Part shown: piece after piece, positions 1-64,000 of the stretch
How the letters are laid out: every line of letters begins with the position of its first letter
Numbering within the stretch: position 1 is the stretch's first letter
Source of the DNA: an uncultured Alphaproteobacteria bacterium
GTDB lineage: Bacteria; Pseudomonadota; Alphaproteobacteria; Rs-D84
NCBI GenBank assembly: GCA_905234185.1
Contig: CAJOGC010000004.1
Location: forward strand, 1-64,000
DNA length: 64,000 bases
Direction of reading: 5' to 3'
The notes under the pieces: generated by a model
Seen by the model: the letters and a program-made list of their open reading frames with translations, nothing else
The model's database searches: none
Told to the model about the DNA's origin: nothing
Program-made: the position numbers and the translations under genes

Positions 1-11
1 AACTCTCCAAC

Positions 12-342
12 CTTTCTGACTACCCCGTCTTGCGTCACTGCCGTTCCGCAATCCACCCCTTCGCACGGCGAAGGGGAATTAAGTATCTGGAAAAATTGCG
101 TAAAAATAAATAGATGATTCCAGATAATAAAAAGTCCCCTTTGCGGTGCGAAGGGGTGTCACGAAGTGACAGGGTAGTTGTGACGAGAGCCAAAGAAAGT
201 AAAAACTTCACCACTCTTTCTGACTACCCCGTCTTGCGTCACTGCCGTTCCGCAATCCACCCCTTCACTGTGGTGAAGGGGAGTTAAACTCTCTGCAATC
301 CGATTCCAGATAATAAAGTCCCCTTCGCGGTGCGAAGGGGTG
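12..342. repeat. Intergenic direct-repeat array: 51-bp repeat (12-62 and 216-266) interleaved with a ~42-bp repeat (116-158 and 302-342), both containing CCCCTTCnnnnGAAGGGG hairpins
   Basis: ctttctgactaccccgtcttgcgtcactgccgttccgcaatccaccccttc appears twice; gattccagataataaa(aa)gtcccctt[t/c]gcggtgcgaaggggtg appears twice. Confidence 0.85.
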
Positions 343-378
343 CCCGCAGGGCGGGGTAGTGGTGACAATGGCCCGCCA

Positions 379-825
379 TTAAAATGGAATGTCGTCATCT
401 ATTTGTGCGGGGGTGATTTCTTCGCGCGGTTGGACGGGGGTTGCGACATCGCCGCCGGCGTTATCTAACGCCTTTGCACCGGTTAAAATAACCATCTGGC
501 CCGCATATGGATTAAGGACAACCTCGGTCGTGTATGTGTCTGCACCGGCTTGGTTTTGCCATTTGCGGGTGCGTAATGAACCTTCGATATAAAGACGGGT
601 TCCTTTTTGCAACATGCGTTCGGCAACATCGACAAGATTCGGGTTGAATATCACAACACGATGCCATTCGGTTTGTTCTTTCTGTTCGCCGGTCGCGCGA
701 TCGCGCCAACGTTCGGATGTCGCAAGTGAAAAACTTGCCACTTTTTGACCACTCTGCATAGAGCGAATCTGGGGGTCTTGGCCCACATTGCCGACCAAAA
801 TTACTTTGTTTATGCTGCCTGCCAT
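379..825 (-). CDS. ssb: Single-stranded DNA-binding protein
   Basis: [23 protein letters not shown]-fold start, WHRVV motif, acidic C-terminal tail DDDIPF. Confidence 0.97.
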
Positions 826-921
826 ACTGATTTCCTTTCGGTTAAATTATTCGTATGTTTTGATTCGACCAAAAAAAAGCATTGAAATCAAGAAAAAAAC
901 GCGGACAAATTTTCAGGGGAC

Positions 922-950
922 TTGACTTTTTTGTCAATTTATAATATAAT
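922..950 (+). promoter_or_regulatory. Sigma70-type promoter upstream of rho
   Basis: TTGACT (922-927), 17-bp spacer, TATAAT (945-950). Confidence 0.75.
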
Positions 951-1013
951 AGGTGAGTCAACAAGGCGGGGGGCGTTCGCCCGTGGAGCCCGCATCCCAC
1001 AAAAGGAAAAATT

Positions 1014-2282
1014 ATGCATATAAATGAACTAAAGGCGAAATCGCCACAACAACTGTTGAAAATGGCCGAAGATATGGGCATTGAAAATCCGTCGCAATTA
1101 AATGTACAACAATTGCGATTTGCGGTTATGCGTGTCTATGCGGCGGATAAGAAAATTACACTGATTGGTGACGGTGTTCTTGAACGGATGCAGGATGGGT
1201 TTGGTTTCCTGCGCGCGCCGGAATCGAATTACCTGGCGGGGCCGGACGATTTGTATGTGTCACCGAACCTTATTAAAAAATACGGCCTTAAGACCGGCGA
1301 TTATATCGAGGGTCAGATCCAGGCACCACAAAACGAATCGGAACGGTATTTTGCGTTGGAAACAATAGAACGCGTGAATGGTGGTGATCCGGAAAAATTG
1401 CGCCATCGTGTGTCTTTTGACGATATGACACCGCTGTATCCGGACGAAATGTTGAGAATGGAAGTCGTTGATGATAAGGATAAGGGACGCAGCCTGTCCG
1501 CACGTGTCATCGACCTTATATCGCCAACGGGCAAGGGACAACGTTCGTTGATTGTTGCACCACCGCGCACCGGTAAAACGGTTATGTTGCAAAATATCGC
1601 GCATTCAATCGCAACAAACTATCCAGATGTTAAGTTAATCGTTTTGCTGATTGATGAACGACCCGAAGAAGTGACTGATATGCAACGCAGTGTCAAAGGC
1701 GAGGTTATATCGTCCACATTTGATGAACCGGCAACGCGTCATATCCAGGTCGCCGAAATGGTTATCGAAAAGGCGAAAAGATTGGTCGAATCCGGTCAGG
1801 ATGTTGTGATTCTGCTTGATTCTATTACCCGTTTGGGCCGTGCGTATAATACATGTGTTCCATCCTCAGGTAAGGTTTTAACCGGTGGTGTTGACGCATA
1901 TGCATTACAGCGTCCAAAACGTTTCTTTGGGGCCGCCCGCAATATCGAAGGTGGCGGTTCGTTGACAATTATCGCGACCGCGTTGATTGATACGGGATCA
2001 AAAATGGACGAAGTTGTTTTCGAAGAATTCAAAGGGACCGGTAATAGCGAAATCATACTTGATAGAAAACTTTCCGATAAACGCGTTTATCCGGCAATCG
2101 ATATTACAAAGTCTGGGACGCGTAAAGAAGATTTATTGGTCGGTAAAGAAACGCTGTCAAAAATGTATGTCTTGCGGCGCATCATCAATCCGATGGGAAC
2201 ATTGGAAGCAATGGAATTCTTGTTGGATAAGTTGCGTTTGACCAAGACGAATGATGATTTCTTTGGTTCGATGAATCAATAA
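1014..2282 (+). CDS. rho: Transcription termination factor Rho
   Basis: 422 aa; [20 protein letters not shown]-loop, [36 protein letters not shown]. Confidence 0.98.
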
Positions 2283-2353
2283 AATCGATAATAGTACTTT
2301 GTTTGTCGCCATATGTGTGGTATAATAACGCCATACATATGGTGATTTAAGTA

Positions 2354-2605
2354 ATGAATATTAAAAAAATCTTTTTATTTGGGATTGTAATCGTGGCGGC
2401 AATCGTGGTCGCGTACGGTGCGTTCAGGTATTTTACAGCGGAAAAATACGAAATCCAACAGATTGAACTGGAAACAAAAAATCTGAATATATATACCGAT
2501 GGTGGACCGATTAAGACCATTTCAATAGATGCCAAGGTGCCTAAAAAGTCCGCCAATGATGCGACTAAAAATCAAAAGCCTGATATAAAGGTTTGGATTG
2601 AATAA
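2354..2605 (+). CDS. Small single-TM hypothetical protein
   Basis: N-terminal hydrophobic helix IFLFGIVIVAAIVVAYGAF. Confidence 0.5.
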   Translation: MNIKKIFLFGIVIVAAIVVAYGAFRYFTAEKYEIQQIELETKNLNIYTDGGPIKTISIDAKVPKKSANDATKNQKPDIKVWIE

Positions 2606-2620
2606 ATTAATGGAATTGAA

Positions 2621-2848
2621 ATGATACGAATTTATTTTGTGGCACTTGGCGGTGCCGCAATTTTTTTATCTTATTTTGTCGGTATGCATGTCGCAAATAT
2701 TAAATGTAATGAGCGCAGTGCAAATACCGTTGCGGAACAAATAATTACACATAACAGTATATGGGGGGCAACAGATGAAGAAGTTATGCATACTGGGGTT
2801 GGCGATATTCGTCTCATCCTGCGCGAGAAATACACAATCGCCGAATAA
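2621..2848 (+). CDS. Small membrane-anchored protein (possible i-spanin-like)
   Basis: N-terminal TM then short hydrophilic domain; overlaps a downstream lipoprotein ORF in another frame. Confidence 0.5.
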   Translation: MIRIYFVALGGAAIFLSYFVGMHVANIKCNERSANTVAEQIITHNSIWGATDEEVMHTGVGDIRLILREKYTIAE

Positions 2849-2984
2849 TATCTGTGCACCGATTGTGTGCCAAAAAATATATGGCCATGAGTCAGACTGG
2901 CAAATAATAAGCGACGATTTGGCACGAAATATCTATCGACATAATTTGATGTGTGAAAATATTACCCATTCATCGCAATTGTAA
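2775..2984 (+). CDS. Small predicted lipoprotein (possible o-spanin-like)
   Basis: MKKLCILGLAIFVSSC lipobox; overlaps 2621-2848 by 74 nt; G-rich SD-like sequence upstream. Confidence 0.5.
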   Translation: MKKLCILGLAIFVSSCARNTQSPNNICAPIVCQKIYGHESDWQIISDDLARNIYRHNLMCENITHSSQL

Positions 2985-3801
2985 TCAGTTGATGCACAAT
3001 ATCCGCAGATTGTTGATCGCCATTGGGGGCGTATTCTACAAATTCAATACCATATGCATCGGCAAAGGCATGAACAATGTATTTTGCCGCATCGACGGTT
3101 ATTCCGTTTTCTTCGGGAACAAGTGTGTCTGGAAAATATTTGGGGTCAATACTGTCGAAATCAAAAGACAAAACAAATGGCCGGTTTGAAAGCATTTTAC
3201 GAACCGTTGCAACGGTGTCACGGATGGCATCCATTGTTTGTAATTCGTTTGCATATCGTATAAAAATGTTTTTTGTTCGGACAAAATCTAACTCGGCCGG
3301 TTCGAATGAACGCGTACCAATATAGAAAATGTTTTCGGGCCGAAGAGATGGTTTTTTTGTCGGAATCGCCAACCAACGCGCATCGCCATCGCCCAAAAGA
3401 CCACGGACATTGCACCCGTGTGGGGCGCCGGATGCTTGGGCCCGCGAAGATTCAGGTGTATGTATGTCCAGGTGCGCATCCACATAAACCATGCATAAAT
3501 CAGTATCTGGAATTTGGTCGGCCAGTGCCGCAAAATGCCCAAAGTTAACCGAATGATCGCCCCCAATCATAATGTGCCGATTGCGCGGTGTATTGTCATA
3601 TATTCGACGTTGAACCAATGCATTTTCGGCAAAACGGTCCGTAACGCATGCGGCAATATCAACCGGTATATTGGCTATATTATTCCAATTGACTAATGGA
3701 AACATTTCTTTAACTGCGTGTGGTGCCAACGCCGGTCCACCATCTTGTGGCTTGGCGCATGCGCCACGTCCATATTCTATGCCCATAAAGTGTGAAATCA
3801 T
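2962..3801 (-). CDS. Arginase/agmatinase family ureohydrolase
   Basis: GGDHS, VDAHLDIHTPE and SFDFDSIDPKYFPD metal-binding motifs. Confidence 0.9.
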   Translation of the reverse strand: MISHFMGIEYGRGACAKPQDGGPALAPHAVKEMFPLVNWNNIANIPVDIAACVTDRFAENALVQRRIYDNTPRNRHIMIGGDHSVNFGHFAALADQIPDTDLCMVYVDAHLDIHTPESSRAQASGAPHGCNVRGLLGDGDARWLAIPTKKPSLRPENIFYIGTRSFEPAELDFVRTKNIFIRYANELQTMDAIRDTVATVRKMLSNRPFVLSFDFDSIDPKYFPDTLVPEENGITVDAAKYIVHAFADAYGIEFVEYAPNGDQQSADIVHQLITIAMNG

Positions 3802-4808
3802 TCTTGGTATGCCCCCAGAACGCTTTCGGCGGCGTTCTTTAATTTTTGTAATGATGATTCGTATGTGGCACAGTCGGTGTTAATCATAGACCGATATGCG
3901 TCACGAAGATTCGATGCCATATAAAAACATCCACGCAAGTGTTGAACACAATATTCATGACCCGTCATAAATGCGTTTTGGCCGCGAACACGGCTTTCCA
4001 TCGATGACCAGTCTATATCCAGCAAATTGTCGATGTTAGTCCATGAATTATCGCCCGTGTATTTTCCTATTGTTGACATCCAGTATTCGTTCATTTCTTC
4101 ATCGGACCATTCGCCATCGTTACGGATTTGTAATATCTGTTTTATAAGATTTTCAATTGCGGGTTGATATGTCGCATCAATCTGGGACAACTTGGAACTG
4201 CAATAGCAACGATTGTATTGCGTATTTTCACGGACACAGTACATATTCATGCACTCTGTATAGTCCGCCAAGCATCGCGCAGAAGATATTGTTGGGGTGG
4301 TGTCCGGCAAAGCCGCCGCATTTTCCGCCGAACGATATTTATATGTATTTTCCAATCTTGTTGAATCGGTCGTCGCAATCGTTTGCCCCCGTCGTGGTGC
4401 GACATTTCGGGCGGACTGGGTTCCGGAACGCGCAACGACGCGTCGTGCGGGTGTCGTTGTTGTGGTGGGCACAGAAGATTTCGCACTGCGTGCAACAACG
4501 CGTCTTGGGGCGGATAATTGTTCCGTTCGAACAACGGCGTTAATCGGACTTGTCGTTGGCGAAGTTGCATCGGCAGGTTTCAATGTCGTTCGCATTTGAT
4601 TGTTCAGATATGGATACATATAGTTGTATGTATAACTTGCCGTTGGGTTGTCTGTTTGATTTTGAATGGTTGCGCCACCCGTGCGCGATGCGCTTGACAC
4701 GCCACGAACCGATGCGGCATTCGCCGATATTGTGACGGCGGTGACCAAAACTAAAATAAAAAATCTCCTTGCCATGATGTTCATAATAGAACTTTTGTAT
4801 GTATTCAT
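3798..4808 (-). CDS. Secreted/envelope protein with Thr/Arg/Ala-rich N-terminal region and Cys-rich motif
   Basis: Signal-like N-terminus; CLADYTECMNMYCVRENTQYNRCYCS motif shared with 49005-51587. Confidence 0.75.
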   Translation of the reverse strand: MNTYKSSIMNIMARRFFILVLVTAVTISANAASVRGVSSASRTGGATIQNQTDNPTASYTYNYMYPYLNNQMRTTLKPADATSPTTSPINAVVRTEQLSAPRRVVARSAKSSVPTTTTTPARRVVARSGTQSARNVAPRRGQTIATTDSTRLENTYKYRSAENAAALPDTTPTISSARCLADYTECMNMYCVRENTQYNRCYCSSKLSQIDATYQPAIENLIKQILQIRNDGEWSDEEMNEYWMSTIGKYTGDNSWTNIDNLLDIDWSSMESRVRGQNAFMTGHEYCVQHLRGCFYMASNLRDAYRSMINTDCATYESSLQKLKNAAESVLGAYQE

Positions 4809-4923
4809 ACAAGCGGAAAATGTATCGAAATAAAATCATACCATTAGCAAAAGAATATTTTTGTCCTTGTATTTGTGGTGTGTGTATCATATACTGACGG
4901 TGATATAAAATAAGGAAAGGGCG

Positions 4924-6501
4924 ATGAGAAAAAATTTGTTTCCAATATTTGCATTGTTGTTGTCTGCGTGCGGTGGTGGCGGGTCGACCCCATATGGTGA
5001 AATTCCACCAATAAATCGTACAGAATCCGTTGCCCAGAGTAATGCACGCATTACATCGATGATCACGAACAGTAAGTACCAGGTTGCACGTTATGTCGCA
5101 AATCAGTTAGGGGAAGCGGACGCCGCTTCGATAAATTTGGTGCGTGGTGCAACGGCGCGTGGCGCATTCGTCCCCGCCGAAACAGGGAACGAAAATTATG
5201 ACCGGGCCCAGGAAATAATAGATTTGGCTGCATGGCTGGTCGACAATAATACATCGATGGATGATATTAGGGAAAAATATGACACATCGTCTGCGGACGC
5301 GAATAAAATCAAATTAGCCCTTAAATTGCTGCGGGCGCGCGATTTATACCAAGGGGGCGATCATTCCGCGGAAACGGCCGAAAATATAGTTAACAACCGT
5401 GCTTCGTTGGCGGCACCGTTGGCCCAGTTGCAACATGATACACAAATATTTGATATAAATACCGTGCGGTTCGATTTGGCAGGTGGACATTTTTCCGACT
5501 ATGGCCAGAAAATTTCTTTCTCAACCGATGGCCGTGGTCGCATAAAAGATATTTCGTTAAGTGACGATTCTCGGTTCGAGGGTATCGGTAGAAATGGCGA
5601 AGATTCTACTTTTTCGGTCACAAACAGACCCATATACCATTACACATTACAAATCGATGGTGATGACGATATTTTTGTTGAAGGCGTGACCAGTATAAAA
5701 GAATTAAAGGATAAATTGAAAAATAAATTAGCAACGAAATTTGGCGAAAATACCACCGAGTATAATAATTATAAAGATGAAGTAGACGCTATTACGGAAA
5801 ATACATTTGTCACGAATACCGAAGAACGTGGAAAAAAGATTCTTGATGCAACATTTCGACCGGAATTCGCCGGTAAAGATGTCGGTTTACGTTATTCGGA
5901 TTTTGGGTTGATGCACATAACTACGCATTTCCATGGGCGTGATCCTGAAGATATATCTGAAGCCATCGCTGGTGGATATACGAATAACGAATTTGCGGAA
6001 AATGTAATCCAAACATCAATGCATTTTACGGGTCGCGCCATCGGTACTGTGCAGTATCGGCGATATGCGCAAACAGATCCCATGGCGGAAGAGGTTTTGG
6101 TGGACACAGATACACTGGGGCTTGACGGCGAAGCATCGATGGATTTCGACCCGGCCAGTGCCAGTCAACAGGTTCAAATGAATTTCGGAAATTGGTACAA
6201 TGTTTCGGCGGATACCGCGGGAAATATAACTTTTTCTGAATACACCGGTTCAACTGATAACAATCATTTCAGATTTAATACAGAAAACATATCTGGGGCG
6301 GCGGTTAATTACGATCGCACCGATGATGGCATGATGGCGGATAGTGCACCGGAAATAGTTGTGCGTTATTTTGGCGACGATGTGGCGTCCGAATCTGTTG
6401 GATATGTCAAGGTTGGCGAAGATCGAGATATTGGTGCAAATTCATATGAAAATGTGTTGTTTAATGCGGGATTTGGTATGAAAACGCCGGATGAAAACTA
6501 A
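4924..6501 (+). CDS. Surface lipoprotein, possibly with a C-terminal beta-barrel-like domain
   Basis: MRKNLFPIFALLLSACGGGGS lipobox; beta-rich C-terminal region. Confidence 0.75.
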   Translation: MRKNLFPIFALLLSACGGGGSTPYGEIPPINRTESVAQSNARITSMITNSKYQVARYVANQLGEADAASINLVRGATARGAFVPAETGNENYDRAQEIIDLAAWLVDNNTSMDDIREKYDTSSADANKIKLALKLLRARDLYQGGDHSAETAENIVNNRASLAAPLAQLQHDTQIFDINTVRFDLAGGHFSDYGQKISFSTDGRGRIKDISLSDDSRFEGIGRNGEDSTFSVTNRPIYHYTLQIDGDDDIFVEGVTSIKELKDKLKNKLATKFGENTTEYNNYKDEVDAITENTFVTNTEERGKKILDATFRPEFAGKDVGLRYSDFGLMHITTHFHGRDPEDISEAIAGGYTNNEFAENVIQTSMHFTGRAIGTVQYRRYAQTDPMAEEVLVDTDTLGLDGEASMDFDPASASQQVQMNFGNWYNVSADTAGNITFSEYTGSTDNNHFRFNTENISGAAVNYDRTDDGMMADSAPEIVVRYFGDDVASESVGYVKVGEDRDIGANSYENVLFNAGFGMKTPDEN

Positions 6502-6579
6502 GATCGGCCATATAATGTCCGGGTGCGGCACAGATAAAAATTTGCATTTATTGAAAAAGGTGTTATAATTGCCCACATT

Positions 6580-6656
6580 CGGGGTGTAGCTCAGCCTGGT
6601 AGAGTACTTGGTTTGGGACCAAGGTGTCGGAGGTTCGAACCCTCTCACCCCGACCA
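6580..6656 (+). tRNA. tRNA-Pro(TGG)
   Basis: CGGGGTG/CACCCCG acceptor stem, CTTGG-TTTGGGA-CCAAG anticodon arm, GGTTCGAACC T-arm, encoded CCA. Confidence 0.96.
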
Positions 6657-6687
6657 TAAAATTCAAATCGGCCGAATGGCCGATTTT
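6638..6687. repeat. 50-bp direct repeat copy 1 (tRNA-Pro T-loop to terminator)
   Basis: aaccctctcaccccgaccataaaattcaaatcggccgaatggccgatttt identical to 6830-6879. Confidence 0.95.
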
Positions 6688-6829
6688 AATTTTTTGTTTG
6701 TGGGTACAGCGGGTCGATGCCTTGCAATGAAATTGCCCAGGGTCGACAATGAGTAAGCAAGAACGAGTGAACGCGAAGTTCGCGCGCTAACGAATGCCCC
6801 ATAGCCGACACGAATGTGTCGTGCGAGGG

Positions 6830-6879
6830 AACCCTCTCACCCCGACCATAAAATTCAAATCGGCCGAATGGCCGATTTT
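6830..6879. repeat. 50-bp direct repeat copy 2 (orphan tRNA-Pro 3' end plus terminator)
   Basis: Identical to 6638-6687; lacks the 5' part of the tRNA. Confidence 0.95.
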
Positions 6880-6959
6880 TTGTTTTTTATCCGCTTGAAC
6901 CAAATGGGGTAAGGTGGTAAAATATCTTGCGATAGCAATCTATCAGAGGAGGGGGCATC

Positions 6960-7607
6960 ATGGTAAACACAAGAAAAACGACAACAAAACAAAAAACAGC
7001 AAGCCCTGGGCGGGGTCGACGGGTAAAATCGGCCCAGGTTAATCCCGTTGTTGTGTCGATTAACCGTATGTATCGTAAGGGGGCGCCCATACTGGTTGCT
7101 GAATCAGCATTGTTTATGGTGGCAGCGGTTGTTTTGTTTATTAAACCGGTGCTGGTGTTAACAATATTTACATATATTATCGGTGTCGCGCTTTTGTTGT
7201 TCGGGCTTTATCGTATGATGTCTGGATTTGTGGCAACAAATGATAGTGGTGGCGGCGTTGATGTTGTATTTGGATTGATCAGCATTGTGTTGGGGTTGCT
7301 TTTCGTGGTATATCCATCCGGATCATTGGTCAGTGTCGCATACATATTCGTGATATTGTTTTTCTTTAAGGCATTGCGAATTCTTATATTTGCGATTAAT
7401 CTGGCACGTGCGCGATTTGGACACTATCTGATTACATTGGCTGTGGCAATTGTATTGTTTGGATTGGCGATTGCGTTATTCTGGTTCCCGTTGGGGACAT
7501 TTATTGCGATGACATACTATTTGGCGGTATTGTTGGTGGTCTATGCGGTGGCCGATATATATATGTTTACGGAATTAAACAAATTGCGGCAACTGGTCAC
7601 AGATTGA
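6960..7607 (+). CDS. Multi-TM HdeD/DUF308-like membrane protein
   Basis: Paired hydrophobic helices typical of DUF308; basic N-terminus. Confidence 0.65.
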   Translation: MVNTRKTTTKQKTASPGRGRRVKSAQVNPVVVSINRMYRKGAPILVAESALFMVAAVVLFIKPVLVLTIFTYIIGVALLLFGLYRMMSGFVATNDSGGGVDVVFGLISIVLGLLFVVYPSGSLVSVAYIFVILFFFKALRILIFAINLARARFGHYLITLAVAIVLFGLAIALFWFPLGTFIAMTYYLAVLLVVYAVADIYMFTELNKLRQLVTD

Positions 7608-7634
7608 AGAACCGCCCATTTGGGCGGTTCTTTT
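7608..7634 (+). terminator. Rho-independent terminator
   Basis: agaaccgcccatttgggcggttctttta hairpin plus U-tract. Confidence 0.85.
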
Positions 7635-7642
7635 ATTTGTCT

Positions 7643-7773
7643 TGGCGCGCCCTGCAGGATTCCCTCACTCGGCACAAAATTGTGCCGGCTGCGGGGCAAC
7701 CGTAACGCTTTTGCTGTGCTGACGCTTGCAAAATCTACTTGTTGTCGAACCTGCGACCTGCGGATTAGAAATC
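7643..7773. repeat. Left attachment site: partial tRNA-Arg(TCT) copy split by an 82-bp insertion
   Basis: tggcgcgccctgcaggattc (7643-7662) and tcgaacctgcgacctgcggattagaaatc (7745-7773) match the 3' half of tRNA-Arg at 20952-21000. Confidence 0.85.
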
Positions 7774-8229
7774 GTCTGAACCAAAACCGATTGTTCGCCC
7801 AATTCCCGCCCCTTTCCGCCATTTTACCCACCCTCCAACCACCACCCTATGTAGCAAATATGTAACATTTTTTAATGATTCGTTTGGTGTTTTGTATCAA
7901 AACAACAATAAAATACAAAAAACAGTTTGTTTTTACGTGTTTTTTATGTCCTGAACACCGCAGAAAACGGGGATTCCCAAAATGCAAGAAAAAAAGCCAC
8001 TTTTTTGTTAAAAATCGTGCTGAAAACACTCAAAAAATACTGTATATTGTGTGTATGGATGAATTGAGGCACAATATGTTGAAAAACATCCTGGGGATGT
8101 GGTTATCCCCAAGAACGGATACCCAAAATAATAAGGGCGACCAACTCATCCCTTATTATAGCAAAATCCACGGTTAATCGCAACCAGTTTGTTAATTGGG
8201 TATGGTTGCATGAACCAAAAGGCTAAAAT

Positions 8230-8472
8230 ATGTCAAAACTAGATGACATTTGGCAAAAAGGTTCTGCAGTACGTGGTAAGAATCCAGACACTTGGCGTAA
8301 GGATTCTGAAGGCAATCTTATACGTCGTGGTTCGTACGGAACTTGTGGCGAATATGGTTGGCACGTGGACCACATACACCCGAAGGCACTGGGCGGTTCG
8401 GATAATATCCGAAATTTGCAGCCACTGCATTGGGAAGAGAACCTTGAAAAGGGTAAAAAATATCCTTATTAA
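8230..8472 (+). CDS. HNH endonuclease
   Basis: CGEYGWHVDHIHPKALGGSDNIRNLQPLHWEEN HNH motif. Confidence 0.85.
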   Translation: MSKLDDIWQKGSAVRGKNPDTWRKDSEGNLIRRGSYGTCGEYGWHVDHIHPKALGGSDNIRNLQPLHWEENLEKGKKYPY

Positions 8473-8474
8473 AA

Positions 8475-8503
8475 AAAACGTGGTCGTTTGACCACGTTTT
8501 TCA
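8475..8503. terminator. Hairpin terminator
   Basis: aaaacgtggtcgtttgaccacgttttt. Confidence 0.8.
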
Positions 8504-8523
8504 TTCGACAGCATAATTTTTAA

Positions 8524-11460
8524 TTAAAACAATTTACCCTCGGCACGGGTACGGGTCAAACGCGACATTTCCAAAATTTCTTTGATAGATGCATTTTGGT
8601 CGTGCATTGTTTCAAAGTTGGTTTGTGCCAATAATACGTACCGCCACTCTGCATCCATACGTTCAGACGCTGGCAATTCATTGATTTTATTTATCCAATC
8701 CAAAGCACCGATTTCTTTTGCCTGAGTGTCGGGGTTATTTGCTCTATCATTGCCCTTTGTTTCAACGATATAAATCTTATCTTTGATTTGAACAATGAAG
8801 TCAGGATAATATGTGCCAAGCATTCCGTCCTGGCGCAGATAACGGAAACGTGCGAATGTATGTTTGTGTTCGCTGATTTTGATAATCTTATCCACTTCCG
8901 GATCAATATCACAGGCTTCTAAAAACGCACGTTCTAAGCCACCTTTGTTTGATGGGAAAAATGTTTTTGTATAGATTGATTTGCGAATATCCAAAGCAAA
9001 ATTTTCACGTCCAACCAATTTATCCACTTCCGAGAACCAATGTTTTTCAACTTCGGCTTCGTGCACATTTAATTGATTGTGCATTTCGTAGATAGCTTTG
9101 GATAATTCTGTCATTGTGTGTTGAATGATTGTCGCCTTGGACAATATCAGCACGCGCCAGTTTCCATCAACCATCGGGTCAAATTCCTGGTTAAATAAAC
9201 GCGTTCTTATGTACCTGTCGATAGCAGAAATCAACAAAGTTTGATTTATCTGCATCAAAGGCATTTCCGTTTTGTGACCATTGGATGCGACTTTAGCAAA
9301 GTTTGTCGTAATAGCATTTAGCATCTTTTGCAAATATTCGTTATACGATTGTGCAGTAAAGATATCGCTGCTGACTTTATATTCGCCAAATTGGGTTTTA
9401 ACCTGCATTTCGCGACCAATGAAACGGTCTGCGTTATCATTTGGCACCATAGCCTTTAATTGTTTCAGATCAATATCAAACGGGCGCATTTTATCAACAG
9501 ATATTTCTGTGCCCGCCAAAGTTTCTTCTTTGTCTTTGATAATGTGTGGCCAGAACATATCGTAATCTTTGTAATTATCTTTCAATTCTGCAACAACCAT
9601 ACCGCCAAGTGGTTTTGGACCTTTGCCTGGTTCTTTGGCTGTGACGACCATTTCTTTACCCAATTCATCATAGAATGTTTTGAATGCCGGATGCTCTACA
9701 ACGAACAGAGTATCAAGATAGTTGACCGGTGCGGTCTTCAAATCATAAATGTTATGACGATTTTCTGCTTTTACATCATCATATTCGCGACCACGCCACA
9801 TTAAACGTAAACCGCGACCAAGAACTTGTTCCAACAAAATTGGTGCCTGTGATGAACGCAATGGAACAATTACGCAGATGTTATTTACATCGAATCCTTC
9901 GCGCAACATCATAACACTGACAACAACTTTTGGATGGGTTTGTTTATCCAAAGTGAATAATTTTTGTTTAAGGTCTAACCATTCGTCTTCCTTTAATTCA
10001 CCCTTCTTGTTGGAATCGATACGCATTATGTCTTCTTCGGAAAAGCCATCTTCTTTGGCCAAAAAATCACAAACAAACGGCGACACATCTGTATCTTCGC
10101 AGATAACCATCATCTTTGGGTGTTTATTTGGATCGTGTGCAACGAAATCTTTTTCCAGAATCTTTAAACGTTCCAATCCGGCACGCAACATTAAACGTTG
10201 ACCAGAAGACAACCCCATAACTTTACCGGCAGAATTACGGACAGATTTAAAATCAATGTCTTCGTTTGGCATAGATGCCCATTCTTTGCGTTCATCCAAT
10301 ACAAACGTTTTTACAAAACCTGCACGCATAGCTGTCGTTAATTCAAAATTGACGATAATATGTGGAAAATAATGCTTGGTTTCATTTTTACCACCACCAG
10401 TCACAGAATATGGTGTTGCAGAAAAGTCGATTTGAATATAATTTGCACCTTTGCCAGATGATATTGTATTCAGTGACTTTTGCCATTCTACTTCTTCAAC
10501 AATGCCATAGTTTTTATTTTCATGAATATGGTGTGCTTCATCATTAAATACACAGATATCCGGCAGTGAAGACAAGTGTTCCAACAATCCACCACGCAAT
10601 AATTTGTTATCCAGTACATCCAATGCATTACCTGCGGCAACACCAGGTGTCACAGGCAAAACATCAGTGGCGATTTCACGGGTGTTATTCAAATCAACAC
10701 CGTTTAATTCTGTCTCAGATTCTGGTTCTTCTTCGTCATCAACCAACGCGTGCCAGTTTGTAATAGCAATCAAACCGTCACCGGTAGTTTTACTTGTGAT
10801 TTCTGTTTTATCGGCCACAGAATTTTGGACAAACGAATATATGTCTTGGCGGTATTTTTCTGGCAAGAACAAATCTTCGTTGCTTTTGATATCAGATGTA
10901 TTGAAATCACGTTTGCCAATGGTTGTTTCTTTACCGCGAAACGCATCCAACAATCTTTCATAAACAATCAAGCCCGGCGCAATCAACAAAAAGTTTTTTG
11001 TAAATTTTATTGGCGATTTTGACGATGCGTATTTAGCATTCAAATATTGCCATATCAACAACGCATTTAATACCCATGTTTTACCGGTACCTGTTGCCAT
11101 TTTTACGCAGTATTTTGGGAAATTATATTTTTGATTGGCAATAACATTTATGAAATCGCCATCGGTTGGAACCTCACTTTGTTCGGCAACCGCAGAATAC
11201 ATATCAGGAACAGATTTAGATTGCAGCACTTCATGGACATATATTGCATTCAAAATTGCTTGTTTTTGCCCTATGTGGAAATTTCTATCACGAATATCGG
11301 TAAACGATGGGTCAAACCAATAACGCAACAAATCAGCCGTGATTGGTGTGACCGATTGCAAGAAACGACCAGATTCCCAATCAGCATTAACCAATTTTGT
11401 TAAACTTTCTGCAAACTTTAATGGAATATCACGAGTTCCTGTATTCTTTGGTGCTGTCAT
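8524..11460 (-). CDS. res: Type III restriction enzyme, Res subunit (helicase plus PD-(D/E)XK nuclease)
   Basis: MATGTGKTWV Walker A, NDEAHH Walker B, C-terminal YYPDFIVQIKDKIYIVETKG. Confidence 0.93.
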   Translation of the reverse strand: MTAPKNTGTRDIPLKFAESLTKLVNADWESGRFLQSVTPITADLLRYWFDPSFTDIRDRNFHIGQKQAILNAIYVHEVLQSKSVPDMYSAVAEQSEVPTDGDFINVIANQKYNFPKYCVKMATGTGKTWVLNALLIWQYLNAKYASSKSPIKFTKNFLLIAPGLIVYERLLDAFRGKETTIGKRDFNTSDIKSNEDLFLPEKYRQDIYSFVQNSVADKTEITSKTTGDGLIAITNWHALVDDEEEPESETELNGVDLNNTREIATDVLPVTPGVAAGNALDVLDNKLLRGGLLEHLSSLPDICVFNDEAHHIHENKNYGIVEEVEWQKSLNTISSGKGANYIQIDFSATPYSVTGGGKNETKHYFPHIIVNFELTTAMRAGFVKTFVLDERKEWASMPNEDIDFKSVRNSAGKVMGLSSGQRLMLRAGLERLKILEKDFVAHDPNKHPKMMVICEDTDVSPFVCDFLAKEDGFSEEDIMRIDSNKKGELKEDEWLDLKQKLFTLDKQTHPKVVVSVMMLREGFDVNNICVIVPLRSSQAPILLEQVLGRGLRLMWRGREYDDVKAENRHNIYDLKTAPVNYLDTLFVVEHPAFKTFYDELGKEMVVTAKEPGKGPKPLGGMVVAELKDNYKDYDMFWPHIIKDKEETLAGTEISVDKMRPFDIDLKQLKAMVPNDNADRFIGREMQVKTQFGEYKVSSDIFTAQSYNEYLQKMLNAITTNFAKVASNGHKTEMPLMQINQTLLISAIDRYIRTRLFNQEFDPMVDGNWRVLILSKATIIQHTMTELSKAIYEMHNQLNVHEAEVEKHWFSEVDKLVGRENFALDIRKSIYTKTFFPSNKGGLERAFLEACDIDPEVDKIIKISEHKHTFARFRYLRQDGMLGTYYPDFIVQIKDKIYIVETKGNDRANNPDTQAKEIGALDWINKINELPASERMDAEWRYVLLAQTNFETMHDQNASIKEILEMSRLTRTRAEGKLF

Positions 11461-11461
11461 A

Positions 11462-11626
11462 TTATTTTCCTTTTTTGGCGGGTTTTAACACATCTTTTGG
11501 TACATCTGGAGAATTGTAAACCCGCGCTGGTTTCAAAATGCCTTTTTGCACATTTGGTGAGTCCATTGTTGGTTTCAATACGGCTTTTGGGACATTCGGC
11601 GATTCACACATAACTTTATATTTCAT
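11462..11626 (-). CDS. 54-aa microprotein with three tandem SP[N/D]V[P/Q]KxxLKP repeats, between res and the membrane protein gene
   Basis: Hand translation: MKYKVMCESPNVPKAVLKPTMDSPNVQKGILKPARVYNSPDVPKDVLKPAKKGK; GGAGG SD 5 nt upstream of ATG; overlaps the upstream gene stop by 11 nt. Confidence 0.8.
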   Translation of the reverse strand: MKYKVMCESPNVPKAVLKPTMDSPNVQKGILKPARVYNSPDVPKDVLKPAKKGK

Positions 11627-12005
11627 ATTGTCCTCCACAGGTTAAATATATGATGATTAACAAATATCCGATAATCATGCAGATAAAGTTCCAATTTACT
11701 GATTTATTAAATTTTTCTTGAATTTCTCCATATTTTTCGGCGTTTTTCTCATTTGCTAATGCCGCATCACATGATTTCTTACCATATATAGCACCAATAA
11801 TATGTGCGACAACCACAGCTACCGCGAAGATGTTAACCGCTACGAATAAAAATTTTCCCCAAAAACCAAATTTTAACACTTTATCTACATACCCCAAAGC
11901 CAATGGAATAGAACCAAGTGCTGCCGTTAAGGTTAATTTATCGATGAAATTTTGAATATCTTTATAGTATTCTCGTAATATTTTTTCTCTTTCTTTGTTT
12001 GTCAT
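11616..12005 (-). CDS. Small multi-TM protein inside the Type III R-M operon
   Basis: 129 aa with about three hydrophobic segments; starts 3 nt after the mod stop with GGAGGTG SD. Confidence 0.75.
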   Translation of the reverse strand: MTNKEREKILREYYKDIQNFIDKLTLTAALGSIPLALGYVDKVLKFGFWGKFLFVAVNIFAVAVVVAHIIGAIYGKKSCDAALANEKNAEKYGEIQEKFNKSVNWNFICMIIGYLLIIIYLTCGGQYEI

Positions 12006-12008
12006 GAT

Positions 12009-13907
12009 CTACACCTCCACAACTGCCATGGATTCAAAACCAAAAACATCAACTGCTTTGACACAGATTTTGCGTTTGTGGTCCACTTTTGGAACAACAA
12101 TGTGTGCATCATGAATTACACGCAACGGGTCGTCATCGTTGTTTGTGTTTTCACGATAATCTTGCCACACGGAACGGAAAGTCTGACCGTCATAATCTGG
12201 ATCAATGGACCAGTATTCAATTAAATCCAATGGGTTGTCGGCCATAACTTGTTGAACAACCGCCTTTGATTTGTCGTCCAATGGTAAATTGTCGGGCGAC
12301 AACAAAACATAATTATCCAATTCGATGTTCAATGTTTCTTTGCCGTCTTCATTTGCCGGACTTACCGTTGGCTTTTTGATGGTCAAATATTGCAACGAAT
12401 TAAAGCGGATTTTGTTACCATCGACCAAGTCCTTATAATCTTTCTTGCGTAACAAGTCTAACAAATCTGGTGGAATAACCAGCACTTCACATTCGGATTT
12501 ATTCATAACGGATAATTTATCACCAATATCAAAACTGAAATTCCAGCCCAATATAATAACCTTTTTCCATCCACCCATGAATGAGTCACGCAATTCCATT
12601 GCGCGTTTAATGGTGTTTGCGTTGGTCACTTTGTTTGGACTATCAACCACCACCAATGTAGATTCATCACGTATATGTCCAACGTTTACCGGTGCATCTT
12701 CGGAATCAAATGGTAATGCACCATAAAGCCGCATAACAACACGTGCCAAATCAGAAACCCGTTTGTATTGTTTGTCGGACAGGAATGCTTCACGTGAATA
12801 GTCGCCAATTGAATGATAAAGGAATGGTTTGCAATCTGGAATATCTATCAACCGTTTGCGCATAATCATTGTTGACGGTTTGCCCAAATCGGAAGTAATC
12901 CAACGGCGACCCAATTTTTCTGCAACCGCAGCAGTCGTGCCAGAACCACCAAAGAAGTCGGCCACGATAGCCCCCTCGTTTGACGATGCTTTAATTATTC
13001 GTTCCAATAATTTTTCTGGCTTTTGAGTGCCATAATCAACGCGTTCACTGGAACTTCGTCCGACCATATCTATATCCCATACATCTTTACAATTTACAAG
13101 CGTATACCAACCAATTTCATCTTCAAACTCTTCCACACCTTTAAAATGATACGGCTTAAAGCCACGGTTGTATGATTTTTCTTTTAACACATTAAAAATA
13201 GCTTTGGTTTCATCTTTTTTATAGAAGAATATTGTATCGTGTTTTCGTGCAAAAGTGCTTTGACCGACCCCTCCAGATTTATAACTCCAGACTATTTCAT
13301 TAACAAAATTATTTTTTCCGAAGATATCATCTAAAATCACTTTCAGATAATGTCCTGCATGCCAATCACAATGAACATAAATAGACCCCTGTTCAGACAA
13401 AAGTTCTTTCATTAGAGCAAGTCGGGGATATAACATTCTTAAATAACTGATAGTGCCATCCGCCCAGGTGTCTGAATATGCAAATTGTTCCAATACTGTT
13501 GGTTTTTGTTCGACGTTGCCGTTTGGTAAGGTTATTTTTGTCCTGTAATCGGCTTTGGAATCAAACGGCGGGTCGATGTAAATCAAATCTATCTTACCGC
13601 GCATAGATGGCAGGCCTGTTTCCGGATCACCATTCAATAATGCCTGCATCGCAAACAAATTATCACCATGAATCAAACGATTGAACCATCCTTCGGTTTC
13701 ACAATATTCTGCGCTGGTATTATCTGGGGGACAACATTTACGTATATTTCCTGCAAACAAACCACCATCTTTTGGTGATGGCAAAACGTATTCATTTGTT
13801 TGTAATAACAATTTATTATCAGATTGTGCACGTTGCAATATTTTTTCAACTTCTTTTTTACCGTGCGTAACAACATCTGGTAGCATTTCAATCAATGATT
13901 TTGGCAT
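12009..13907 (-). CDS. mod: Type III DNA methyltransferase, Mod subunit (beta-class N6-adenine)
   Basis: [16 protein letters not shown] (motif IV) preceding [12 protein letters not shown] (motif I). Confidence 0.93.
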
Positions 13908-14013
13908 TATTCTTCATCCTTCGTTTGTAGTCGGCTTTCAAACGGACATTTAATTGCCGCACCCACACTATTGCACAAAAAATGCTTTTATTTCAAGAGG
14001 TTTATGCAAATTT

Positions 14014-14631
14014 TCACATTTGGGGCAAAGAAGCCTCCATTTTTCCGCCTATATATCGATTTAACGTTCTTGGGCTGACATTTAACAGTTTGGAAACTTT
14101 GCGTTTTGATACACCTGTAAATAACAATTCTTTGGCATATTCACATTTGCCATCCATTTTATGATGGGAATTTTTGCTGCCTAATTGTCGTCCCAATTTT
14201 ATGCCAGCATCTTTTCGGCGACATAATGCTTCTTTGGTGCGCTGGGCAATCATATCGCGTTCTATTTCTGCGGCCATGCCAAACGCAAAGGCCAAAACTT
14301 TACTTTGAATCGAATTATCCAATGTATAGCCATCTTTCACGCTGTAAACACGCACATCACGTTTTAATAAAAATTCCAATATACGAAACAGCATAAATAA
14401 TCGCCGTCCAAAACGCGACAATTCCGATATAATAACAACATCGCCAGGAACAACCGATTGCATCAGCAACCCCAATGCACGCTGTTCCGGTTCTTTGGTG
14501 CCGGAAATGCCAGCGTCCTCAATGTATTTATCAATGCATAAACCCAATGCGCTGGCTTTGGATTCAATGCCCAGTTTTTGATTTTCACAGTCCTGTTTGT
14601 CGGTAGAAACCCGAATATAACCATATATCAC
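14014..14631 (-). CDS. Serine recombinase (resolvase/invertase family)
   Basis: YGYIRVSTDKQDCENQ catalytic Ser region, SELSRFGRR, C-terminal HTH. Confidence 0.93.
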   Translation of the reverse strand: MIYGYIRVSTDKQDCENQKLGIESKASALGLCIDKYIEDAGISGTKEPEQRALGLLMQSVVPGDVVIISELSRFGRRLFMLFRILEFLLKRDVRVYSVKDGYTLDNSIQSKVLAFAFGMAAEIERDMIAQRTKEALCRRKDAGIKLGRQLGSKNSHHKMDGKCEYAKELLFTGVSKRKVSKLLNVSPRTLNRYIGGKMEASLPQM

Positions 14632-14764
14632 AATAAACTCCTTTGGTTCGTTGTTCTATATGCCGTAGATTTCGTTTTATTCAAGTAAATAAAGGGCTAT
14701 ATTGCCCTTGCTTTTATTAAAGCTCTGTTTTATTATCACATTGAAAAAAATTAACGAGAAACAA

Positions 14765-15130
14765 ATGGTTTATAATTGGCTTTATGATAGATTTGGAAAT
14801 CCGGTGGCGTACTTCCTGTTGAGTGGAGAAATATACGCAATTGATGGAAGACCCTTGGCTTATTTGGTAGGCTTTTATGTTTATTCTTATACTGGACGTT
14901 GTATGGGGTTCTTTGTAAATGGTTGGCTAATTGATAAAATGGGCTTCTGTGCATTGTACACGGCGAACGCCATAGGAGGCCCGATAAAGCCTGTGCGTCG
15001 TATACACCCGATTCCATGTATAAGACAAATTCCTCCGTTAAAATCCATAAGACAATTGCCTTTACCAATGCCGTCTTTGAAATTTGGGTGGTCGACATTG
15101 GCAAGTGGAATTACTTATTTTACTGCATAA
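14765..15130 (+). CDS. 4-fold beta flower-like protein
   Basis: MVYNWLYDRFGNPVAYFLLSGEIYAIDGRPLAYL..VYSYTGRCMGFFVNGWLIDKMG: four [Y/I]D..G.P.[A/G]Y-type repeats; start trimmed from the ORF track. Confidence 0.55.
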   Translation: MVYNWLYDRFGNPVAYFLLSGEIYAIDGRPLAYLVGFYVYSYTGRCMGFFVNGWLIDKMGFCALYTANAIGGPIKPVRRIHPIPCIRQIPPLKSIRQLPLPMPSLKFGWSTLASGITYFTA

Positions 15131-15140
15131 GGGGTGTAAG

Positions 15141-15731
15141 ATGGACAGTGTATTAAAATATCTTATGCCGTGCTTTTTGGATGTTATCCGATACCCATTA
15201 ACTTGGTGCATCACTGGAATTGTTGGAATCGCGGTTGTTTTTTTGCCGTTGGGATTAGAAGCACACAAAATATGGGTTTTGTTGGTAAGTGCAGAATTGT
15301 TGGCGCTTTTTACAAGTTGGACGATAAAATGGTATTTGGATGTAAGAGCAAGGAAAAAACTTATTTATTTTGAATTGCAATCTCTGTGTCCAGAAGAAAA
15401 AGATATTTTGCGTTCGATGTTGAAAACAAGTGTAAATTGTTATGAATTAAAAATTTCACATGATTTTGATGTTAATGCACAGACCAAGCAGAACATTTTA
15501 GTTTGCAGATTAACCGCTTTGAAAGACCGAGGTTTATTGGACTTAACACAAACACCATATGATACAAATAATGATTTGTTAAAAGCAACAATGCCTGTGA
15601 TGGTTTGGGCACTGCTAAAAAAGAAATATAAAAAAGATCCGTCGTATTTTGTTCGGGTAAGTAATACTATTAAACGGCGTTCTATAAAAAAACGATTAAA
15701 AAGGGTTTTTCGCAAACGTAAAAAACGTTAG
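15141..15731 (+). CDS. SieB-like superinfection exclusion family membrane protein
   Basis: Two N-terminal TM helices then a LCPEEKDILRSML-type cytoplasmic domain. Confidence 0.5.
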   Translation: MDSVLKYLMPCFLDVIRYPLTWCITGIVGIAVVFLPLGLEAHKIWVLLVSAELLALFTSWTIKWYLDVRARKKLIYFELQSLCPEEKDILRSMLKTSVNCYELKISHDFDVNAQTKQNILVCRLTALKDRGLLDLTQTPYDTNNDLLKATMPVMVWALLKKKYKKDPSYFVRVSNTIKRRSIKKRLKRVFRKRKKR

Positions 15732-15763
15732 TCGTTGTGCGATGGTGTAACAAATCAAATTTT

Positions 15764-16210
15764 TCAATTATCAACAAACACAATTCCAAACCATTTGCGT
15801 AAAAGGGTTAGATGGGCGTTATATGTCGTTGCGCGGGATTGTTCGCGCTTGAATTCGGCGATTTCTTCGGCTGACAAGCCAAGTTCCCGTATAAGCCGAT
15901 TAGCCAGCCCCATAAGATAAAAAACGTTCCCTTGGGGGCTTTTTAGGTCAATAATGATGCCGGTTGGATACTTTGCGTTGGGTATATTCGGTATTTCGTT
16001 GCGCTGAGTGGCTTTAAGGCGGGCGACCATTTGAACGAACTTGTTTTGAATACGGCGAAGCAACCATGCCTGGCGACAAGTCAATTTACCACCGTTTGTT
16101 CGGCGAATAGCGGTCTGTAGCTCGCGTAAAGACCGACATGCGGCAAAATACAGCATCACAAAATCTGTGCGATGGTTGGGGCAAATGTCGTCAAAATGCG
16201 TATATTTCAT
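15764..16210 (-). CDS. Phage-type conserved hypothetical protein
   Basis: GIIIDLKSPQGNVFYLMGLANRLIRELGLSAEEI pattern resembling small phage proteins; start trimmed. Confidence 0.5.
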   Translation of the reverse strand: MKYTHFDDICPNHRTDFVMLYFAACRSLRELQTAIRRTNGGKLTCRQAWLLRRIQNKFVQMVARLKATQRNEIPNIPNAKYPTGIIIDLKSPQGNVFYLMGLANRLIRELGLSAEEIAEFKREQSRATTYNAHLTLLRKWFGIVFVDN

Positions 16211-16326
16211 AGACAATCCTTTTAAGGTTGTCGTATTTGGCATAATCTTTCACCACTTGTCCAGTCATTTCTTTTTACTGGCTATTTTGGGTTGTGTCGG
16301 CTATAATTTTAGCAAAGGAAGAAGAA

Positions 16327-17157
16327 ATGGCTCAATCAACCAGCATCAAATTATTTGAAGACAAAAACATCCGGACACTTTGGGATGAAAACCAAGAACA
16401 ATGGTATTTTTCGGTTGTTGATGTTATCGGCATTCTTACTGATTCCGATTATCAGCATGCACGTAATTATTGGAAAGTATTGAAAAATCGCCTTAAATCA
16501 GAAGGAAACGAAACGGTTACAAATTGTAACCAGTTGAAAATGGTTGCGCCAGACGGCAAGATGCGCGAAACAGATGTCGCGACCACCGAACAATTATTGC
16601 GCCTTGTTCAATCAATCCCAAGTAAGAAAGCAGAACCATTTAAGTTATGGTTGGCACGTGTTGGTTCTGAAAGATTAGATGAAATCGCAGATCCAGAATT
16701 GGCAATCAATCGTGCGCTGGAAACCTATGCACGCAAAGGATATTCTTTGGATTGGATAAATCAACGGTTGAAAACAATCGAAGTTCGTAAATTGATGACT
16801 GATGAATGGGACAAAGGTGGTATCAAGAAAGGTCTGGAATATGCGATTTTGACGGATGAGATTTATAAGGGTTGGGCTGGCATGAACAGTCGTGAATATA
16901 AAAAGTTGAAAGGTTTGCACAAAGAAAACCTGCGCGACAATATGAGCAACCTGGAACTGGTATTGAATATGCTGGCGGAGGCAACGACCACTGAAATCGC
17001 GAAAAAAGAAAAACCGCAGGGGTTATCTGCGAACATTCGTGTTGCACGCGAGGGTGCAAGTGTTGCCGGCGATGCCCGCAAAAAAATAGAAGCCAAGACC
17101 GGTAAACCGGTTCTAACTGGTCGTAATGCTAAAAGTTTAAAGAAAATAACAAAATAA
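16327..17157 (+). CDS. BRO-N domain protein / phage antirepressor or DinD-like
   Basis: NIRTLWDENQEQWYFSVVDVIGILTDSDYQHARNYWKVLKNRL Bro-N-like start. Confidence 0.8.
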   Translation: MAQSTSIKLFEDKNIRTLWDENQEQWYFSVVDVIGILTDSDYQHARNYWKVLKNRLKSEGNETVTNCNQLKMVAPDGKMRETDVATTEQLLRLVQSIPSKKAEPFKLWLARVGSERLDEIADPELAINRALETYARKGYSLDWINQRLKTIEVRKLMTDEWDKGGIKKGLEYAILTDEIYKGWAGMNSREYKKLKGLHKENLRDNMSNLELVLNMLAEATTTEIAKKEKPQGLSANIRVAREGASVAGDARKKIEAKTGKPVLTGRNAKSLKKITK

Positions 17158-17215
17158 ATTTCATCATTTTATTGCTTTTTCTTGATTTTTACGGATTATG
17201 CGGTATTGTTTCTAT

Positions 17216-17677
17216 ATGAAAAACAATAATCCAAAAATTATTCGTGAACGTTTTGAAAAAGAACTGAACGACGATACAAAGTGGACACGTGCAAACGTTG
17301 AATTTCGAATTTGCTCAGCCATCCTTTTTGCTGTACGCATGAACAAAAACGACAAGACTTGGCAACAAATGTTAGCATCATGGCCAGCAGATTGTTCTGT
17401 GCGATATGAATGGTTTAAATCTGTTGTTGCGAATATTGAATTGAAACCCAATCTCGGTAGCGAATATGGTGACTATGATAATTTATATAATGTCTTGGTT
17501 CACTGGTTGGATTCTGTGGACAGTGTCCTGGATCGAAAAATATTGATTTTACACTCGTGCGATTTATCAATGAATAAAATCGGGGCAATACTTGGAAAGT
17601 TACGTCAGACCGTCAGTCGTCGTCACACCAATGCAATAGATGCGTTGGTTTGGAAACTAAACCATCCCAAAAACTAA
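17216..17677 (+). CDS. Hypothetical phage-type protein with C-terminal HTH-like segment
   Basis: LSMNKIGAILGKLRQTVSRRHTNAID. Confidence 0.5.
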   Translation: MKNNNPKIIRERFEKELNDDTKWTRANVEFRICSAILFAVRMNKNDKTWQQMLASWPADCSVRYEWFKSVVANIELKPNLGSEYGDYDNLYNVLVHWLDSVDSVLDRKILILHSCDLSMNKIGAILGKLRQTVSRRHTNAIDALVWKLNHPKN

Positions 17678-17841
17678 CCAGCATACTTAAAGCATTATTT
17701 GTCGCATATTTTTACACCCAAAAATATAACAAAAACAAACAAAAAGGGTATTTTGTCGCAAAAGCGTGCGTTGTGCACGCGTATTTTTTGTGCATATTTT
17801 TGTATATAGACATATCAGAACCCGAACCAAAAGGAAAAATC

Positions 17842-18054
17842 ATGACAACAATATTATCCAAAGACGAATACATGACCGAACGTGCGCTGGCCGAGATGTG
17901 GGGATTGAAACGCAACACTTTACAAAAATGGCGTTCGTTGGGTGTTGGACCAAAATTTCTGAAACGTGTTGGTCGCATCGTATATCGCAAACAAGATATA
18001 GCCGAATTCGAACAAAACAATATATTCCAACGTACTACAAGCGACAAACGATAG
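17842..18054 (+). CDS. AlpA/excisionase-like HTH DNA-binding protein
   Basis: MTERALAEMWGLKRNTLQKWRSLGVGPKFLKRVGRIVYRKQDIAEFE. Confidence 0.8.
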   Translation: MTTILSKDEYMTERALAEMWGLKRNTLQKWRSLGVGPKFLKRVGRIVYRKQDIAEFEQNNIFQRTTSDKR

Positions 18055-18063
18055 GAAACTGTT

Positions 18064-18648
18064 ATGAAACGGCTGGCCAATCCAAAATGGGCACTTTTAT
18101 TGGAAAATATATCACGCGAAGAACGCGGTGATATATTCATGGCAGTTTTGAAGTATCCGGATGCGGAATGTTCAAGTGCTGTGTGGCCATTTATAAAAGC
18201 CGAATTAGATGAAGACGATATTAAATACAAAGCCAAATGTGAACGACTGGCCACGAACAGATTGGCACGTTGGGGCGAACAGAATTCATCAGATATCAAA
18301 CAGACTTTATCAGAAATCGGACAGAAATCAGACGCAATAGCAAATAGCAAGACCAACAATACAAATACAATAGAACAAAGCAAGGCAATACAAAGTCGTG
18401 CAAATGATATGCTTCAAAAATTATCAAACTCTTTCAGCCCATTACGCACGCCTAAATATCATATAGATAATGAATTTTCATTGCCAGAAATCATTAAAAG
18501 GAACAGAGATTTGTTACCGGTATTCAAAGAATTTACACCAGAACAACTGGAAAAAGGACAATTGTCATTGATACGCAAGTGTATGGGACAAGACAAAACA
18601 ATGGCACAAATCATAGGATGGATAAGGAACGAAGGAAAATTCACATAA
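18064..18648 (+). CDS. DUF6291-like phage replication-associated protein
   Basis: WALLLENISREERGDIFMAVLKYPD...VWPFIKAELDEDDIKYKAKCERL pattern. Confidence 0.55.
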   Translation: MKRLANPKWALLLENISREERGDIFMAVLKYPDAECSSAVWPFIKAELDEDDIKYKAKCERLATNRLARWGEQNSSDIKQTLSEIGQKSDAIANSKTNNTNTIEQSKAIQSRANDMLQKLSNSFSPLRTPKYHIDNEFSLPEIIKRNRDLLPVFKEFTPEQLEKGQLSLIRKCMGQDKTMAQIIGWIRNEGKFT

Positions 18649-18762
18649 GTAAAAGGTACTGTGACGACCTTTCGTGCTGAGGGTAACGGCGAGCGCGGCA
18701 TTTGCCTAGCGACAGAAACAAAAAAACGGTGAACGGTGAACACAAAACAAAAAGGAGCAATA

Positions 18763-19239
18763 ATGTTATTATCAAGAAGAGAATATGCAGCACATCGCGG
18801 TGTTACGGTAGCCGCAGTTCAAAAGGCTGTTGAAACGGGGCGAATAACCCTAATAGATGGGAAAATAGATCCTGAAAAAGCAGATAAAGAATGGGCAGAA
18901 AATACTAACCCTGCCTATAACACCCCGCGTGCAGATGACGGTTTTTCAACCCCGTATCAGAAAAGCAGAATGATGAAAACAACATACGATGCGATGCTGA
19001 AGAAACTGGAATATGAAGAACGAGCAGGAAAGTTAGTCTCTAGAGCACAAGTAGAATCTGATATCTTTGCAGCCTCTCGGGCTACAAGGGATCATTTACT
19101 GATGATTCCGAAGCGTGTTGCGCCAAGAATTATCGGTCTAAACAGTATTTCCGAGATCGAATATATTTTGAGCAAGGAAATAACTGACTCATTAACAAGT
19201 CTATGCAACCTATTAAAAGGTAACAACAAAGGAGAATAA
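18763..19239 (+). CDS. Terminase small subunit (TerS/Nu1)-like protein
   Basis: HTH-like N-terminus SRREYAAHRGVTVAAVQKAVETGRI; coiled region; RATRDHLLMIPKRVAP typical of phage terminase small subunits. Confidence 0.6.
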   Translation: MLLSRREYAAHRGVTVAAVQKAVETGRITLIDGKIDPEKADKEWAENTNPAYNTPRADDGFSTPYQKSRMMKTTYDAMLKKLEYEERAGKLVSRAQVESDIFAASRATRDHLLMIPKRVAPRIIGLNSISEIEYILSKEITDSLTSLCNLLKGNNKGE

Positions 19240-19240
19240 A

Positions 19241-19453
19241 ATGACACAAAAAACAACCCTTGAAAAAACGATAGCGTTTTTAAGAAAAAAATCTCACACA
19301 TTGATCAAAAAGACTGCACTTGAAATGATGGGAAAGTCCGAGGATGAAATTCGCATAATTTTGGATAGAGCAATGACAGATTTTTGTAACGTGGGTGCAA
19401 AATATTTTGTGCGAGAATATAACAAAAACATGCAAAAATCAAAGGATCTTTAA
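19241..19453 (+). CDS. Small hypothetical protein
   Basis: Follows the TerS-like gene by 1 nt. Confidence 0.5.
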   Translation: MTQKTTLEKTIAFLRKKSHTLIKKTALEMMGKSEDEIRIILDRAMTDFCNVGAKYFVREYNKNMQKSKDL

Positions 19454-19517
19454 TAGTGTTATTCACTGGACTTGTACGCTTTTATTAGCAATGTTGTGTG
19501 TAATAAAGGGCGTTAAA

Positions 19518-20729
19518 ATGCGGGCACTTAAATGTCAAAAGTTGGTTTTAACAACAGGATTCCTGAATAAGTTGAAATCCGACATTGATTTGCAGATAAC
19601 AGATGCGGCCATACCGGGGCTACAATGCCGGTATTCGGCCGCAACTGACCGCAAAGTGTTCTATTTAGGGTATCGTGTTCGTGGTTCATATCAACAAAAG
19701 CATATGAAACTGGGGTCATTGGCAGAGTTTAGTTTGAACGAAATTCGTGCTCGTGCGATAAAGACAAAACAAGACATCGCCAATGGACTGGACCCACAAG
19801 CAGAACAACGTATGCGCATAAAGCAAAATGAAATGCTTGAGGCACGACGTAAACAAGTCCAGGAATTAACCCCAATATTTATGGAAAAACATTGCCGCGA
19901 AAACAATCGGGCGAATACTTATCGCACAAACGAAGCATTGATGCGTTTGTATATAATCCCGTATCTTGGCGATAAATACATTGCAGATATTGATTTGTGC
20001 ACAATCCAAGACATGTATGACAAAATCAAAAATACAAAAACCGTTGCGGTTGCACTGCATGTTATGCGGTTATTGTCTACTTTTCTGAATTGGTGCGAAA
20101 AATACAATTATCGCACAATAAATTCAAATCCTTGCCATTTGGTCCAAAAAGCAAAATCCCCGAAAATGAACCACACGCTTTTGGATATCAACGGCTATAA
20201 ACGGTTGTTTGATGCACTGAACGAAGCATATTGCGCTGGGAAATATGCACCACAGGCTATCTTGGCAATCAAAACACTCGCACTGACAGGGTGCCGTTGC
20301 AGTGAAATAACAGACTTGGAACGGGACGAGTTAGACTTGGAAAACGGGTATCTGCATTTAAACAAACGTAAAACAGATGCGTTTAATGTGCCACTGGGCG
20401 ATCCAGCAATAGAAGTTATAAAACAGGCTCTAAACATTTGTAAAAGCAAACGATATGTATTTCATTCGCCAATCGACCATACGCGTCCATTGACAGATTT
20501 GCGTAAAGCTTTCTGGTGGGCATTGGATCGTGCCGAATTGCCACGTATGCGTATACACGACTTGCGTCATTCCTTTGCGACACTGGCAACCAGTATGGGC
20601 GAAGATATAAGAATATTAAAAGACGTACTGGGACACACCAAAATCACCACGACAGAAATCTATGCACATGCATCAAGTAATGCCGCACGTCGCACCGCGA
20701 ACAATGTCGCAAGCATGATAACAGGATAA
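19518..20729 (+). CDS. int: Tyrosine recombinase / P4-type integrase
   Basis: TGCRCSEI, HDLRHSFATLA, LGHTKITTTEIYAH catalytic motifs; directly next to its tRNA-Arg target. Confidence 0.95.
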   Translation: MRALKCQKLVLTTGFLNKLKSDIDLQITDAAIPGLQCRYSAATDRKVFYLGYRVRGSYQQKHMKLGSLAEFSLNEIRARAIKTKQDIANGLDPQAEQRMRIKQNEMLEARRKQVQELTPIFMEKHCRENNRANTYRTNEALMRLYIIPYLGDKYIADIDLCTIQDMYDKIKNTKTVAVALHVMRLLSTFLNWCEKYNYRTINSNPCHLVQKAKSPKMNHTLLDINGYKRLFDALNEAYCAGKYAPQAILAIKTLALTGCRCSEITDLERDELDLENGYLHLNKRKTDAFNVPLGDPAIEVIKQALNICKSKRYVFHSPIDHTRPLTDLRKAFWWALDRAELPRMRIHDLRHSFATLATSMGEDIRILKDVLGHTKITTTEIYAHASSNAARRTANNVASMITG

Positions 20730-20763
20730 ATTGGTGAATATCGGGGGCAACAAACAAAAATAA

Positions 20764-20789
20764 AATCGGGATAAACCCGATTTAATTTT
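20764..20789. terminator. Terminator-like hairpin after the integrase
   Basis: aatcgggataaacccgatttaattttt. Confidence 0.75.
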
Positions 20790-20808
20790 TGGCGCGCCCT
20801 GCAGGATT
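20790..20808. repeat. Additional 19-bp tRNA-Arg 3'-end fragment
   Basis: tggcgcgccctgcaggatt, identical to 20952-20970. Confidence 0.85.
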
Positions 20809-20951
20809 GTTCGCGATGCTCACCACACGTAAGGCTCGAACCGCGTTTCACGCGTTCTTGCCAACTATCGTGTCGAACTACGGTTCGAATCTCGGTTGTA
20901 CCAACCGTAAAAACAAAAATACGACACAAGGTCGTATTTGTGTTTTTATTC

Positions 20952-21028
20952 TGGCGCGCCCTGCAGGATTCGAACCTGCGACCTGCGGATTAGAAATCCG
21001 ATGCTCTATCCAGCTGGGCTAAGGGCGC
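20952..21028 (-). tRNA. tRNA-Arg(TCT)
   Basis: GCGCCCT/AGGGCGC acceptor stem, loop TTTCTAA, GGTTCGAATCC T-arm, encoded CCA. Confidence 0.96.
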
Positions 21029-21172
21029 AATGTCGGCATTTTACAACAAAAAACTTAATATTTCAAGTGATGCATAAAAGTAATTGTATTTTTGGTTTTT
21101 GTTCCTGTATGAAATGTCGCGGAATCGTGATATGATGCAAATACAGTACAAAATCAAAAAAGAGGAAAAATT

Positions 21173-21646
21173 ATGAAAAAGTTTTGGATTTTTGTTTTTG
21201 CCATGATCGTTTCGTTTATTCCGGGCATAATTGGCGTATTCTTTACCCCACATGGCGCGTCAAATATATGGTATAATGCATTGGCTAAATCTGTATTGAC
21301 GCCGGCGGGTTGGGTATTCAGTGTCGCGTGGACATTGCTTTATATTCTTTTGGGTATCGCATTATACATCGTCATAATTAACAAGAAAAATCGAATTGAT
21401 AAAACAGGGGCATATTGGTTGTTCGTTGGCCAGATGATTTTGAATGCGTTATGGTCAATAATATTTTTTGGCGCACACATGCCGGCGTTGGCATTATTGG
21501 TATTGTTGGCGTTAATCGTGGAATCTGTATTTTTGGCGCGGTCGTTCCATCGGGTGAATCATGCCGCGGGATACTTGGTGTGGCCGTACATAGTTTGGAT
21601 GTGTTTTGCAACATATCTGAATGCGACAATCATGTTCTTGAATTAA
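21173..21646 (+). CDS. tspO: TspO/MBR family protein
   Basis: WYNALAKSVLTPAGWVFSVAWTLLYILLG, ALWSIIFFG, YLVWPYIVWMCFATYLN. Confidence 0.93.
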   Translation: MKKFWIFVFAMIVSFIPGIIGVFFTPHGASNIWYNALAKSVLTPAGWVFSVAWTLLYILLGIALYIVIINKKNRIDKTGAYWLFVGQMILNALWSIIFFGAHMPALALLVLLALIVESVFLARSFHRVNHAAGYLVWPYIVWMCFATYLNATIMFLN

Positions 21647-21649
21647 AAT

Positions 21650-21675
21650 AAAAACCGCCATAATGGCGGTTTCTA
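21650..21675. terminator. Hairpin terminator
   Basis: aaaaccgccataatggcggtttct. Confidence 0.8.
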
Positions 21676-22008
21676 AATTTTCAGAATTTTGTATCTGGGG
21701 TCGCCTATGTTAAGATATTGCAACCCCAATTCTTCGACATAATCGGGACTGTAATCATGTAATAGTTGAATGTGTTTCCGTAATTCGTCAAGACGGGCTG
21801 TTTGCTGCTCCAGTTCGGCCCGTTCATTATTTAGACGCCATGCATTCATGACAAATCCCTGGATGTTTGTATAGCCGACAAAGATACGAACGAACATAGA
21901 TATTGCAACCAAGGTCAACAATATTCCCCATTTGCCACGCGGACCACCCGTCCATGCGCGCCCAATAAATCCAAAGAAATTTTTGATTTTTTCTTTCATG
22001 CGTGTCAT
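21673..22008 (-). CDS. FtsB/DivIC-like septum formation initiator protein
   Basis: Single TM then NNERAELEQQTARLDELRKHIQLL coiled coil. Confidence 0.65.
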   Translation of the reverse strand: MTRMKEKIKNFFGFIGRAWTGGPRGKWGILLTLVAISMFVRIFVGYTNIQGFVMNAWRLNNERAELEQQTARLDELRKHIQLLHDYSPDYVEELGLQYLNIGDPRYKILKI

Positions 22009-22018
22009 TATATCACAA

Positions 22019-22939
22019 ATGTTTAGTAATAATCAAATTTTTGCTGCACCATTGGCTGGAATAACGGACAGACCATTCCGGCGCGTGATTCGTATGTTTT
22101 CGCCAACATCGCCGTTGGTCACGGAAATGATATCATGCCATTCTTTGGTGGAATCGCATAAAAATTGCCCGCGTAATTTTGATCGATATGATGACGAAGG
22201 ACCAATCGGGGCCCAGATTTTTGGTGCAATTCCCGATTTAATGGCGGACGCCGCTCGTATTCTGGCCGATGCGGGGGCGAACTGGATTGATATAAATATG
22301 GGATGTCCCGTACCAAAGGTCGCAACGCGTGCGAATGCCGGGGCATATCTTATGCGGGATCATAAATTGGCGGGAAAAATTATGGATTCGGTGGTTCGTG
22401 CGGTTGATGTTCCCGTATCAATTAAAACGCGTCTGGGGTGGGATGATGAACATATGGATTGGCGTGAATTAATCAATATAGCGGCGGATTGCGGGGTACA
22501 TTTTGCCGCATTGCATGGACGAACGCGATCCCAGGGGTATTTGGGCAAATCGACATTGCCAGATGTGCACGATGTGCCGATTCCAATTATTGCTAATGGT
22601 GATATAAAAAGTGCGATTGACGCAGAAAATGCCGAAAAATTGGGCTTTTCGGGTGTGATGATTGGGCGGGCATTGCTGGGGCGGCCATGGGCGTTGTTTG
22701 AAATTGGTGGTGGGGTGGCACCAAAAAATATTGGCGATGTTGTATTGAAACATATGGAATACATGATTGAGTACTATGGTGAACGGGTGGCGATACCAAT
22801 GTTTCGTAAACATGCCGCGTGGTACAGTGCGGGTATGCCAAATTCATCTGATTTCCGCATACGTGTAAATGAAGTCACAACGGTGGCAGATTTGCGCAAT
22901 GAAATTTGTGCATTTTGGGGTTGCGAATTGAAAATATAG
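22019..22939 (+). CDS. dus: tRNA-dihydrouridine synthase
   Basis: APLAGITDRPFRR, GAQIFG, WIDINMGCPVPKV, KTRLGWDD, ALHGRTRSQGY. Confidence 0.95.
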   Translation: MFSNNQIFAAPLAGITDRPFRRVIRMFSPTSPLVTEMISCHSLVESHKNCPRNFDRYDDEGPIGAQIFGAIPDLMADAARILADAGANWIDINMGCPVPKVATRANAGAYLMRDHKLAGKIMDSVVRAVDVPVSIKTRLGWDDEHMDWRELINIAADCGVHFAALHGRTRSQGYLGKSTLPDVHDVPIPIIANGDIKSAIDAENAEKLGFSGVMIGRALLGRPWALFEIGGGVAPKNIGDVVLKHMEYMIEYYGERVAIPMFRKHAAWYSAGMPNSSDFRIRVNEVTTVADLRNEICAFWGCELKI

Positions 22940-22973
22940 ATTCTATGATAATGCTTAGATTGGGGGCGTAAAA

Positions 22974-23891
22974 ATGGATGATGCTATAAAAGAAAACGAA
23001 AACACAAAGCCGGTGGCTGAAATGACGGCGGGTGAAATGTTGCGTAATGCGCGTACAACGGGTCGGCGCAAACGCGAATTACAGACGATTGCAAAATTGC
23101 TCTGTATCAAAGAAGAATTTTTACAGGCATTAGAAGATGGTAATTACACCGTCTTGCCAGAGGTGGTGTATATTTTGGGTTTTGCGCGTAATTATGCGAT
23201 GGAATTGGGACTTAATCCGGATGAAGTGATTGGCAAAATTAAACGCGAATTGGGGTTGGTTGGTGAATGTCGCGTGGTGACCGAAGATGCATCTCGGATA
23301 ATCAAAAAGACCGAGGGCGCATCGTGCAGAATAGGCCGTGATGCCCAACCAGAAAAATCGTTGAAAATTTCGGACATTATGCCGATGTTGAAAAATGCAT
23401 GGGCGTATATTGCTCGGCATTGGCAATGGGCCACCGGAATCGCGGGTGGCTTGTTGTTGGTTATCCTGATGTTAGTAATTGTGTTTTCTGGACCGTCTAA
23501 AACGGTCGCGGAACCTGATATAAACGGCGCAGATGTGACCGCATTGTCAGAACCGACTGAACCAGCATATACACAACCAGTGCGCGAATTATTCGGAACC
23601 GAAAACCGTGATCGTGCGACAATAATATTACAAGCAAACAAAAACGCTGGTGATGTCGGCACTTGGGTCCAAATAGAAGATGCGCGTGGTAAAAAGTTGT
23701 TCAGCAAAATAATGTTCCCGGGTGACATATTTTATATGCCAAACGGTAATGGATACAAGGGGACATTTGGCAATGTTGCCGGTATCGATTTTTGGGTCGA
23801 AGGCAAACTGGCCCCGACGGTAAAGGCGAACCGTAACGCAAAAGTATTAATTACTGCGGATAATCTGCTTAAACCGGCGGACGGACAATAA
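22974..23891 (+). CDS. RodZ-like HTH membrane protein
   Basis: HTH_25-type N-terminus (GEMLRNARTTGRRKRELQTIAKLLCIKEEFLQALE), central TM, C-terminal DUF4115-like domain. Confidence 0.8.
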   Translation: MDDAIKENENTKPVAEMTAGEMLRNARTTGRRKRELQTIAKLLCIKEEFLQALEDGNYTVLPEVVYILGFARNYAMELGLNPDEVIGKIKRELGLVGECRVVTEDASRIIKKTEGASCRIGRDAQPEKSLKISDIMPMLKNAWAYIARHWQWATGIAGGLLLVILMLVIVFSGPSKTVAEPDINGADVTALSEPTEPAYTQPVRELFGTENRDRATIILQANKNAGDVGTWVQIEDARGKKLFSKIMFPGDIFYMPNGNGYKGTFGNVAGIDFWVEGKLAPTVKANRNAKVLITADNLLKPADGQ

Positions 23892-23896
23892 CAGGA

Positions 23897-23925
23897 AAAA
23901 CCGCCGATATAGTGGCGGTTTTTTC
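23897..23925. terminator. Hairpin terminator
   Basis: aaaaaccgccgatatagtggcggttttttc. Confidence 0.8.
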
Positions 23926-23972
23926 AGCCGATTGAACTTGAAAAACAGAATAAATGGACTAAATCATCTGAT

Positions 23973-26816
23973 ATGGGTGGCGTGATAAAAATTCGCGGTG
24001 CGCGCGAAAATAATCTTAAAAATATTGATCTGGACATACCAAAAAATAAATTGGTGGTCTTTACCGGCGTGTCTGGTTCGGGCAAGTCGTCGCTGGCGTT
24101 TAATACCATTTATGCCGAGGGCCAGCGCCGATATGTTGAATCACTTTCGTCATATGCGCGTCAGTTTTTGGATATGCAGAAGAAACCGGATGTTGATTTA
24201 ATCGAGGGTTTGTCGCCCGCCATTTCTATCGAGCAGAAAACCACATCAAAAAATCCTCGTTCAACCGTTGGTACCGTGACCGAGGTTTATGATTATCTGC
24301 GTCTTTTGTGGGCGCGGGTCGGGGTGCCTCATTCGCCGGTGACGGGATTGCCGATTAAGTCGCAAACAATCGCCGAAATGGTTGATTGGACCATGAAAAT
24401 TCCTGCCGCAACGAAAATTTACATAATGGCCCCACTGGTTCGTGATCGTAAGGGCGAATATAAAAAAGAGATTGCTTTTCTGGTTAAACAAGGATATGTG
24501 CGCGCAATAATTGATGGGGAACTTTACGATTTGTCATCAGTGCCACCATTGGACAAGAATAAAAAACATAATATATTCGTTATTGTTGATAGATTGGCGA
24601 TGCCATCAGTGGATGTGTCTGAATCCGATTTGGAAGAGTTCAGAAGCCGCTTATATTCTTCATTCGAAGGTTCGTTACGTTTGGTCCCGGGGTCGGTGTT
24701 GGTGCGGCGTCTGGACACAAACGAGGATACATTGTATTCACAAAACTATGCGTGTCCCGTCAGTGGCTTTACAGTTCCCAAAATAGAACCGCGTCTTTTT
24801 TCGTTTAATGCGCCCGTTGGTGCATGCCAGGCATGTGATGGTTTGGGGGTTCAACTGAAAATATCGCCGGATTTGGTTGTCCCGGATCCATCAAAATCGA
24901 TATTAGGTGGCGCAATCGCGCCGTGGTCGCGTGGTGGAATGTTGACACAATATGATCATTTGTTGGACGCGCTGCATAAAAAATACAAAATACCGTTGTC
25001 TAAACCGTGGCACACACTAACCGCAGAACAGAAAAATATTGTGCTGTACGGCAGCGGTGATGAAGCGATTAAAATAAACTGGAACGGATTTGTTTATGAA
25101 AAACCATATGAAGGGGTGATTCCAAACCTGGAACGCCGGTGGCGTGAATCCGAATCAGAAATAATGCGTGCAGAAATCGCGAAATATCAGTCTGAAAAGC
25201 CGTGCCCGGTATGTCATGGCAAGCGACTTAATATCCAGGCGTTATGTGTAAAAATAAATGGCGCGGATATAATGGATGTTTGCGATATGTCAATCGATGA
25301 TTGCCTTGGCTGGTTCAACGATTTGCCAAACCATTTATCACAAAAAGAAAATGATATTGCGCGTGTGATATTACGTGAAATAACCAGTCGTTTAACTTTC
25401 TTGCAAAATGTTGGTTTGGGATATTTGACATTGTCGCGTATGGCGGGAACGCTTTCTGGGGGGGAATCCCAGCGCATTCGTTTGGCATCACAAATAGGCT
25501 CCGGATTGTCGGGGGTTCTGTATGTGTTGGACGAACCATCGATTGGATTGCATCAAAGCGATAATGACAAATTACTGGATACATTAAAGATGTTGCGCGA
25601 TAAAGATAATACGGTCATAGTTGTGGAACATGACGAGGACGCTATGCGCGCGGCGGACTTTCTGGTCGATATAGGTCGTGGGGCGGGGGTAAATGGCGGA
25701 AATGTTGTTGTCGCCGGAACACCGGATAAGGTTATTAAGTGTAAAGATTCGTTGACGGGTCAATATTTATCCGGCAAACGTAAAATAGAGGTGCCCAAAA
25801 CACGACGCGTCGGTAATGGAAAGTCCATCGTTGTTATGGGGGCGCGTGAAAATAATCTTGGAAATATAAATGTCGAATTTCCACTTGGTTGTTTTATTGC
25901 ACTGACCGGGGTGTCGGGTTCGGGTAAATCGACATTGCTATTGGACACTTTGTATCCGGCACTGATGCGGTCATTGTATAATTCCAAGATAGAGGCAGGT
26001 GCACATGATATTATAAGTGGTATGGAAAATGTAGACAAAGTAGTCGACATAGATCAGTCGCCAATCGGACGCAGCCCACGCAGTAATCCGGCAACATATA
26101 CCGGTGTATTCACGGATATACGTGATTTCTTTGCCGAATTGCCCGAATCAAAGGCGCGCGGATATACCACGGGGCGTTTTTCTTTTAATGTCAAAGGGGG
26201 GCGATGCGAAGCGTGCCAGGGTGATGGCCAGATTAAAATAGAAATGAACTTTTTGGCCGATGTTTATGTCGAATGTGACAAATGTCACGGTGCACGATAT
26301 AATGATGAAACACTGACCGTTAAATATAAAGGCAAATCGATTGCCGATGTATTGAATATGACGGTCGAAGAAGCCTATCGTTATTTTATAAATGTTCCAA
26401 AGATACGTCGCAAATTGGAATTGTTGCGCCGTGTCGGATTGGATTATATCAAATTGGGTCAGAGTTCGTTGGATTTATCCGGTGGTGAAGCCCAGCGTAT
26501 AAAATTATCGCGCGAATTGGCGGCACGCAGTACTGGACAAACGATTTATATCCTGGATGAACCAACAACAGGTTTGCATTTCGAGGATATTAAACTGCTT
26601 TTGTCTGTGTTGCATGAACTGGTTGATGCCGGAAATACAGTCATTGTAATTGAACATAATTTAGAAGTTATTAAAACAGCCGATTGGATTGTGGATCTGG
26701 GGCCGGGCGGCGGAATTAACGGCGGCCGCGTGATAGCCACCGGCACACCGGAACATATTGCCGCAAACAAACAGTCGCTTACTGGACGATATCTAAAGAA
26801 GTATCTGGACAAATAG
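23973..26816 (+). CDS. uvrA: Excinuclease ABC subunit A
   Basis: [21 protein letters not shown] zinc finger, [12 protein letters not shown], second ATPase with [12 protein letters not shown]. Confidence 0.98.
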
Positions 26817-26860
26817 TGTTTTTTGGAATAAAATTATACTGAATAAATAAAGGAGTAATC

Positions 26861-27379
26861 ATGTTTGGGTTTGGTAAAAAAAAGGAAACAAAAACAAATA
26901 TTCAAGATGACACATCGGCGAATATCGATTCGGAATTGAAAGATGTTAAAATGCCGTCCGGGATGAAGGAAACGGCCGCGCGCATGATGTCGGGTGAGTT
27001 TGATTTGAATGATATGTTGGCCCAATTGAAACAGATTAAAAAAATGAGCAATTTTAGCGGGTTGCTGAAAATGGTGCCGGGTATGTCTGGCGCGGTTAGT
27101 GCCATGAAAGAAAAAATAAAGGACGGCAGTGTCGATGCCCAGATTAAGATACTGGAAGCGATGACCGTCGCAGAACGGGCCGAACCGGAAAAGATTTTTG
27201 CCAATGCCAAGGCACGTATTGCGGAAACCGCTGGTTGCACCGTGCGTGATGTTGAACACATTATCAAACAATACACCAAAATGAAACAACAAATGGCAAT
27301 GATTCAGCGCATGGGCGGGATGGAGGCTGTTATGCAGCGTATGCAGGCATCAGGGGGTGGGGTGCCGGGTGCGAAATAA
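26861..27379 (+). CDS. Stand-alone SRP54/Ffh M-domain-like protein (no NG GTPase domain)
   Basis: SGEFDLNDMLAQLKQIKKMSNFSGLLKMVPGM...EAMTVAERAEPEKI...RIAETAGCTVRDVEHIIKQYTKMKQQMAMIQRMGGM; own SD (aaaggag). Confidence 0.8.
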   Translation: MFGFGKKKETKTNIQDDTSANIDSELKDVKMPSGMKETAARMMSGEFDLNDMLAQLKQIKKMSNFSGLLKMVPGMSGAVSAMKEKIKDGSVDAQIKILEAMTVAERAEPEKIFANAKARIAETAGCTVRDVEHIIKQYTKMKQQMAMIQRMGGMEAVMQRMQASGGGVPGAK

Positions 27380-27388
27380 TTTTATATT

Positions 27389-28048
27389 ATGAAAATACTA
27401 AATAAAAAGATTGCTGCAAAAAAATCTTCTGTTGCCTGGATCCAGCGCCAGGTGGCTGATCCATATGTCGCGCGCGCACACCGTGATGGCTATCGCGCGC
27501 GTGCGGCATACAAACTAATCGAAATGAACGAAAGGTTTCATTTCCTTAAAAATGGCCAGGTTGTTGTCGATTTAGGCGCGGCACCGGGATCTTGGTCGCA
27601 ATATATTGCGCGGACATATCCGCGGTCCAAAATTTTTGCGATGGACTTGCTAGAGATTACGCCGATTCCAAATGTTGTCTTTTATCAGGGCGATTTTACA
27701 TCGGACGATGCTTTGATGTGGCTGAACGAACAACTGGGGTTGGAATCTGGTGAAACAGGGCATGGTACCGCGGATGTGGTTGTGTCCGATATGGCACCAA
27801 ATACCGTTGGTCATAAAAAGACCGATCATTTGCGTCAAATGGTGCTGTTGGAATATGCACTGGATTTCGCGTTGCACGCATTAAAACCGGGTGGAACATT
27901 TGTGGCAAAGTCTTTTACCGGTGGAACAACTGGTGAATTAATAAAGCAGATAAAGGCGAATTTCGATTCCGTGCACCAGGTTAAACCACCCGCATCACGC
28001 AAAGATAGTGTGGAAATGTTTATTGTTGCGATGGGGTTTCATGGATAA
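27389..28048 (+). CDS. rlmE: RlmE/FtsJ family rRNA 2'-O-methyltransferase
   Basis: RARAAYKLIEMNERFHFLKNGQVVVDLGAAPGSWSQY, VVSDMAPNTVGHKKTDH. Confidence 0.95.
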   Translation: MKILNKKIAAKKSSVAWIQRQVADPYVARAHRDGYRARAAYKLIEMNERFHFLKNGQVVVDLGAAPGSWSQYIARTYPRSKIFAMDLLEITPIPNVVFYQGDFTSDDALMWLNEQLGLESGETGHGTADVVVSDMAPNTVGHKKTDHLRQMVLLEYALDFALHALKPGGTFVAKSFTGGTTGELIKQIKANFDSVHQVKPPASRKDSVEMFIVAMGFHG

Positions 28049-28049
28049 T

Positions 28050-28078
28050 AAAAAACGGCAAAATGCCGTTTTTTATTT
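28050..28078. terminator. Hairpin terminator
   Basis: aaaacggcaaaatgccgttttttattttt. Confidence 0.8.
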
Positions 28079-28567
28079 TTTCTTCATATATTCTTCGTAC
28101 AATTTTTTTTCGCGCTGTTTTTGTGATTTGATATATTCTTGGGCCTGTTTAAGAGAAAAACGGCAATCCCGTATAATTTCCATGCGACGTGCGATTTTGG
28201 TTCTGCGTTCGCTGGCAGGAAGCGTTTCATCGGCTCTGATTTCCTTTATTTTTTGCTCCATTTCCGCTATGATGTTTGTCCATTTTTGGATAAGTTCCTG
28301 TTTGGTGTGTAATGGGGCGTATATCGATGAAAAGGCGTCTGGCATGCGGCGGATGGCCGGTTGATAAGTGGAATAATCGGACAATGGCTTTGCGCTAGTG
28401 TATGAACTGTGCCCGCGCCAAGCGTCACGCATATCGATTGGTTTATAGGCGTTGGAACGTTGTGCTTCGTGGACTTCTTCGTTGTACTGTTTCAATTGTT
28501 CTGGGGTCATGCCTTCGGTAATTGGTTTTTGCATAGTCATGTTTATATCCTTGTTGTTGATTGACAC
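28073..28567 (-). CDS. Hypothetical charged coiled-coil protein
   Basis: 164-aa ORF with charged C-terminal helix. Confidence 0.6.
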   Translation of the reverse strand: MSINNKDINMTMQKPITEGMTPEQLKQYNEEVHEAQRSNAYKPIDMRDAWRGHSSYTSAKPLSDYSTYQPAIRRMPDAFSSIYAPLHTKQELIQKWTNIIAEMEQKIKEIRADETLPASERRTKIARRMEIIRDCRFSLKQAQEYIKSQKQREKKLYEEYMKKK

Positions 28568-28781
28568 TAAATCATTTTATTTTTTGTTAATTTAGCCGAT
28601 GTCAAACACATATCGATTTTATAAGTATAGCCGAAATAGGTTGTTTGTCAAATGCTTTGTTGGTTTATGATAAATATGGGCCAAAACCGTTGGTAATAGT
28701 TTATTGACATGTATGTGGGGCTGTTGTTATAATTCATATATGGAAGCATGTCATGGTTTGATAAGTCCAAGGGGAAAGGGA

Positions 28782-28964
28782 ATGAAAATGAAATTCTTTA
28801 CAGTTTTGTTGATTTGTTTTATTCCTGTATTTGGTGCGTCGGCCGTTGTGGATGGTCCTGACCCGATTATTTTGGATGATGTTAAAGGGGGACTATTATC
28901 CGGCAGGAACAACCTGTGCCAGTTAATGTGCATGGTACCAATGGGTGGAAATATTAGTGTATGA
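28782..28964 (+). CDS. Small secreted hypothetical protein
   Basis: MKMKFFTVLLICFIPVFGASA signal peptide; overlaps the next ORF by ATGA. Confidence 0.55.
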   Translation: MKMKFFTVLLICFIPVFGASAVVDGPDPIILDDVKGGLLSGRNNLCQLMCMVPMGGNISV

Positions 28965-29773
28965 AGATAAGAACTTTCGCACTTTTGTTGCTTTGTTTGG
29001 GGGCCCCGATGTTTTGTGCGTTTGGGGATGATGATATCGATCCGATCGAAGAAGATCGTGGTTGTACGATTATTGACTGTACAAGCAATTCGGATTGCTT
29101 GGACCAGGGGACGGATTGGTACTGTGCGGATACGCCAGGATGCAGAAATAAATGTCATGAACCCGATGGGCCAGACCCACATGAACAATGTATAGAATCC
29201 TGTGAATGGGTTAGTGCTGAGAATGGTGTTGATCAAGTGGAAGAATGCACAGATAGTAATTGTGATATCACTTATCTAAGATATCGTTGCGGAAAGAATC
29301 GGTATTCCAAAGCGGGAAAAAAGACGGCGTTTCAAATAAGTGCTTTGGATTGCACGAATTGTGCGGGTGGGGGGACGGCACCCGCCGGAAGTAGCAGTGC
29401 AAGTGCGTGTACTACAAATCTGTCGAGTTGTATAGATCAAGGTACGACTTGTGAATGGGTGTCCGGTTCTTTGGTACAATCTGGTTACGAAAACTATAAA
29501 TGCACGACGAAATATACAAATTGTGATGATAAAATTAGTGTTACAAAATATCGTTGCGCGGCGAACTATTATCCGACCAAGAATACCATAACCGGCGAAG
29601 CAACAACACAGAGTGATCTGGATTGTAAACGCTGTCCGACAATCGACGGTGCCAGTTCAACCAGTAGTGCCGGTTCCATAAACATAACAGGCTGTTGCCT
29701 GGGAACGGGGGTTGGGGGTGACGACGGAACAGGGGTTTTCGTAATCACATCAAGTTGTTGTGCGTCAAAATAA
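28961..29773 (+). CDS. Secreted Cys-rich protein with two tandem modules
   Basis: Signal peptide; CEWVS...NCD...YRC..N.Y...LDC..C occurs twice. Confidence 0.7.
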   Translation: MKIRTFALLLLCLGAPMFCAFGDDDIDPIEEDRGCTIIDCTSNSDCLDQGTDWYCADTPGCRNKCHEPDGPDPHEQCIESCEWVSAENGVDQVEECTDSNCDITYLRYRCGKNRYSKAGKKTAFQISALDCTNCAGGGTAPAGSSSASACTTNLSSCIDQGTTCEWVSGSLVQSGYENYKCTTKYTNCDDKISVTKYRCAANYYPTKNTITGEATTQSDLDCKRCPTIDGASSTSSAGSINITGCCLGTGVGGDDGTGVFVITSSCCASK

Positions 29774-29794
29774 TTGTCTGTTTCACATTCAAAT

Positions 29795-30223
29795 TTATTT
29801 CAGTTTTTCCGCATATCCGCGCGCCAATTCATCGCAACGTTCATTAAATTCTTCACCGTTGTGGCCACGGACCCAGACCCAATGAATTTCTACGTTTTGC
29901 GCCAGTTCGTCCAGTTGTTTCCATAAATCTTGATTTTTTACGGGTTTTTTATTGGACCCGCGCCAATTATTTTTCTTCCAATTTTTCATCCATGTTTGCA
30001 TGCCGTTTTTAACATACTGGCTGTCCGTATGAATTTCGACCGATGTGTGTCGATGGGCAGCGGTAAGTGCGCGAATCACCGCCATTAATTCCATGCGATT
30101 GTTTGTCGTGTCGCGTTCGCCACCACACCGTTCCGCAATGTGTTCGCCGTCGGTGGCAACAAATGACCATCCACCCGGACCGGGATTACCCAAACAAGAA
30201 CCATCTGTCCATATTTTTAGCAT
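29795..30223 (-). CDS. rnhA: Ribonuclease HI
   Basis: IWTDGSCLGNPGPGGW, NNRMELMAVI, HTDSQYVKNG, WVRGHNGEEFNERCDELA; start trimmed. Confidence 0.96.
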   Translation of the reverse strand: MLKIWTDGSCLGNPGPGGWSFVATDGEHIAERCGGERDTTNNRMELMAVIRALTAAHRHTSVEIHTDSQYVKNGMQTWMKNWKKNNWRGSNKKPVKNQDLWKQLDELAQNVEIHWVWVRGHNGEEFNERCDELARGYAEKLK

Positions 30224-30259
30224 TTTATAAACCTCGTTTTTATGATATAATATCACAAT

Positions 30260-32041
30260 ATGATGTATAATGCCACGGATTTGACAAATATGGCCAATGT
30301 TGTTCGCGCAGATGCGTTGCGCGCGGTGTTGTCGGCGCATTCCGGGCATGTTGGAATTGCGCTTGGGGCGGCGAATATAATTACGGCGGTTTTTGCAAAC
30401 TTTATGCGACGTGGTGTTGACCGATTCGTTTTGTCGGCGGGACACGGTTCGGCAATGTTATATGCGACATTAAAATTGGCGGGGTATAATATTGGTGGGT
30501 TGGAATCTTTTCGTAAAATTGGTGGGTTGCCGGGACATCCGGAATATGGAATGGACGGGGTTGATGCGACCACGGGGCCACTGGGGGCGGGCGTTGGAAA
30601 CGCGGTTGGATTGGCGTTGGCGGAAAAGATTGAAAACACCGATGCGCGTGTGTATTGCCTGTGTGGTGACGGTGATTTAAGTGAAGGTGTGGCAAACGAA
30701 TCGATTGCCTTTGCCGGACAGTATAAATTGAATAATCTTGTTTTATTGTGGGATGACAACGGTATAACGATTGATGGCGCGGCATTGACCGATATGGATA
30801 TTCCAACACGAATGCGTGCGGCGGGTTGGAATGTTATAACGGTCGATGGTATGGATGGTGCGGCGGTAAGTACGGCTGTTAATGATTCACGACGGCTTGC
30901 ACGGCCAACATTTATTCAATGCAAAACAAAAATAGGTGAATATTCTTCCGTCTCTGGAACTGCGCGCGCACACGGTTTGGCGATAGACGACGGCGAATTA
31001 GTGCGTTTAATTTCTAAATTAGATTCAGCGGCGGGTCGTGCATTGTGGGGCGGCGTGGCAAAAATGGCGACCGCGAAACGCGAACCAATTGCACAGATTA
31101 ATTTTAACAAAGTGAAAACTCCAAATGCGCCGACCGATATTTCAACGCGTGAATTGTCGGGAATGTATATCGGTGCGATGCTGGATGCGGGCGTCAATAT
31201 TGTCGGGGGCAGTGCGGATCTGGGCGCCAGCACGAATGCATTGGTCAAACAATCGATTCGTATAACACCGGGGCATTTTGACGGGAACTATATTGACTAT
31301 GGCGTGCGCGAACACGCGATGGGTGCAATTATGAATGGATTGGCGGCGGCGGGGTTGCGACCGTATGGTTCGACATTCTTGGCGTTTTCTGATTATATGC
31401 GGCCATCGATTCGGCTGGCGGCTATGTCGGGTTTGCCGGTGGTGTATGTATTCACACATGACAGTATTGCGGTCGGTGAAGACGGCCCAACGCATCAACC
31501 GGTTGAACAGTTGCCTTCGTTGCGTTTAATTCCAAACCTTAATGTGTTTCGTCCATGCAATATGGCAGAGGTTGCATATTCATGGCGCACCGCGTTGTCG
31601 GAAAAGTCGCGTCCGTCGTGCATTATTTTGTCGCGTCAAAAAATACACATGGTGCCGACGCCGGTCGGGGCGGAGATATCGCGTGGTGCCTATGTTATCA
31701 AACCCGCAAAATCGGCGCGTGTGCGTATGACAATTATTGCAACCGGGACCGAGGTTTCGTTAGCAATCGCGGTGGCTGAAAAATTGGGCGATAGCGTCCA
31801 AGTTGTAAGTATGCCATCGGTCGAACATTTTCGTGCACAATTCGCAACATATAAAAAACAGATTCTGCGCGGGCGTGTTGTGGCAATAGAGGCGGCGTCC
31901 CCAACCCCATGGTTTGAATTTGCCGATGCGGTAATTGGTGTGAATCGATTTGGCTTATCGGGACCGGGTGGGGCGGTGTATTCGGCACTTGGGTTCAATG
32001 TGAATCAAATTGTTCAGGAAATTAAAAACGCTGTTAAATAA
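30260..32041 (+). CDS. tkt: Transketolase (divergent)
   Basis: LSAGHGSAMLYA, CGDGDLSEGVANESIAFAG, VREHAMGAIMNGLA, FVFTHDS-like VYVFTHDSIAVGEDGPTHQPVEQL. Confidence 0.93.
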   Translation: MMYNATDLTNMANVVRADALRAVLSAHSGHVGIALGAANIITAVFANFMRRGVDRFVLSAGHGSAMLYATLKLAGYNIGGLESFRKIGGLPGHPEYGMDGVDATTGPLGAGVGNAVGLALAEKIENTDARVYCLCGDGDLSEGVANESIAFAGQYKLNNLVLLWDDNGITIDGAALTDMDIPTRMRAAGWNVITVDGMDGAAVSTAVNDSRRLARPTFIQCKTKIGEYSSVSGTARAHGLAIDDGELVRLISKLDSAAGRALWGGVAKMATAKREPIAQINFNKVKTPNAPTDISTRELSGMYIGAMLDAGVNIVGGSADLGASTNALVKQSIRITPGHFDGNYIDYGVREHAMGAIMNGLAAAGLRPYGSTFLAFSDYMRPSIRLAAMSGLPVVYVFTHDSIAVGEDGPTHQPVEQLPSLRLIPNLNVFRPCNMAEVAYSWRTALSEKSRPSCIILSRQKIHMVPTPVGAEISRGAYVIKPAKSARVRMTIIATGTEVSLAIAVAEKLGDSVQVVSMPSVEHFRAQFATYKKQILRGRVVAIEAASPTPWFEFADAVIGVNRFGLSGPGGAVYSALGFNVNQIVQEIKNAVK

Positions 32042-32043
32042 AT

Positions 32044-32751
32044 ATGGCCGATTACGTGTTTGTATCTTCGTCTGGTGAAAATATTCCAATAGTAATAACG
32101 ACACGGCGCGGTCTGCGAAATATTACATTGCGACCCAAAACATCACCAACGCGTGAAATACATATTTCCAAACCGTGGATTTCTTCTGATAAATCGGCGA
32201 TTCGCTTTGTGGAATCTAAACGGCGCTGGATTGAAAATATTTTCGCGCGCGCACCACAAAAGCAAACGATTGTGCCGGGCGATGTGATTGAATTTCTGGG
32301 GCGGACGGTGATAATTCATCATGATGCCGCGCGGCGTGCGAATCAATTTATTATTCATGATGAAGCGCATGCAACACTGATTGTCGGGGGTGGGGCGGAA
32401 ATGTTCGAAAGCCGTGTGCGTAATTTTATCAAGTCCGAATTTCTTAAAACGGCACGCGAAATGATACGAACCGCACCGCGCGAATTGTGGCCGTCGCGCG
32501 TTGTGGCGCACGATACGACGACCAGATGGGGCAGTTGTTCTACCACTGGAACAATGTCGCTGTCATGGCGATTGGCATTCGCACCACGGGACATTATGCG
32601 TTATGTTGTCATGCATGAATTGGCGCATCGGCGACACATGGACCATTCGCCGGCTTTTTGGAAATTTGTTTCGGAACTCTATGGTTTTGGTGTGGAACGC
32701 GCAAAGAGATGGCTGAATGTGCATGGTGGTGAATTGCATAAATATTTTTAA
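32044..32751 (+). CDS. YgjP-like M48-type metallopeptidase/metal-dependent hydrolase
   Basis: TTRWGSCSTTGTMSLSWRLAFAP, VVMHELAHRRHMDHSPAFW. Confidence 0.9.
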   Translation: MADYVFVSSSGENIPIVITTRRGLRNITLRPKTSPTREIHISKPWISSDKSAIRFVESKRRWIENIFARAPQKQTIVPGDVIEFLGRTVIIHHDAARRANQFIIHDEAHATLIVGGGAEMFESRVRNFIKSEFLKTAREMIRTAPRELWPSRVVAHDTTTRWGSCSTTGTMSLSWRLAFAPRDIMRYVVMHELAHRRHMDHSPAFWKFVSELYGFGVERAKRWLNVHGGELHKYF

Positions 32752-32939
32752 TCCTTGAAATCTGGGATTTTTAGGCTATATTTAATACGCTATGAATACA
32801 GAGGTTGCATCTTTTTCGTTGTTTTTTCATCACGCCCGTGCGGGTGTGTGTTTCTAGCGTTCATTTAAAAAATATGATATAATGCGTACGATAAGTATGC
32901 GGTTTTCCATAAATAATTAAGGACAACGAGGAAAATAAA

Positions 32940-34235
32940 ATGGAATTAAAACCAACAAAACCTTTATCGGGATTTATAGAATTAACGCCTGTGCAGCAGC
33001 GGTGCTTTGACACATGTGTTGAGCGTATGCGTGGTGTGCTGAATACGGCCGGTTATACACGTCTTGATTTGCCGGCAATTGAACGCGCCGAAGTTTTGAC
33101 GGATAAAGACAATTGGGACGAAATTGAAACCCAAATGTTCCTTTTCCAAAAAGGCGACACAAAAATGGGGTTGCGCTATGACGGAACGGTGGGATTATCG
33201 CGGTATATTGCGGGTCACCTGAACGATCTGGTGTTCCCATTTCGTGCATATCAATTTGCGCGTAATTATCGTGGTGAACGTCCGCAACGCGGTCGCTATC
33301 GCGAATTCTATCAAATGGACATTGATATTTTAGGTTTGGAATCATTGTCCACGAATTATGATGCGGAAATTGTCGCAACATTGTCGCGGATGTATGATTC
33401 TATATCTGATATTGTGGGGCGTGTGAAAATAAAAGTGGGCAATCGTCGTTTTTGGAATGCGATGTTCGAGTACCTGAAACTGACTGATGAACAATCACGT
33501 GCAGCATTTGTATTGATAGATAAAAAAGACAAGTTGAAAGACTTTTTACCGGCGTTAATCGATGCTGTCGGTGAAAAATCGGCAAACGAAATTAATGATG
33601 TGTTTACAAATGGGTATTGGTCATTCATAAACAAAAGTGTTAACTTGAAATCCGCTGTGTCGGAAATGGATGATTTTATGCGTTTGTTGAAATCTATGGG
33701 TATTGAAAATGCCGAAATAGATGTGTCTATTATGCGCGGTCATTCGTATTACACGGGTGTCGTGTTCGAATTTTTTAGTGTCGATTATCCGTGGTTGCCC
33801 GCAGTCGGTGGTGGTGGTCGTTATGAAAATCTGGCGTCTAAATTTTCCAAAACGAAAATCGTTGGTGTCGGTGCGTCCATCGGTGTTTCGCGTTTACTTG
33901 TCGCATTGATGGAAGAAAACAAAATCGACATGGGGCGATTTGAAAATCCGATTGTGGCGGCGGTATTGCCGATGGGCAATTCGTCGGTTCCGTTTGCGAT
34001 GGGTGTTGTGAACAAATTGCGGGCTAAAAATATCACCGCCGTGGCGTATCTGGATGCCGAAAAGAAGTTTAAGAACCAAATTGAGTATGCTGATAAAATA
34101 AAGGCCAAATTCAGTTTGATAATCGGCGAAGATGAAGTTAAATCTAAAGAAATAAGTGTCAAAGATATGGCGACCGGTGAACAGCAAAAATTATCGGTTG
34201 CGGACACTGTAAAATTATTGAAAACGGTATATTAA
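32940..34235 (+). CDS. hisS: Histidyl-tRNA synthetase
   Basis: LRYDGTVGLSRYIA, FRAYQFARNYRGERPQRGRYREFYQMDIDILG, GGGRYENL. Confidence 0.93.
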   Translation: MELKPTKPLSGFIELTPVQQRCFDTCVERMRGVLNTAGYTRLDLPAIERAEVLTDKDNWDEIETQMFLFQKGDTKMGLRYDGTVGLSRYIAGHLNDLVFPFRAYQFARNYRGERPQRGRYREFYQMDIDILGLESLSTNYDAEIVATLSRMYDSISDIVGRVKIKVGNRRFWNAMFEYLKLTDEQSRAAFVLIDKKDKLKDFLPALIDAVGEKSANEINDVFTNGYWSFINKSVNLKSAVSEMDDFMRLLKSMGIENAEIDVSIMRGHSYYTGVVFEFFSVDYPWLPAVGGGGRYENLASKFSKTKIVGVGASIGVSRLLVALMEENKIDMGRFENPIVAAVLPMGNSSVPFAMGVVNKLRAKNITAVAYLDAEKKFKNQIEYADKIKAKFSLIIGEDEVKSKEISVKDMATGEQQKLSVADTVKLLKTVY

Positions 34236-34236
34236 A

Positions 34237-35301
34237 ATGATAGTTGAACAGAAGTTGAAAGATATTCAAACGCGTGCGGCAGAAATCGAAACACAAATGA
34301 ACTCTGGTTCGGTGTCGGGTGATGAATTAACTAAATTGTCCAAGGAATATTCGCGCATTAACGAAATATTGCCGTTGATAAACGAATATTTTCAGACAAA
34401 ACAAGGTATTGCAGATGCGGCAGAAATGGAACATGATCCAGAGTTGCACGCGATTGCGGTGGAACAGTTAGTGGAATTAAATCATGCGTTGCCGGAAATC
34501 GAAAAAAAATTACAGATTGCGCTGCTGCCCCGGGATGCTGCGGATGATAACAGTGTGATTATGGAAATTCGCGCCGGTGTTGGTGGTGAAGAGTCCGCAC
34601 TGTTCGCGGGTGATTTGTTCAATCAATATAAATCATATGCGGTGCGTCATGGCTGGAAAATCGAAATTATCGAAGAAAATCCAACATCGTTGCATGGGTA
34701 CAAGGAAGTTGTTTTTAAAATTGATGGCGTGGGTGCATATGCGCGTATGAAATTTGAATCGGGGATTCATCGTGTTCAACGCGTCCCAGAAACCGAGGCC
34801 GGAGGCCGCATTCATACATCGGCGGCATCGGTTGCCGTTATGCCCGAAGCCAAAGATATCGATGTTGTTATCGAGGATAAGGATATTCGTATCGATGTTT
34901 ATCGTGCATCCGGTGCCGGGGGACAACATGTTAACAAAACTGATTCTGCGATCCGTATAACACACTTTCCGTCTGGCATCGTTGTGACGTGCCAAAATGA
35001 ACGCAGCCAGTTTCAAAACAAAGCAACGGCAATGGCGGTTCTGCGGTCTAAGTTATATGAAAAACAACGCATGGAGCAAATGAACGCATCAAATGCATCG
35101 CGGCGTTCTATGGTTGGTTCGGGTGATCGCAGTGAAAAGATTCGTACATATAATTTCCCAGAACAACGCGTGACCGATCACCGTATCAAATTAACATTAT
35201 ACAAATTGGATGATATTTTGGCGGGCGGGGCGGCATTGGACGAAATGATAGATGCATTAATAGCCGCCGATCAATTAGAGCAATTGGCAAATCTGGAATA
35301 A
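34237..35301 (+). CDS. prfA: Peptide chain release factor 1
   Basis: RASGAGGQHVNKTDSAIRITHFPSGIVV (GGQ), EIRAGVGGEESALFA. Confidence 0.98.
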   Translation: MIVEQKLKDIQTRAAEIETQMNSGSVSGDELTKLSKEYSRINEILPLINEYFQTKQGIADAAEMEHDPELHAIAVEQLVELNHALPEIEKKLQIALLPRDAADDNSVIMEIRAGVGGEESALFAGDLFNQYKSYAVRHGWKIEIIEENPTSLHGYKEVVFKIDGVGAYARMKFESGIHRVQRVPETEAGGRIHTSAASVAVMPEAKDIDVVIEDKDIRIDVYRASGAGGQHVNKTDSAIRITHFPSGIVVTCQNERSQFQNKATAMAVLRSKLYEKQRMEQMNASNASRRSMVGSGDRSEKIRTYNFPEQRVTDHRIKLTLYKLDDILAGGAALDEMIDALIAADQLEQLANLE

Positions 35302-35317
35302 ATCGGAACACCGGATA

Positions 35318-35346
35318 ATTATAAACCGCCCAAAAGGGCGGTTTTG
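35318..35346. terminator. Hairpin terminator
   Basis: ataaaccgcccaaaagggcggttttgttt. Confidence 0.8.
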
Positions 35347-35354
35347 TTTCTGGT

Positions 35355-36455
35355 TTAGAATATATATCTCAATTGGACACCACCAGACCAACCGGTGCGG
35401 CCACCGTCATGTCGATATATTGATGCGGACATATTGAAACGTTCGATATCTTTTTCGATTGATAATCCGTATTCGAAATAATCTTTCATTTCAAGTTCGG
35501 TTATTGTGTTCCCGGCAATCGTGATATTCCCGCCCGATGTAAAGTTAGCAACATAACGCACGGTCGCAATGGTATAAATATCATTGTCCATAGAAGCGAT
35601 TGCGCGTAATGATGGTGCAACCTCAAACATATGGGCGTTGTTGTCTATGTCCAGATCCGTCCCCGTTGTTGTTTCGTAACCACTGGAATGTATCCATGTG
35701 TATCCGCCATACACGCCGGGTTGCAATGTAAGTGTTTCATTAAGCATGATATTGTATGATACATTCATGGCTATTCCGGCCCAAAGATTTGTTGTGTCGT
35801 CTTTGTCACCAAGTGCAGATTTTACATCACTGAATAAAACACCCAGGTCGGCAGCACCAGTTATATTAAACCCGTTTACATGATAACCGCGATACAAACC
35901 AACAAAACCACCATTTTCGGTTAATTTAACATCATCATTCTTTTCGCGGGCAAGTGCAAGACCCCCAAACCCGCCAGATTGTGAAAAACCACCCGAGATT
36001 TCTTTGGGATCGCCTGCAAACCCAAGTGTTATTAAATCGTAATCAGAATCTATTTTGTCAAACCCGTCGAATTTAGCCTTGTCCTGGGCATGGTGCCAAT
36101 CCAGCCAATCGTATCCCAGTACGTTTGTTTCGCCCCCACTGCGGCCGGACGAAAGGGCGGTGCTGTTGTCGCCATATATATCACCATCACAATATGTTAT
36201 ACCGTATACCGGCTGACACAAGGGGACATTTGTTTCGGGTTCTGGGGTCATTCGTAAATAATTCCCCATCGTCACCGCCGCGGTCCCATCAAAATTATCA
36301 AAGGCGTTTAGCATAATGTTATGCTGCATAGTCGCTATATTATTTGTAATAACCCCGCTTGCATGCATCCGTGAAATAGGGGTCGCGCCCGCTACGAATG
36401 GCATTAATACAATGCCTGTGACGGTGGCCATTGCGAAAGTGTAGGTGTGTGTCAT
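35355..36455 (-). CDS. Outer-membrane beta-barrel (autotransporter-domain-like) protein
   Basis: Signal peptide, alternating beta-strand pattern, C-terminal ..QLRYIF. Confidence 0.7.
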   Translation of the reverse strand: MTHTYTFAMATVTGIVLMPFVAGATPISRMHASGVITNNIATMQHNIMLNAFDNFDGTAAVTMGNYLRMTPEPETNVPLCQPVYGITYCDGDIYGDNSTALSSGRSGGETNVLGYDWLDWHHAQDKAKFDGFDKIDSDYDLITLGFAGDPKEISGGFSQSGGFGGLALAREKNDDVKLTENGGFVGLYRGYHVNGFNITGAADLGVLFSDVKSALGDKDDTTNLWAGIAMNVSYNIMLNETLTLQPGVYGGYTWIHSSGYETTTGTDLDIDNNAHMFEVAPSLRAIASMDNDIYTIATVRYVANFTSGGNITIAGNTITELEMKDYFEYGLSIEKDIERFNMSASIYRHDGGRTGWSGGVQLRYIF

Positions 36456-36580
36456 AGACTGGCTCTCTCTTTTTTGTTGCCTCTGTGCTTAAGTATAACC
36501 AAAATAGGGGTAAAAGTAAAAGCTTTTTTTATAATTTTTTATTGTTCTGTTTTCAATTTTTTTCTAATATCACATCCAGT

Positions 36581-37150
36581 ATGGAAAAAGAACCAGTATC
36601 TTTATCTGATCGGCCTATTGTCATGGTCGGCCTTATGGGCGCGGGCAAAACCAGTATCGGGCGGGCCTTGGCGCGCCGCCTTAAAATACCTTTTGTTGAT
36701 TCTGACAAAGAAATCGAGGCCGCCGCCGGGTGCAGCGTGGTCGATATCTTTGCCATGTATGGCGAAGAAGAATTCCGCCGTGTGGAACACCGTGTAATGC
36801 AACGGCTTTTGGATACACCGCCGACATGCAAAGTGATTTCCACGGGTGAGGGCGCGTTTATAACACCCGCGGTGCGTGAAATGGTGCTTAAACGGGCGAT
36901 AACTGTATGGCTTCGTGCGGATTTGGATTTGCTGGTCAAACGAACAAATTTTCGTGACACACGACCACAACTTTTGCACACAGATAGTAAAAAAATCCTG
37001 GCCCAATTAATAAAAGAGCGCTATGATATCTATGCGTTGGCGGATATTACCGTCGAAACCAAAGACGAGAGTCTGCGAAAAACCCTTAATAAAGTGGTGG
37101 ACGCAATAAGAACATACACAAACGAAAGGAAGAAAAATGGCAAAAAGTAA
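36581..37150 (+). CDS. aroK: Shikimate kinase
   Basis: VMVGLMGAGKTSIGRALARRLKIPFVDSDKEIE; start trimmed. Confidence 0.95.
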   Translation: MEKEPVSLSDRPIVMVGLMGAGKTSIGRALARRLKIPFVDSDKEIEAAAGCSVVDIFAMYGEEEFRRVEHRVMQRLLDTPPTCKVISTGEGAFITPAVREMVLKRAITVWLRADLDLLVKRTNFRDTRPQLLHTDSKKILAQLIKERYDIYALADITVETKDESLRKTLNKVVDAIRTYTNERKKNGKK

Positions 37151-37655
37151 TTTTATCAAAGATTTTACGGCGTTTATAAGTCGCGGGAATGCAATCGACA
37201 TGGCTGTCGGTATCATCGTTGGGTCCGTGATGACCAGTGTTGTTAATTCGTTGGTCAAAGATGTGATTATGCCGCCGATTGGGGTTTTGGTTGGTGGAAT
37301 TGATTTTTCTGACTGGAAAATTGCGCTTGGGTTTGGCACGGACGCAACAATCAATATTGGGGTATTTCTGAATACCGTCATCAGTTTCTTGATAACGATG
37401 TTTGCAATTTTCTTGATCGTGCGTTTGGTGGCCAAGGCGAAAGCAAAAAAGCCTGCAACGACACATGCGTGCCCATATTGCCAATCAACAATAAGCAACG
37501 CAGCGACAAAATGCCCGTATTGCTGCAGCAGTGTTGAACCTGTGGAAACGGCGGCCGCCGAAGAAAGCGATTTGGCGCGGGGGTTGCACAGCGTGACCAA
37601 GTTGGCGGCCGGGGGATTAAAGAAAGTCAAAAAAATCGCAAAAACAAAGAAATAA
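37137..37655 (+). CDS. mscL: Large-conductance mechanosensitive channel MscL with C-terminal zinc-ribbon
   Basis: FIKDFTAFISRGNAIDMAVGIIVGSVMTSVVNSLVKDVIMPPIG; CPYC-x11-CPYC tail; 14-nt overlap with aroK. Confidence 0.95.
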   Translation: MAKSNFIKDFTAFISRGNAIDMAVGIIVGSVMTSVVNSLVKDVIMPPIGVLVGGIDFSDWKIALGFGTDATINIGVFLNTVISFLITMFAIFLIVRLVAKAKAKKPATTHACPYCQSTISNAATKCPYCCSSVEPVETAAAEESDLARGLHSVTKLAAGGLKKVKKIAKTKK

Positions 37656-37685
37656 GTTCAATTTGTGATAAAATAATTAAATATA

Positions 37686-37712
37686 AAAACGCCCCGTTTC
37701 GGGGTGTTTTCT
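37686..37712. terminator. Hairpin terminator
   Basis: aaaacgccccgtttcggggtgttttct. Confidence 0.85.
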
Positions 37713-38143
37713 GTTTTAATAACGAAGTGTGGTTGGTGGGGTGTGTTTTTGTGGCTTTTGACGAATTGTCCCGGTTTTTGGGCTTTTTTGCATTCGTATA
37801 GTGGTTTTTTTATAATGGTTTTTGGTGTAAAAAACCGAAAAAATGGCGGATTCCTGCGGGTCGGGGGGATCGTGCGTCGTTGGCGTGTTGTTGGTTGTAA
37901 GGCCGGGAAATGGCGGAAATCCGGGCTGCGCAGCGGTGAGCAGGTGACAAAAATAATAAAGTTGAAATAATTTATAAAAAAATTATAAAAACAGCATGAT
38001 TTTACTAAAAAATCGGTCGAAAATCATATGGCCGGTCGCTGGTAAGGGAATAAAAAATAATTTTTATTGTGTTTTGCATGAAAACCCCAGAAATCTGCCA
38101 GGGAAGCGACACATAAAAGGCGCATAATGTATATTATGTATAG

Positions 38144-38470
38144 TTTGCTATCGCAAACAATACATAATATCCGAAAAACATATAATTGTGCGAATATTAT
38201 TCTCAAATCAAAAAGTTATCAGATTTGTTGTTGGATTTTTTGTTATGGATTTTTTTTGCTATCGCAAACAATACATAATATCTGAAAAACATATAATTGT
38301 GCGAATTTGTTGTTGAATTTTTCGTTATGGATTTTTTTTGCTATCGCAAACAATACATAATATCCGAAAAACATATAATTGTGCGAATATTATTCTCAAA
38401 TCAAACTCAAATCAAAAAGTTATCAGATTTAATGTTATCAGATTTGTTGTTGAATTTTTCGTTATGGATT
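38144..38470. repeat. AT-rich tandem/direct repeat array (3 copies)
   Basis: ttt gctatcgcaaacaatacataatatc[c/t]gaaaaacatataattgtgcgaat starts at ~38144, ~38255 and ~38337. Confidence 0.9.
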
Positions 38471-38750
38471 TTTGTGGCTGATCTTTGAAAAATATTTTTG
38501 CATTGCTTTTGTGATGCGTGGAATTTTTTGCGTTTGGTTTTTTCGTTTGGTGCACATCGTCGTCCGTTAGCCATGTTTATTGTCCGGTTTGGTGTGGCTG
38601 TATTTTTATATACACTTTTTTGCGATATGCGCCCTGTCCCGGCCCTAATTTGCTAAAATATACTAAAAATGGCGGATTTCTGCGGTTTTTTCGCGTTCGT
38701 CGGATAAAAAACGCATTTTTTTGGCTTTTTTGTGGTTTTAGTTGGGGATT

Positions 38751-39323
38751 TTATTCCGTTGGGGCGCTAACCGTATCATCATAAATCGACCAAGTTGTTG
38801 TTCCATCACTGGCTTTTAGCATTTTTGTCGTATCTTTGTTCATCGGAACGTCCGCTGTCGTCATATTAAGATAGAATATTTCGCCCGTTTCGGTCATGAA
38901 GTTCAGCGATTTTGTCGTTTTTCGTTCCGAACGCATATAAAGGGCCACGTTGCCCAAATGCAACAATCGACCGCATTGACCGCTTTCCCACATGCCCGAT
39001 GGTGCCACCAGACCAGATGTACACGATGTTATACCCCCATCCACTTCTGTGCTGTATGTGTATTCACCGCCTGGGCAGTATGAATTTTCCAAACAGGTTT
39101 CACATTGTTCGGTTCCACGTGGTAAATATGTTCCGGGGGCACAGTTATAAATAGTATCCTCGTAAACAGGGACCATAACAAAAGAACCAGAATACACCCC
39201 GGTGTTTGATGCGGTGCATGCATTTGATACCTGGGAGTTTGGCAGTAAAGTCATATCGTCGGCAAAGGCGTTTGCCGAAAACAACAACCCCAGGGACAAA
39301 ATGCAGATTGCTTTGTTGGACAT
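38751..39323 (-). CDS. Secreted Cys-rich surface protein
   Basis: Signal peptide; NCAPGTYLPRGTEQCETCLENSYCPGG module shared with 39368-40558. Confidence 0.7.
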   Translation of the reverse strand: MSNKAICILSLGLLFSANAFADDMTLLPNSQVSNACTASNTGVYSGSFVMVPVYEDTIYNCAPGTYLPRGTEQCETCLENSYCPGGEYTYSTEVDGGITSCTSGLVAPSGMWESGQCGRLLHLGNVALYMRSERKTTKSLNFMTETGEIFYLNMTTADVPMNKDTTKMLKASDGTTTWSIYDDTVSAPTE

Positions 39324-39367
39324 TTATAACTCTACCGTTGTTTTGCCTTTATTATATAGTTTCTCGG

Positions 39368-40558
39368 TTAATTCCCGCTCTTTTGGAACTTCCAACCACG
39401 GAATGTTTTACCCGGTTTAACCGCCGCGGCACGTGGCGTCCGTATATCCCCACCAAATGTACATTGTCCCGCATTGTTCGCCGCAATATCATCGGCCGAC
39501 GCATCGGTCCAGTTAATCGTTATCACATTCGGTTCACATATTGCTGGACCACTAGTGGTCACCGAACCGAGAACAGCATTGCGAAAGATGAGAGAAATCG
39601 TGCTCGCGCTATTCATACCACCTGCGCATGACTCTGCACACCTGTTCGTGCAATAGGAAGCATCCGCGTAACGATCATAGAACACCCACGGGCCAGAAAG
39701 GCTCTGTGACCCACCGTTATATGGGGTATAACTCTCTACTTGGCACCAGCAAGATTTTCCAGTACCAAATTCTGGGGTCAAATTATCGATTTTGGTCACT
39801 TGGTCGCCTGTTGTGGCAGCAGAATTACTCAATGCGCCTTTACCACTTTGTGTGCTGCACAAGGCACGACCACGAAGCACACCCTTAGTGGTTCCGTAAT
39901 CTGTTGCCCAAGTGTTGTTTTCTGTTAAACCGTATGTGGATGCATTGCCATTTCCATCAGTCCCACCATTGTTCAAGTACGAGTATGCAGTGCCCCAATC
40001 TGTACCAATCGTTGGATTAAGGTCTGCTGATTGTGTGGTACTATGTGTATGATACCCATTTTCACATCCCGTCGCGCTACATGTATCAACACCGGCACCA
40101 TAGTAATCATTACCCGTCACCGCCGTTGAATGTGCAACATTTGTTGTCGTACATGCCTTATAACAATCAGTGTTCGCGGTTGCGCCGGCATCCGAACTTG
40201 TAAATCCACCGTCCAGGGTCGAACACGATGTTAACCCCTGGGCATTATTAGCGTCATAATAAACAGGATTGGCTAGTCCGGGACAGAAGTTCCCCGCCGT
40301 ACATGTTGCTGTGGCTTCCCCGGCCGCCGGCAGATATGTTCCCGCCGTGACTGTATAAGTATTATTCGTATAGTCCGCCGTCACATTGACCGAACCAGAA
40401 TATACACCCATATTGCCATATGTCGCCTGACCCGTGTATGTATAATCTTCTAACATATATTCATCGTTTGGAAATGTGGCCGATGTGTGACTGGGTTCCG
40501 CAAACGCGGGTGACGCAACAAACAATGTTGCAATACTTGTCAACACGACTTTCTTCAT
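39368..40558 (-). CDS. Secreted Cys-rich surface protein
   Basis: MKKVVLTSIATLFVASPAFA signal peptide; GVYSGS...GTYLPAAGEATATCTAGNFCPG module; C-terminal KTFRGWKFQ. Confidence 0.75.
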   Translation of the reverse strand: MKKVVLTSIATLFVASPAFAEPSHTSATFPNDEYMLEDYTYTGQATYGNMGVYSGSVNVTADYTNNTYTVTAGTYLPAAGEATATCTAGNFCPGLANPVYYDANNAQGLTSCSTLDGGFTSSDAGATANTDCYKACTTTNVAHSTAVTGNDYYGAGVDTCSATGCENGYHTHSTTQSADLNPTIGTDWGTAYSYLNNGGTDGNGNASTYGLTENNTWATDYGTTKGVLRGRALCSTQSGKGALSNSAATTGDQVTKIDNLTPEFGTGKSCWCQVESYTPYNGGSQSLSGPWVFYDRYADASYCTNRCAESCAGGMNSASTISLIFRNAVLGSVTTSGPAICEPNVITINWTDASADDIAANNAGQCTFGGDIRTPRAAAVKPGKTFRGWKFQKSGN

Positions 40559-40740
40559 ATGGAATCTCCCTTTTTCTTTCCTGTCGCGAATATTATACAA
40601 GAAAACACCAAATGGGTGCAATGTTTTTTTTCATTTTTTGTAAAATCGCCCCGCTCTATTTTGATTGGTACATAAAAAACTTGAATTATCGGGGGGTTAA
40701 ATATAAAATGCGGTGATATATGGTAATATGGAGCATGGTC

Positions 40741-43140
40741 ATGGCCGATGATATGAAAAGAATTCGTGAACGTGAGGAAAAGTGGCAACGCCGCTGGCGT
40801 GATGCGCGCGCTTTTGTGCCAAAGAACGATGGTAAATTGCCGAAATACTATAATTTAATAGAATTTCCGTTCCCGTCGGGGTCGGGTTTGCATGTTGGTC
40901 ACATGTTGCCATACACCGGAATGGATGTTATGGCGCGGTTTAAACGCGCGCGTGGCTATGATGTCCTTTACCCCATTGGATATGATTCAATGGGGATTTC
41001 GTCTGAAAAATATGCAACCAAGGTTGGCAAACACCCGCGCGATTCTGTGGCGGAACTGATTAAAATTTTCGAGAAAGATATTTCTGTTATGGGGTTGTCT
41101 TTTAATCCGGAATCGACCGTTGCAACATCTGATGCGGAATTTATTAAGTGGACCCAGTGGATGTTTATTCAGTTCTTTAATGCGGGGTTGGCATATAAGT
41201 CCGAATTGCCGATGAATTGGTGCCCGAATTGTAAAACAAATCTGACCAACGAAGAGTTGGAAGATGGTTGTTGTGAACGTTGTCACGGCCCGGTCGAAAA
41301 GAAAATGAAATTACAATGGAACCTGGCAATAACAAAATACGCGGACAGATTGATAGATGATTTGGCGTTGGTGGACTATCCGGAACGTGTTAAAACGCAA
41401 CAGATAAATTGGATTGGTCGTTCGTATGGTGCCGAAGTTGATTTCAAGGTTGGTGACGATTCGTTGACCGTTTACACCACGCGGGTCGATACTATTTATG
41501 GTGCGACCTTTGCCGTTATGGCGCCGGAACATCCGTTGGTTGAAAAGTGGTTGGATGAATTGAAAATCAATAACGATGCGGATGTACGGGAATATATTGC
41601 CGTGGCACGCGCAAAGTCTGAATTCGAACGGACGGACGTATCCAAGGAAAAAACAGGTGTCAAACTGGATGGTGTTATGGCGACAAATCCGTTTAATGGT
41701 CGTGACATTCCGATCTTTATTTCGGACTATGTTTTGACCGATTATGGGACAGGTGCAATTATGGCGGTGCCGGCACATGATTCGCGTGACTGGGATTTCG
41801 CAAAGAAGTTCGGACTGGAAATTATTCCTGTGTTGTCGGGGGGCGAACCGGGTCAGGTATGGGAAGGTGACGGCCAACATATTAATTCCGAATTTATGAA
41901 CGGTATGAACAAGGCGGATGCAATTGCGGCGGCGATTAAGTATGGAACCGAACGCGGTTTTGTGCGCGCGACCAAGAAATATAAATTAAAGGACTGGGGC
42001 TTTTCGCGCCAGATGTATTGGGGCGAACCGATTCCGTTGGTCCATTGTGATAAGTGCGGTTGGGTGCCGGTGCCAGAATCCGAATTGCCGTTGTTACAGC
42101 CGCACATGACCGATTATAAACCGACCGAGGACGGCGAAAGCCCCTTGGCGCGTGCAACCGATTGGGTAAATACAACATGCCCCAGATGTGGTGCGCCGGC
42201 GCAACGCGAAACGGATACTATGCCACAATGGGCGGGTTCGTCGTGGTATTTTATGCGATACCTGGACCCGCATAATGACACTGAATTTTGCTCGCGGGCT
42301 CAGTTAGATAAATGGATGCCGGTCGACCATTATAATGGCGGCATGGAACATACGACGCGTCACCTGCTCTATTCGCGATTCTGGTATAAAGCATTGTATG
42401 ATTTGGGGTTCGTTCCGGGGGTTGAACCGTATAAAAAAAGAACCAGCAGCGGCTTGCTGATGGGGGCGGACGGTGTGAAAATGTCTAAATCACGCGGTAA
42501 TGTTGTCCCGTCGACCGACGCGGTGAATCGTGCCGGTGCCGATGCGTGCCGTATGACGATTTTATCACTTGGCCCATGGGAACAGAACGTTAATTGGTCC
42601 GAGGGAACCCTGGCCGGCGTGCAACGTTTCCTTAAACGCGTGGAAAATATGTCCGATAATTTGACAGATGATGCTATGACTGCTGAACAAGAACGGCTGA
42701 TGAATCAATTAATTGCCGATGTGACCGAACGAATCGACGGAATGAAGTTTAACACTGCTATTTCCGCGATGATGGAATATATTAATGCGTTTCCGGGCGG
42801 TAAAATGCCCCGCCCCGCCTATGTGGCGCTGATTCGTGTACTGAACCCATTTGCACCGCATTTAACCGAAGAAATGTGGGAAAAATTGGGCAATAAAACG
42901 ATGTTGACGTTGTCCGATTGGCCGACATATGACGAATCGAAATTGGCGAAAAACGATATGACAATCGTTGTGTCGATAAATGGCAAGCGCGCAAATGACT
43001 TTGTCGTGCCGGTGGGTGCGACCGAATCTGAAATAACCGATGCCGCAAAATCGGCGGCGGGCGCAAAACTGAACGGCGCAACAATAATAAAAACAATCGT
43101 TGTCCCGAACAAGTTAGTTAATTTTGTGATAAAGAAATAA
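40741..43140 (+). CDS. leuS: Leucyl-tRNA synthetase
   Basis: EFPFPSGSGLHVGHMLPYTGMDV, NWCPNCKTNLTNEELEDGCCERCHG, KMSKSRGNVV. Confidence 0.97.
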   Translation: MADDMKRIREREEKWQRRWRDARAFVPKNDGKLPKYYNLIEFPFPSGSGLHVGHMLPYTGMDVMARFKRARGYDVLYPIGYDSMGISSEKYATKVGKHPRDSVAELIKIFEKDISVMGLSFNPESTVATSDAEFIKWTQWMFIQFFNAGLAYKSELPMNWCPNCKTNLTNEELEDGCCERCHGPVEKKMKLQWNLAITKYADRLIDDLALVDYPERVKTQQINWIGRSYGAEVDFKVGDDSLTVYTTRVDTIYGATFAVMAPEHPLVEKWLDELKINNDADVREYIAVARAKSEFERTDVSKEKTGVKLDGVMATNPFNGRDIPIFISDYVLTDYGTGAIMAVPAHDSRDWDFAKKFGLEIIPVLSGGEPGQVWEGDGQHINSEFMNGMNKADAIAAAIKYGTERGFVRATKKYKLKDWGFSRQMYWGEPIPLVHCDKCGWVPVPESELPLLQPHMTDYKPTEDGESPLARATDWVNTTCPRCGAPAQRETDTMPQWAGSSWYFMRYLDPHNDTEFCSRAQLDKWMPVDHYNGGMEHTTRHLLYSRFWYKALYDLGFVPGVEPYKKRTSSGLLMGADGVKMSKSRGNVVPSTDAVNRAGADACRMTILSLGPWEQNVNWSEGTLAGVQRFLKRVENMSDNLTDDAMTAEQERLMNQLIADVTERIDGMKFNTAISAMMEYINAFPGGKMPRPAYVALIRVLNPFAPHLTEEMWEKLGNKTMLTLSDWPTYDESKLAKNDMTIVVSINGKRANDFVVPVGATESEITDAAKSAAGAKLNGATIIKTIVVPNKLVNFVIKK

Positions 43141-43166
43141 AAAACGGGGTGGTGCCCCGTTTTTGC
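43139..43166. terminator. Hairpin terminator
   Basis: aaaaaacggggtggtgccccgtttttgc. Confidence 0.85.
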
Positions 43167-43183
43167 TAACCGTTAATCACTAA

Positions 43184-43630
43184 CTAAGAAATCTTTTCGA
43201 TTCGACGGATGCGGCGTTCGCAATCGTCAAATGGGCTTTCCAAGAAAGTTTGAACACATACAAAAGCCATTTCAATATCAATATCGTCCGCGGCCAATGC
43301 AATTACATTTATATCGTCATGAAAACGGTCGTCACGTGCCTGGTCTGGGCGGTCGCAACGCGACGCACGAATGTGGCGGAAACGATTCGCCGCAATCATT
43401 ATGCCCGCACCCGTGCCACAGATAAGAATCCCACGTGATTTCGGATCGTCCGCCATTGCTTCGGCTAATTTTGCGGCGACATCTGGATAGTCAACCGGTG
43501 TATTCAAATCGTCGGTGCCCAGGTTTACAACCATATACCCCGCCGCATTCAGCATTTCAATCAGATACAATTTCAGCCCCACCCCACGATGATCGGCGGC
43601 AATGTAAACTTTGGATACAGTCTTATTCAT
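43184..43630 (-). CDS. rpiB: Ribose-5-phosphate isomerase B (RpiB/LacAB family)
   Basis: IAADHRGVGLK, VDYPDVA, GILICGTGAGIMIAANRF. Confidence 0.93.
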   Translation of the reverse strand: MNKTVSKVYIAADHRGVGLKLYLIEMLNAAGYMVVNLGTDDLNTPVDYPDVAAKLAEAMADDPKSRGILICGTGAGIMIAANRFRHIRASRCDRPDQARDDRFHDDINVIALAADDIDIEMAFVCVQTFLESPFDDCERRIRRIEKIS

Positions 43631-43985
43631 GTTTTTTATCCTTCGCGTCTTTGCGTTTTGTTAATTTGCATTCCAGTGCGGTGTTTGCGGTTATGTTTAA
43701 TGTGCGGTAAGACAATTCGCCGCGCATTTGGGCCGCACTGAACATATTTGCATTATTCACGGTCGCCGGGCCGTCCAATGTGCCGTGCAAGAACAAATTA
43801 TCAGCAACGATTGCACCCTCGACCACGCCCCCGCGGCCAATTACGACGGTTGTTGCGGTAATGTCGCCAACGATGTGCCCGTGAATCTGAACCGTGTGGT
43901 CAGTTTTTATATCGCCGTTAACATGGCACCCCGCCCCGATGACGGTTGGTGATTGTTTCTCACTTGAATTAGTAAATGCCAACAT
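43623..43985 (-). CDS. Bactofilin
   Basis: VIGAGCHVNGDIKTDHTVQIHGHIVGDITATTVVIGRGGVVEGAIVADNL. Confidence 0.9.
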   Translation of the reverse strand: MLAFTNSSEKQSPTVIGAGCHVNGDIKTDHTVQIHGHIVGDITATTVVIGRGGVVEGAIVADNLFLHGTLDGPATVNNANMFSAAQMRGELSYRTLNITANTALECKLTKRKDAKDKKHE

Positions 43986-44000
43986 TCCCCTATCCTTTCC

Positions 44001-45278
44001 TTATTCTTTTATAAACTTGCTTGGGTCAAACGGTTCACCCTTGTATCGAATTTCATAGTGCAAGTGTGGCCCCGTTGAACGTCCAGATGAACCGCCAAGT
44101 CCCACGACCGTGCCCGGACGAACCCAATCGCCACGTGCAACGGTTGCGCGCGATAAGTGTGCGTATAGTGTGGTAAAGCCCAATCCGTGGTCTATTTCCA
44201 CCGTTAAACCGTATCCGACACGTTCGCCCGCCGATATTACACGACCCGGGGCGACCGCCATCAATTCCGTGCCAATTTTGCCGGCAAAGTCAATTCCACG
44301 ATGCTTTTTGGGTTTGCCGGTAAATGGATCTTTGCGGGTACCATAGTTAGATGTCACGCGGACATCGCGTATCGGTGCACCAATCGGTAATATGCGTGAC
44401 ATCTTGGTCAGGCCGTTCCACAATTCCAATCCGTCCGCCAATTTTTGATATTTTGGATCCATTCCTTTGTCCATGGTCAGCGGATTAAATGCCGCACCAA
44501 CCAAAGAATTTGCGTATTTATTTGCGCGTTCAACCAAATCACGTTCGTTCAGCCCCAATGTGGCGATTGTTCCGTTTATCTTTTTAATATTCTGGCGTAG
44601 TTCGTCCACATGTTCGTTTGTCATTTTTGCGACCGTTTCAACAATTTGAGAATCCGCAGTGGCAATTTGTTGAACATTTTCGGCAATCAGGTCGCTTTGT
44701 TTACGTAAAGCCTCGTTTTCGGCGCGGGTAATTTCGTATTCAACAGACAATTCCGCCAATTTTGTGTATTCCGGTGCATAGTCCGCGTTGGTGAACATTT
44801 CGGTCAAACGCGTCCGTAAGAAATCCATTTCACCCCATGTTTTCAAACGATTGTTCAGTAATTCTTCCTTTTGCGCATCGGTCAATTTGTCGGCGTGCAA
44901 TATTTTGTCGTCTGTCACGTTTAAATTACGGGTTAATTCGTTGAATTTAGTCAAATAAGTTTGTAAATCGGCCATGTGCCGATCGTGTGTGGCACGCATT
45001 TCCTCTATCTGGGCGGTACGCATTTGCAACATGGGACGATGGTAAACAAATACATATGTCGACCATGACGCCCAAACAATCAAACCCGTCTTGCCACAGA
45101 ATTTTGTAAAGCGCCAGAAACTGTTTTGTTGGTATGTATAAACATTGCCGCGCGGAATATCCATAACGGTAAATTCGCGTGGCGGGAAAATGCGTGTAAT
45201 CACGCGCCACAGTGCCCGAAACGGCCATGTGATAAGCGACCACAGCGATGAAAAATATCGTGCAATAAAACTTAACAT
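44001..45278 (-). CDS. M23 family metallopeptidase (membrane anchored, coiled coil)
   Basis: TSNYGTRKDPFTGKPKKHRGIDFAGKIGT, YGLTVEIDHGLGFTTLYAHL, STGPHLHYEIR. Confidence 0.95.
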   Translation of the reverse strand: MLSFIARYFSSLWSLITWPFRALWRVITRIFPPREFTVMDIPRGNVYTYQQNSFWRFTKFCGKTGLIVWASWSTYVFVYHRPMLQMRTAQIEEMRATHDRHMADLQTYLTKFNELTRNLNVTDDKILHADKLTDAQKEELLNNRLKTWGEMDFLRTRLTEMFTNADYAPEYTKLAELSVEYEITRAENEALRKQSDLIAENVQQIATADSQIVETVAKMTNEHVDELRQNIKKINGTIATLGLNERDLVERANKYANSLVGAAFNPLTMDKGMDPKYQKLADGLELWNGLTKMSRILPIGAPIRDVRVTSNYGTRKDPFTGKPKKHRGIDFAGKIGTELMAVAPGRVISAGERVGYGLTVEIDHGLGFTTLYAHLSRATVARGDWVRPGTVVGLGGSSGRSTGPHLHYEIRYKGEPFDPSKFIKE

Positions 45279-45982
45279 TGTGAGTCTAGTTTAGCCAATG
45301 TATCAGAAATAGTCAAGCCATCACGTAATATCATTTCGCAATTCATGGCCAGGCCGTCAAATACGCTTGTCGGACCGTGTGTCCCAACGCGGGCGCGGAT
45401 TATAACGCGTTCGGCAGTGTGTTTGTTGCTGAATAATGGAAATATTGTTATGTCGCCACACACCGGGTTCAGTGCCGAAATAATGTCTGATACGGCACCT
45501 GCGTCGACAATTGTGCAAAATGTTCCGCGTGGGCGGACGCGCGCAACCGATTTTTTTGTCCATTTAACCAAATCAACATTATGGTGTGCGTTATGGGCCG
45601 CGGGTGTACCCCGAAAATACGGTGGATTTGTTATAACAATATCAAATGTTCGTGGGGTGCGCCAATTCATAATATCGGCATTTATTAATTCAATGGTTCT
45701 ATTATTAAGTGTGGCGTTTTTGGCGCACTGGGTCAACATAGTATCTGATATATCTAGGCCTGTGGCAGACTTAATATCCGAATTAGCCATCAAACACAAA
45801 ATCGCCCCACCCGTTCCAACACCAATGTCCAGAACCGTTTTTGCGTGTATGTGCGCAACCGCCGCCGCCAACCACACCGCATCGGACGTCGGGTTATAGG
45901 TGCCACGATAAAACGCGGCACGTCCCCCCAACATGGTAAAAATATCTTGTTTTTCGGACATGTCTGTATAATAATCCAACAA
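45272..45982 (-). CDS. TrmN6-like SAM-dependent (tRNA adenine-N6) methyltransferase
   Basis: VLDIGVGTGGAILCL, DIVITNPPYF. Confidence 0.85.
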   Translation of the reverse strand: MLDYYTDMSEKQDIFTMLGGRAAFYRGTYNPTSDAVWLAAAVAHIHAKTVLDIGVGTGGAILCLMANSDIKSATGLDISDTMLTQCAKNATLNNRTIELINADIMNWRTPRTFDIVITNPPYFRGTPAAHNAHHNVDLVKWTKKSVARVRPRGTFCTIVDAGAVSDIISALNPVCGDITIFPLFSNKHTAERVIIRARVGTHGPTSVFDGLAMNCEMILRDGLTISDTLAKLDSQC

Positions 45983-45999
45983 AAGAAAAAGGCAAGTTT

Positions 46000-46980
46000 A
46001 TGTTTGATGATGCGATTATAGTACAAAGCGCGATAAGCGCGTTCAATAATGCCGCACTGGTGGCACCTGCGTTTTTTTGGTCGGCATTGTTGACATTGCC
46101 TTTGTATGCAATTGTTTGGGCCATGGGGGGAAAGATTGCGGAATATTTACACTGGTCACATGGAAATATAATCGCGCGTTCCGCGCTGTGGACGGTTATT
46201 ATCACGATTGGATGGGTTGTTTTATTCGGTGGTAATTATGCCGTGTTGCGGGATGATACATCGACATTGCCGTTTATGATTGCCGCAATAACATTTGTTT
46301 CGTTTGTATTTATCGGATCTTACACTCGTGATATTAAGTGGTGGCGACGGGAACATATTGCCTATGTCATGTTGGTGCTGTTTGCATTGGGGGTGTCTGA
46401 TACGCATATTTGGTGGGGACCGTTGATGCAGATTGGTGCGGCATTTTTTGGCTTTTTTGTTGGTCGAACATCAAAGGTTGAAATGCCCGCAATACCCGGT
46501 GTCTTGCTTGTGATGGGGGCAACTGTGACGGCAATGCTGATGCAGCCAGAATACTTTCGATTTGGTCAGTTGGGTAATTTGACGTGGGTTCATTTGTTTG
46601 CGGTTTTATTATTTGGAATGCTTGTTGCGGCGACTTTGGCGGTTCGGAATATAAATGCACGTGGACGCATTCATAACAGTGCGCATATTAAATTAAGGTG
46701 GATGATACGGTTTGTTTGTGCACTGGGGATTGGTCTTTTTATTATGACGGAGTCTGTGCCTGTATTTATTGGTGTGGCGGTGGCGGTGTTCTTGCTGGTC
46801 GCATTGAATGTATGGCACGCAAAAAAAATTCCCGGCGTAATGGGCGATAAATTGTTTGCGTTATCTGTTGTATTATTCGGGATTCTTACCACTATGCCCG
46901 TGATAACGGCCATTGGCATAATATGTTTTGTTAATATGCCGCAACTTGATTTTGGGCATGAAATCAGCCGTTTGTTATAA
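46000..46980 (+). CDS. Polytopic membrane protein of unknown function
   Basis: About nine hydrophobic segments. Confidence 0.65.
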   Translation: MFDDAIIVQSAISAFNNAALVAPAFFWSALLTLPLYAIVWAMGGKIAEYLHWSHGNIIARSALWTVIITIGWVVLFGGNYAVLRDDTSTLPFMIAAITFVSFVFIGSYTRDIKWWRREHIAYVMLVLFALGVSDTHIWWGPLMQIGAAFFGFFVGRTSKVEMPAIPGVLLVMGATVTAMLMQPEYFRFGQLGNLTWVHLFAVLLFGMLVAATLAVRNINARGRIHNSAHIKLRWMIRFVCALGIGLFIMTESVPVFIGVAVAVFLLVALNVWHAKKIPGVMGDKLFALSVVLFGILTTMPVITAIGIICFVNMPQLDFGHEISRLL

Positions 46981-47059
46981 TTGGTTATATTTATTTAATA
47001 CCATTTATTTGCTTAATTAGTTATGATTACAAGTGAAAATATAACAAAAGAGCAATAAA

Positions 47060-47863
47060 ATGAGTACAATACATCCAACCGCGATAATTCACGACGGGGC
47101 CGTTTTGGGGACCGATTGTAAAATCGGGCCTAATTGCATCGTTGGACCCAATGTCATATTGGGCGATCGTGTGGAATTGATTTCTAATGTGGTCATAGAT
47201 GGAAAAACATCGATTGGTGACGATACAATAGTGTATCCGTTCGCGGTTCTTGGCGTAATGAGCCAGGATTTAAAATGGCAAGATGAATCCGCAATGACGG
47301 GTTTGCGAATTGGAAAACGGTGTCGTATTCGTGAATATGTGACAATTCATTCCGGAACCCCGGCATCAGACGGAACCGAAATTGGTGATGATTGCCAGAT
47401 TATGGTTAATGCACATGTTGGACATGATTGCAAGGTGGGAAACAATGTGGTTATGTCTAACCTGGTACAGGTTGCCGGACATGTAGAGATAGAAGATTTT
47501 GTTATTTTGTCCGGTGGGGTTATGGTATTACAGTTTTCACGCATCGGGCGCAATGCCTTTGTGGCCGGTATGACCGGGGTCACAAACGATGTTTTGCCAT
47601 ATGCTATATACGAAGGTAATCCACGCGCTGTATATCGCACAATAAATCGCGTTGGGTTGATGCGACACGGATTTACGAACGAAGATATGCATGCCATTCA
47701 TGCGGTGTATACCGCGGTATTTCGTGGAACCGAAGGCACCGTTTCCGAACGACTTGCACGGGTTCGCAAAGAAGTGAAAAATAATAAATATGCCATGGAT
47801 GCCATAGACTTTATCGAAAATCGTTCAAAACGCGGCATCGGCACATCACAAAATGCAGAATAA
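47060..47863 (+). CDS. lpxA: UDP-N-acetylglucosamine acyltransferase
   Basis: Hexapeptide repeats; IHPTAIIHDGAVLG, REYVTIHSGT, NVVMSNLVQVAGHVEIEDFVILSGG. Confidence 0.96.
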   Translation: MSTIHPTAIIHDGAVLGTDCKIGPNCIVGPNVILGDRVELISNVVIDGKTSIGDDTIVYPFAVLGVMSQDLKWQDESAMTGLRIGKRCRIREYVTIHSGTPASDGTEIGDDCQIMVNAHVGHDCKVGNNVVMSNLVQVAGHVEIEDFVILSGGVMVLQFSRIGRNAFVAGMTGVTNDVLPYAIYEGNPRAVYRTINRVGLMRHGFTNEDMHAIHAVYTAVFRGTEGTVSERLARVRKEVKNNKYAMDAIDFIENRSKRGIGTSQNAE

Positions 47864-48980
47864 AAAGTTGAAAATATTTATTATCGCGGGTGAAGTATCC
47901 GGGGATGTTTTGGGGGCAAAGATTATGCACGAAATGCCACACACAACATTCGTTGGTGTTGGTGGTGAAAATATGAAGCGTGCCGGATTAAAATCGTTAT
48001 TCCCTATTTCGGATTTGGCGGTTATGGGGGCCATAGAGGTTGTTGCGCATGCGCGTACATTGACACGGCGTATTCGTGAAACGGCTGATGCAATTATCGA
48101 TGAAAAGCCAGATTTGGTTTTAACGATTGACTCACCCGGATTTGCACGCAGTGTTGTTGGGCGGTTGCGTAAATCGCGCGCCGGCCAGAAACTTGTTGCA
48201 AATGGGTTGCGTTTTTATCATGTTGTTGCGCCCCAGGTTTGGGCATGGCGTCCAACGCGGGCAAAGAAATATGCGCGGACTTTTGATAAACTTTATGCGT
48301 TTTTTGATTTTGAACTGCCCTATTTCACTAAATATGGATTGGCAACGGTGGCGGTCGGGCATCCGATTTCAGATGGTCTGGTCGGTAAAAGATATACAGG
48401 AAATAACAGCAAAATAATCACATTGATTCCCGGCAGTCGCATGTCCGAAGTGCGGCGTTTGATGCCGATTTTTCGTGATGTGGCCCGGACGCTTCATGTC
48501 AATGATGGTGGCTACAGGTTTGTGATACCAACCGTTGAAACGACACGGGAATACATTGCAAACAATGTAAAAAATTGGGGTATTCCGGTCGATTTGGTCG
48601 ATTCTGACAAACGATACGATTTATATTGCAAAACATATATTGCGATTGCGGCCAGTGGAACGGTTTCCGCGGAACTGGCGATGATTCATGTTCCAACAAT
48701 AGTTGTTTATCGTATGAATCCGATAACGGTGTGGTTGGCGCGACGTGTTATACGCATTCGTTGGGCATCGTTGGTAAATATATTATTAAATCGCGGTGTG
48801 TATCCAGAACTTCTGGGGGCGGATGCCAACGCGAAGAATATACTGTCATGTTTTTCTGATTTGACCAATGTTGGAATGCGTCGGAAAATGATTAATGATT
48901 TAGCGGATGCCGATAAATTGTGGCAAAAGTCTGGTAAAGTCCCGGCAAAAATCATAGCAAATGATTTGACCAAGAATTAA
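47853..48980 (+). CDS. lpxB: Lipid-A-disaccharide synthase
   Basis: IIAGEVSGDVLGAKIM, FPISDLAVMGAIEV, PQVWAWRPTRAKK, LIPGSRMSEVRRLMP; overlaps lpxA. Confidence 0.96.
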   Translation: MQNKKLKIFIIAGEVSGDVLGAKIMHEMPHTTFVGVGGENMKRAGLKSLFPISDLAVMGAIEVVAHARTLTRRIRETADAIIDEKPDLVLTIDSPGFARSVVGRLRKSRAGQKLVANGLRFYHVVAPQVWAWRPTRAKKYARTFDKLYAFFDFELPYFTKYGLATVAVGHPISDGLVGKRYTGNNSKIITLIPGSRMSEVRRLMPIFRDVARTLHVNDGGYRFVIPTVETTREYIANNVKNWGIPVDLVDSDKRYDLYCKTYIAIAASGTVSAELAMIHVPTIVVYRMNPITVWLARRVIRIRWASLVNILLNRGVYPELLGADANAKNILSCFSDLTNVGMRRKMINDLADADKLWQKSGKVPAKIIANDLTKN

Positions 48981-49004
48981 TTAAAATAGAAAACGACAAT
49001 TATC

Positions 49005-51587
49005 TTATCTGATAATCACTTCGGGTATCAGATTTTGTTGGTCAAATTCCTGATTATTATCGTCACGGCATACATAGGAATCTTCTGTTTCTTCTGATTT
49101 TGGGGTGTATCCGTATGGGCATACCTGGCCATCGGTATTTGTGTATTGGGTGCACCAAGAATACGAAGATGTATCTTCTGCGGTGGATGCACCAAGTTCC
49201 CACCAGGTTTCGGCGGTGGCATCCCAACACAAAGCATCTTTTGCACTTTTGTCGTCCATCGGCTTGGTGGGTAATTCAGCAACGCAAGTCGCACTTTTTC
49301 CGTTTTTACTGCGACGCGCACCGTTTTCCCAACATAAACACGCACCCCAGAAAGATGTGTCCACATTAAGGTTGTAATCACGCGGGCACATGTCTTCGCC
49401 GATAAAGTCTTCTGGGACACTATCACCATCGCTTGCAAATATTCCATACGCTTTGGCCAACGACTTGTAATCGGCGTATAATTGCTGTTGTTCTTGGGGA
49501 TACCACAGGCATATGTTTTTATTGCTTTGGTTTTTCCCGCCATAGATATTTTCCTTGATAAATTGGCGTTCTACGAAACGGCCACCGATATTTGCACATT
49601 GTGTTGTTAATGTATCGATAATTTGGTTATAAATTTCTGTTGCAACGCCAGTGGGTCGTAAAACACGATTGCGCATCGTGTCGGTGTTATTAGCAACGGT
49701 CCCATATCGAACTTCGTTGCCGGATATATCGAACAGTAGTTGGTCAAGTTCGCCGGGATCTTTTGAAGTATACATACGATCAAACCCACCAAACGCCTGT
49801 TCTATAATTTTATCGTCTTGGCATGGAGTCAAATTTTTCAGTTGTTTTGCGCATGGCGATTTAAGGGTTTCGTTGTTGGTTAAGTCGTATAGTGTGAACC
49901 AATCGCCGGCAGAGCCAGTTTTAAACAAACCACTGTATGGGTAATAGAAGTTTTCATATCCAGTGCCACCATATTTATCAAAGCATTGCTTTACAACAGC
50001 ACGACATGCGGTAAGTGTATCTGTTTTTTGGCGGGTGTTGACATATTGTGCGATTATGCCGCCCTCAAACATGCCGTCACACGAAGCCACATAGTCTTTA
50101 CACATTTCTGTTGTTAATGCAATCTTGTCTGGTTGTAAAATTGTTAATCCCGAACCGATAAGGGCCGCCATTGCCGATGTTATTGATCCATCTTTGTCTT
50201 CATAACAATTAGAAACAAAATCCAAACACCCCTGGGTTATTTCCGATATCTTGGATTGTTGGGCGTAATATATGGCCAACATCGCCTTGTCCAAATATTC
50301 GGACCATGCTTCGTCAGCGATTTCTGTGCATTTATCCAACGCCGGTGCCGCAAACATTTTAGTGCGTTTTTCGAAATTGGAAACGAACAAGCGGTTGCTT
50401 GCGCGTTTGGACAATTGTTGGTTCGCTATATCCGTATTTTCGTCAAATGTCAGCAATTTGCCAAGATTGTCAAAATTAACCACCCCGGCAATTGGGGCGC
50501 CGGTTGATTTATCTATGAATTCGCCGTTGTCCAAACATTTATGATAATTGGCACCACAGACCTCTTCACTAAGTATCGCCGATTCAATATTATTTATACA
50601 TGTTGCCAAATCGTCCGAATTATGTTTGCGACGGTTTTCTACCCGGGCCAGATCCAGCATCGCGCTGCCTTCGCGGATTGCAGATTTCATTTGTGATTGT
50701 CGTTCTTCGATTGCGGTTTGGACGGTGTTGCAGTCTTGTTCTATGGCCATAAGATATGCGTTTACCGCGCGTTGTAATGATGCGTTATTACAGTCCGCAG
50801 CGACGGCTTTCCGGCATCGTGGATAAACCGCGGTGTATAACTCTAGCCCGTTATAAGAGGCGATGATTTGGCTGTCATTGTCACCAAATGCGGTTGTCAA
50901 ATCGTACGACATATTGATCGTGTTAAGCCCAGAATATTTTCCACCAACCGTTGTATCGCCACCGGAAATAGAATTCATGATGGCCTGTAATAAAGCCTTG
51001 GATGCGGATGTATCAGACGCCAGTGCGTTTTCGCCCTCTGATGCGGTTTTCATGGCGGTCGCCTGGGCCGCGGTCAACCCCACGACATCCAGATTTTCTG
51101 TGAATACAGTTAATTCTTGGCCCGCATCAGTCAGTGCCGTGCGTTGCTTTTCAAGTTTGGAAATGCGATTACTGCACGAACACCGTTGATAGTCGTCATT
51201 TTTCAGTGCACAAAATTGATCCATACATGTAAAAAATGCGGATTTGCATGTTTCGTATGCCGCGCCGGTGCGGGTTTCCGATGTTGAAATTTGTTGTGTT
51301 TGGGTCGCCGCGCGTGCAGATATGCCCGATTGAGATGGTGTTTGTGCCGCCAATGGCCGTGTCACAACATTTGATTGTCCGCGTCCGGTTGCGGAACGTT
51401 CGGTCAATGTGCGTTGCGGAACCAAAATGCTGGATCGGGCGGTGGTTGTGCGTTCGGACGAAGTTGTGGTTGAAATTCTTTTCTGTTGTGTTGCGCGTTG
51501 CGTGTTTGTCCCGTCACGCACGGCCGCGCCCACGTGCGTTGTTAACGACATGGCAACTACAATGATAAAAATAAGAATTTTTTTCAT
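49005..51587 (-). CDS. Large secreted Cys-rich envelope protein
   Basis: Signal peptide, Ser/Thr/Arg-rich N-terminal region, CKSAFFTCMDQFCALKNDDYQRCSCS motif shared with 3798-4808. Confidence 0.75.
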   Translation of the reverse strand: MKKILIFIIVVAMSLTTHVGAAVRDGTNTQRATQQKRISTTTSSERTTTARSSILVPQRTLTERSATGRGQSNVVTRPLAAQTPSQSGISARAATQTQQISTSETRTGAAYETCKSAFFTCMDQFCALKNDDYQRCSCSNRISKLEKQRTALTDAGQELTVFTENLDVVGLTAAQATAMKTASEGENALASDTSASKALLQAIMNSISGGDTTVGGKYSGLNTINMSYDLTTAFGDNDSQIIASYNGLELYTAVYPRCRKAVAADCNNASLQRAVNAYLMAIEQDCNTVQTAIEERQSQMKSAIREGSAMLDLARVENRRKHNSDDLATCINNIESAILSEEVCGANYHKCLDNGEFIDKSTGAPIAGVVNFDNLGKLLTFDENTDIANQQLSKRASNRLFVSNFEKRTKMFAAPALDKCTEIADEAWSEYLDKAMLAIYYAQQSKISEITQGCLDFVSNCYEDKDGSITSAMAALIGSGLTILQPDKIALTTEMCKDYVASCDGMFEGGIIAQYVNTRQKTDTLTACRAVVKQCFDKYGGTGYENFYYPYSGLFKTGSAGDWFTLYDLTNNETLKSPCAKQLKNLTPCQDDKIIEQAFGGFDRMYTSKDPGELDQLLFDISGNEVRYGTVANNTDTMRNRVLRPTGVATEIYNQIIDTLTTQCANIGGRFVERQFIKENIYGGKNQSNKNICLWYPQEQQQLYADYKSLAKAYGIFASDGDSVPEDFIGEDMCPRDYNLNVDTSFWGACLCWENGARRSKNGKSATCVAELPTKPMDDKSAKDALCWDATAETWWELGASTAEDTSSYSWCTQYTNTDGQVCPYGYTPKSEETEDSYVCRDDNNQEFDQQNLIPEVIIR

Positions 51588-51730
51588 CTCTGGGTGAATT
51601 GTACCAAAAATAGCAAAATCAGAGCAAGCGAAATATAGTTTTTTTACAAGATTTTATACACTTTTTATGCAATTTTGTTGTTGCAAAAAAATTTATGTTG
51701 CGTTATCATGGGGAACGCTTTACAATTGTC

Positions 51731-51817
51731 GGGCATATGGCGGAATTGGTAGACGCGCTAGTTTCAGGTACTAGTGGTAGCAATACCTTGGAAGTTCGAG
51801 TCTTCTTATGCCCACCA
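51731..51817 (+). tRNA. tRNA-Leu(CAG)
   Basis: GGGCATA/TATGCCC acceptor, anticodon loop TTCAGGT, long variable arm, CCA. Confidence 0.93.
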
Positions 51818-51829
51818 TATAAGAGTTCT

Positions 51830-51905
51830 GGGGTTGTAGCTCAGTTGATAGAGCGCTACGTTCGCATCGTAGAGGTCGTGGGTTTGAGTCCCATCAGCTC
51901 CACCA
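51830..51905 (+). tRNA. tRNA-Ala(CGC)
   Basis: GGGGTTG/CAGCTCC acceptor, CTACG-TTCGCAT-CGTAG anticodon arm, CCA. Confidence 0.92.
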
Positions 51906-52034
51906 CCCGTCTTTGCTGACGCAAAGCCGCGGCTACGCGGATTTAAGTCTTGCAAAACGGAGTGTCGCGGCGGTTGCTTGCAACCGACGGACAAAAACAG
52001 GTTATCGCGCGCAATGCGCGCGTTTTATAAGTCC

Positions 52035-52121
52035 GGGGATATGGCGGAATGGTAGACGCTGAGGACTTAAAATCCTTTGGTCATTGCGACCGTGTGGGTT
52101 CAAGTCCCACTATCCCCACCA
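52035..52121 (+). tRNA. tRNA-Leu(TAA)
   Basis: GGGGATA/TATCCCC acceptor, anticodon loop CTTAAAA, long variable arm, CCA. Confidence 0.93.
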
Positions 52122-52221
52122 CCAATTTTCGTTATCGCGCGCAACGCGCACGATTAAGAAAATTGAGTGTCTCGGCGTAACAACCGCAAGGTTGTGAATA
52201 CGGACAGCAAGAACGTTTTTT

Positions 52222-52298
52222 GGATGTGTGGCTCAGTTGGTTAGAGCACTACGTTCACATCGTAGGGGTCGGCGGTTCGAGTCCGCCCACATCCACCA
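52222..52298 (+). tRNA. tRNA-Val(CAC)
   Basis: GGATGTG/CACATCC acceptor, CTACG-TTCACAT-CGTAG anticodon arm, CCA. Confidence 0.95.
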
Positions 52299-52303
52299 GA
52301 ATA

Positions 52304-52331
52304 AAAAACCGCCAGTTTGGGCGGTTTTGTT
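52304..52331. terminator. Terminator after the tRNA cluster
   Basis: aaaaaaccgccagtttgggcggttttgtttt. Confidence 0.85.
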
Positions 52332-52401
52332 TTGTGTCGGTGTGTTTTTCAGAATGCGCACGTCTTGGGCGCGCAGTGAAAAGAATTCGGAGTTATCTTA
52401 A

Positions 52402-52719
52402 CTATCTTAACCCCAATGCACGACAGCATGCCGATGCGGCCGTTTTCCAATCAGAATACTGTTTGCTGGGATTGCGCAAATCGGTCCATGGTTGCCAACC
52501 AGGACATTTTTTATTGTTTCCAACGCCGGTGCATTTGGCATAACGACGCAAAGAACAAGTTTGGTTGGAAATCTTGCCTGTATCAGTTGTGCATTTTACG
52601 ACCACATTCTGATTTTTTGCATCCATCTGGCCCAGTTCTTTGGATGATAAAATCTGGTACGCGTTCGCGGACAATGCCGTCGATATCGTGACAATAAATG
52701 CAATGAATAGTTTTCTCAT
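52402..52719 (-). CDS. Small secreted Cys-containing protein
   Basis: MRKLFIAFIVTISTALSANA signal peptide; five Cys in the mature region. Confidence 0.65.
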   Translation of the reverse strand: MRKLFIAFIVTISTALSANAYQILSSKELGQMDAKNQNVVVKCTTDTGKISNQTCSLRRYAKCTGVGNNKKCPGWQPWTDLRNPSKQYSDWKTAASACCRALGLR

Positions 52720-52858
52720 ATATATCCCCCTTTGCCTGTGTTAATTATATGCTTTTTTATCGATAAAAACAATATGATTTTTATCATGTAATAAAAAGCG
52801 ATTATATGTTTAGGTTTGTCTGAATTTACCTGAACATGTTGCCGTGTTATTGATGGTT

Positions 52859-54433
52859 TTATTCTACCCGCAAAGACCCCGCAGGATTTTGTATGATGTA
52901 ATAAACTTCGCGTTTCCCATTCATTTTTTCTGGATTACTTATTGCTGGTTGGACCACATAAATATCCAGCCCCTTGCACAGCGGATCGGAATCGTTTGCT
53001 CTTTGGACATCTTCGGTAAATTCTTCGGCAAAACGCAACGCTTCATTCAGGGCGGCGTTTTCAGCGGATTCCCCGTTTTCAAGAAACTGTAGCCATGCAC
53101 CATGGGATACTTCGTTCCTGCGATCTTTTATGATGTTTCCATCTTCATCTGTTTCAACCAGATCATCACCGGACAGCAAGCCAAATGCATTAAATTTAAT
53201 GTTATCGGGTAATCTATAAGTCGCGGAACTATAACCAAATGCTTTGGCCAATTCTATCAAGAATTCTGGGGTGCCATTTGATGTGGCGTTTGCTGTACCC
53301 GCACCGGCGGCGGCAACAGTGGCCTGGATCCCGCCACGTTTAATGCGTTGACCCCATGTGACACCATGACCATAAACCTTGGCCGCGTTTTTAGGATTTA
53401 GTGTTGTTATGCCCGGTTTAACCATTTTCCAGGGTTGACCCAGTGCGGTTTTCCATGGCGTTAAAGTTCCGTTAGCAACAATTTTTTCCAATGATGTACC
53501 GATTTTTATTAATTCGCTGGCCCTGGTTCCATCTTTTACCTTTACACCGGCCTCGGCCAATGCTTTGATTGCGTCTGTACGGCTTTTTTGGGCGGCAGCA
53601 CTGGTCCCCTTTTTCGCTGCCTTGGCAGCGGTCGCGGCCTTTTTCAATTTGGCGGCGTTTCTGGTGACCCGTGCGCTTGCAACCGCCTTGGACGCGCCGG
53701 TGACGGCGGCACCCGCGGCTTGGGCTTCGGCACTTATCCCCAATGTCACCAACGCTAATGCAACTTCGCCGGCAAGAGATGCCCAACCCCAATAAACATC
53801 TTCGCCATCATAAACATAAAAATCATTACCCTTCCAAAAACTGTCTTGTTCGCCCATGGTTTGGTGTGTTGCGCGGTTTATTACATCTTTGTCGTGTGCC
53901 ATGTGATTTCCATGTGTACATGCGCGCGCCATGCCCATAAGTTTATTAGAATTTGCCGGGAAAAATTTGTTCTTGTTTTGTTTCATGTATTCCGTTGAAA
54001 TAACAGGAATATCGGCATTGGCATAATTATCCAAGCTGCCCTTTTGTACAACAAGTATACCGTACCAAGGCAATACACTTTCCATTTCGTCGGGTACATT
54101 TGGATCAATTGTTCCAACAAGCGAATCGGTAAAGTTTAATGTTATATCAAATTGGTGATTTTTGGTATTAACAGAAAATTCCGTTCCTGAATAGGCAGGT
54201 AAATCATATTTTACCGATGCACATTCAGAATGATGTTCGATAATTTCATCCATTTCTGGAAGCAATAATAAACGCAGTTCGCGTTCTAATGTCGGGGATG
54301 TAGGATTTATGTTAGCAGATTCCAGTTTCGATGACAGTTGTGACACAAGGTGGTTTTTACAGCCCTCGCCCGTGGCACAAAATCCAGTGCAGATATTAAA
54401 CAAGGAAAAAAAAGCAAAAAGATATTTTTTCAT
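52859..54433 (-). CDS. Large secreted hypothetical protein
   Basis: Signal peptide; Ala/Gly/Lys-rich central segment; adjacent to 54434-55312. Confidence 0.7.
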   Translation of the reverse strand: MKKYLFAFFSLFNICTGFCATGEGCKNHLVSQLSSKLESANINPTSPTLERELRLLLLPEMDEIIEHHSECASVKYDLPAYSGTEFSVNTKNHQFDITLNFTDSLVGTIDPNVPDEMESVLPWYGILVVQKGSLDNYANADIPVISTEYMKQNKNKFFPANSNKLMGMARACTHGNHMAHDKDVINRATHQTMGEQDSFWKGNDFYVYDGEDVYWGWASLAGEVALALVTLGISAEAQAAGAAVTGASKAVASARVTRNAAKLKKAATAAKAAKKGTSAAAQKSRTDAIKALAEAGVKVKDGTRASELIKIGTSLEKIVANGTLTPWKTALGQPWKMVKPGITTLNPKNAAKVYGHGVTWGQRIKRGGIQATVAAAGAGTANATSNGTPEFLIELAKAFGYSSATYRLPDNIKFNAFGLLSGDDLVETDEDGNIIKDRRNEVSHGAWLQFLENGESAENAALNEALRFAEEFTEDVQRANDSDPLCKGLDIYVVQPAISNPEKMNGKREVYYIIQNPAGSLRVE

Positions 54434-55312
54434 TTATTTGATTTTGTAAATCAATGTCAGTTTCGTGACATCGGGTCGACTGGTATCTATGCGGATATCC
54501 GATTGGTTGCCTTGATATGTCCCGGCTTCATTCCTTCTTGTTATGGCATCTTTTTCTTTTTCAATCTCGAACGGTGCGGCATATGGCGATGCGTCCTTGA
54601 ACGGTTCGTATCCAGCGGTTTGTAATTCCATACTGTCGGAAAATGACAAGTCGCCGGCCGTTGTTGGAAAGTCCGCACGCGCCAGATTAATATAATCCGC
54701 CCCATTCATAGATTGCAGATTTTCTAGTTCGCGACTGCGTTCTTTCTTTTCGCGTTCCCATTCCTCGTTATTCCAGGTGCGGTTTTTTATTTCATATGGG
54801 TTTTCAATCTGAAAATTCGTTTCGTTAAATGTCGGATTTGCAACCGTTCCGGTCGGAAATGCAGTGTAAGCATTCGATGGACCCGCATTGGAGTATTTAG
54901 AAACATAATCGTTAAATTCAGAATCAATAAAACCGGCACACGATGTTGCATAATTGTGTCCCGGCAAACGCGCCAATTGCAACATCATTACGGGCCGAAT
55001 ATCAGAAATACGCATACTGACACAATTATCATTTTCCACACAGTATGCCGCGATAAGCGTTCCAACCGTTCGCTGACAGTCGGCGGTATTCAGATCGGCA
55101 CCTTGGGCATAAATTGGTTGGGGCATACGTTGATTATACGGACCGTTCGGATTCCAAAATGGATTGGAAGAATAGTTCTGAACATTCTGGATAAGACCAT
55201 ATTGCGATATCGGTTGTATCGATGTTCCGCCAGAAGCAATTGATGCCGCGTGCGCCGGCAAAGCCGATGTGACCGTGCATAAAACACAAAATATACCGAT
55301 TTTGATTCTCAT
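54434..55312 (-). CDS. Secreted hypothetical protein
   Basis: MRIKIGIFCVLCTVTSALPAHAAS signal peptide; start trimmed. Confidence 0.7.
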   Translation of the reverse strand: MRIKIGIFCVLCTVTSALPAHAASIASGGTSIQPISQYGLIQNVQNYSSNPFWNPNGPYNQRMPQPIYAQGADLNTADCQRTVGTLIAAYCVENDNCVSMRISDIRPVMMLQLARLPGHNYATSCAGFIDSEFNDYVSKYSNAGPSNAYTAFPTGTVANPTFNETNFQIENPYEIKNRTWNNEEWEREKKERSRELENLQSMNGADYINLARADFPTTAGDLSFSDSMELQTAGYEPFKDASPYAAPFEIEKEKDAITRRNEAGTYQGNQSDIRIDTSRPDVTKLTLIYKIK

Positions 55313-55334
55313 CTTCTGTCCCTTGTTCTCTTGA

Positions 55335-55808
55335 TTATAACAAAAATATCTCTGCAATTAAAGCCAAAATTGCACCGGCAATAAAGAATGGTGCAAATGG
55401 AATAAACTGTTGATGACGTGCGCGGGCCCAGATACCACCAAATAAGCATGACAAAACTAGTGCAATCGCAAGTCCCGTCGGCCCCATCCATAATCCGCCC
55501 GTTGCCAGCAATTTTATATCCCCCATACCAATCGGGGTGTCTGCATCTGGGTTATGGCGTCTGCGAACATAGTCAAAGATGTAGCCCACCCCGGCCCCCA
55601 ATGCATAGCCCGCAAACGCACCAATCGCAGATGTGCGTGGACCGCAAACCCATCCGGGAACGATGTTCACAACCAGCAACCCGATTAAAAATAAAGGCAT
55701 AAGGTATGCGTCTGGAATAATCCGCCGCCGGAAATCAGCCACAGAAATAGCAATCGCGCATGCCGTGGCGGCCACAAACAGAACTGATAAAAATAAATAA
55801 AAAATCAT
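55335..55808 (-). CDS. Prepilin peptidase (A24 family, CpaA/TadV-like)
   Basis: SVADFRRRIIPD and GMGDIKLLATGGLWMG aspartate motifs; multi-TM. Confidence 0.88.
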   Translation of the reverse strand: MIFYLFLSVLFVAATACAIAISVADFRRRIIPDAYLMPLFLIGLLVVNIVPGWVCGPRTSAIGAFAGYALGAGVGYIFDYVRRRHNPDADTPIGMGDIKLLATGGLWMGPTGLAIALVLSCLFGGIWARARHQQFIPFAPFFIAGAILALIAEIFLL

Positions 55809-55883
55809 ATTTTTCTCCCTTGCGTTTCGATTCGGAACTGTGATAAAATCAACTTATAATAATTATAGCAAGGATTTTATAAA

Positions 55884-56486
55884 ATGAGCAAGGGTTGGGA
55901 TAACGCAACATTGAAAAAATTGAAAGGACTTGTTGGCAAGGGATTGTCGACATCCGAAATTGGCAAGCGATTGGGACTGTCGAAAAATGCGGTTGTTGGC
56001 AAGTTGAACCGATTGGGCTGGAATTCCCGGGCGGGGGTGGTTGATGATAATACTGCCAAAACGACCAATAAAACCGCGACCACAAAAAAGACGGTGGCCA
56101 AGGGTGTTGCAAAAAAAACGGTGGCAAAATCGTCGGTCGTTAAAAATAAGGCAAAGGTGCCGGCCAAGAAATCTGGGGTCGCGGCCACAAAAGCGGACAA
56201 GAAAACCGCGCAAGAAACTGTAAAAAAGACGGTGGCAAAACAATCTGATAAACCAAAGGAAACAAAAAGTACAAAGACATCGTCCAAAAATTTGGCCATG
56301 CATCAGCGTATTATTCAACACTCGCTGGAAATGGCTAACCTTAAACCGAATCAATGTCGTTGGCCGATTGGCGATCCGGATTCTGAAAATTTTCATTTCT
56401 GTGGCAAGCAGGTTTTTACCGGCAAACCATATTGCTATGAACATTGTAGATTGGCGTATCAATTTACACCACCAAAAAAGAAATAA
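55884..56486 (+). CDS. gcrA: GcrA cell-cycle regulator with long Lys/Ala/Thr-rich linker
   Basis: MSKGWDNATLKKLKGLVGKGLSTSEIGKRLGLSKNAVVGKLNRLGW; C-terminal CRWPIGDP..FHFCG..V..GKPYCYEHCRLAY. Confidence 0.95.
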   Translation: MSKGWDNATLKKLKGLVGKGLSTSEIGKRLGLSKNAVVGKLNRLGWNSRAGVVDDNTAKTTNKTATTKKTVAKGVAKKTVAKSSVVKNKAKVPAKKSGVAATKADKKTAQETVKKTVAKQSDKPKETKSTKTSSKNLAMHQRIIQHSLEMANLKPNQCRWPIGDPDSENFHFCGKQVFTGKPYCYEHCRLAYQFTPPKKK

Positions 56487-56530
56487 ACACATGAACCCCA
56501 GGATGCAAAATGCCACGCGAGAGAGAAATA

Positions 56531-58678
56531 ATGTCAAAAAAAATCAAAACAGTTGATTATGATATTAACGACAATTTAATTCGTGCATGGTATAACGGCG
56601 CGGGTGAATTGTTGTTCGTGCTGGATGAAACGCTTAGCGCGAATAAGCCTAATGTTTTGTTGGTAATCGATTCGTTTGATGAACGCAAGTGGGATGATGT
56701 TTTGGCGAATGACTATGGTATAGATTTGGAAACGGTGCGTCCCAAGAAAGATAACAAGTATCAAAAATTGGATATCGAATATGGCGGGCTGGATGTCTAT
56801 GCCGATTTAATCGAAGCATACGAATCGGATGGTGATGTGGATGACGCGTTGGAAAACCTTGAACGGTTCAGAACGATGTCTGTGCGTCGCAGTGCCAAAG
56901 AAAGACTAAGTGCCGCAGAAGAAACAGCAAACAAATCGCGTGAAACAATAGAACGGGCGAATGATGCTATTTCAGAGTTGCGGGCGCGCGTCCGGGAACT
57001 GCGGACGAAATTAGCAGAACAAAAACGCAATGTCGGACGTGAACCGACCAAGGTATCTGCGGCCAAGATTCTTAAAACCGAATCGCAAATTGATGTTATA
57101 ACTGAAAAATTGTCGCGCGCGAAAAAGCGGCTGGAAAGCGCTAAGCGTCGCTTGGCCACCGCCGAAGACGATGCCGAAATTGCACGCGCGATTCTTGCAC
57201 AAAGTGCGGATGTTAAATCAACACGCCATAAATCACATGTTGTTCGTGCGATAAAAAAACAGTCGCCTGTTTTGACTGAGAGTGCGCCGTATGATGAATC
57301 CGGTGCAGAAGATGAAGATTTTTCAACGGATCAATATGACGAAGAATATGAAGAAACCGAAGAATATAACCCGGATACAGAAGAAATGACAGAAAAAGAT
57401 GAAACGGTTAAGCCCTTGTTTGATAAGGATCCTGAAATTTTGGATGATAATATTGCATTCAAACCGATTGATTTTAATGCAAATGCTGCGGAAAGCGTTG
57501 ACACGAAACCCGTGGCGGTGCCACATGTTGAACATGGGGTGGCTCCGGCACCATTGTCGTTTGTGCCACCTGCTCCTGTGGTCGGTGAAACGCAATCTGA
57601 TGTCGATGTTGGTGTCGAACAAAATGGCACCATGTTAGATAATTTGACATCTGTCGAACCGGTGGAAAGCGAACAAATTGATGTCGAAACGACGATTGAA
57701 CCAGCGGTCGTTGTGCCAGATGCCGATATCGCCGGCGATTTAATGCCTGTCGCGGATGTTCCCGTCGCAACAATTGAACAAATTGAACCGATTACACCTG
57801 TGGAGCCGATTACCAATGTTCGTCCTGTATCTCCGATAAGTGGCTATGATTCCGCAGCCAGCAATTCGCGGGTGGATAAAAAACCGACATTAATATATTA
57901 TGTGATGTTAATATTGCTTATCGGATTGTCGATATTTACATTGTGGTTGTATCAGTATAAAAATGGTGGTGTTTTGCCGAATCTTACGACAACAAATACC
58001 ACGCTGGATGTTGTCGTCGACGACGGCGAAAAAACAAATATCCCCAGCCCATTGGTAAAGTCATCTGATACGACAGATGTGTCGGAAAGTGTGGTTGAAC
58101 CGGTGGAATCAGTGACTGAACCGGAACCTGTTGCCGCTGTTATTGCCGAACCAGAAACGGTTGCTGTCGTAGAATCTGAACCGGTTACTGAACCGAAGTC
58201 GGTTGCGATCGTGGAAGCGGCAAATGTTGTTGAAAGCCCGTTTGTAAATGTGCGTACAGTCGCGACATACGAACCAGAAAAGAAAGTGATACCAACCGAA
58301 GAAGAGGTTTTGGCACGCAAGCCTGGATATAATGTTTCACAAAACGAAAAGATGTTTGTCGCGGCGCCCGATTACGACACGGAAACAATTTCCAAGTCGG
58401 AAAGTGTTTTTGATGAAGGTATAGAAGATTTGACCTATTCAATGGATCTTGATGTCCAGCCGGTGTCGGTATCAGTGCCAGAAGTTGTCACATCCGAGGT
58501 CGCGGTCGTGGAACCAGATGCAACGATGGCTATGCCGGAATCTGAGCCGGAACCAGAAAGTTGTGCAGGTGGCGCACCGGCCGATGAATATGGTTGTTGC
58601 CCCGGGGAAGAGTATTCTTATACAGATGATGGTTTTATGTGTTGTACAGATGATGGGTGTTTCCCACCGTTACAGTAA
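56531..58678 (+). CDS. Large TM protein with coiled coil, Val/Pro/Glu-rich low-complexity regions and Cys-rich C-terminus
   Basis: ALENLERFRTMSVRRSAKERLSAAEE.. coiled coil; TM LIYYVMLILLIGLSIFTLWLY; terminal CCPGEEYSYTDDGFMCCTDDGCFPP. Confidence 0.75.
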   Translation: MSKKIKTVDYDINDNLIRAWYNGAGELLFVLDETLSANKPNVLLVIDSFDERKWDDVLANDYGIDLETVRPKKDNKYQKLDIEYGGLDVYADLIEAYESDGDVDDALENLERFRTMSVRRSAKERLSAAEETANKSRETIERANDAISELRARVRELRTKLAEQKRNVGREPTKVSAAKILKTESQIDVITEKLSRAKKRLESAKRRLATAEDDAEIARAILAQSADVKSTRHKSHVVRAIKKQSPVLTESAPYDESGAEDEDFSTDQYDEEYEETEEYNPDTEEMTEKDETVKPLFDKDPEILDDNIAFKPIDFNANAAESVDTKPVAVPHVEHGVAPAPLSFVPPAPVVGETQSDVDVGVEQNGTMLDNLTSVEPVESEQIDVETTIEPAVVVPDADIAGDLMPVADVPVATIEQIEPITPVEPITNVRPVSPISGYDSAASNSRVDKKPTLIYYVMLILLIGLSIFTLWLYQYKNGGVLPNLTTTNTTLDVVVDDGEKTNIPSPLVKSSDTTDVSESVVEPVESVTEPEPVAAVIAEPETVAVVESEPVTEPKSVAIVEAANVVESPFVNVRTVATYEPEKKVIPTEEEVLARKPGYNVSQNEKMFVAAPDYDTETISKSESVFDEGIEDLTYSMDLDVQPVSVSVPEVVTSEVAVVEPDATMAMPESEPEPESCAGGAPADEYGCCPGEEYSYTDDGFMCCTDDGCFPPLQ

Positions 58679-58693
58679 TGTTGAACACAATAT

Positions 58694-58722
58694 AAAATCC
58701 GCCATTTGGCGGATTTTTCTTT
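58694..58722. terminator. Hairpin terminator
   Basis: aaaatccgccatttggcggatttttcttt. Confidence 0.8.
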
Positions 58723-58734
58723 CGTTTTCCGATT

Positions 58735-59118
58735 TTATTTTTCATCGCGTTCAATTACAACAATCGCGGCGGAAAAGTCGTCTTGGTCGGTAATGGACAA
58801 ATGCACACGTGCCGTTGTTCCGGCCAGCTCTTTTAATGCGGCCTTGGCCCCGCCGGCAATTAATAATTCGGGGCGACCGGCATCATCATGGTCAACAGAA
58901 ACATCAGAAAAAGCAATGTCATCGCCAAATCCGGTGCCAAGTGCTTTCAGGCATGCTTCGCGAGCGGCCCAGAAATTAGCCAAATGTTTTTCAGCATTAG
59001 TGTTATCGTTATCGGCGTATTCTAGTTCTTTTTTTGTAAATATGCGTTGCTTTTTAAATGCGGACCATTCGAGAAAACGGTTGCATTCTACCAAATCAAT
59101 TCCAATACCAACAATCAT
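58735..59118 (-). CDS. acpS: Holo-[acyl-carrier-protein] synthase
   Basis: MIVGIGIDLVECNRF, FTKKELEYA, FWAAREACLKALGTG; start trimmed. Confidence 0.95.
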   Translation of the reverse strand: MIVGIGIDLVECNRFLEWSAFKKQRIFTKKELEYADNDNTNAEKHLANFWAAREACLKALGTGFGDDIAFSDVSVDHDDAGRPELLIAGGAKAALKELAGTTARVHLSITDQDDFSAAIVVIERDEK

Positions 59119-59237
59119 AGTATTTCCTTCCTTGGTTATTGTGTCTATGCGCATACTAGTAATTTTTTTCCGATTCGTGCAAGCAGAAAATTTATTAGTT
59201 GTTAGTGTTGGTGATTAGTGGTTAGTGATGATTATAA

Positions 59238-59260
59238 AAACCGCCCGTTGGGGCGGTTTC
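59238..59260 (-). terminator. Terminator directly downstream of the 37-aa ORF
   Basis: aaccgcccgttggggcggtttct. Confidence 0.8.
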
Positions 59261-59374
59261 TTACTTGTCGCATTTTTCGGGTTTGCCTGGATATTTCTTG
59301 TCATGATCGTGTCCCGCAACCAGGCTTCTGCACTCTTTACAGCGGCAGTTTTTGCCGTGTTCGTTTTTGGTCAT
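59261..59374 (-). CDS. 37-aa Cys/His-rich microprotein
   Basis: Hand translation MTKNEHGKNCRCKECRSLVAGHDHDKKYPGKPEKCDK; GGAGAAA upstream; terminator hairpin immediately after the stop. Confidence 0.7.
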   Translation of the reverse strand: MTKNEHGKNCRCKECRSLVAGHDHDKKYPGKPEKCDK

Positions 59375-59472
59375 AGATTTCTCCTTTTTCTGTATTGTTT
59401 TGTTTTTAGTCCGGACATATTTATTTTACACGATCGCCCCACCCCACACAATATGCATAAATGCCCAGGTTT

Positions 59473-59564
59473 CGTCATCCCGCTGAAGAGCGGGATCCAC
59501 TGCGCCGCAGGCATATAATAAAGTCACTGCGTGGCAATGGATGCCGACCTGCGTCGGTATGACG
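59473..59564. repeat. 92-bp MITE/REP-like element with imperfect terminal inverted repeats
   Basis: CGTCATCCCG...GGGATCCA ... TGGATGCC...CGGTATGACG. Confidence 0.75.
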
Positions 59565-59615
59565 ATAAAAAATATTTGTAATTCCATAATCTGTGTTTTA
59601 AGATAATAGGCATGT

Positions 59616-59692
59616 CGGGGCATAGCTCAGCCTGGTAGAGTACTTGCATGGGGTGCAAGGGGTCGCACGTTCGAATCGTGTTGCCCCGACCA
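59616..59692 (+). tRNA. tRNA-Pro(GGG)
   Basis: CGGGGCA/TGCCCCG acceptor, CTTGC-ATGGGGT-GCAAG anticodon arm, CCA. Confidence 0.94.
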
Positions 59693-59702
59693 TTGATTAA
59701 TT

Positions 59703-60314
59703 ATGAAAAAATGTGTTTTGTATCTTCACGGCAAGGGTGGAACCGCGAACGAAGCGGACTTTTATAGGCGTTTTTTCCCAGGGTGCGATGTTGTTGGACT
59801 GGATTATGATGATACGGCACCATGGAAAAATCGGGACGAGATTTTGTCTGCGTACCAATTTTCGTCAAAACAATATGACGGCATAATCATTGTTGCCAAC
59901 AGTATTGGTGCATATTTCGCCATGAACGCGCTGTCGGGACGTGATATCGAACACGCATATTTTATTTCGCCGGTGCTTGATATGGAACGGCTGATATTGG
60001 ATTTAATGTCTTGGTCGGGTGTCACCGAATCGGAATTGGCGGATAAAAAAGTAATTATGACACCAAATTGGAACGAACCATTGTCGTGGGAATATTTGAC
60101 GTATGTTCGTGAACATCCGATTGTATGGAATGTGCCAACCGACATATTATATGGTGAAAAAGATATACTTATACCATTTGAAACGGTGTCGAAGTTTGTA
60201 CGGTCTAGTGGCGCACGATTAACGGTTATGAAAAATGGTGAACATTGGTTCCATACGGCGGCTGCGGTAAGGTTCCATGATGAGTGGCTTACAAATTGTA
60301 TTAACGAAAAATAA
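59703..60314 (+). CDS. Alpha/beta hydrolase (YqiA/RBBP9-like)
   Basis: VLYLHGKGGTANEADF, IIVANSIGAYFA nucleophile elbow, LYGEKDILIP, GEHWFH. Confidence 0.8.
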   Translation: MKKCVLYLHGKGGTANEADFYRRFFPGCDVVGLDYDDTAPWKNRDEILSAYQFSSKQYDGIIIVANSIGAYFAMNALSGRDIEHAYFISPVLDMERLILDLMSWSGVTESELADKKVIMTPNWNEPLSWEYLTYVREHPIVWNVPTDILYGEKDILIPFETVSKFVRSSGARLTVMKNGEHWFHTAAAVRFHDEWLTNCINEK

Positions 60315-60332
60315 AACCAAAGGAGAAGTAAA

Positions 60333-60518
60333 ATGGCGATAGCAACAGCGGTTCAACGTGGTTCATGGGTATATGTGTTTGATGAGGCTGGTCGACAATT
60401 AACGACTATTTCTGGTGATTTGCACGGGTTTACCGGTTCTTCGGTGTCTGTGAAACGCGGAAATTGGATTTATGTCTTTGATGAACATGGTCATCAGCAA
60501 CACTGTTACTCGTGTTAA
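60333..60518 (+). CDS. Small conserved protein with two internal RGxWxYVFDExG repeats
   Basis: VQRGSWVYVFDEAGRQ and VKRGNWIYVFDEHGHQ; good SD (aaaggag). Confidence 0.8.
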   Translation: MAIATAVQRGSWVYVFDEAGRQLTTISGDLHGFTGSSVSVKRGNWIYVFDEHGHQQHCYSC

Positions 60519-60534
60519 TGCTTTTATGGAAAAT

Positions 60535-60562
60535 TAAACCGCCCACATGGGCGGTTTTCTTT
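60535..60562. terminator. Hairpin terminator
   Basis: ttaaaccgcccacatgggcggttttcttt. Confidence 0.8.
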
Positions 60563-60586
60563 GGGAGACACTTTCATTTTTTTATA

Positions 60587-60895
60587 TTACATTGCGTTTG
60601 ATGCCAATATAGCAAACGCAATCAATGCATCACCAAGCAAGACGGCGGTTGTATCATGATGATGGTGATGATGCACCGGTGCCGGTGGCGGTGTCGGACG
60701 CACCTGGGCGACAACAATCGGTTGTGGCCGACGATGTGATGCGGAATGATTTGCGGGTTTGGGTGCATGCTTGTCCACCATTTGTACCCCGTGATGATCA
60801 TTGTGTGGTTTTGGCGCATGATTGAATGCGGGTTTCGCATATGCACCGGTTGAGACTAATGCCGCCACAGCAACAGCCACTATTGTTTTTTTCAT
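60587..60895 (-). CDS. His-rich secreted/periplasmic protein
   Basis: MKKTIVAVAVAALVSTGAYA signal peptide; HHHHHH run and multiple HxxH/HH motifs. Confidence 0.8.
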   Translation of the reverse strand: MKKTIVAVAVAALVSTGAYAKPAFNHAPKPHNDHHGVQMVDKHAPKPANHSASHRRPQPIVVAQVRPTPPPAPVHHHHHHDTTAVLLGDALIAFAILASNAM

Positions 60896-61087
60896 GTTTT
60901 ACTCCTTTGTCTGTAATCGCATTATTTCATAAATAAAATAATTATGCAATAAAATAATTAAATTATTTAATAAATATTTTTCGCCCTGTTCTTTATATTA
61001 GTTGTCCAAAAATATTTGATTTTTTTGTCTTTGTAATTTAGAATCCGCGGCATGCGAAAATAAAAATGTTTCAACATTGGGGGAATG

Positions 61088-61975
61088 ACTATGTTTGATA
61101 CCGAAAAATTGAAAACATTCTCTTGGGTAAATGTCGGAAACCCAGATCACGAAGATTTCGAACGTTTGCAATCTGACTACAAAATTGATGAAGATACTAT
61201 ATCCGATATTTTGGATCCGGACGAACAACCACGATTCGAAGTCGAAGATGATTACAAGGTTATAATTGTGCGTTTCCCGATTGTGAACCGCGAAATTGAA
61301 ACAACATGGCATACAGAACCGTTGTCGATTATTTATTCGCGTGACAATGTTATTACCGTCTGTCGCAAACGGTGTGATTTGCTGGACAAAATTAAACGCG
61401 ACGAGAAAGCAACCCGTGAAGAATTTATTTTGAATATCATTTATTATATCGCCGAATCGTATTTGCGCAGTTTGAAAGAGTTAAACAAACGGGTTATGCG
61501 CGCTAAAAATGCCTTGTCGCAACGCATACGCAAACCAGAATTGCTGTCGTTATTGGATGTGGAAAACAGTTATACCCTGTACATGGCGGGTATCAAGGGG
61601 AATATTTCTGTTATGGATAAATTGGATAAATTGCGCGGATTTGTTAAAACCGATGAAGCCGAAGAACTGGCGGAAGATGCGCGGATTGAATTAGCCCAGG
61701 CGACCGAAGTTGTGACATCGTACAGCAAGATGCTGAAAGCCATCAAGGAAACATTTGAAAGCGTGATTAATATGGATTCCAACACTTACATTAATCGTTT
61801 GACTATGTGGAACATTATTTTGATTGCGCCAACGATTGTTGTTGGTTATTACGGCATGAATATGAAATTGCCGGGTGCAAATAATGATTGGACCGCGGTT
61901 ATAATACTGATTTTGATATTCGCCCTGTTGATTGGGTATGCCGCGTTGGGTGTTCTGATGCGTCGCCGTCGGTAA
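61088..61975 (+). CDS. corA: CorA family divalent cation transporter
   Basis: WVNVGNPDHEDFERL, C-terminal TMs with YYGMNM (GMN signature). Confidence 0.95.
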   Translation, partial: TMFDTEKLKTFSWVNVGNPDHEDFERLQSDYKIDEDTISDILDPDEQPRFEVEDDYKVIIVRFPIVNREIETTWHTEPLSIIYSRDNVITVCRKRCDLLDKIKRDEKATREEFILNIIYYIAESYLRSLKELNKRVMRAKNALSQRIRKPELLSLLDVENSYTLYMAGIKGNISVMDKLDKLRGFVKTDEAEELAEDARIELAQATEVVTSYSKMLKAIKETFESVINMDSNTYINRLTMWNIILIAPTIVVGYYGMNMKLPGANNDWTAVIILILIFALLIGYAALGVLMRRRR

Positions 61976-63007
61976 TTACCGTTCGTTTGATTTGTTCTTT
62001 ATAATTGCGACAAAGTTAGGTATTGCTTCGATTATGCCATCCGGCATGGTTGTCATTTGCTGCATTGCGCATATTGTTTGTGGATGTTCGGTGCCATCAC
62101 AGAAAGCACATTTGGTTGAATTCATTTTCTGTAAAGCCGGACATTTTTTGATTGCAAAAGATACGGGATTACGTTGCCCGAACAGTTTCAAGTATTCCGC
62201 CCTGTTATTGTGACGCATCGCTAAAAGGTACAAGTATGTTGGGCACACCGATTTTACTATATTGTCGCGTTCTTTGTTCATATTACGTTTTTCGTGTTGT
62301 TGTTTTAATATTGCTTGGCGATTTTGTTCATAGTATTCAGCCTGGTGTGCACGGTATTGTTCCTTTTTGGCATAGTAACATTTCTTTTTGGTATCGCTTA
62401 TGTTCTTGGCATTTTTACGACGATACCCGGATTCGTATGCCAGAATTTTTTTGTGGTTTTGGATACGATATTGTTTTTGATATGCGGCAACTTGTTCCGT
62501 GTGTTCCGCCACATATTTACGAGACAGCGCATTAAGATATTCTTTGTTGGCAAGATAGTATTTATGATGGTTAATTTTATTACGGATGCGTTTTCTTTCT
62601 TGTTGTTCTTTTTGTTGTTGTTTGATGATATTTATTGCCTTGTTATAAGCGATTTCTGGTTTAGATAATATTTCATGTGCATCAGATTTTTTGGCTTTCA
62701 TATTCAATCTGGACATTTTTGATTCAGATATCTTGAATGGCAATATTGTCCGGATAAGTGCAACAAGGGCGTCTGATAAATACGCCCGTCCACATATCAA
62801 TGCAGAAAAATCTGATCCCGATAAAAATTCGGACAACCCATTTTCAACAATAAAAGTTTCAATTGTTTTCGGGGTGTCTGATTCATATAAAAACCATTCT
62901 GTGAATAATTCAGACAGTGTTGTGATTTTTGAAATAATGGATTGTGTTGGCAACCAATCAATTCGCAATTCAGAAAAAGATGAATAAGTTGCGTTTCTTT
63001 TATTCAT
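61976..63007 (-). CDS. Tyr/Lys/Asn-repeat protein of unknown function
   Basis: Repeats such as YYLANKEYLNALSRKYVAEH, YYAKKEQYRAHQAEYYEQNR; terminal CAFCDGTEHPQTIC; overlaps the upstream radical SAM gene by ATGA. Confidence 0.7.
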   Translation of the reverse strand: MNKRNATYSSFSELRIDWLPTQSIISKITTLSELFTEWFLYESDTPKTIETFIVENGLSEFLSGSDFSALICGRAYLSDALVALIRTILPFKISESKMSRLNMKAKKSDAHEILSKPEIAYNKAINIIKQQQKEQQERKRIRNKINHHKYYLANKEYLNALSRKYVAEHTEQVAAYQKQYRIQNHKKILAYESGYRRKNAKNISDTKKKCYYAKKEQYRAHQAEYYEQNRQAILKQQHEKRNMNKERDNIVKSVCPTYLYLLAMRHNNRAEYLKLFGQRNPVSFAIKKCPALQKMNSTKCAFCDGTEHPQTICAMQQMTTMPDGIIEAIPNFVAIIKNKSNER

Positions 63008-63858
63008 TTTAATTTATTTTGATAAAACTTTTGCATTAAAATTCGCGTTACTGTATCAAGGTCGCGTCCGGCAATACGTTCCCGGAATTTATAGTTAAGT
63101 ATGGCATTGCCGGCGTTGTCGACGACTAAACAATGTCCGTCAGAATCGGGGGTTCCGGTGTTTGACCCCGTGGTATATGTTTTGGTTTCTATCGCCCGTC
63201 CCGCTTTATATATTGGGGTATTGAATGATGTAAATATTTGTATACCCGAATAACCGAATATTGCGGCAAAATCGTTATTTTCGGTGTTCGTTGAATATGT
63301 CATAATGCCGAGATGTGATAATTTTTCGCGTAATTGTCGCAGTTTTGTTTTTGATGCCACAGTGTTAAACCCAACCAATGATATACGAATTGCCGGCGCC
63401 AGATATTGACTTTTGACAATGTCGGCAATTACATTGGCGGCGCCGTCCAGGTTGTTGTGAAATTCATCAATGGAAATGTCCAGTGTCGTCACAATTTGTG
63501 TAGAATAAACGACACGTGCCAAGTCTTTTAATATGTTTTGGCGCAGGTCTGTGCTGTTTCCCCATGTTGCATTTGTTTTTATTGTCGGAATACCGCCGGC
63601 ATTATATATCATATACAGTGCCTGGGGAATATAATCACGGTTACCAAAAACGAACGGCGCCATGGCTTCGCCCCCACCAATAACAAAATATTCGGTTTTG
63701 GGGAATTCTATCTGGTTGAATTGAGTGATAAAATTTTGCATTTGTGCCAATGGCATGAACTGTTTTGGACGCGTTGGCCCAGACAATTCACAACAATGGG
63801 CGCAATTCAAATTGCACCAATTTGTTATTTTAAGACAAAGGCTTAGTTTACTATTCAT
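63004..63858 (-). CDS. Radical SAM protein
   Basis: LKITNWCNLNCAHCCELSGP (CxxxCxxC); no SPASM-like Cys cluster seen. Confidence 0.85.
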   Translation of the reverse strand: MNSKLSLCLKITNWCNLNCAHCCELSGPTRPKQFMPLAQMQNFITQFNQIEFPKTEYFVIGGGEAMAPFVFGNRDYIPQALYMIYNAGGIPTIKTNATWGNSTDLRQNILKDLARVVYSTQIVTTLDISIDEFHNNLDGAANVIADIVKSQYLAPAIRISLVGFNTVASKTKLRQLREKLSHLGIMTYSTNTENNDFAAIFGYSGIQIFTSFNTPIYKAGRAIETKTYTTGSNTGTPDSDGHCLVVDNAGNAILNYKFRERIAGRDLDTVTRILMQKFYQNKLK

Positions 63859-63915
63859 ACCTATGAATGTAATACAGAAATATTATTTTGTCAACACAGG
63901 TAAACGGTGAATAAA

Positions 63916-63945
63916 AGTGGGGTGTTTGCCCCACCCCGTTTTTTT
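63916..63945 (-). terminator. Hairpin terminator
   Basis: agtggggtgtttgccccaccccgttttttt. Confidence 0.75.
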
Positions 63946-64000
63946 TATTGTGCCAATGCGGCGCGAATTTGTTGCATGTTTCCGTCCAGGGTTTGTGACG
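63945..64000 (-). CDS. 3' end of a CDS running off the window
   Basis: Open frame ending ..SQTLDGNMQQIRAALAQ-stop, followed by a terminator. Confidence 0.55.
   Translation of the reverse strand, partial: SQTLDGNMQQIRAALAQ

Follow-up and report, generated by a model that had tools for sequence, protein, structure and literature searches.

The locus studied here raises the question of what a microprotein of 54 aa, built of a repeated motif, does between the mod and res genes of a type III-like restriction operon, and with which of the neighbouring products it works. The window, that is, the whole stretch of 64,000 nucleotides that was analysed, comes from an uncultured Alphaproteobacteria bacterium, whose genome is denoted G000 below, and its relatives are searched genome-wide in the genus (156 genomes), the class and the phylum. 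Read on the minus strand, the operon has the order serine recombinase, mod, membrane gene, microprotein and res. A preliminary description of this DNA had proposed a selected repeat peptide that could dock on Mod, Res or nucleic acid. Our analysis retains the conserved repeat-motif peptide but does not favour a partnership with Mod or Res.

The microprotein gene occupies 11462..11626 on the minus strand, with its ATG at 11626 and its stop ending at 11462. The translation, MKYKVMCE-SPNVPKAVLKP-TMD-SPNVQKGILKP-ARVYN-SPDVPKDVLKP-AKKGK, agrees exactly with the one quoted before, to which we add the strand that was absent there, and it contains three copies of the motif S-P-[ND]-V-[PQ]-K-x-[VI]-L-K-P at residues 9-19, 23-33 and 39-49. 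The gene has a strong Shine-Dalgarno sequence of its own, GGAGG, located 6 nt upstream of the ATG and, with its spacer, covering 11627..11637 (minus strand) within the end of the membrane gene. Between the repeat copies, the codons differ mainly at third positions, and most synonymous-site bases are different. Tandem Repeats Finder reports no DNA tandem repeat at the locus, which rules out a tandem repeat artefact, and the periodicity is therefore seen at the protein level. The internal-repeat score of 47 is matched by 2 of 3000 shuffles of the peptide's own composition, while for the homologues described below (G034, G027 and G553) the numbers of shuffles reaching the homologue score are 0 of 3000, 2 and 18, respectively. 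On the whole, the peptide is predicted to be unstructured (pTM 0.13) and it is basic, with a net charge of +8 in the window and +3 to +10 across the four members of the genus.

Within the 156 genus genomes, a profile search finds only four credible matches to the microprotein, all behind the membrane gene (E 3e-31 to 5e-10). Besides the window copy, they are the homologue in G034, which is 94% identical and has three repeats, that in G553, MKKQIVMDSPDLHKAVHKPLESCIVYNSPELPQSILKDHKKGK, with two repeats, and that in G027, MTFKVLCESPSIPRAIKAVQDSRSIPKTIRAKVGIKKRKK, with two degenerate repeats. As the preliminary description pointed out, a frame of no importance should carry stops or frameshifts in homologous loci; we looked for both and found none in G034, G553 and G027, so that this objection falls away. 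Over the 38 aligned codons of G000 and G553, the genes differ 14, 6 and 24 times at codon positions 1, 2 and 3 (chi-square p = 0.004), and between G000 and G034 dN is 0.024 and dS 0.121, with only six changed codons. The kept frame, the position bias and the dN below dS bear out the protein-level selection that had been suggested. At its extreme C-terminus the peptide is not conserved for protein-level reasons alone, because the last codons (KKGK*) overlap the ribosome-binding site of res, AAAAAAGGAA. Taken together, the comparisons support a real peptide of repeated linear motifs that is conserved at the protein level.

The constant upstream neighbour of the microprotein is a gene for a small membrane protein of 129 aa (11616..12005, minus strand), recognised by hydropathy and AlphaFold2, and in the window it shares its final 11 nt with the start of the microprotein gene. 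AlphaFold2 predicts three long helices (pLDDT 75, pTM 0.60). Two segments, 52-70 and 107-125, are clear and strongly hydrophobic, and a third (about 25-45) is above threshold only in the homologues of G553 and G142. Four homologues are convincing, namely those of G034 (96% identical), G553 (59%), G027 (49%) and G142 (about 28%), the last genome belonging to another family of the same class and not to the genus. Among the carriers of the pair, the protein has 125-130 aa and is predicted to form three helices. Across the class and phylum, the other membrane matches are weak and partial, most of them with internal stops, and no homologues of the pair are found in phages, plasmids or viral contigs.

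Altogether, the pair is present in 4 of the 156 genus genomes, and in each of the four (G000, G034, G553 and G027) the microprotein lies directly behind the membrane gene, the two genes overlapping in G000 and G034 and abutting in G553 and G027, with a ribosome-binding-like sequence in each. Since no other credible copy is found in the 156 genomes by the profile search, the peptide is never seen without the membrane gene. Such constant co-occurrence of adjacent genes (4/4 in the genus) is as in toxin-antitoxin pairs; it rests on few and partly related cases, because the searched data hold five membrane-protein loci in all, partly from related MAGs, and the counts are not phylogenetically independent. 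In G142, a 58-aa serine- and lysine-rich ORF overlaps the stop of the membrane gene (ATGA) and resembles the microprotein only in position and composition; it is kept only as a positional analogue because its match to the peptide profile is no better than those of shuffles. These genomic observations support a partnership of the peptide and the membrane protein.

The pair has no recognisable place in known families. Neither protein has a significant match in Pfam, NCBIfam, PHROGs, PADLOC or PDB, or to a solved structure or viral fold, two fold searches give nothing significant for either, and no profile library used recognises them as a toxin, a SLATT protein or a defence effector. Specifically, no known toxin or antitoxin family is matched in Pfam, NCBIfam, PADLOC and PHROGs, and the window membrane protein has no SLATT match in Pfam and NCBIfam; the G142 homologue has a weak one (E 0.031). 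The G142 protein also has a weak full-length match to phrog_3054, which we discarded, as it led to no real homologues, the sole match in 115 class genomes being a frame with many stops.

The host operon is well recognised. The mod gene (12009..13907, minus strand) encodes a beta-class type III-like DNA methyltransferase (PF01555, 2.9e-43; PADLOC MTase_III, 8.4e-85), and in its translation DPPF precedes FFGGSGT, the order of beta-class N6 methyltransferases expected of a type III Mod. The res gene (8524..11460, minus strand) encodes a type III-like restriction subunit with PF04851 (ResIII) above the cut-off (6.6e-13) and PADLOC REase_III at 4.6e-24; we score it as a Res subunit, with helicase C and RE_endonuc matches only below the cut-off, and it partially matches the NF046055 BPTD_3080 family (213 bits, the cut-off being 800). 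It begins one base past the microprotein stop, and its ribosome-binding region AAAAAAGGAAAATAAT (11461..11479, minus strand) lies in the last microprotein codons and forms the right border of the cassette in the junction comparison. Residues about 205-340 of Mod are only about 7-12% identical between G000 and G034 or G543 over some 80 alignment columns, with flanks mostly 90-100% identical, and judging from this alignment the target-recognition domain in the central part has apparently been swapped, next to a Res that is 99% identical. Directly upstream of mod lies the serine recombinase gene (14014..14631, minus strand), which is kept in G034 and G543 (92-98%). Recombinases also adjoin mod in the plasmid relatives from Acetobacter and Sphingomonas, and the serine recombinase could serve to mobilise the operon or to exchange parts of it.

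The junction between mod and res can be compared among relatives. This res is found in 9 of the 156 genus genomes (67-99% identical), and the nine junctions hold the pair in three (G000, G034 and G553), another membrane protein in three, and nothing in the remaining three (G543, G051 and G016, with gaps of 17, 3 and 6 nt, respectively). The empty junction of G543 accompanies a Res with 99% identity to the window Res, and the gain or loss of the cassette is therefore recent. The other occupants are a protein of 205 aa with one N-terminal transmembrane segment in G552 (L086, about 7703-8320), a winged-helix-like protein with a C-terminal one in G550 (L085), and a protein of 236 aa with three hydrophobic segments in G062 (L045, 6615-7325), the latter with weak SLATT_5/SLATT_6 matches (E 0.02-0.05). 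Each of the three has a predicted transmembrane segment, and they show no significant mutual similarity. In addition, the junction can be read in nine distant relatives, which lie on plasmids from Alphaproteobacteria and Actinomycetota and on one viral contig (two further plasmid copies are disrupted), and none has an insert between mod and res. Over these nine genus operons and nine distant relatives, the pair thus behaves as an embedded cassette, lying between operon genes and absent from sister operons.

Outside this operon, the pair occurs in G027 without mod and res, next to a type I HsdS specificity domain that is truncated (Methylase_S, 5.6e-15). Locus L031 of G027 carries arrays of the palindrome TTCAACCnnnGGTTGAA at 12255-13567 and 6846-7378, with 20 matches (up to 2 mismatches) against 0.12 expected and none in the window; the larger array is just upstream of the membrane-peptide pair. 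Near the G142 membrane homologue no restriction genes are recognised; adjoining it at 9222-13231 (L043, minus strand) are a subtilase (Peptidase_S8) gene and, upstream, a gene for a 958-aa protein for which Pfam gives nothing above cut-off; the two may be a defence pair. From the occurrence in G027 without mod and res and from the empty junctions, it follows that the pair is a separable and swappable accessory cassette, in which the membrane protein is the constant neighbour of the peptide and Mod and Res are not.

The explanation that we propose, with a probability of roughly 45%, is that the microprotein acts as the small partner to the 129-aa membrane protein, and that the two form a membrane cassette between mod and res consisting of a second-line effector and its peptide gate or antitoxin. 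By 'guilt by embedding', a principle already applied to PrrC, TgvAB and DarTG2, the cassette probably serves as a second-line defence, and in a further step we infer the membrane protein to be the effector and the repeat peptide the gate or antitoxin. The membrane protein would act in an abortive-infection-like manner by disturbing the inner membrane. The peptide, which is disordered and positively charged and has two or three motif copies, would dock on it, perhaps with one motif per protomer, and would silence it; a multivalent docking, as was proposed earlier, is plausible onto this protein. Being made directly after the membrane protein, the peptide could keep the two products in step, and infection or loss of restriction may upset the balance and release the membrane protein from silencing. 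In a wider form of this proposal, the mod/res junction would accept membrane proteins interchangeably, and these would link restriction to the cell membrane; the one seen here would be controlled by a partner of a new kind, a disordered micro-antitoxin whose two or three motif copies engage several protomers; as a whole, this form is distinctly unlikely.

Another explanation starts from the fact that every occupied slot in the genus encodes a membrane protein. The membrane protein might be an anchor, and the cationic repeats might hold the restriction complex or the incoming DNA at the site of phage-DNA entry. Repeats of the SPKK type are DNA-binding, and the SP-x-x-K/K-P motifs of the basic peptide are similar to them; the HsdS fragment beside the G027 pair also agrees with a tether. 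However, the mod-res lineage works without the pair (the junction is empty in three of the nine genus operons and in all nine distant relatives), and the G142 homologue has no recognised restriction genes around it. We consider such a tether unlikely. This lysine- and proline-rich, SPKK-like peptide may bind nucleic acid, which is nevertheless not favoured as its partner. The two small adjacent genes, one of them encoding a membrane protein, and the swapping of the pair, as in other accessory phage-resistance genes, would also suit superinfection exclusion or another membrane function with the peptide as a structural subunit and not an antitoxin; yet searches of profile libraries and folds give no similarity to any known exclusion protein, and the probability of this alternative is likewise low.

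Much the same observations bear on Mod and Res as partners. That the peptide docks on one of them and tunes restriction, the membrane gene being a bystander, agrees with its place in the same operon in three genomes, but the peptide tracks the membrane gene (4/4) and not mod-res: six of the nine genus mod-res operons are without it, including that of G543 beside the 99% identical Res, and it occurs in G027 where mod and res are missing. This distribution rules out Mod/Res docking as the leading idea, and we regard it as very unlikely. That the ORF is spurious, its frame kept only through overlap with the end of the membrane gene and the ribosome-binding site of res, is hardly credible, since these overlaps are present but short (11 nt at the start, about 15 nt at the end), whereas across the middle the frame and the repeats are conserved and the third positions diverge, and the microprotein is present in G027 without res downstream.

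The proposed membrane cassette has likenesses among known systems. Among the defence modules that lie within restriction operons are PrrC in EcoprrI (reviewed in PMC12707154), TgvAB in a Vibrio type I restriction operon (PMC11411939) and DarTG2 in an EPEC type I restriction operon (PMC12255303). As in these, a small accessory cassette lies between the genes of an intact restriction-modification operon, is missing from sister operons and can exist elsewhere. Our case differs from these in its host, a type III mod-res operon, and in its occupants, which are small membrane proteins; moreover, no resemblance to a nuclease, GmrSD or DarTG is seen in either gene of the pair. SLATT and other small transmembrane effectors of bacterial immunity are likewise small helical membrane proteins in defence surroundings; the window protein, however, is without a SLATT match, has three predicted helices, and is accompanied by a repeat peptide of 40-54 aa instead of a nucleotide-signalling enzyme. 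In PanAT, a membrane toxin is neutralised by a soluble protein antitoxin (PMC10440598), and our pair likewise consists of two small adjacent genes for one membrane and one soluble protein, although the microprotein has no Panacea or other antitoxin domain.

If the explanation is true, a new two-gene membrane module would be added to the increasing number of defences that lie concealed within others, and a slot in a restriction operon would be identified whose occupants are directly testable. It would also mean that a defence-associated membrane protein can have as its constant companion a gene of fewer than 60 residues, of the kind that may escape annotation pipelines.
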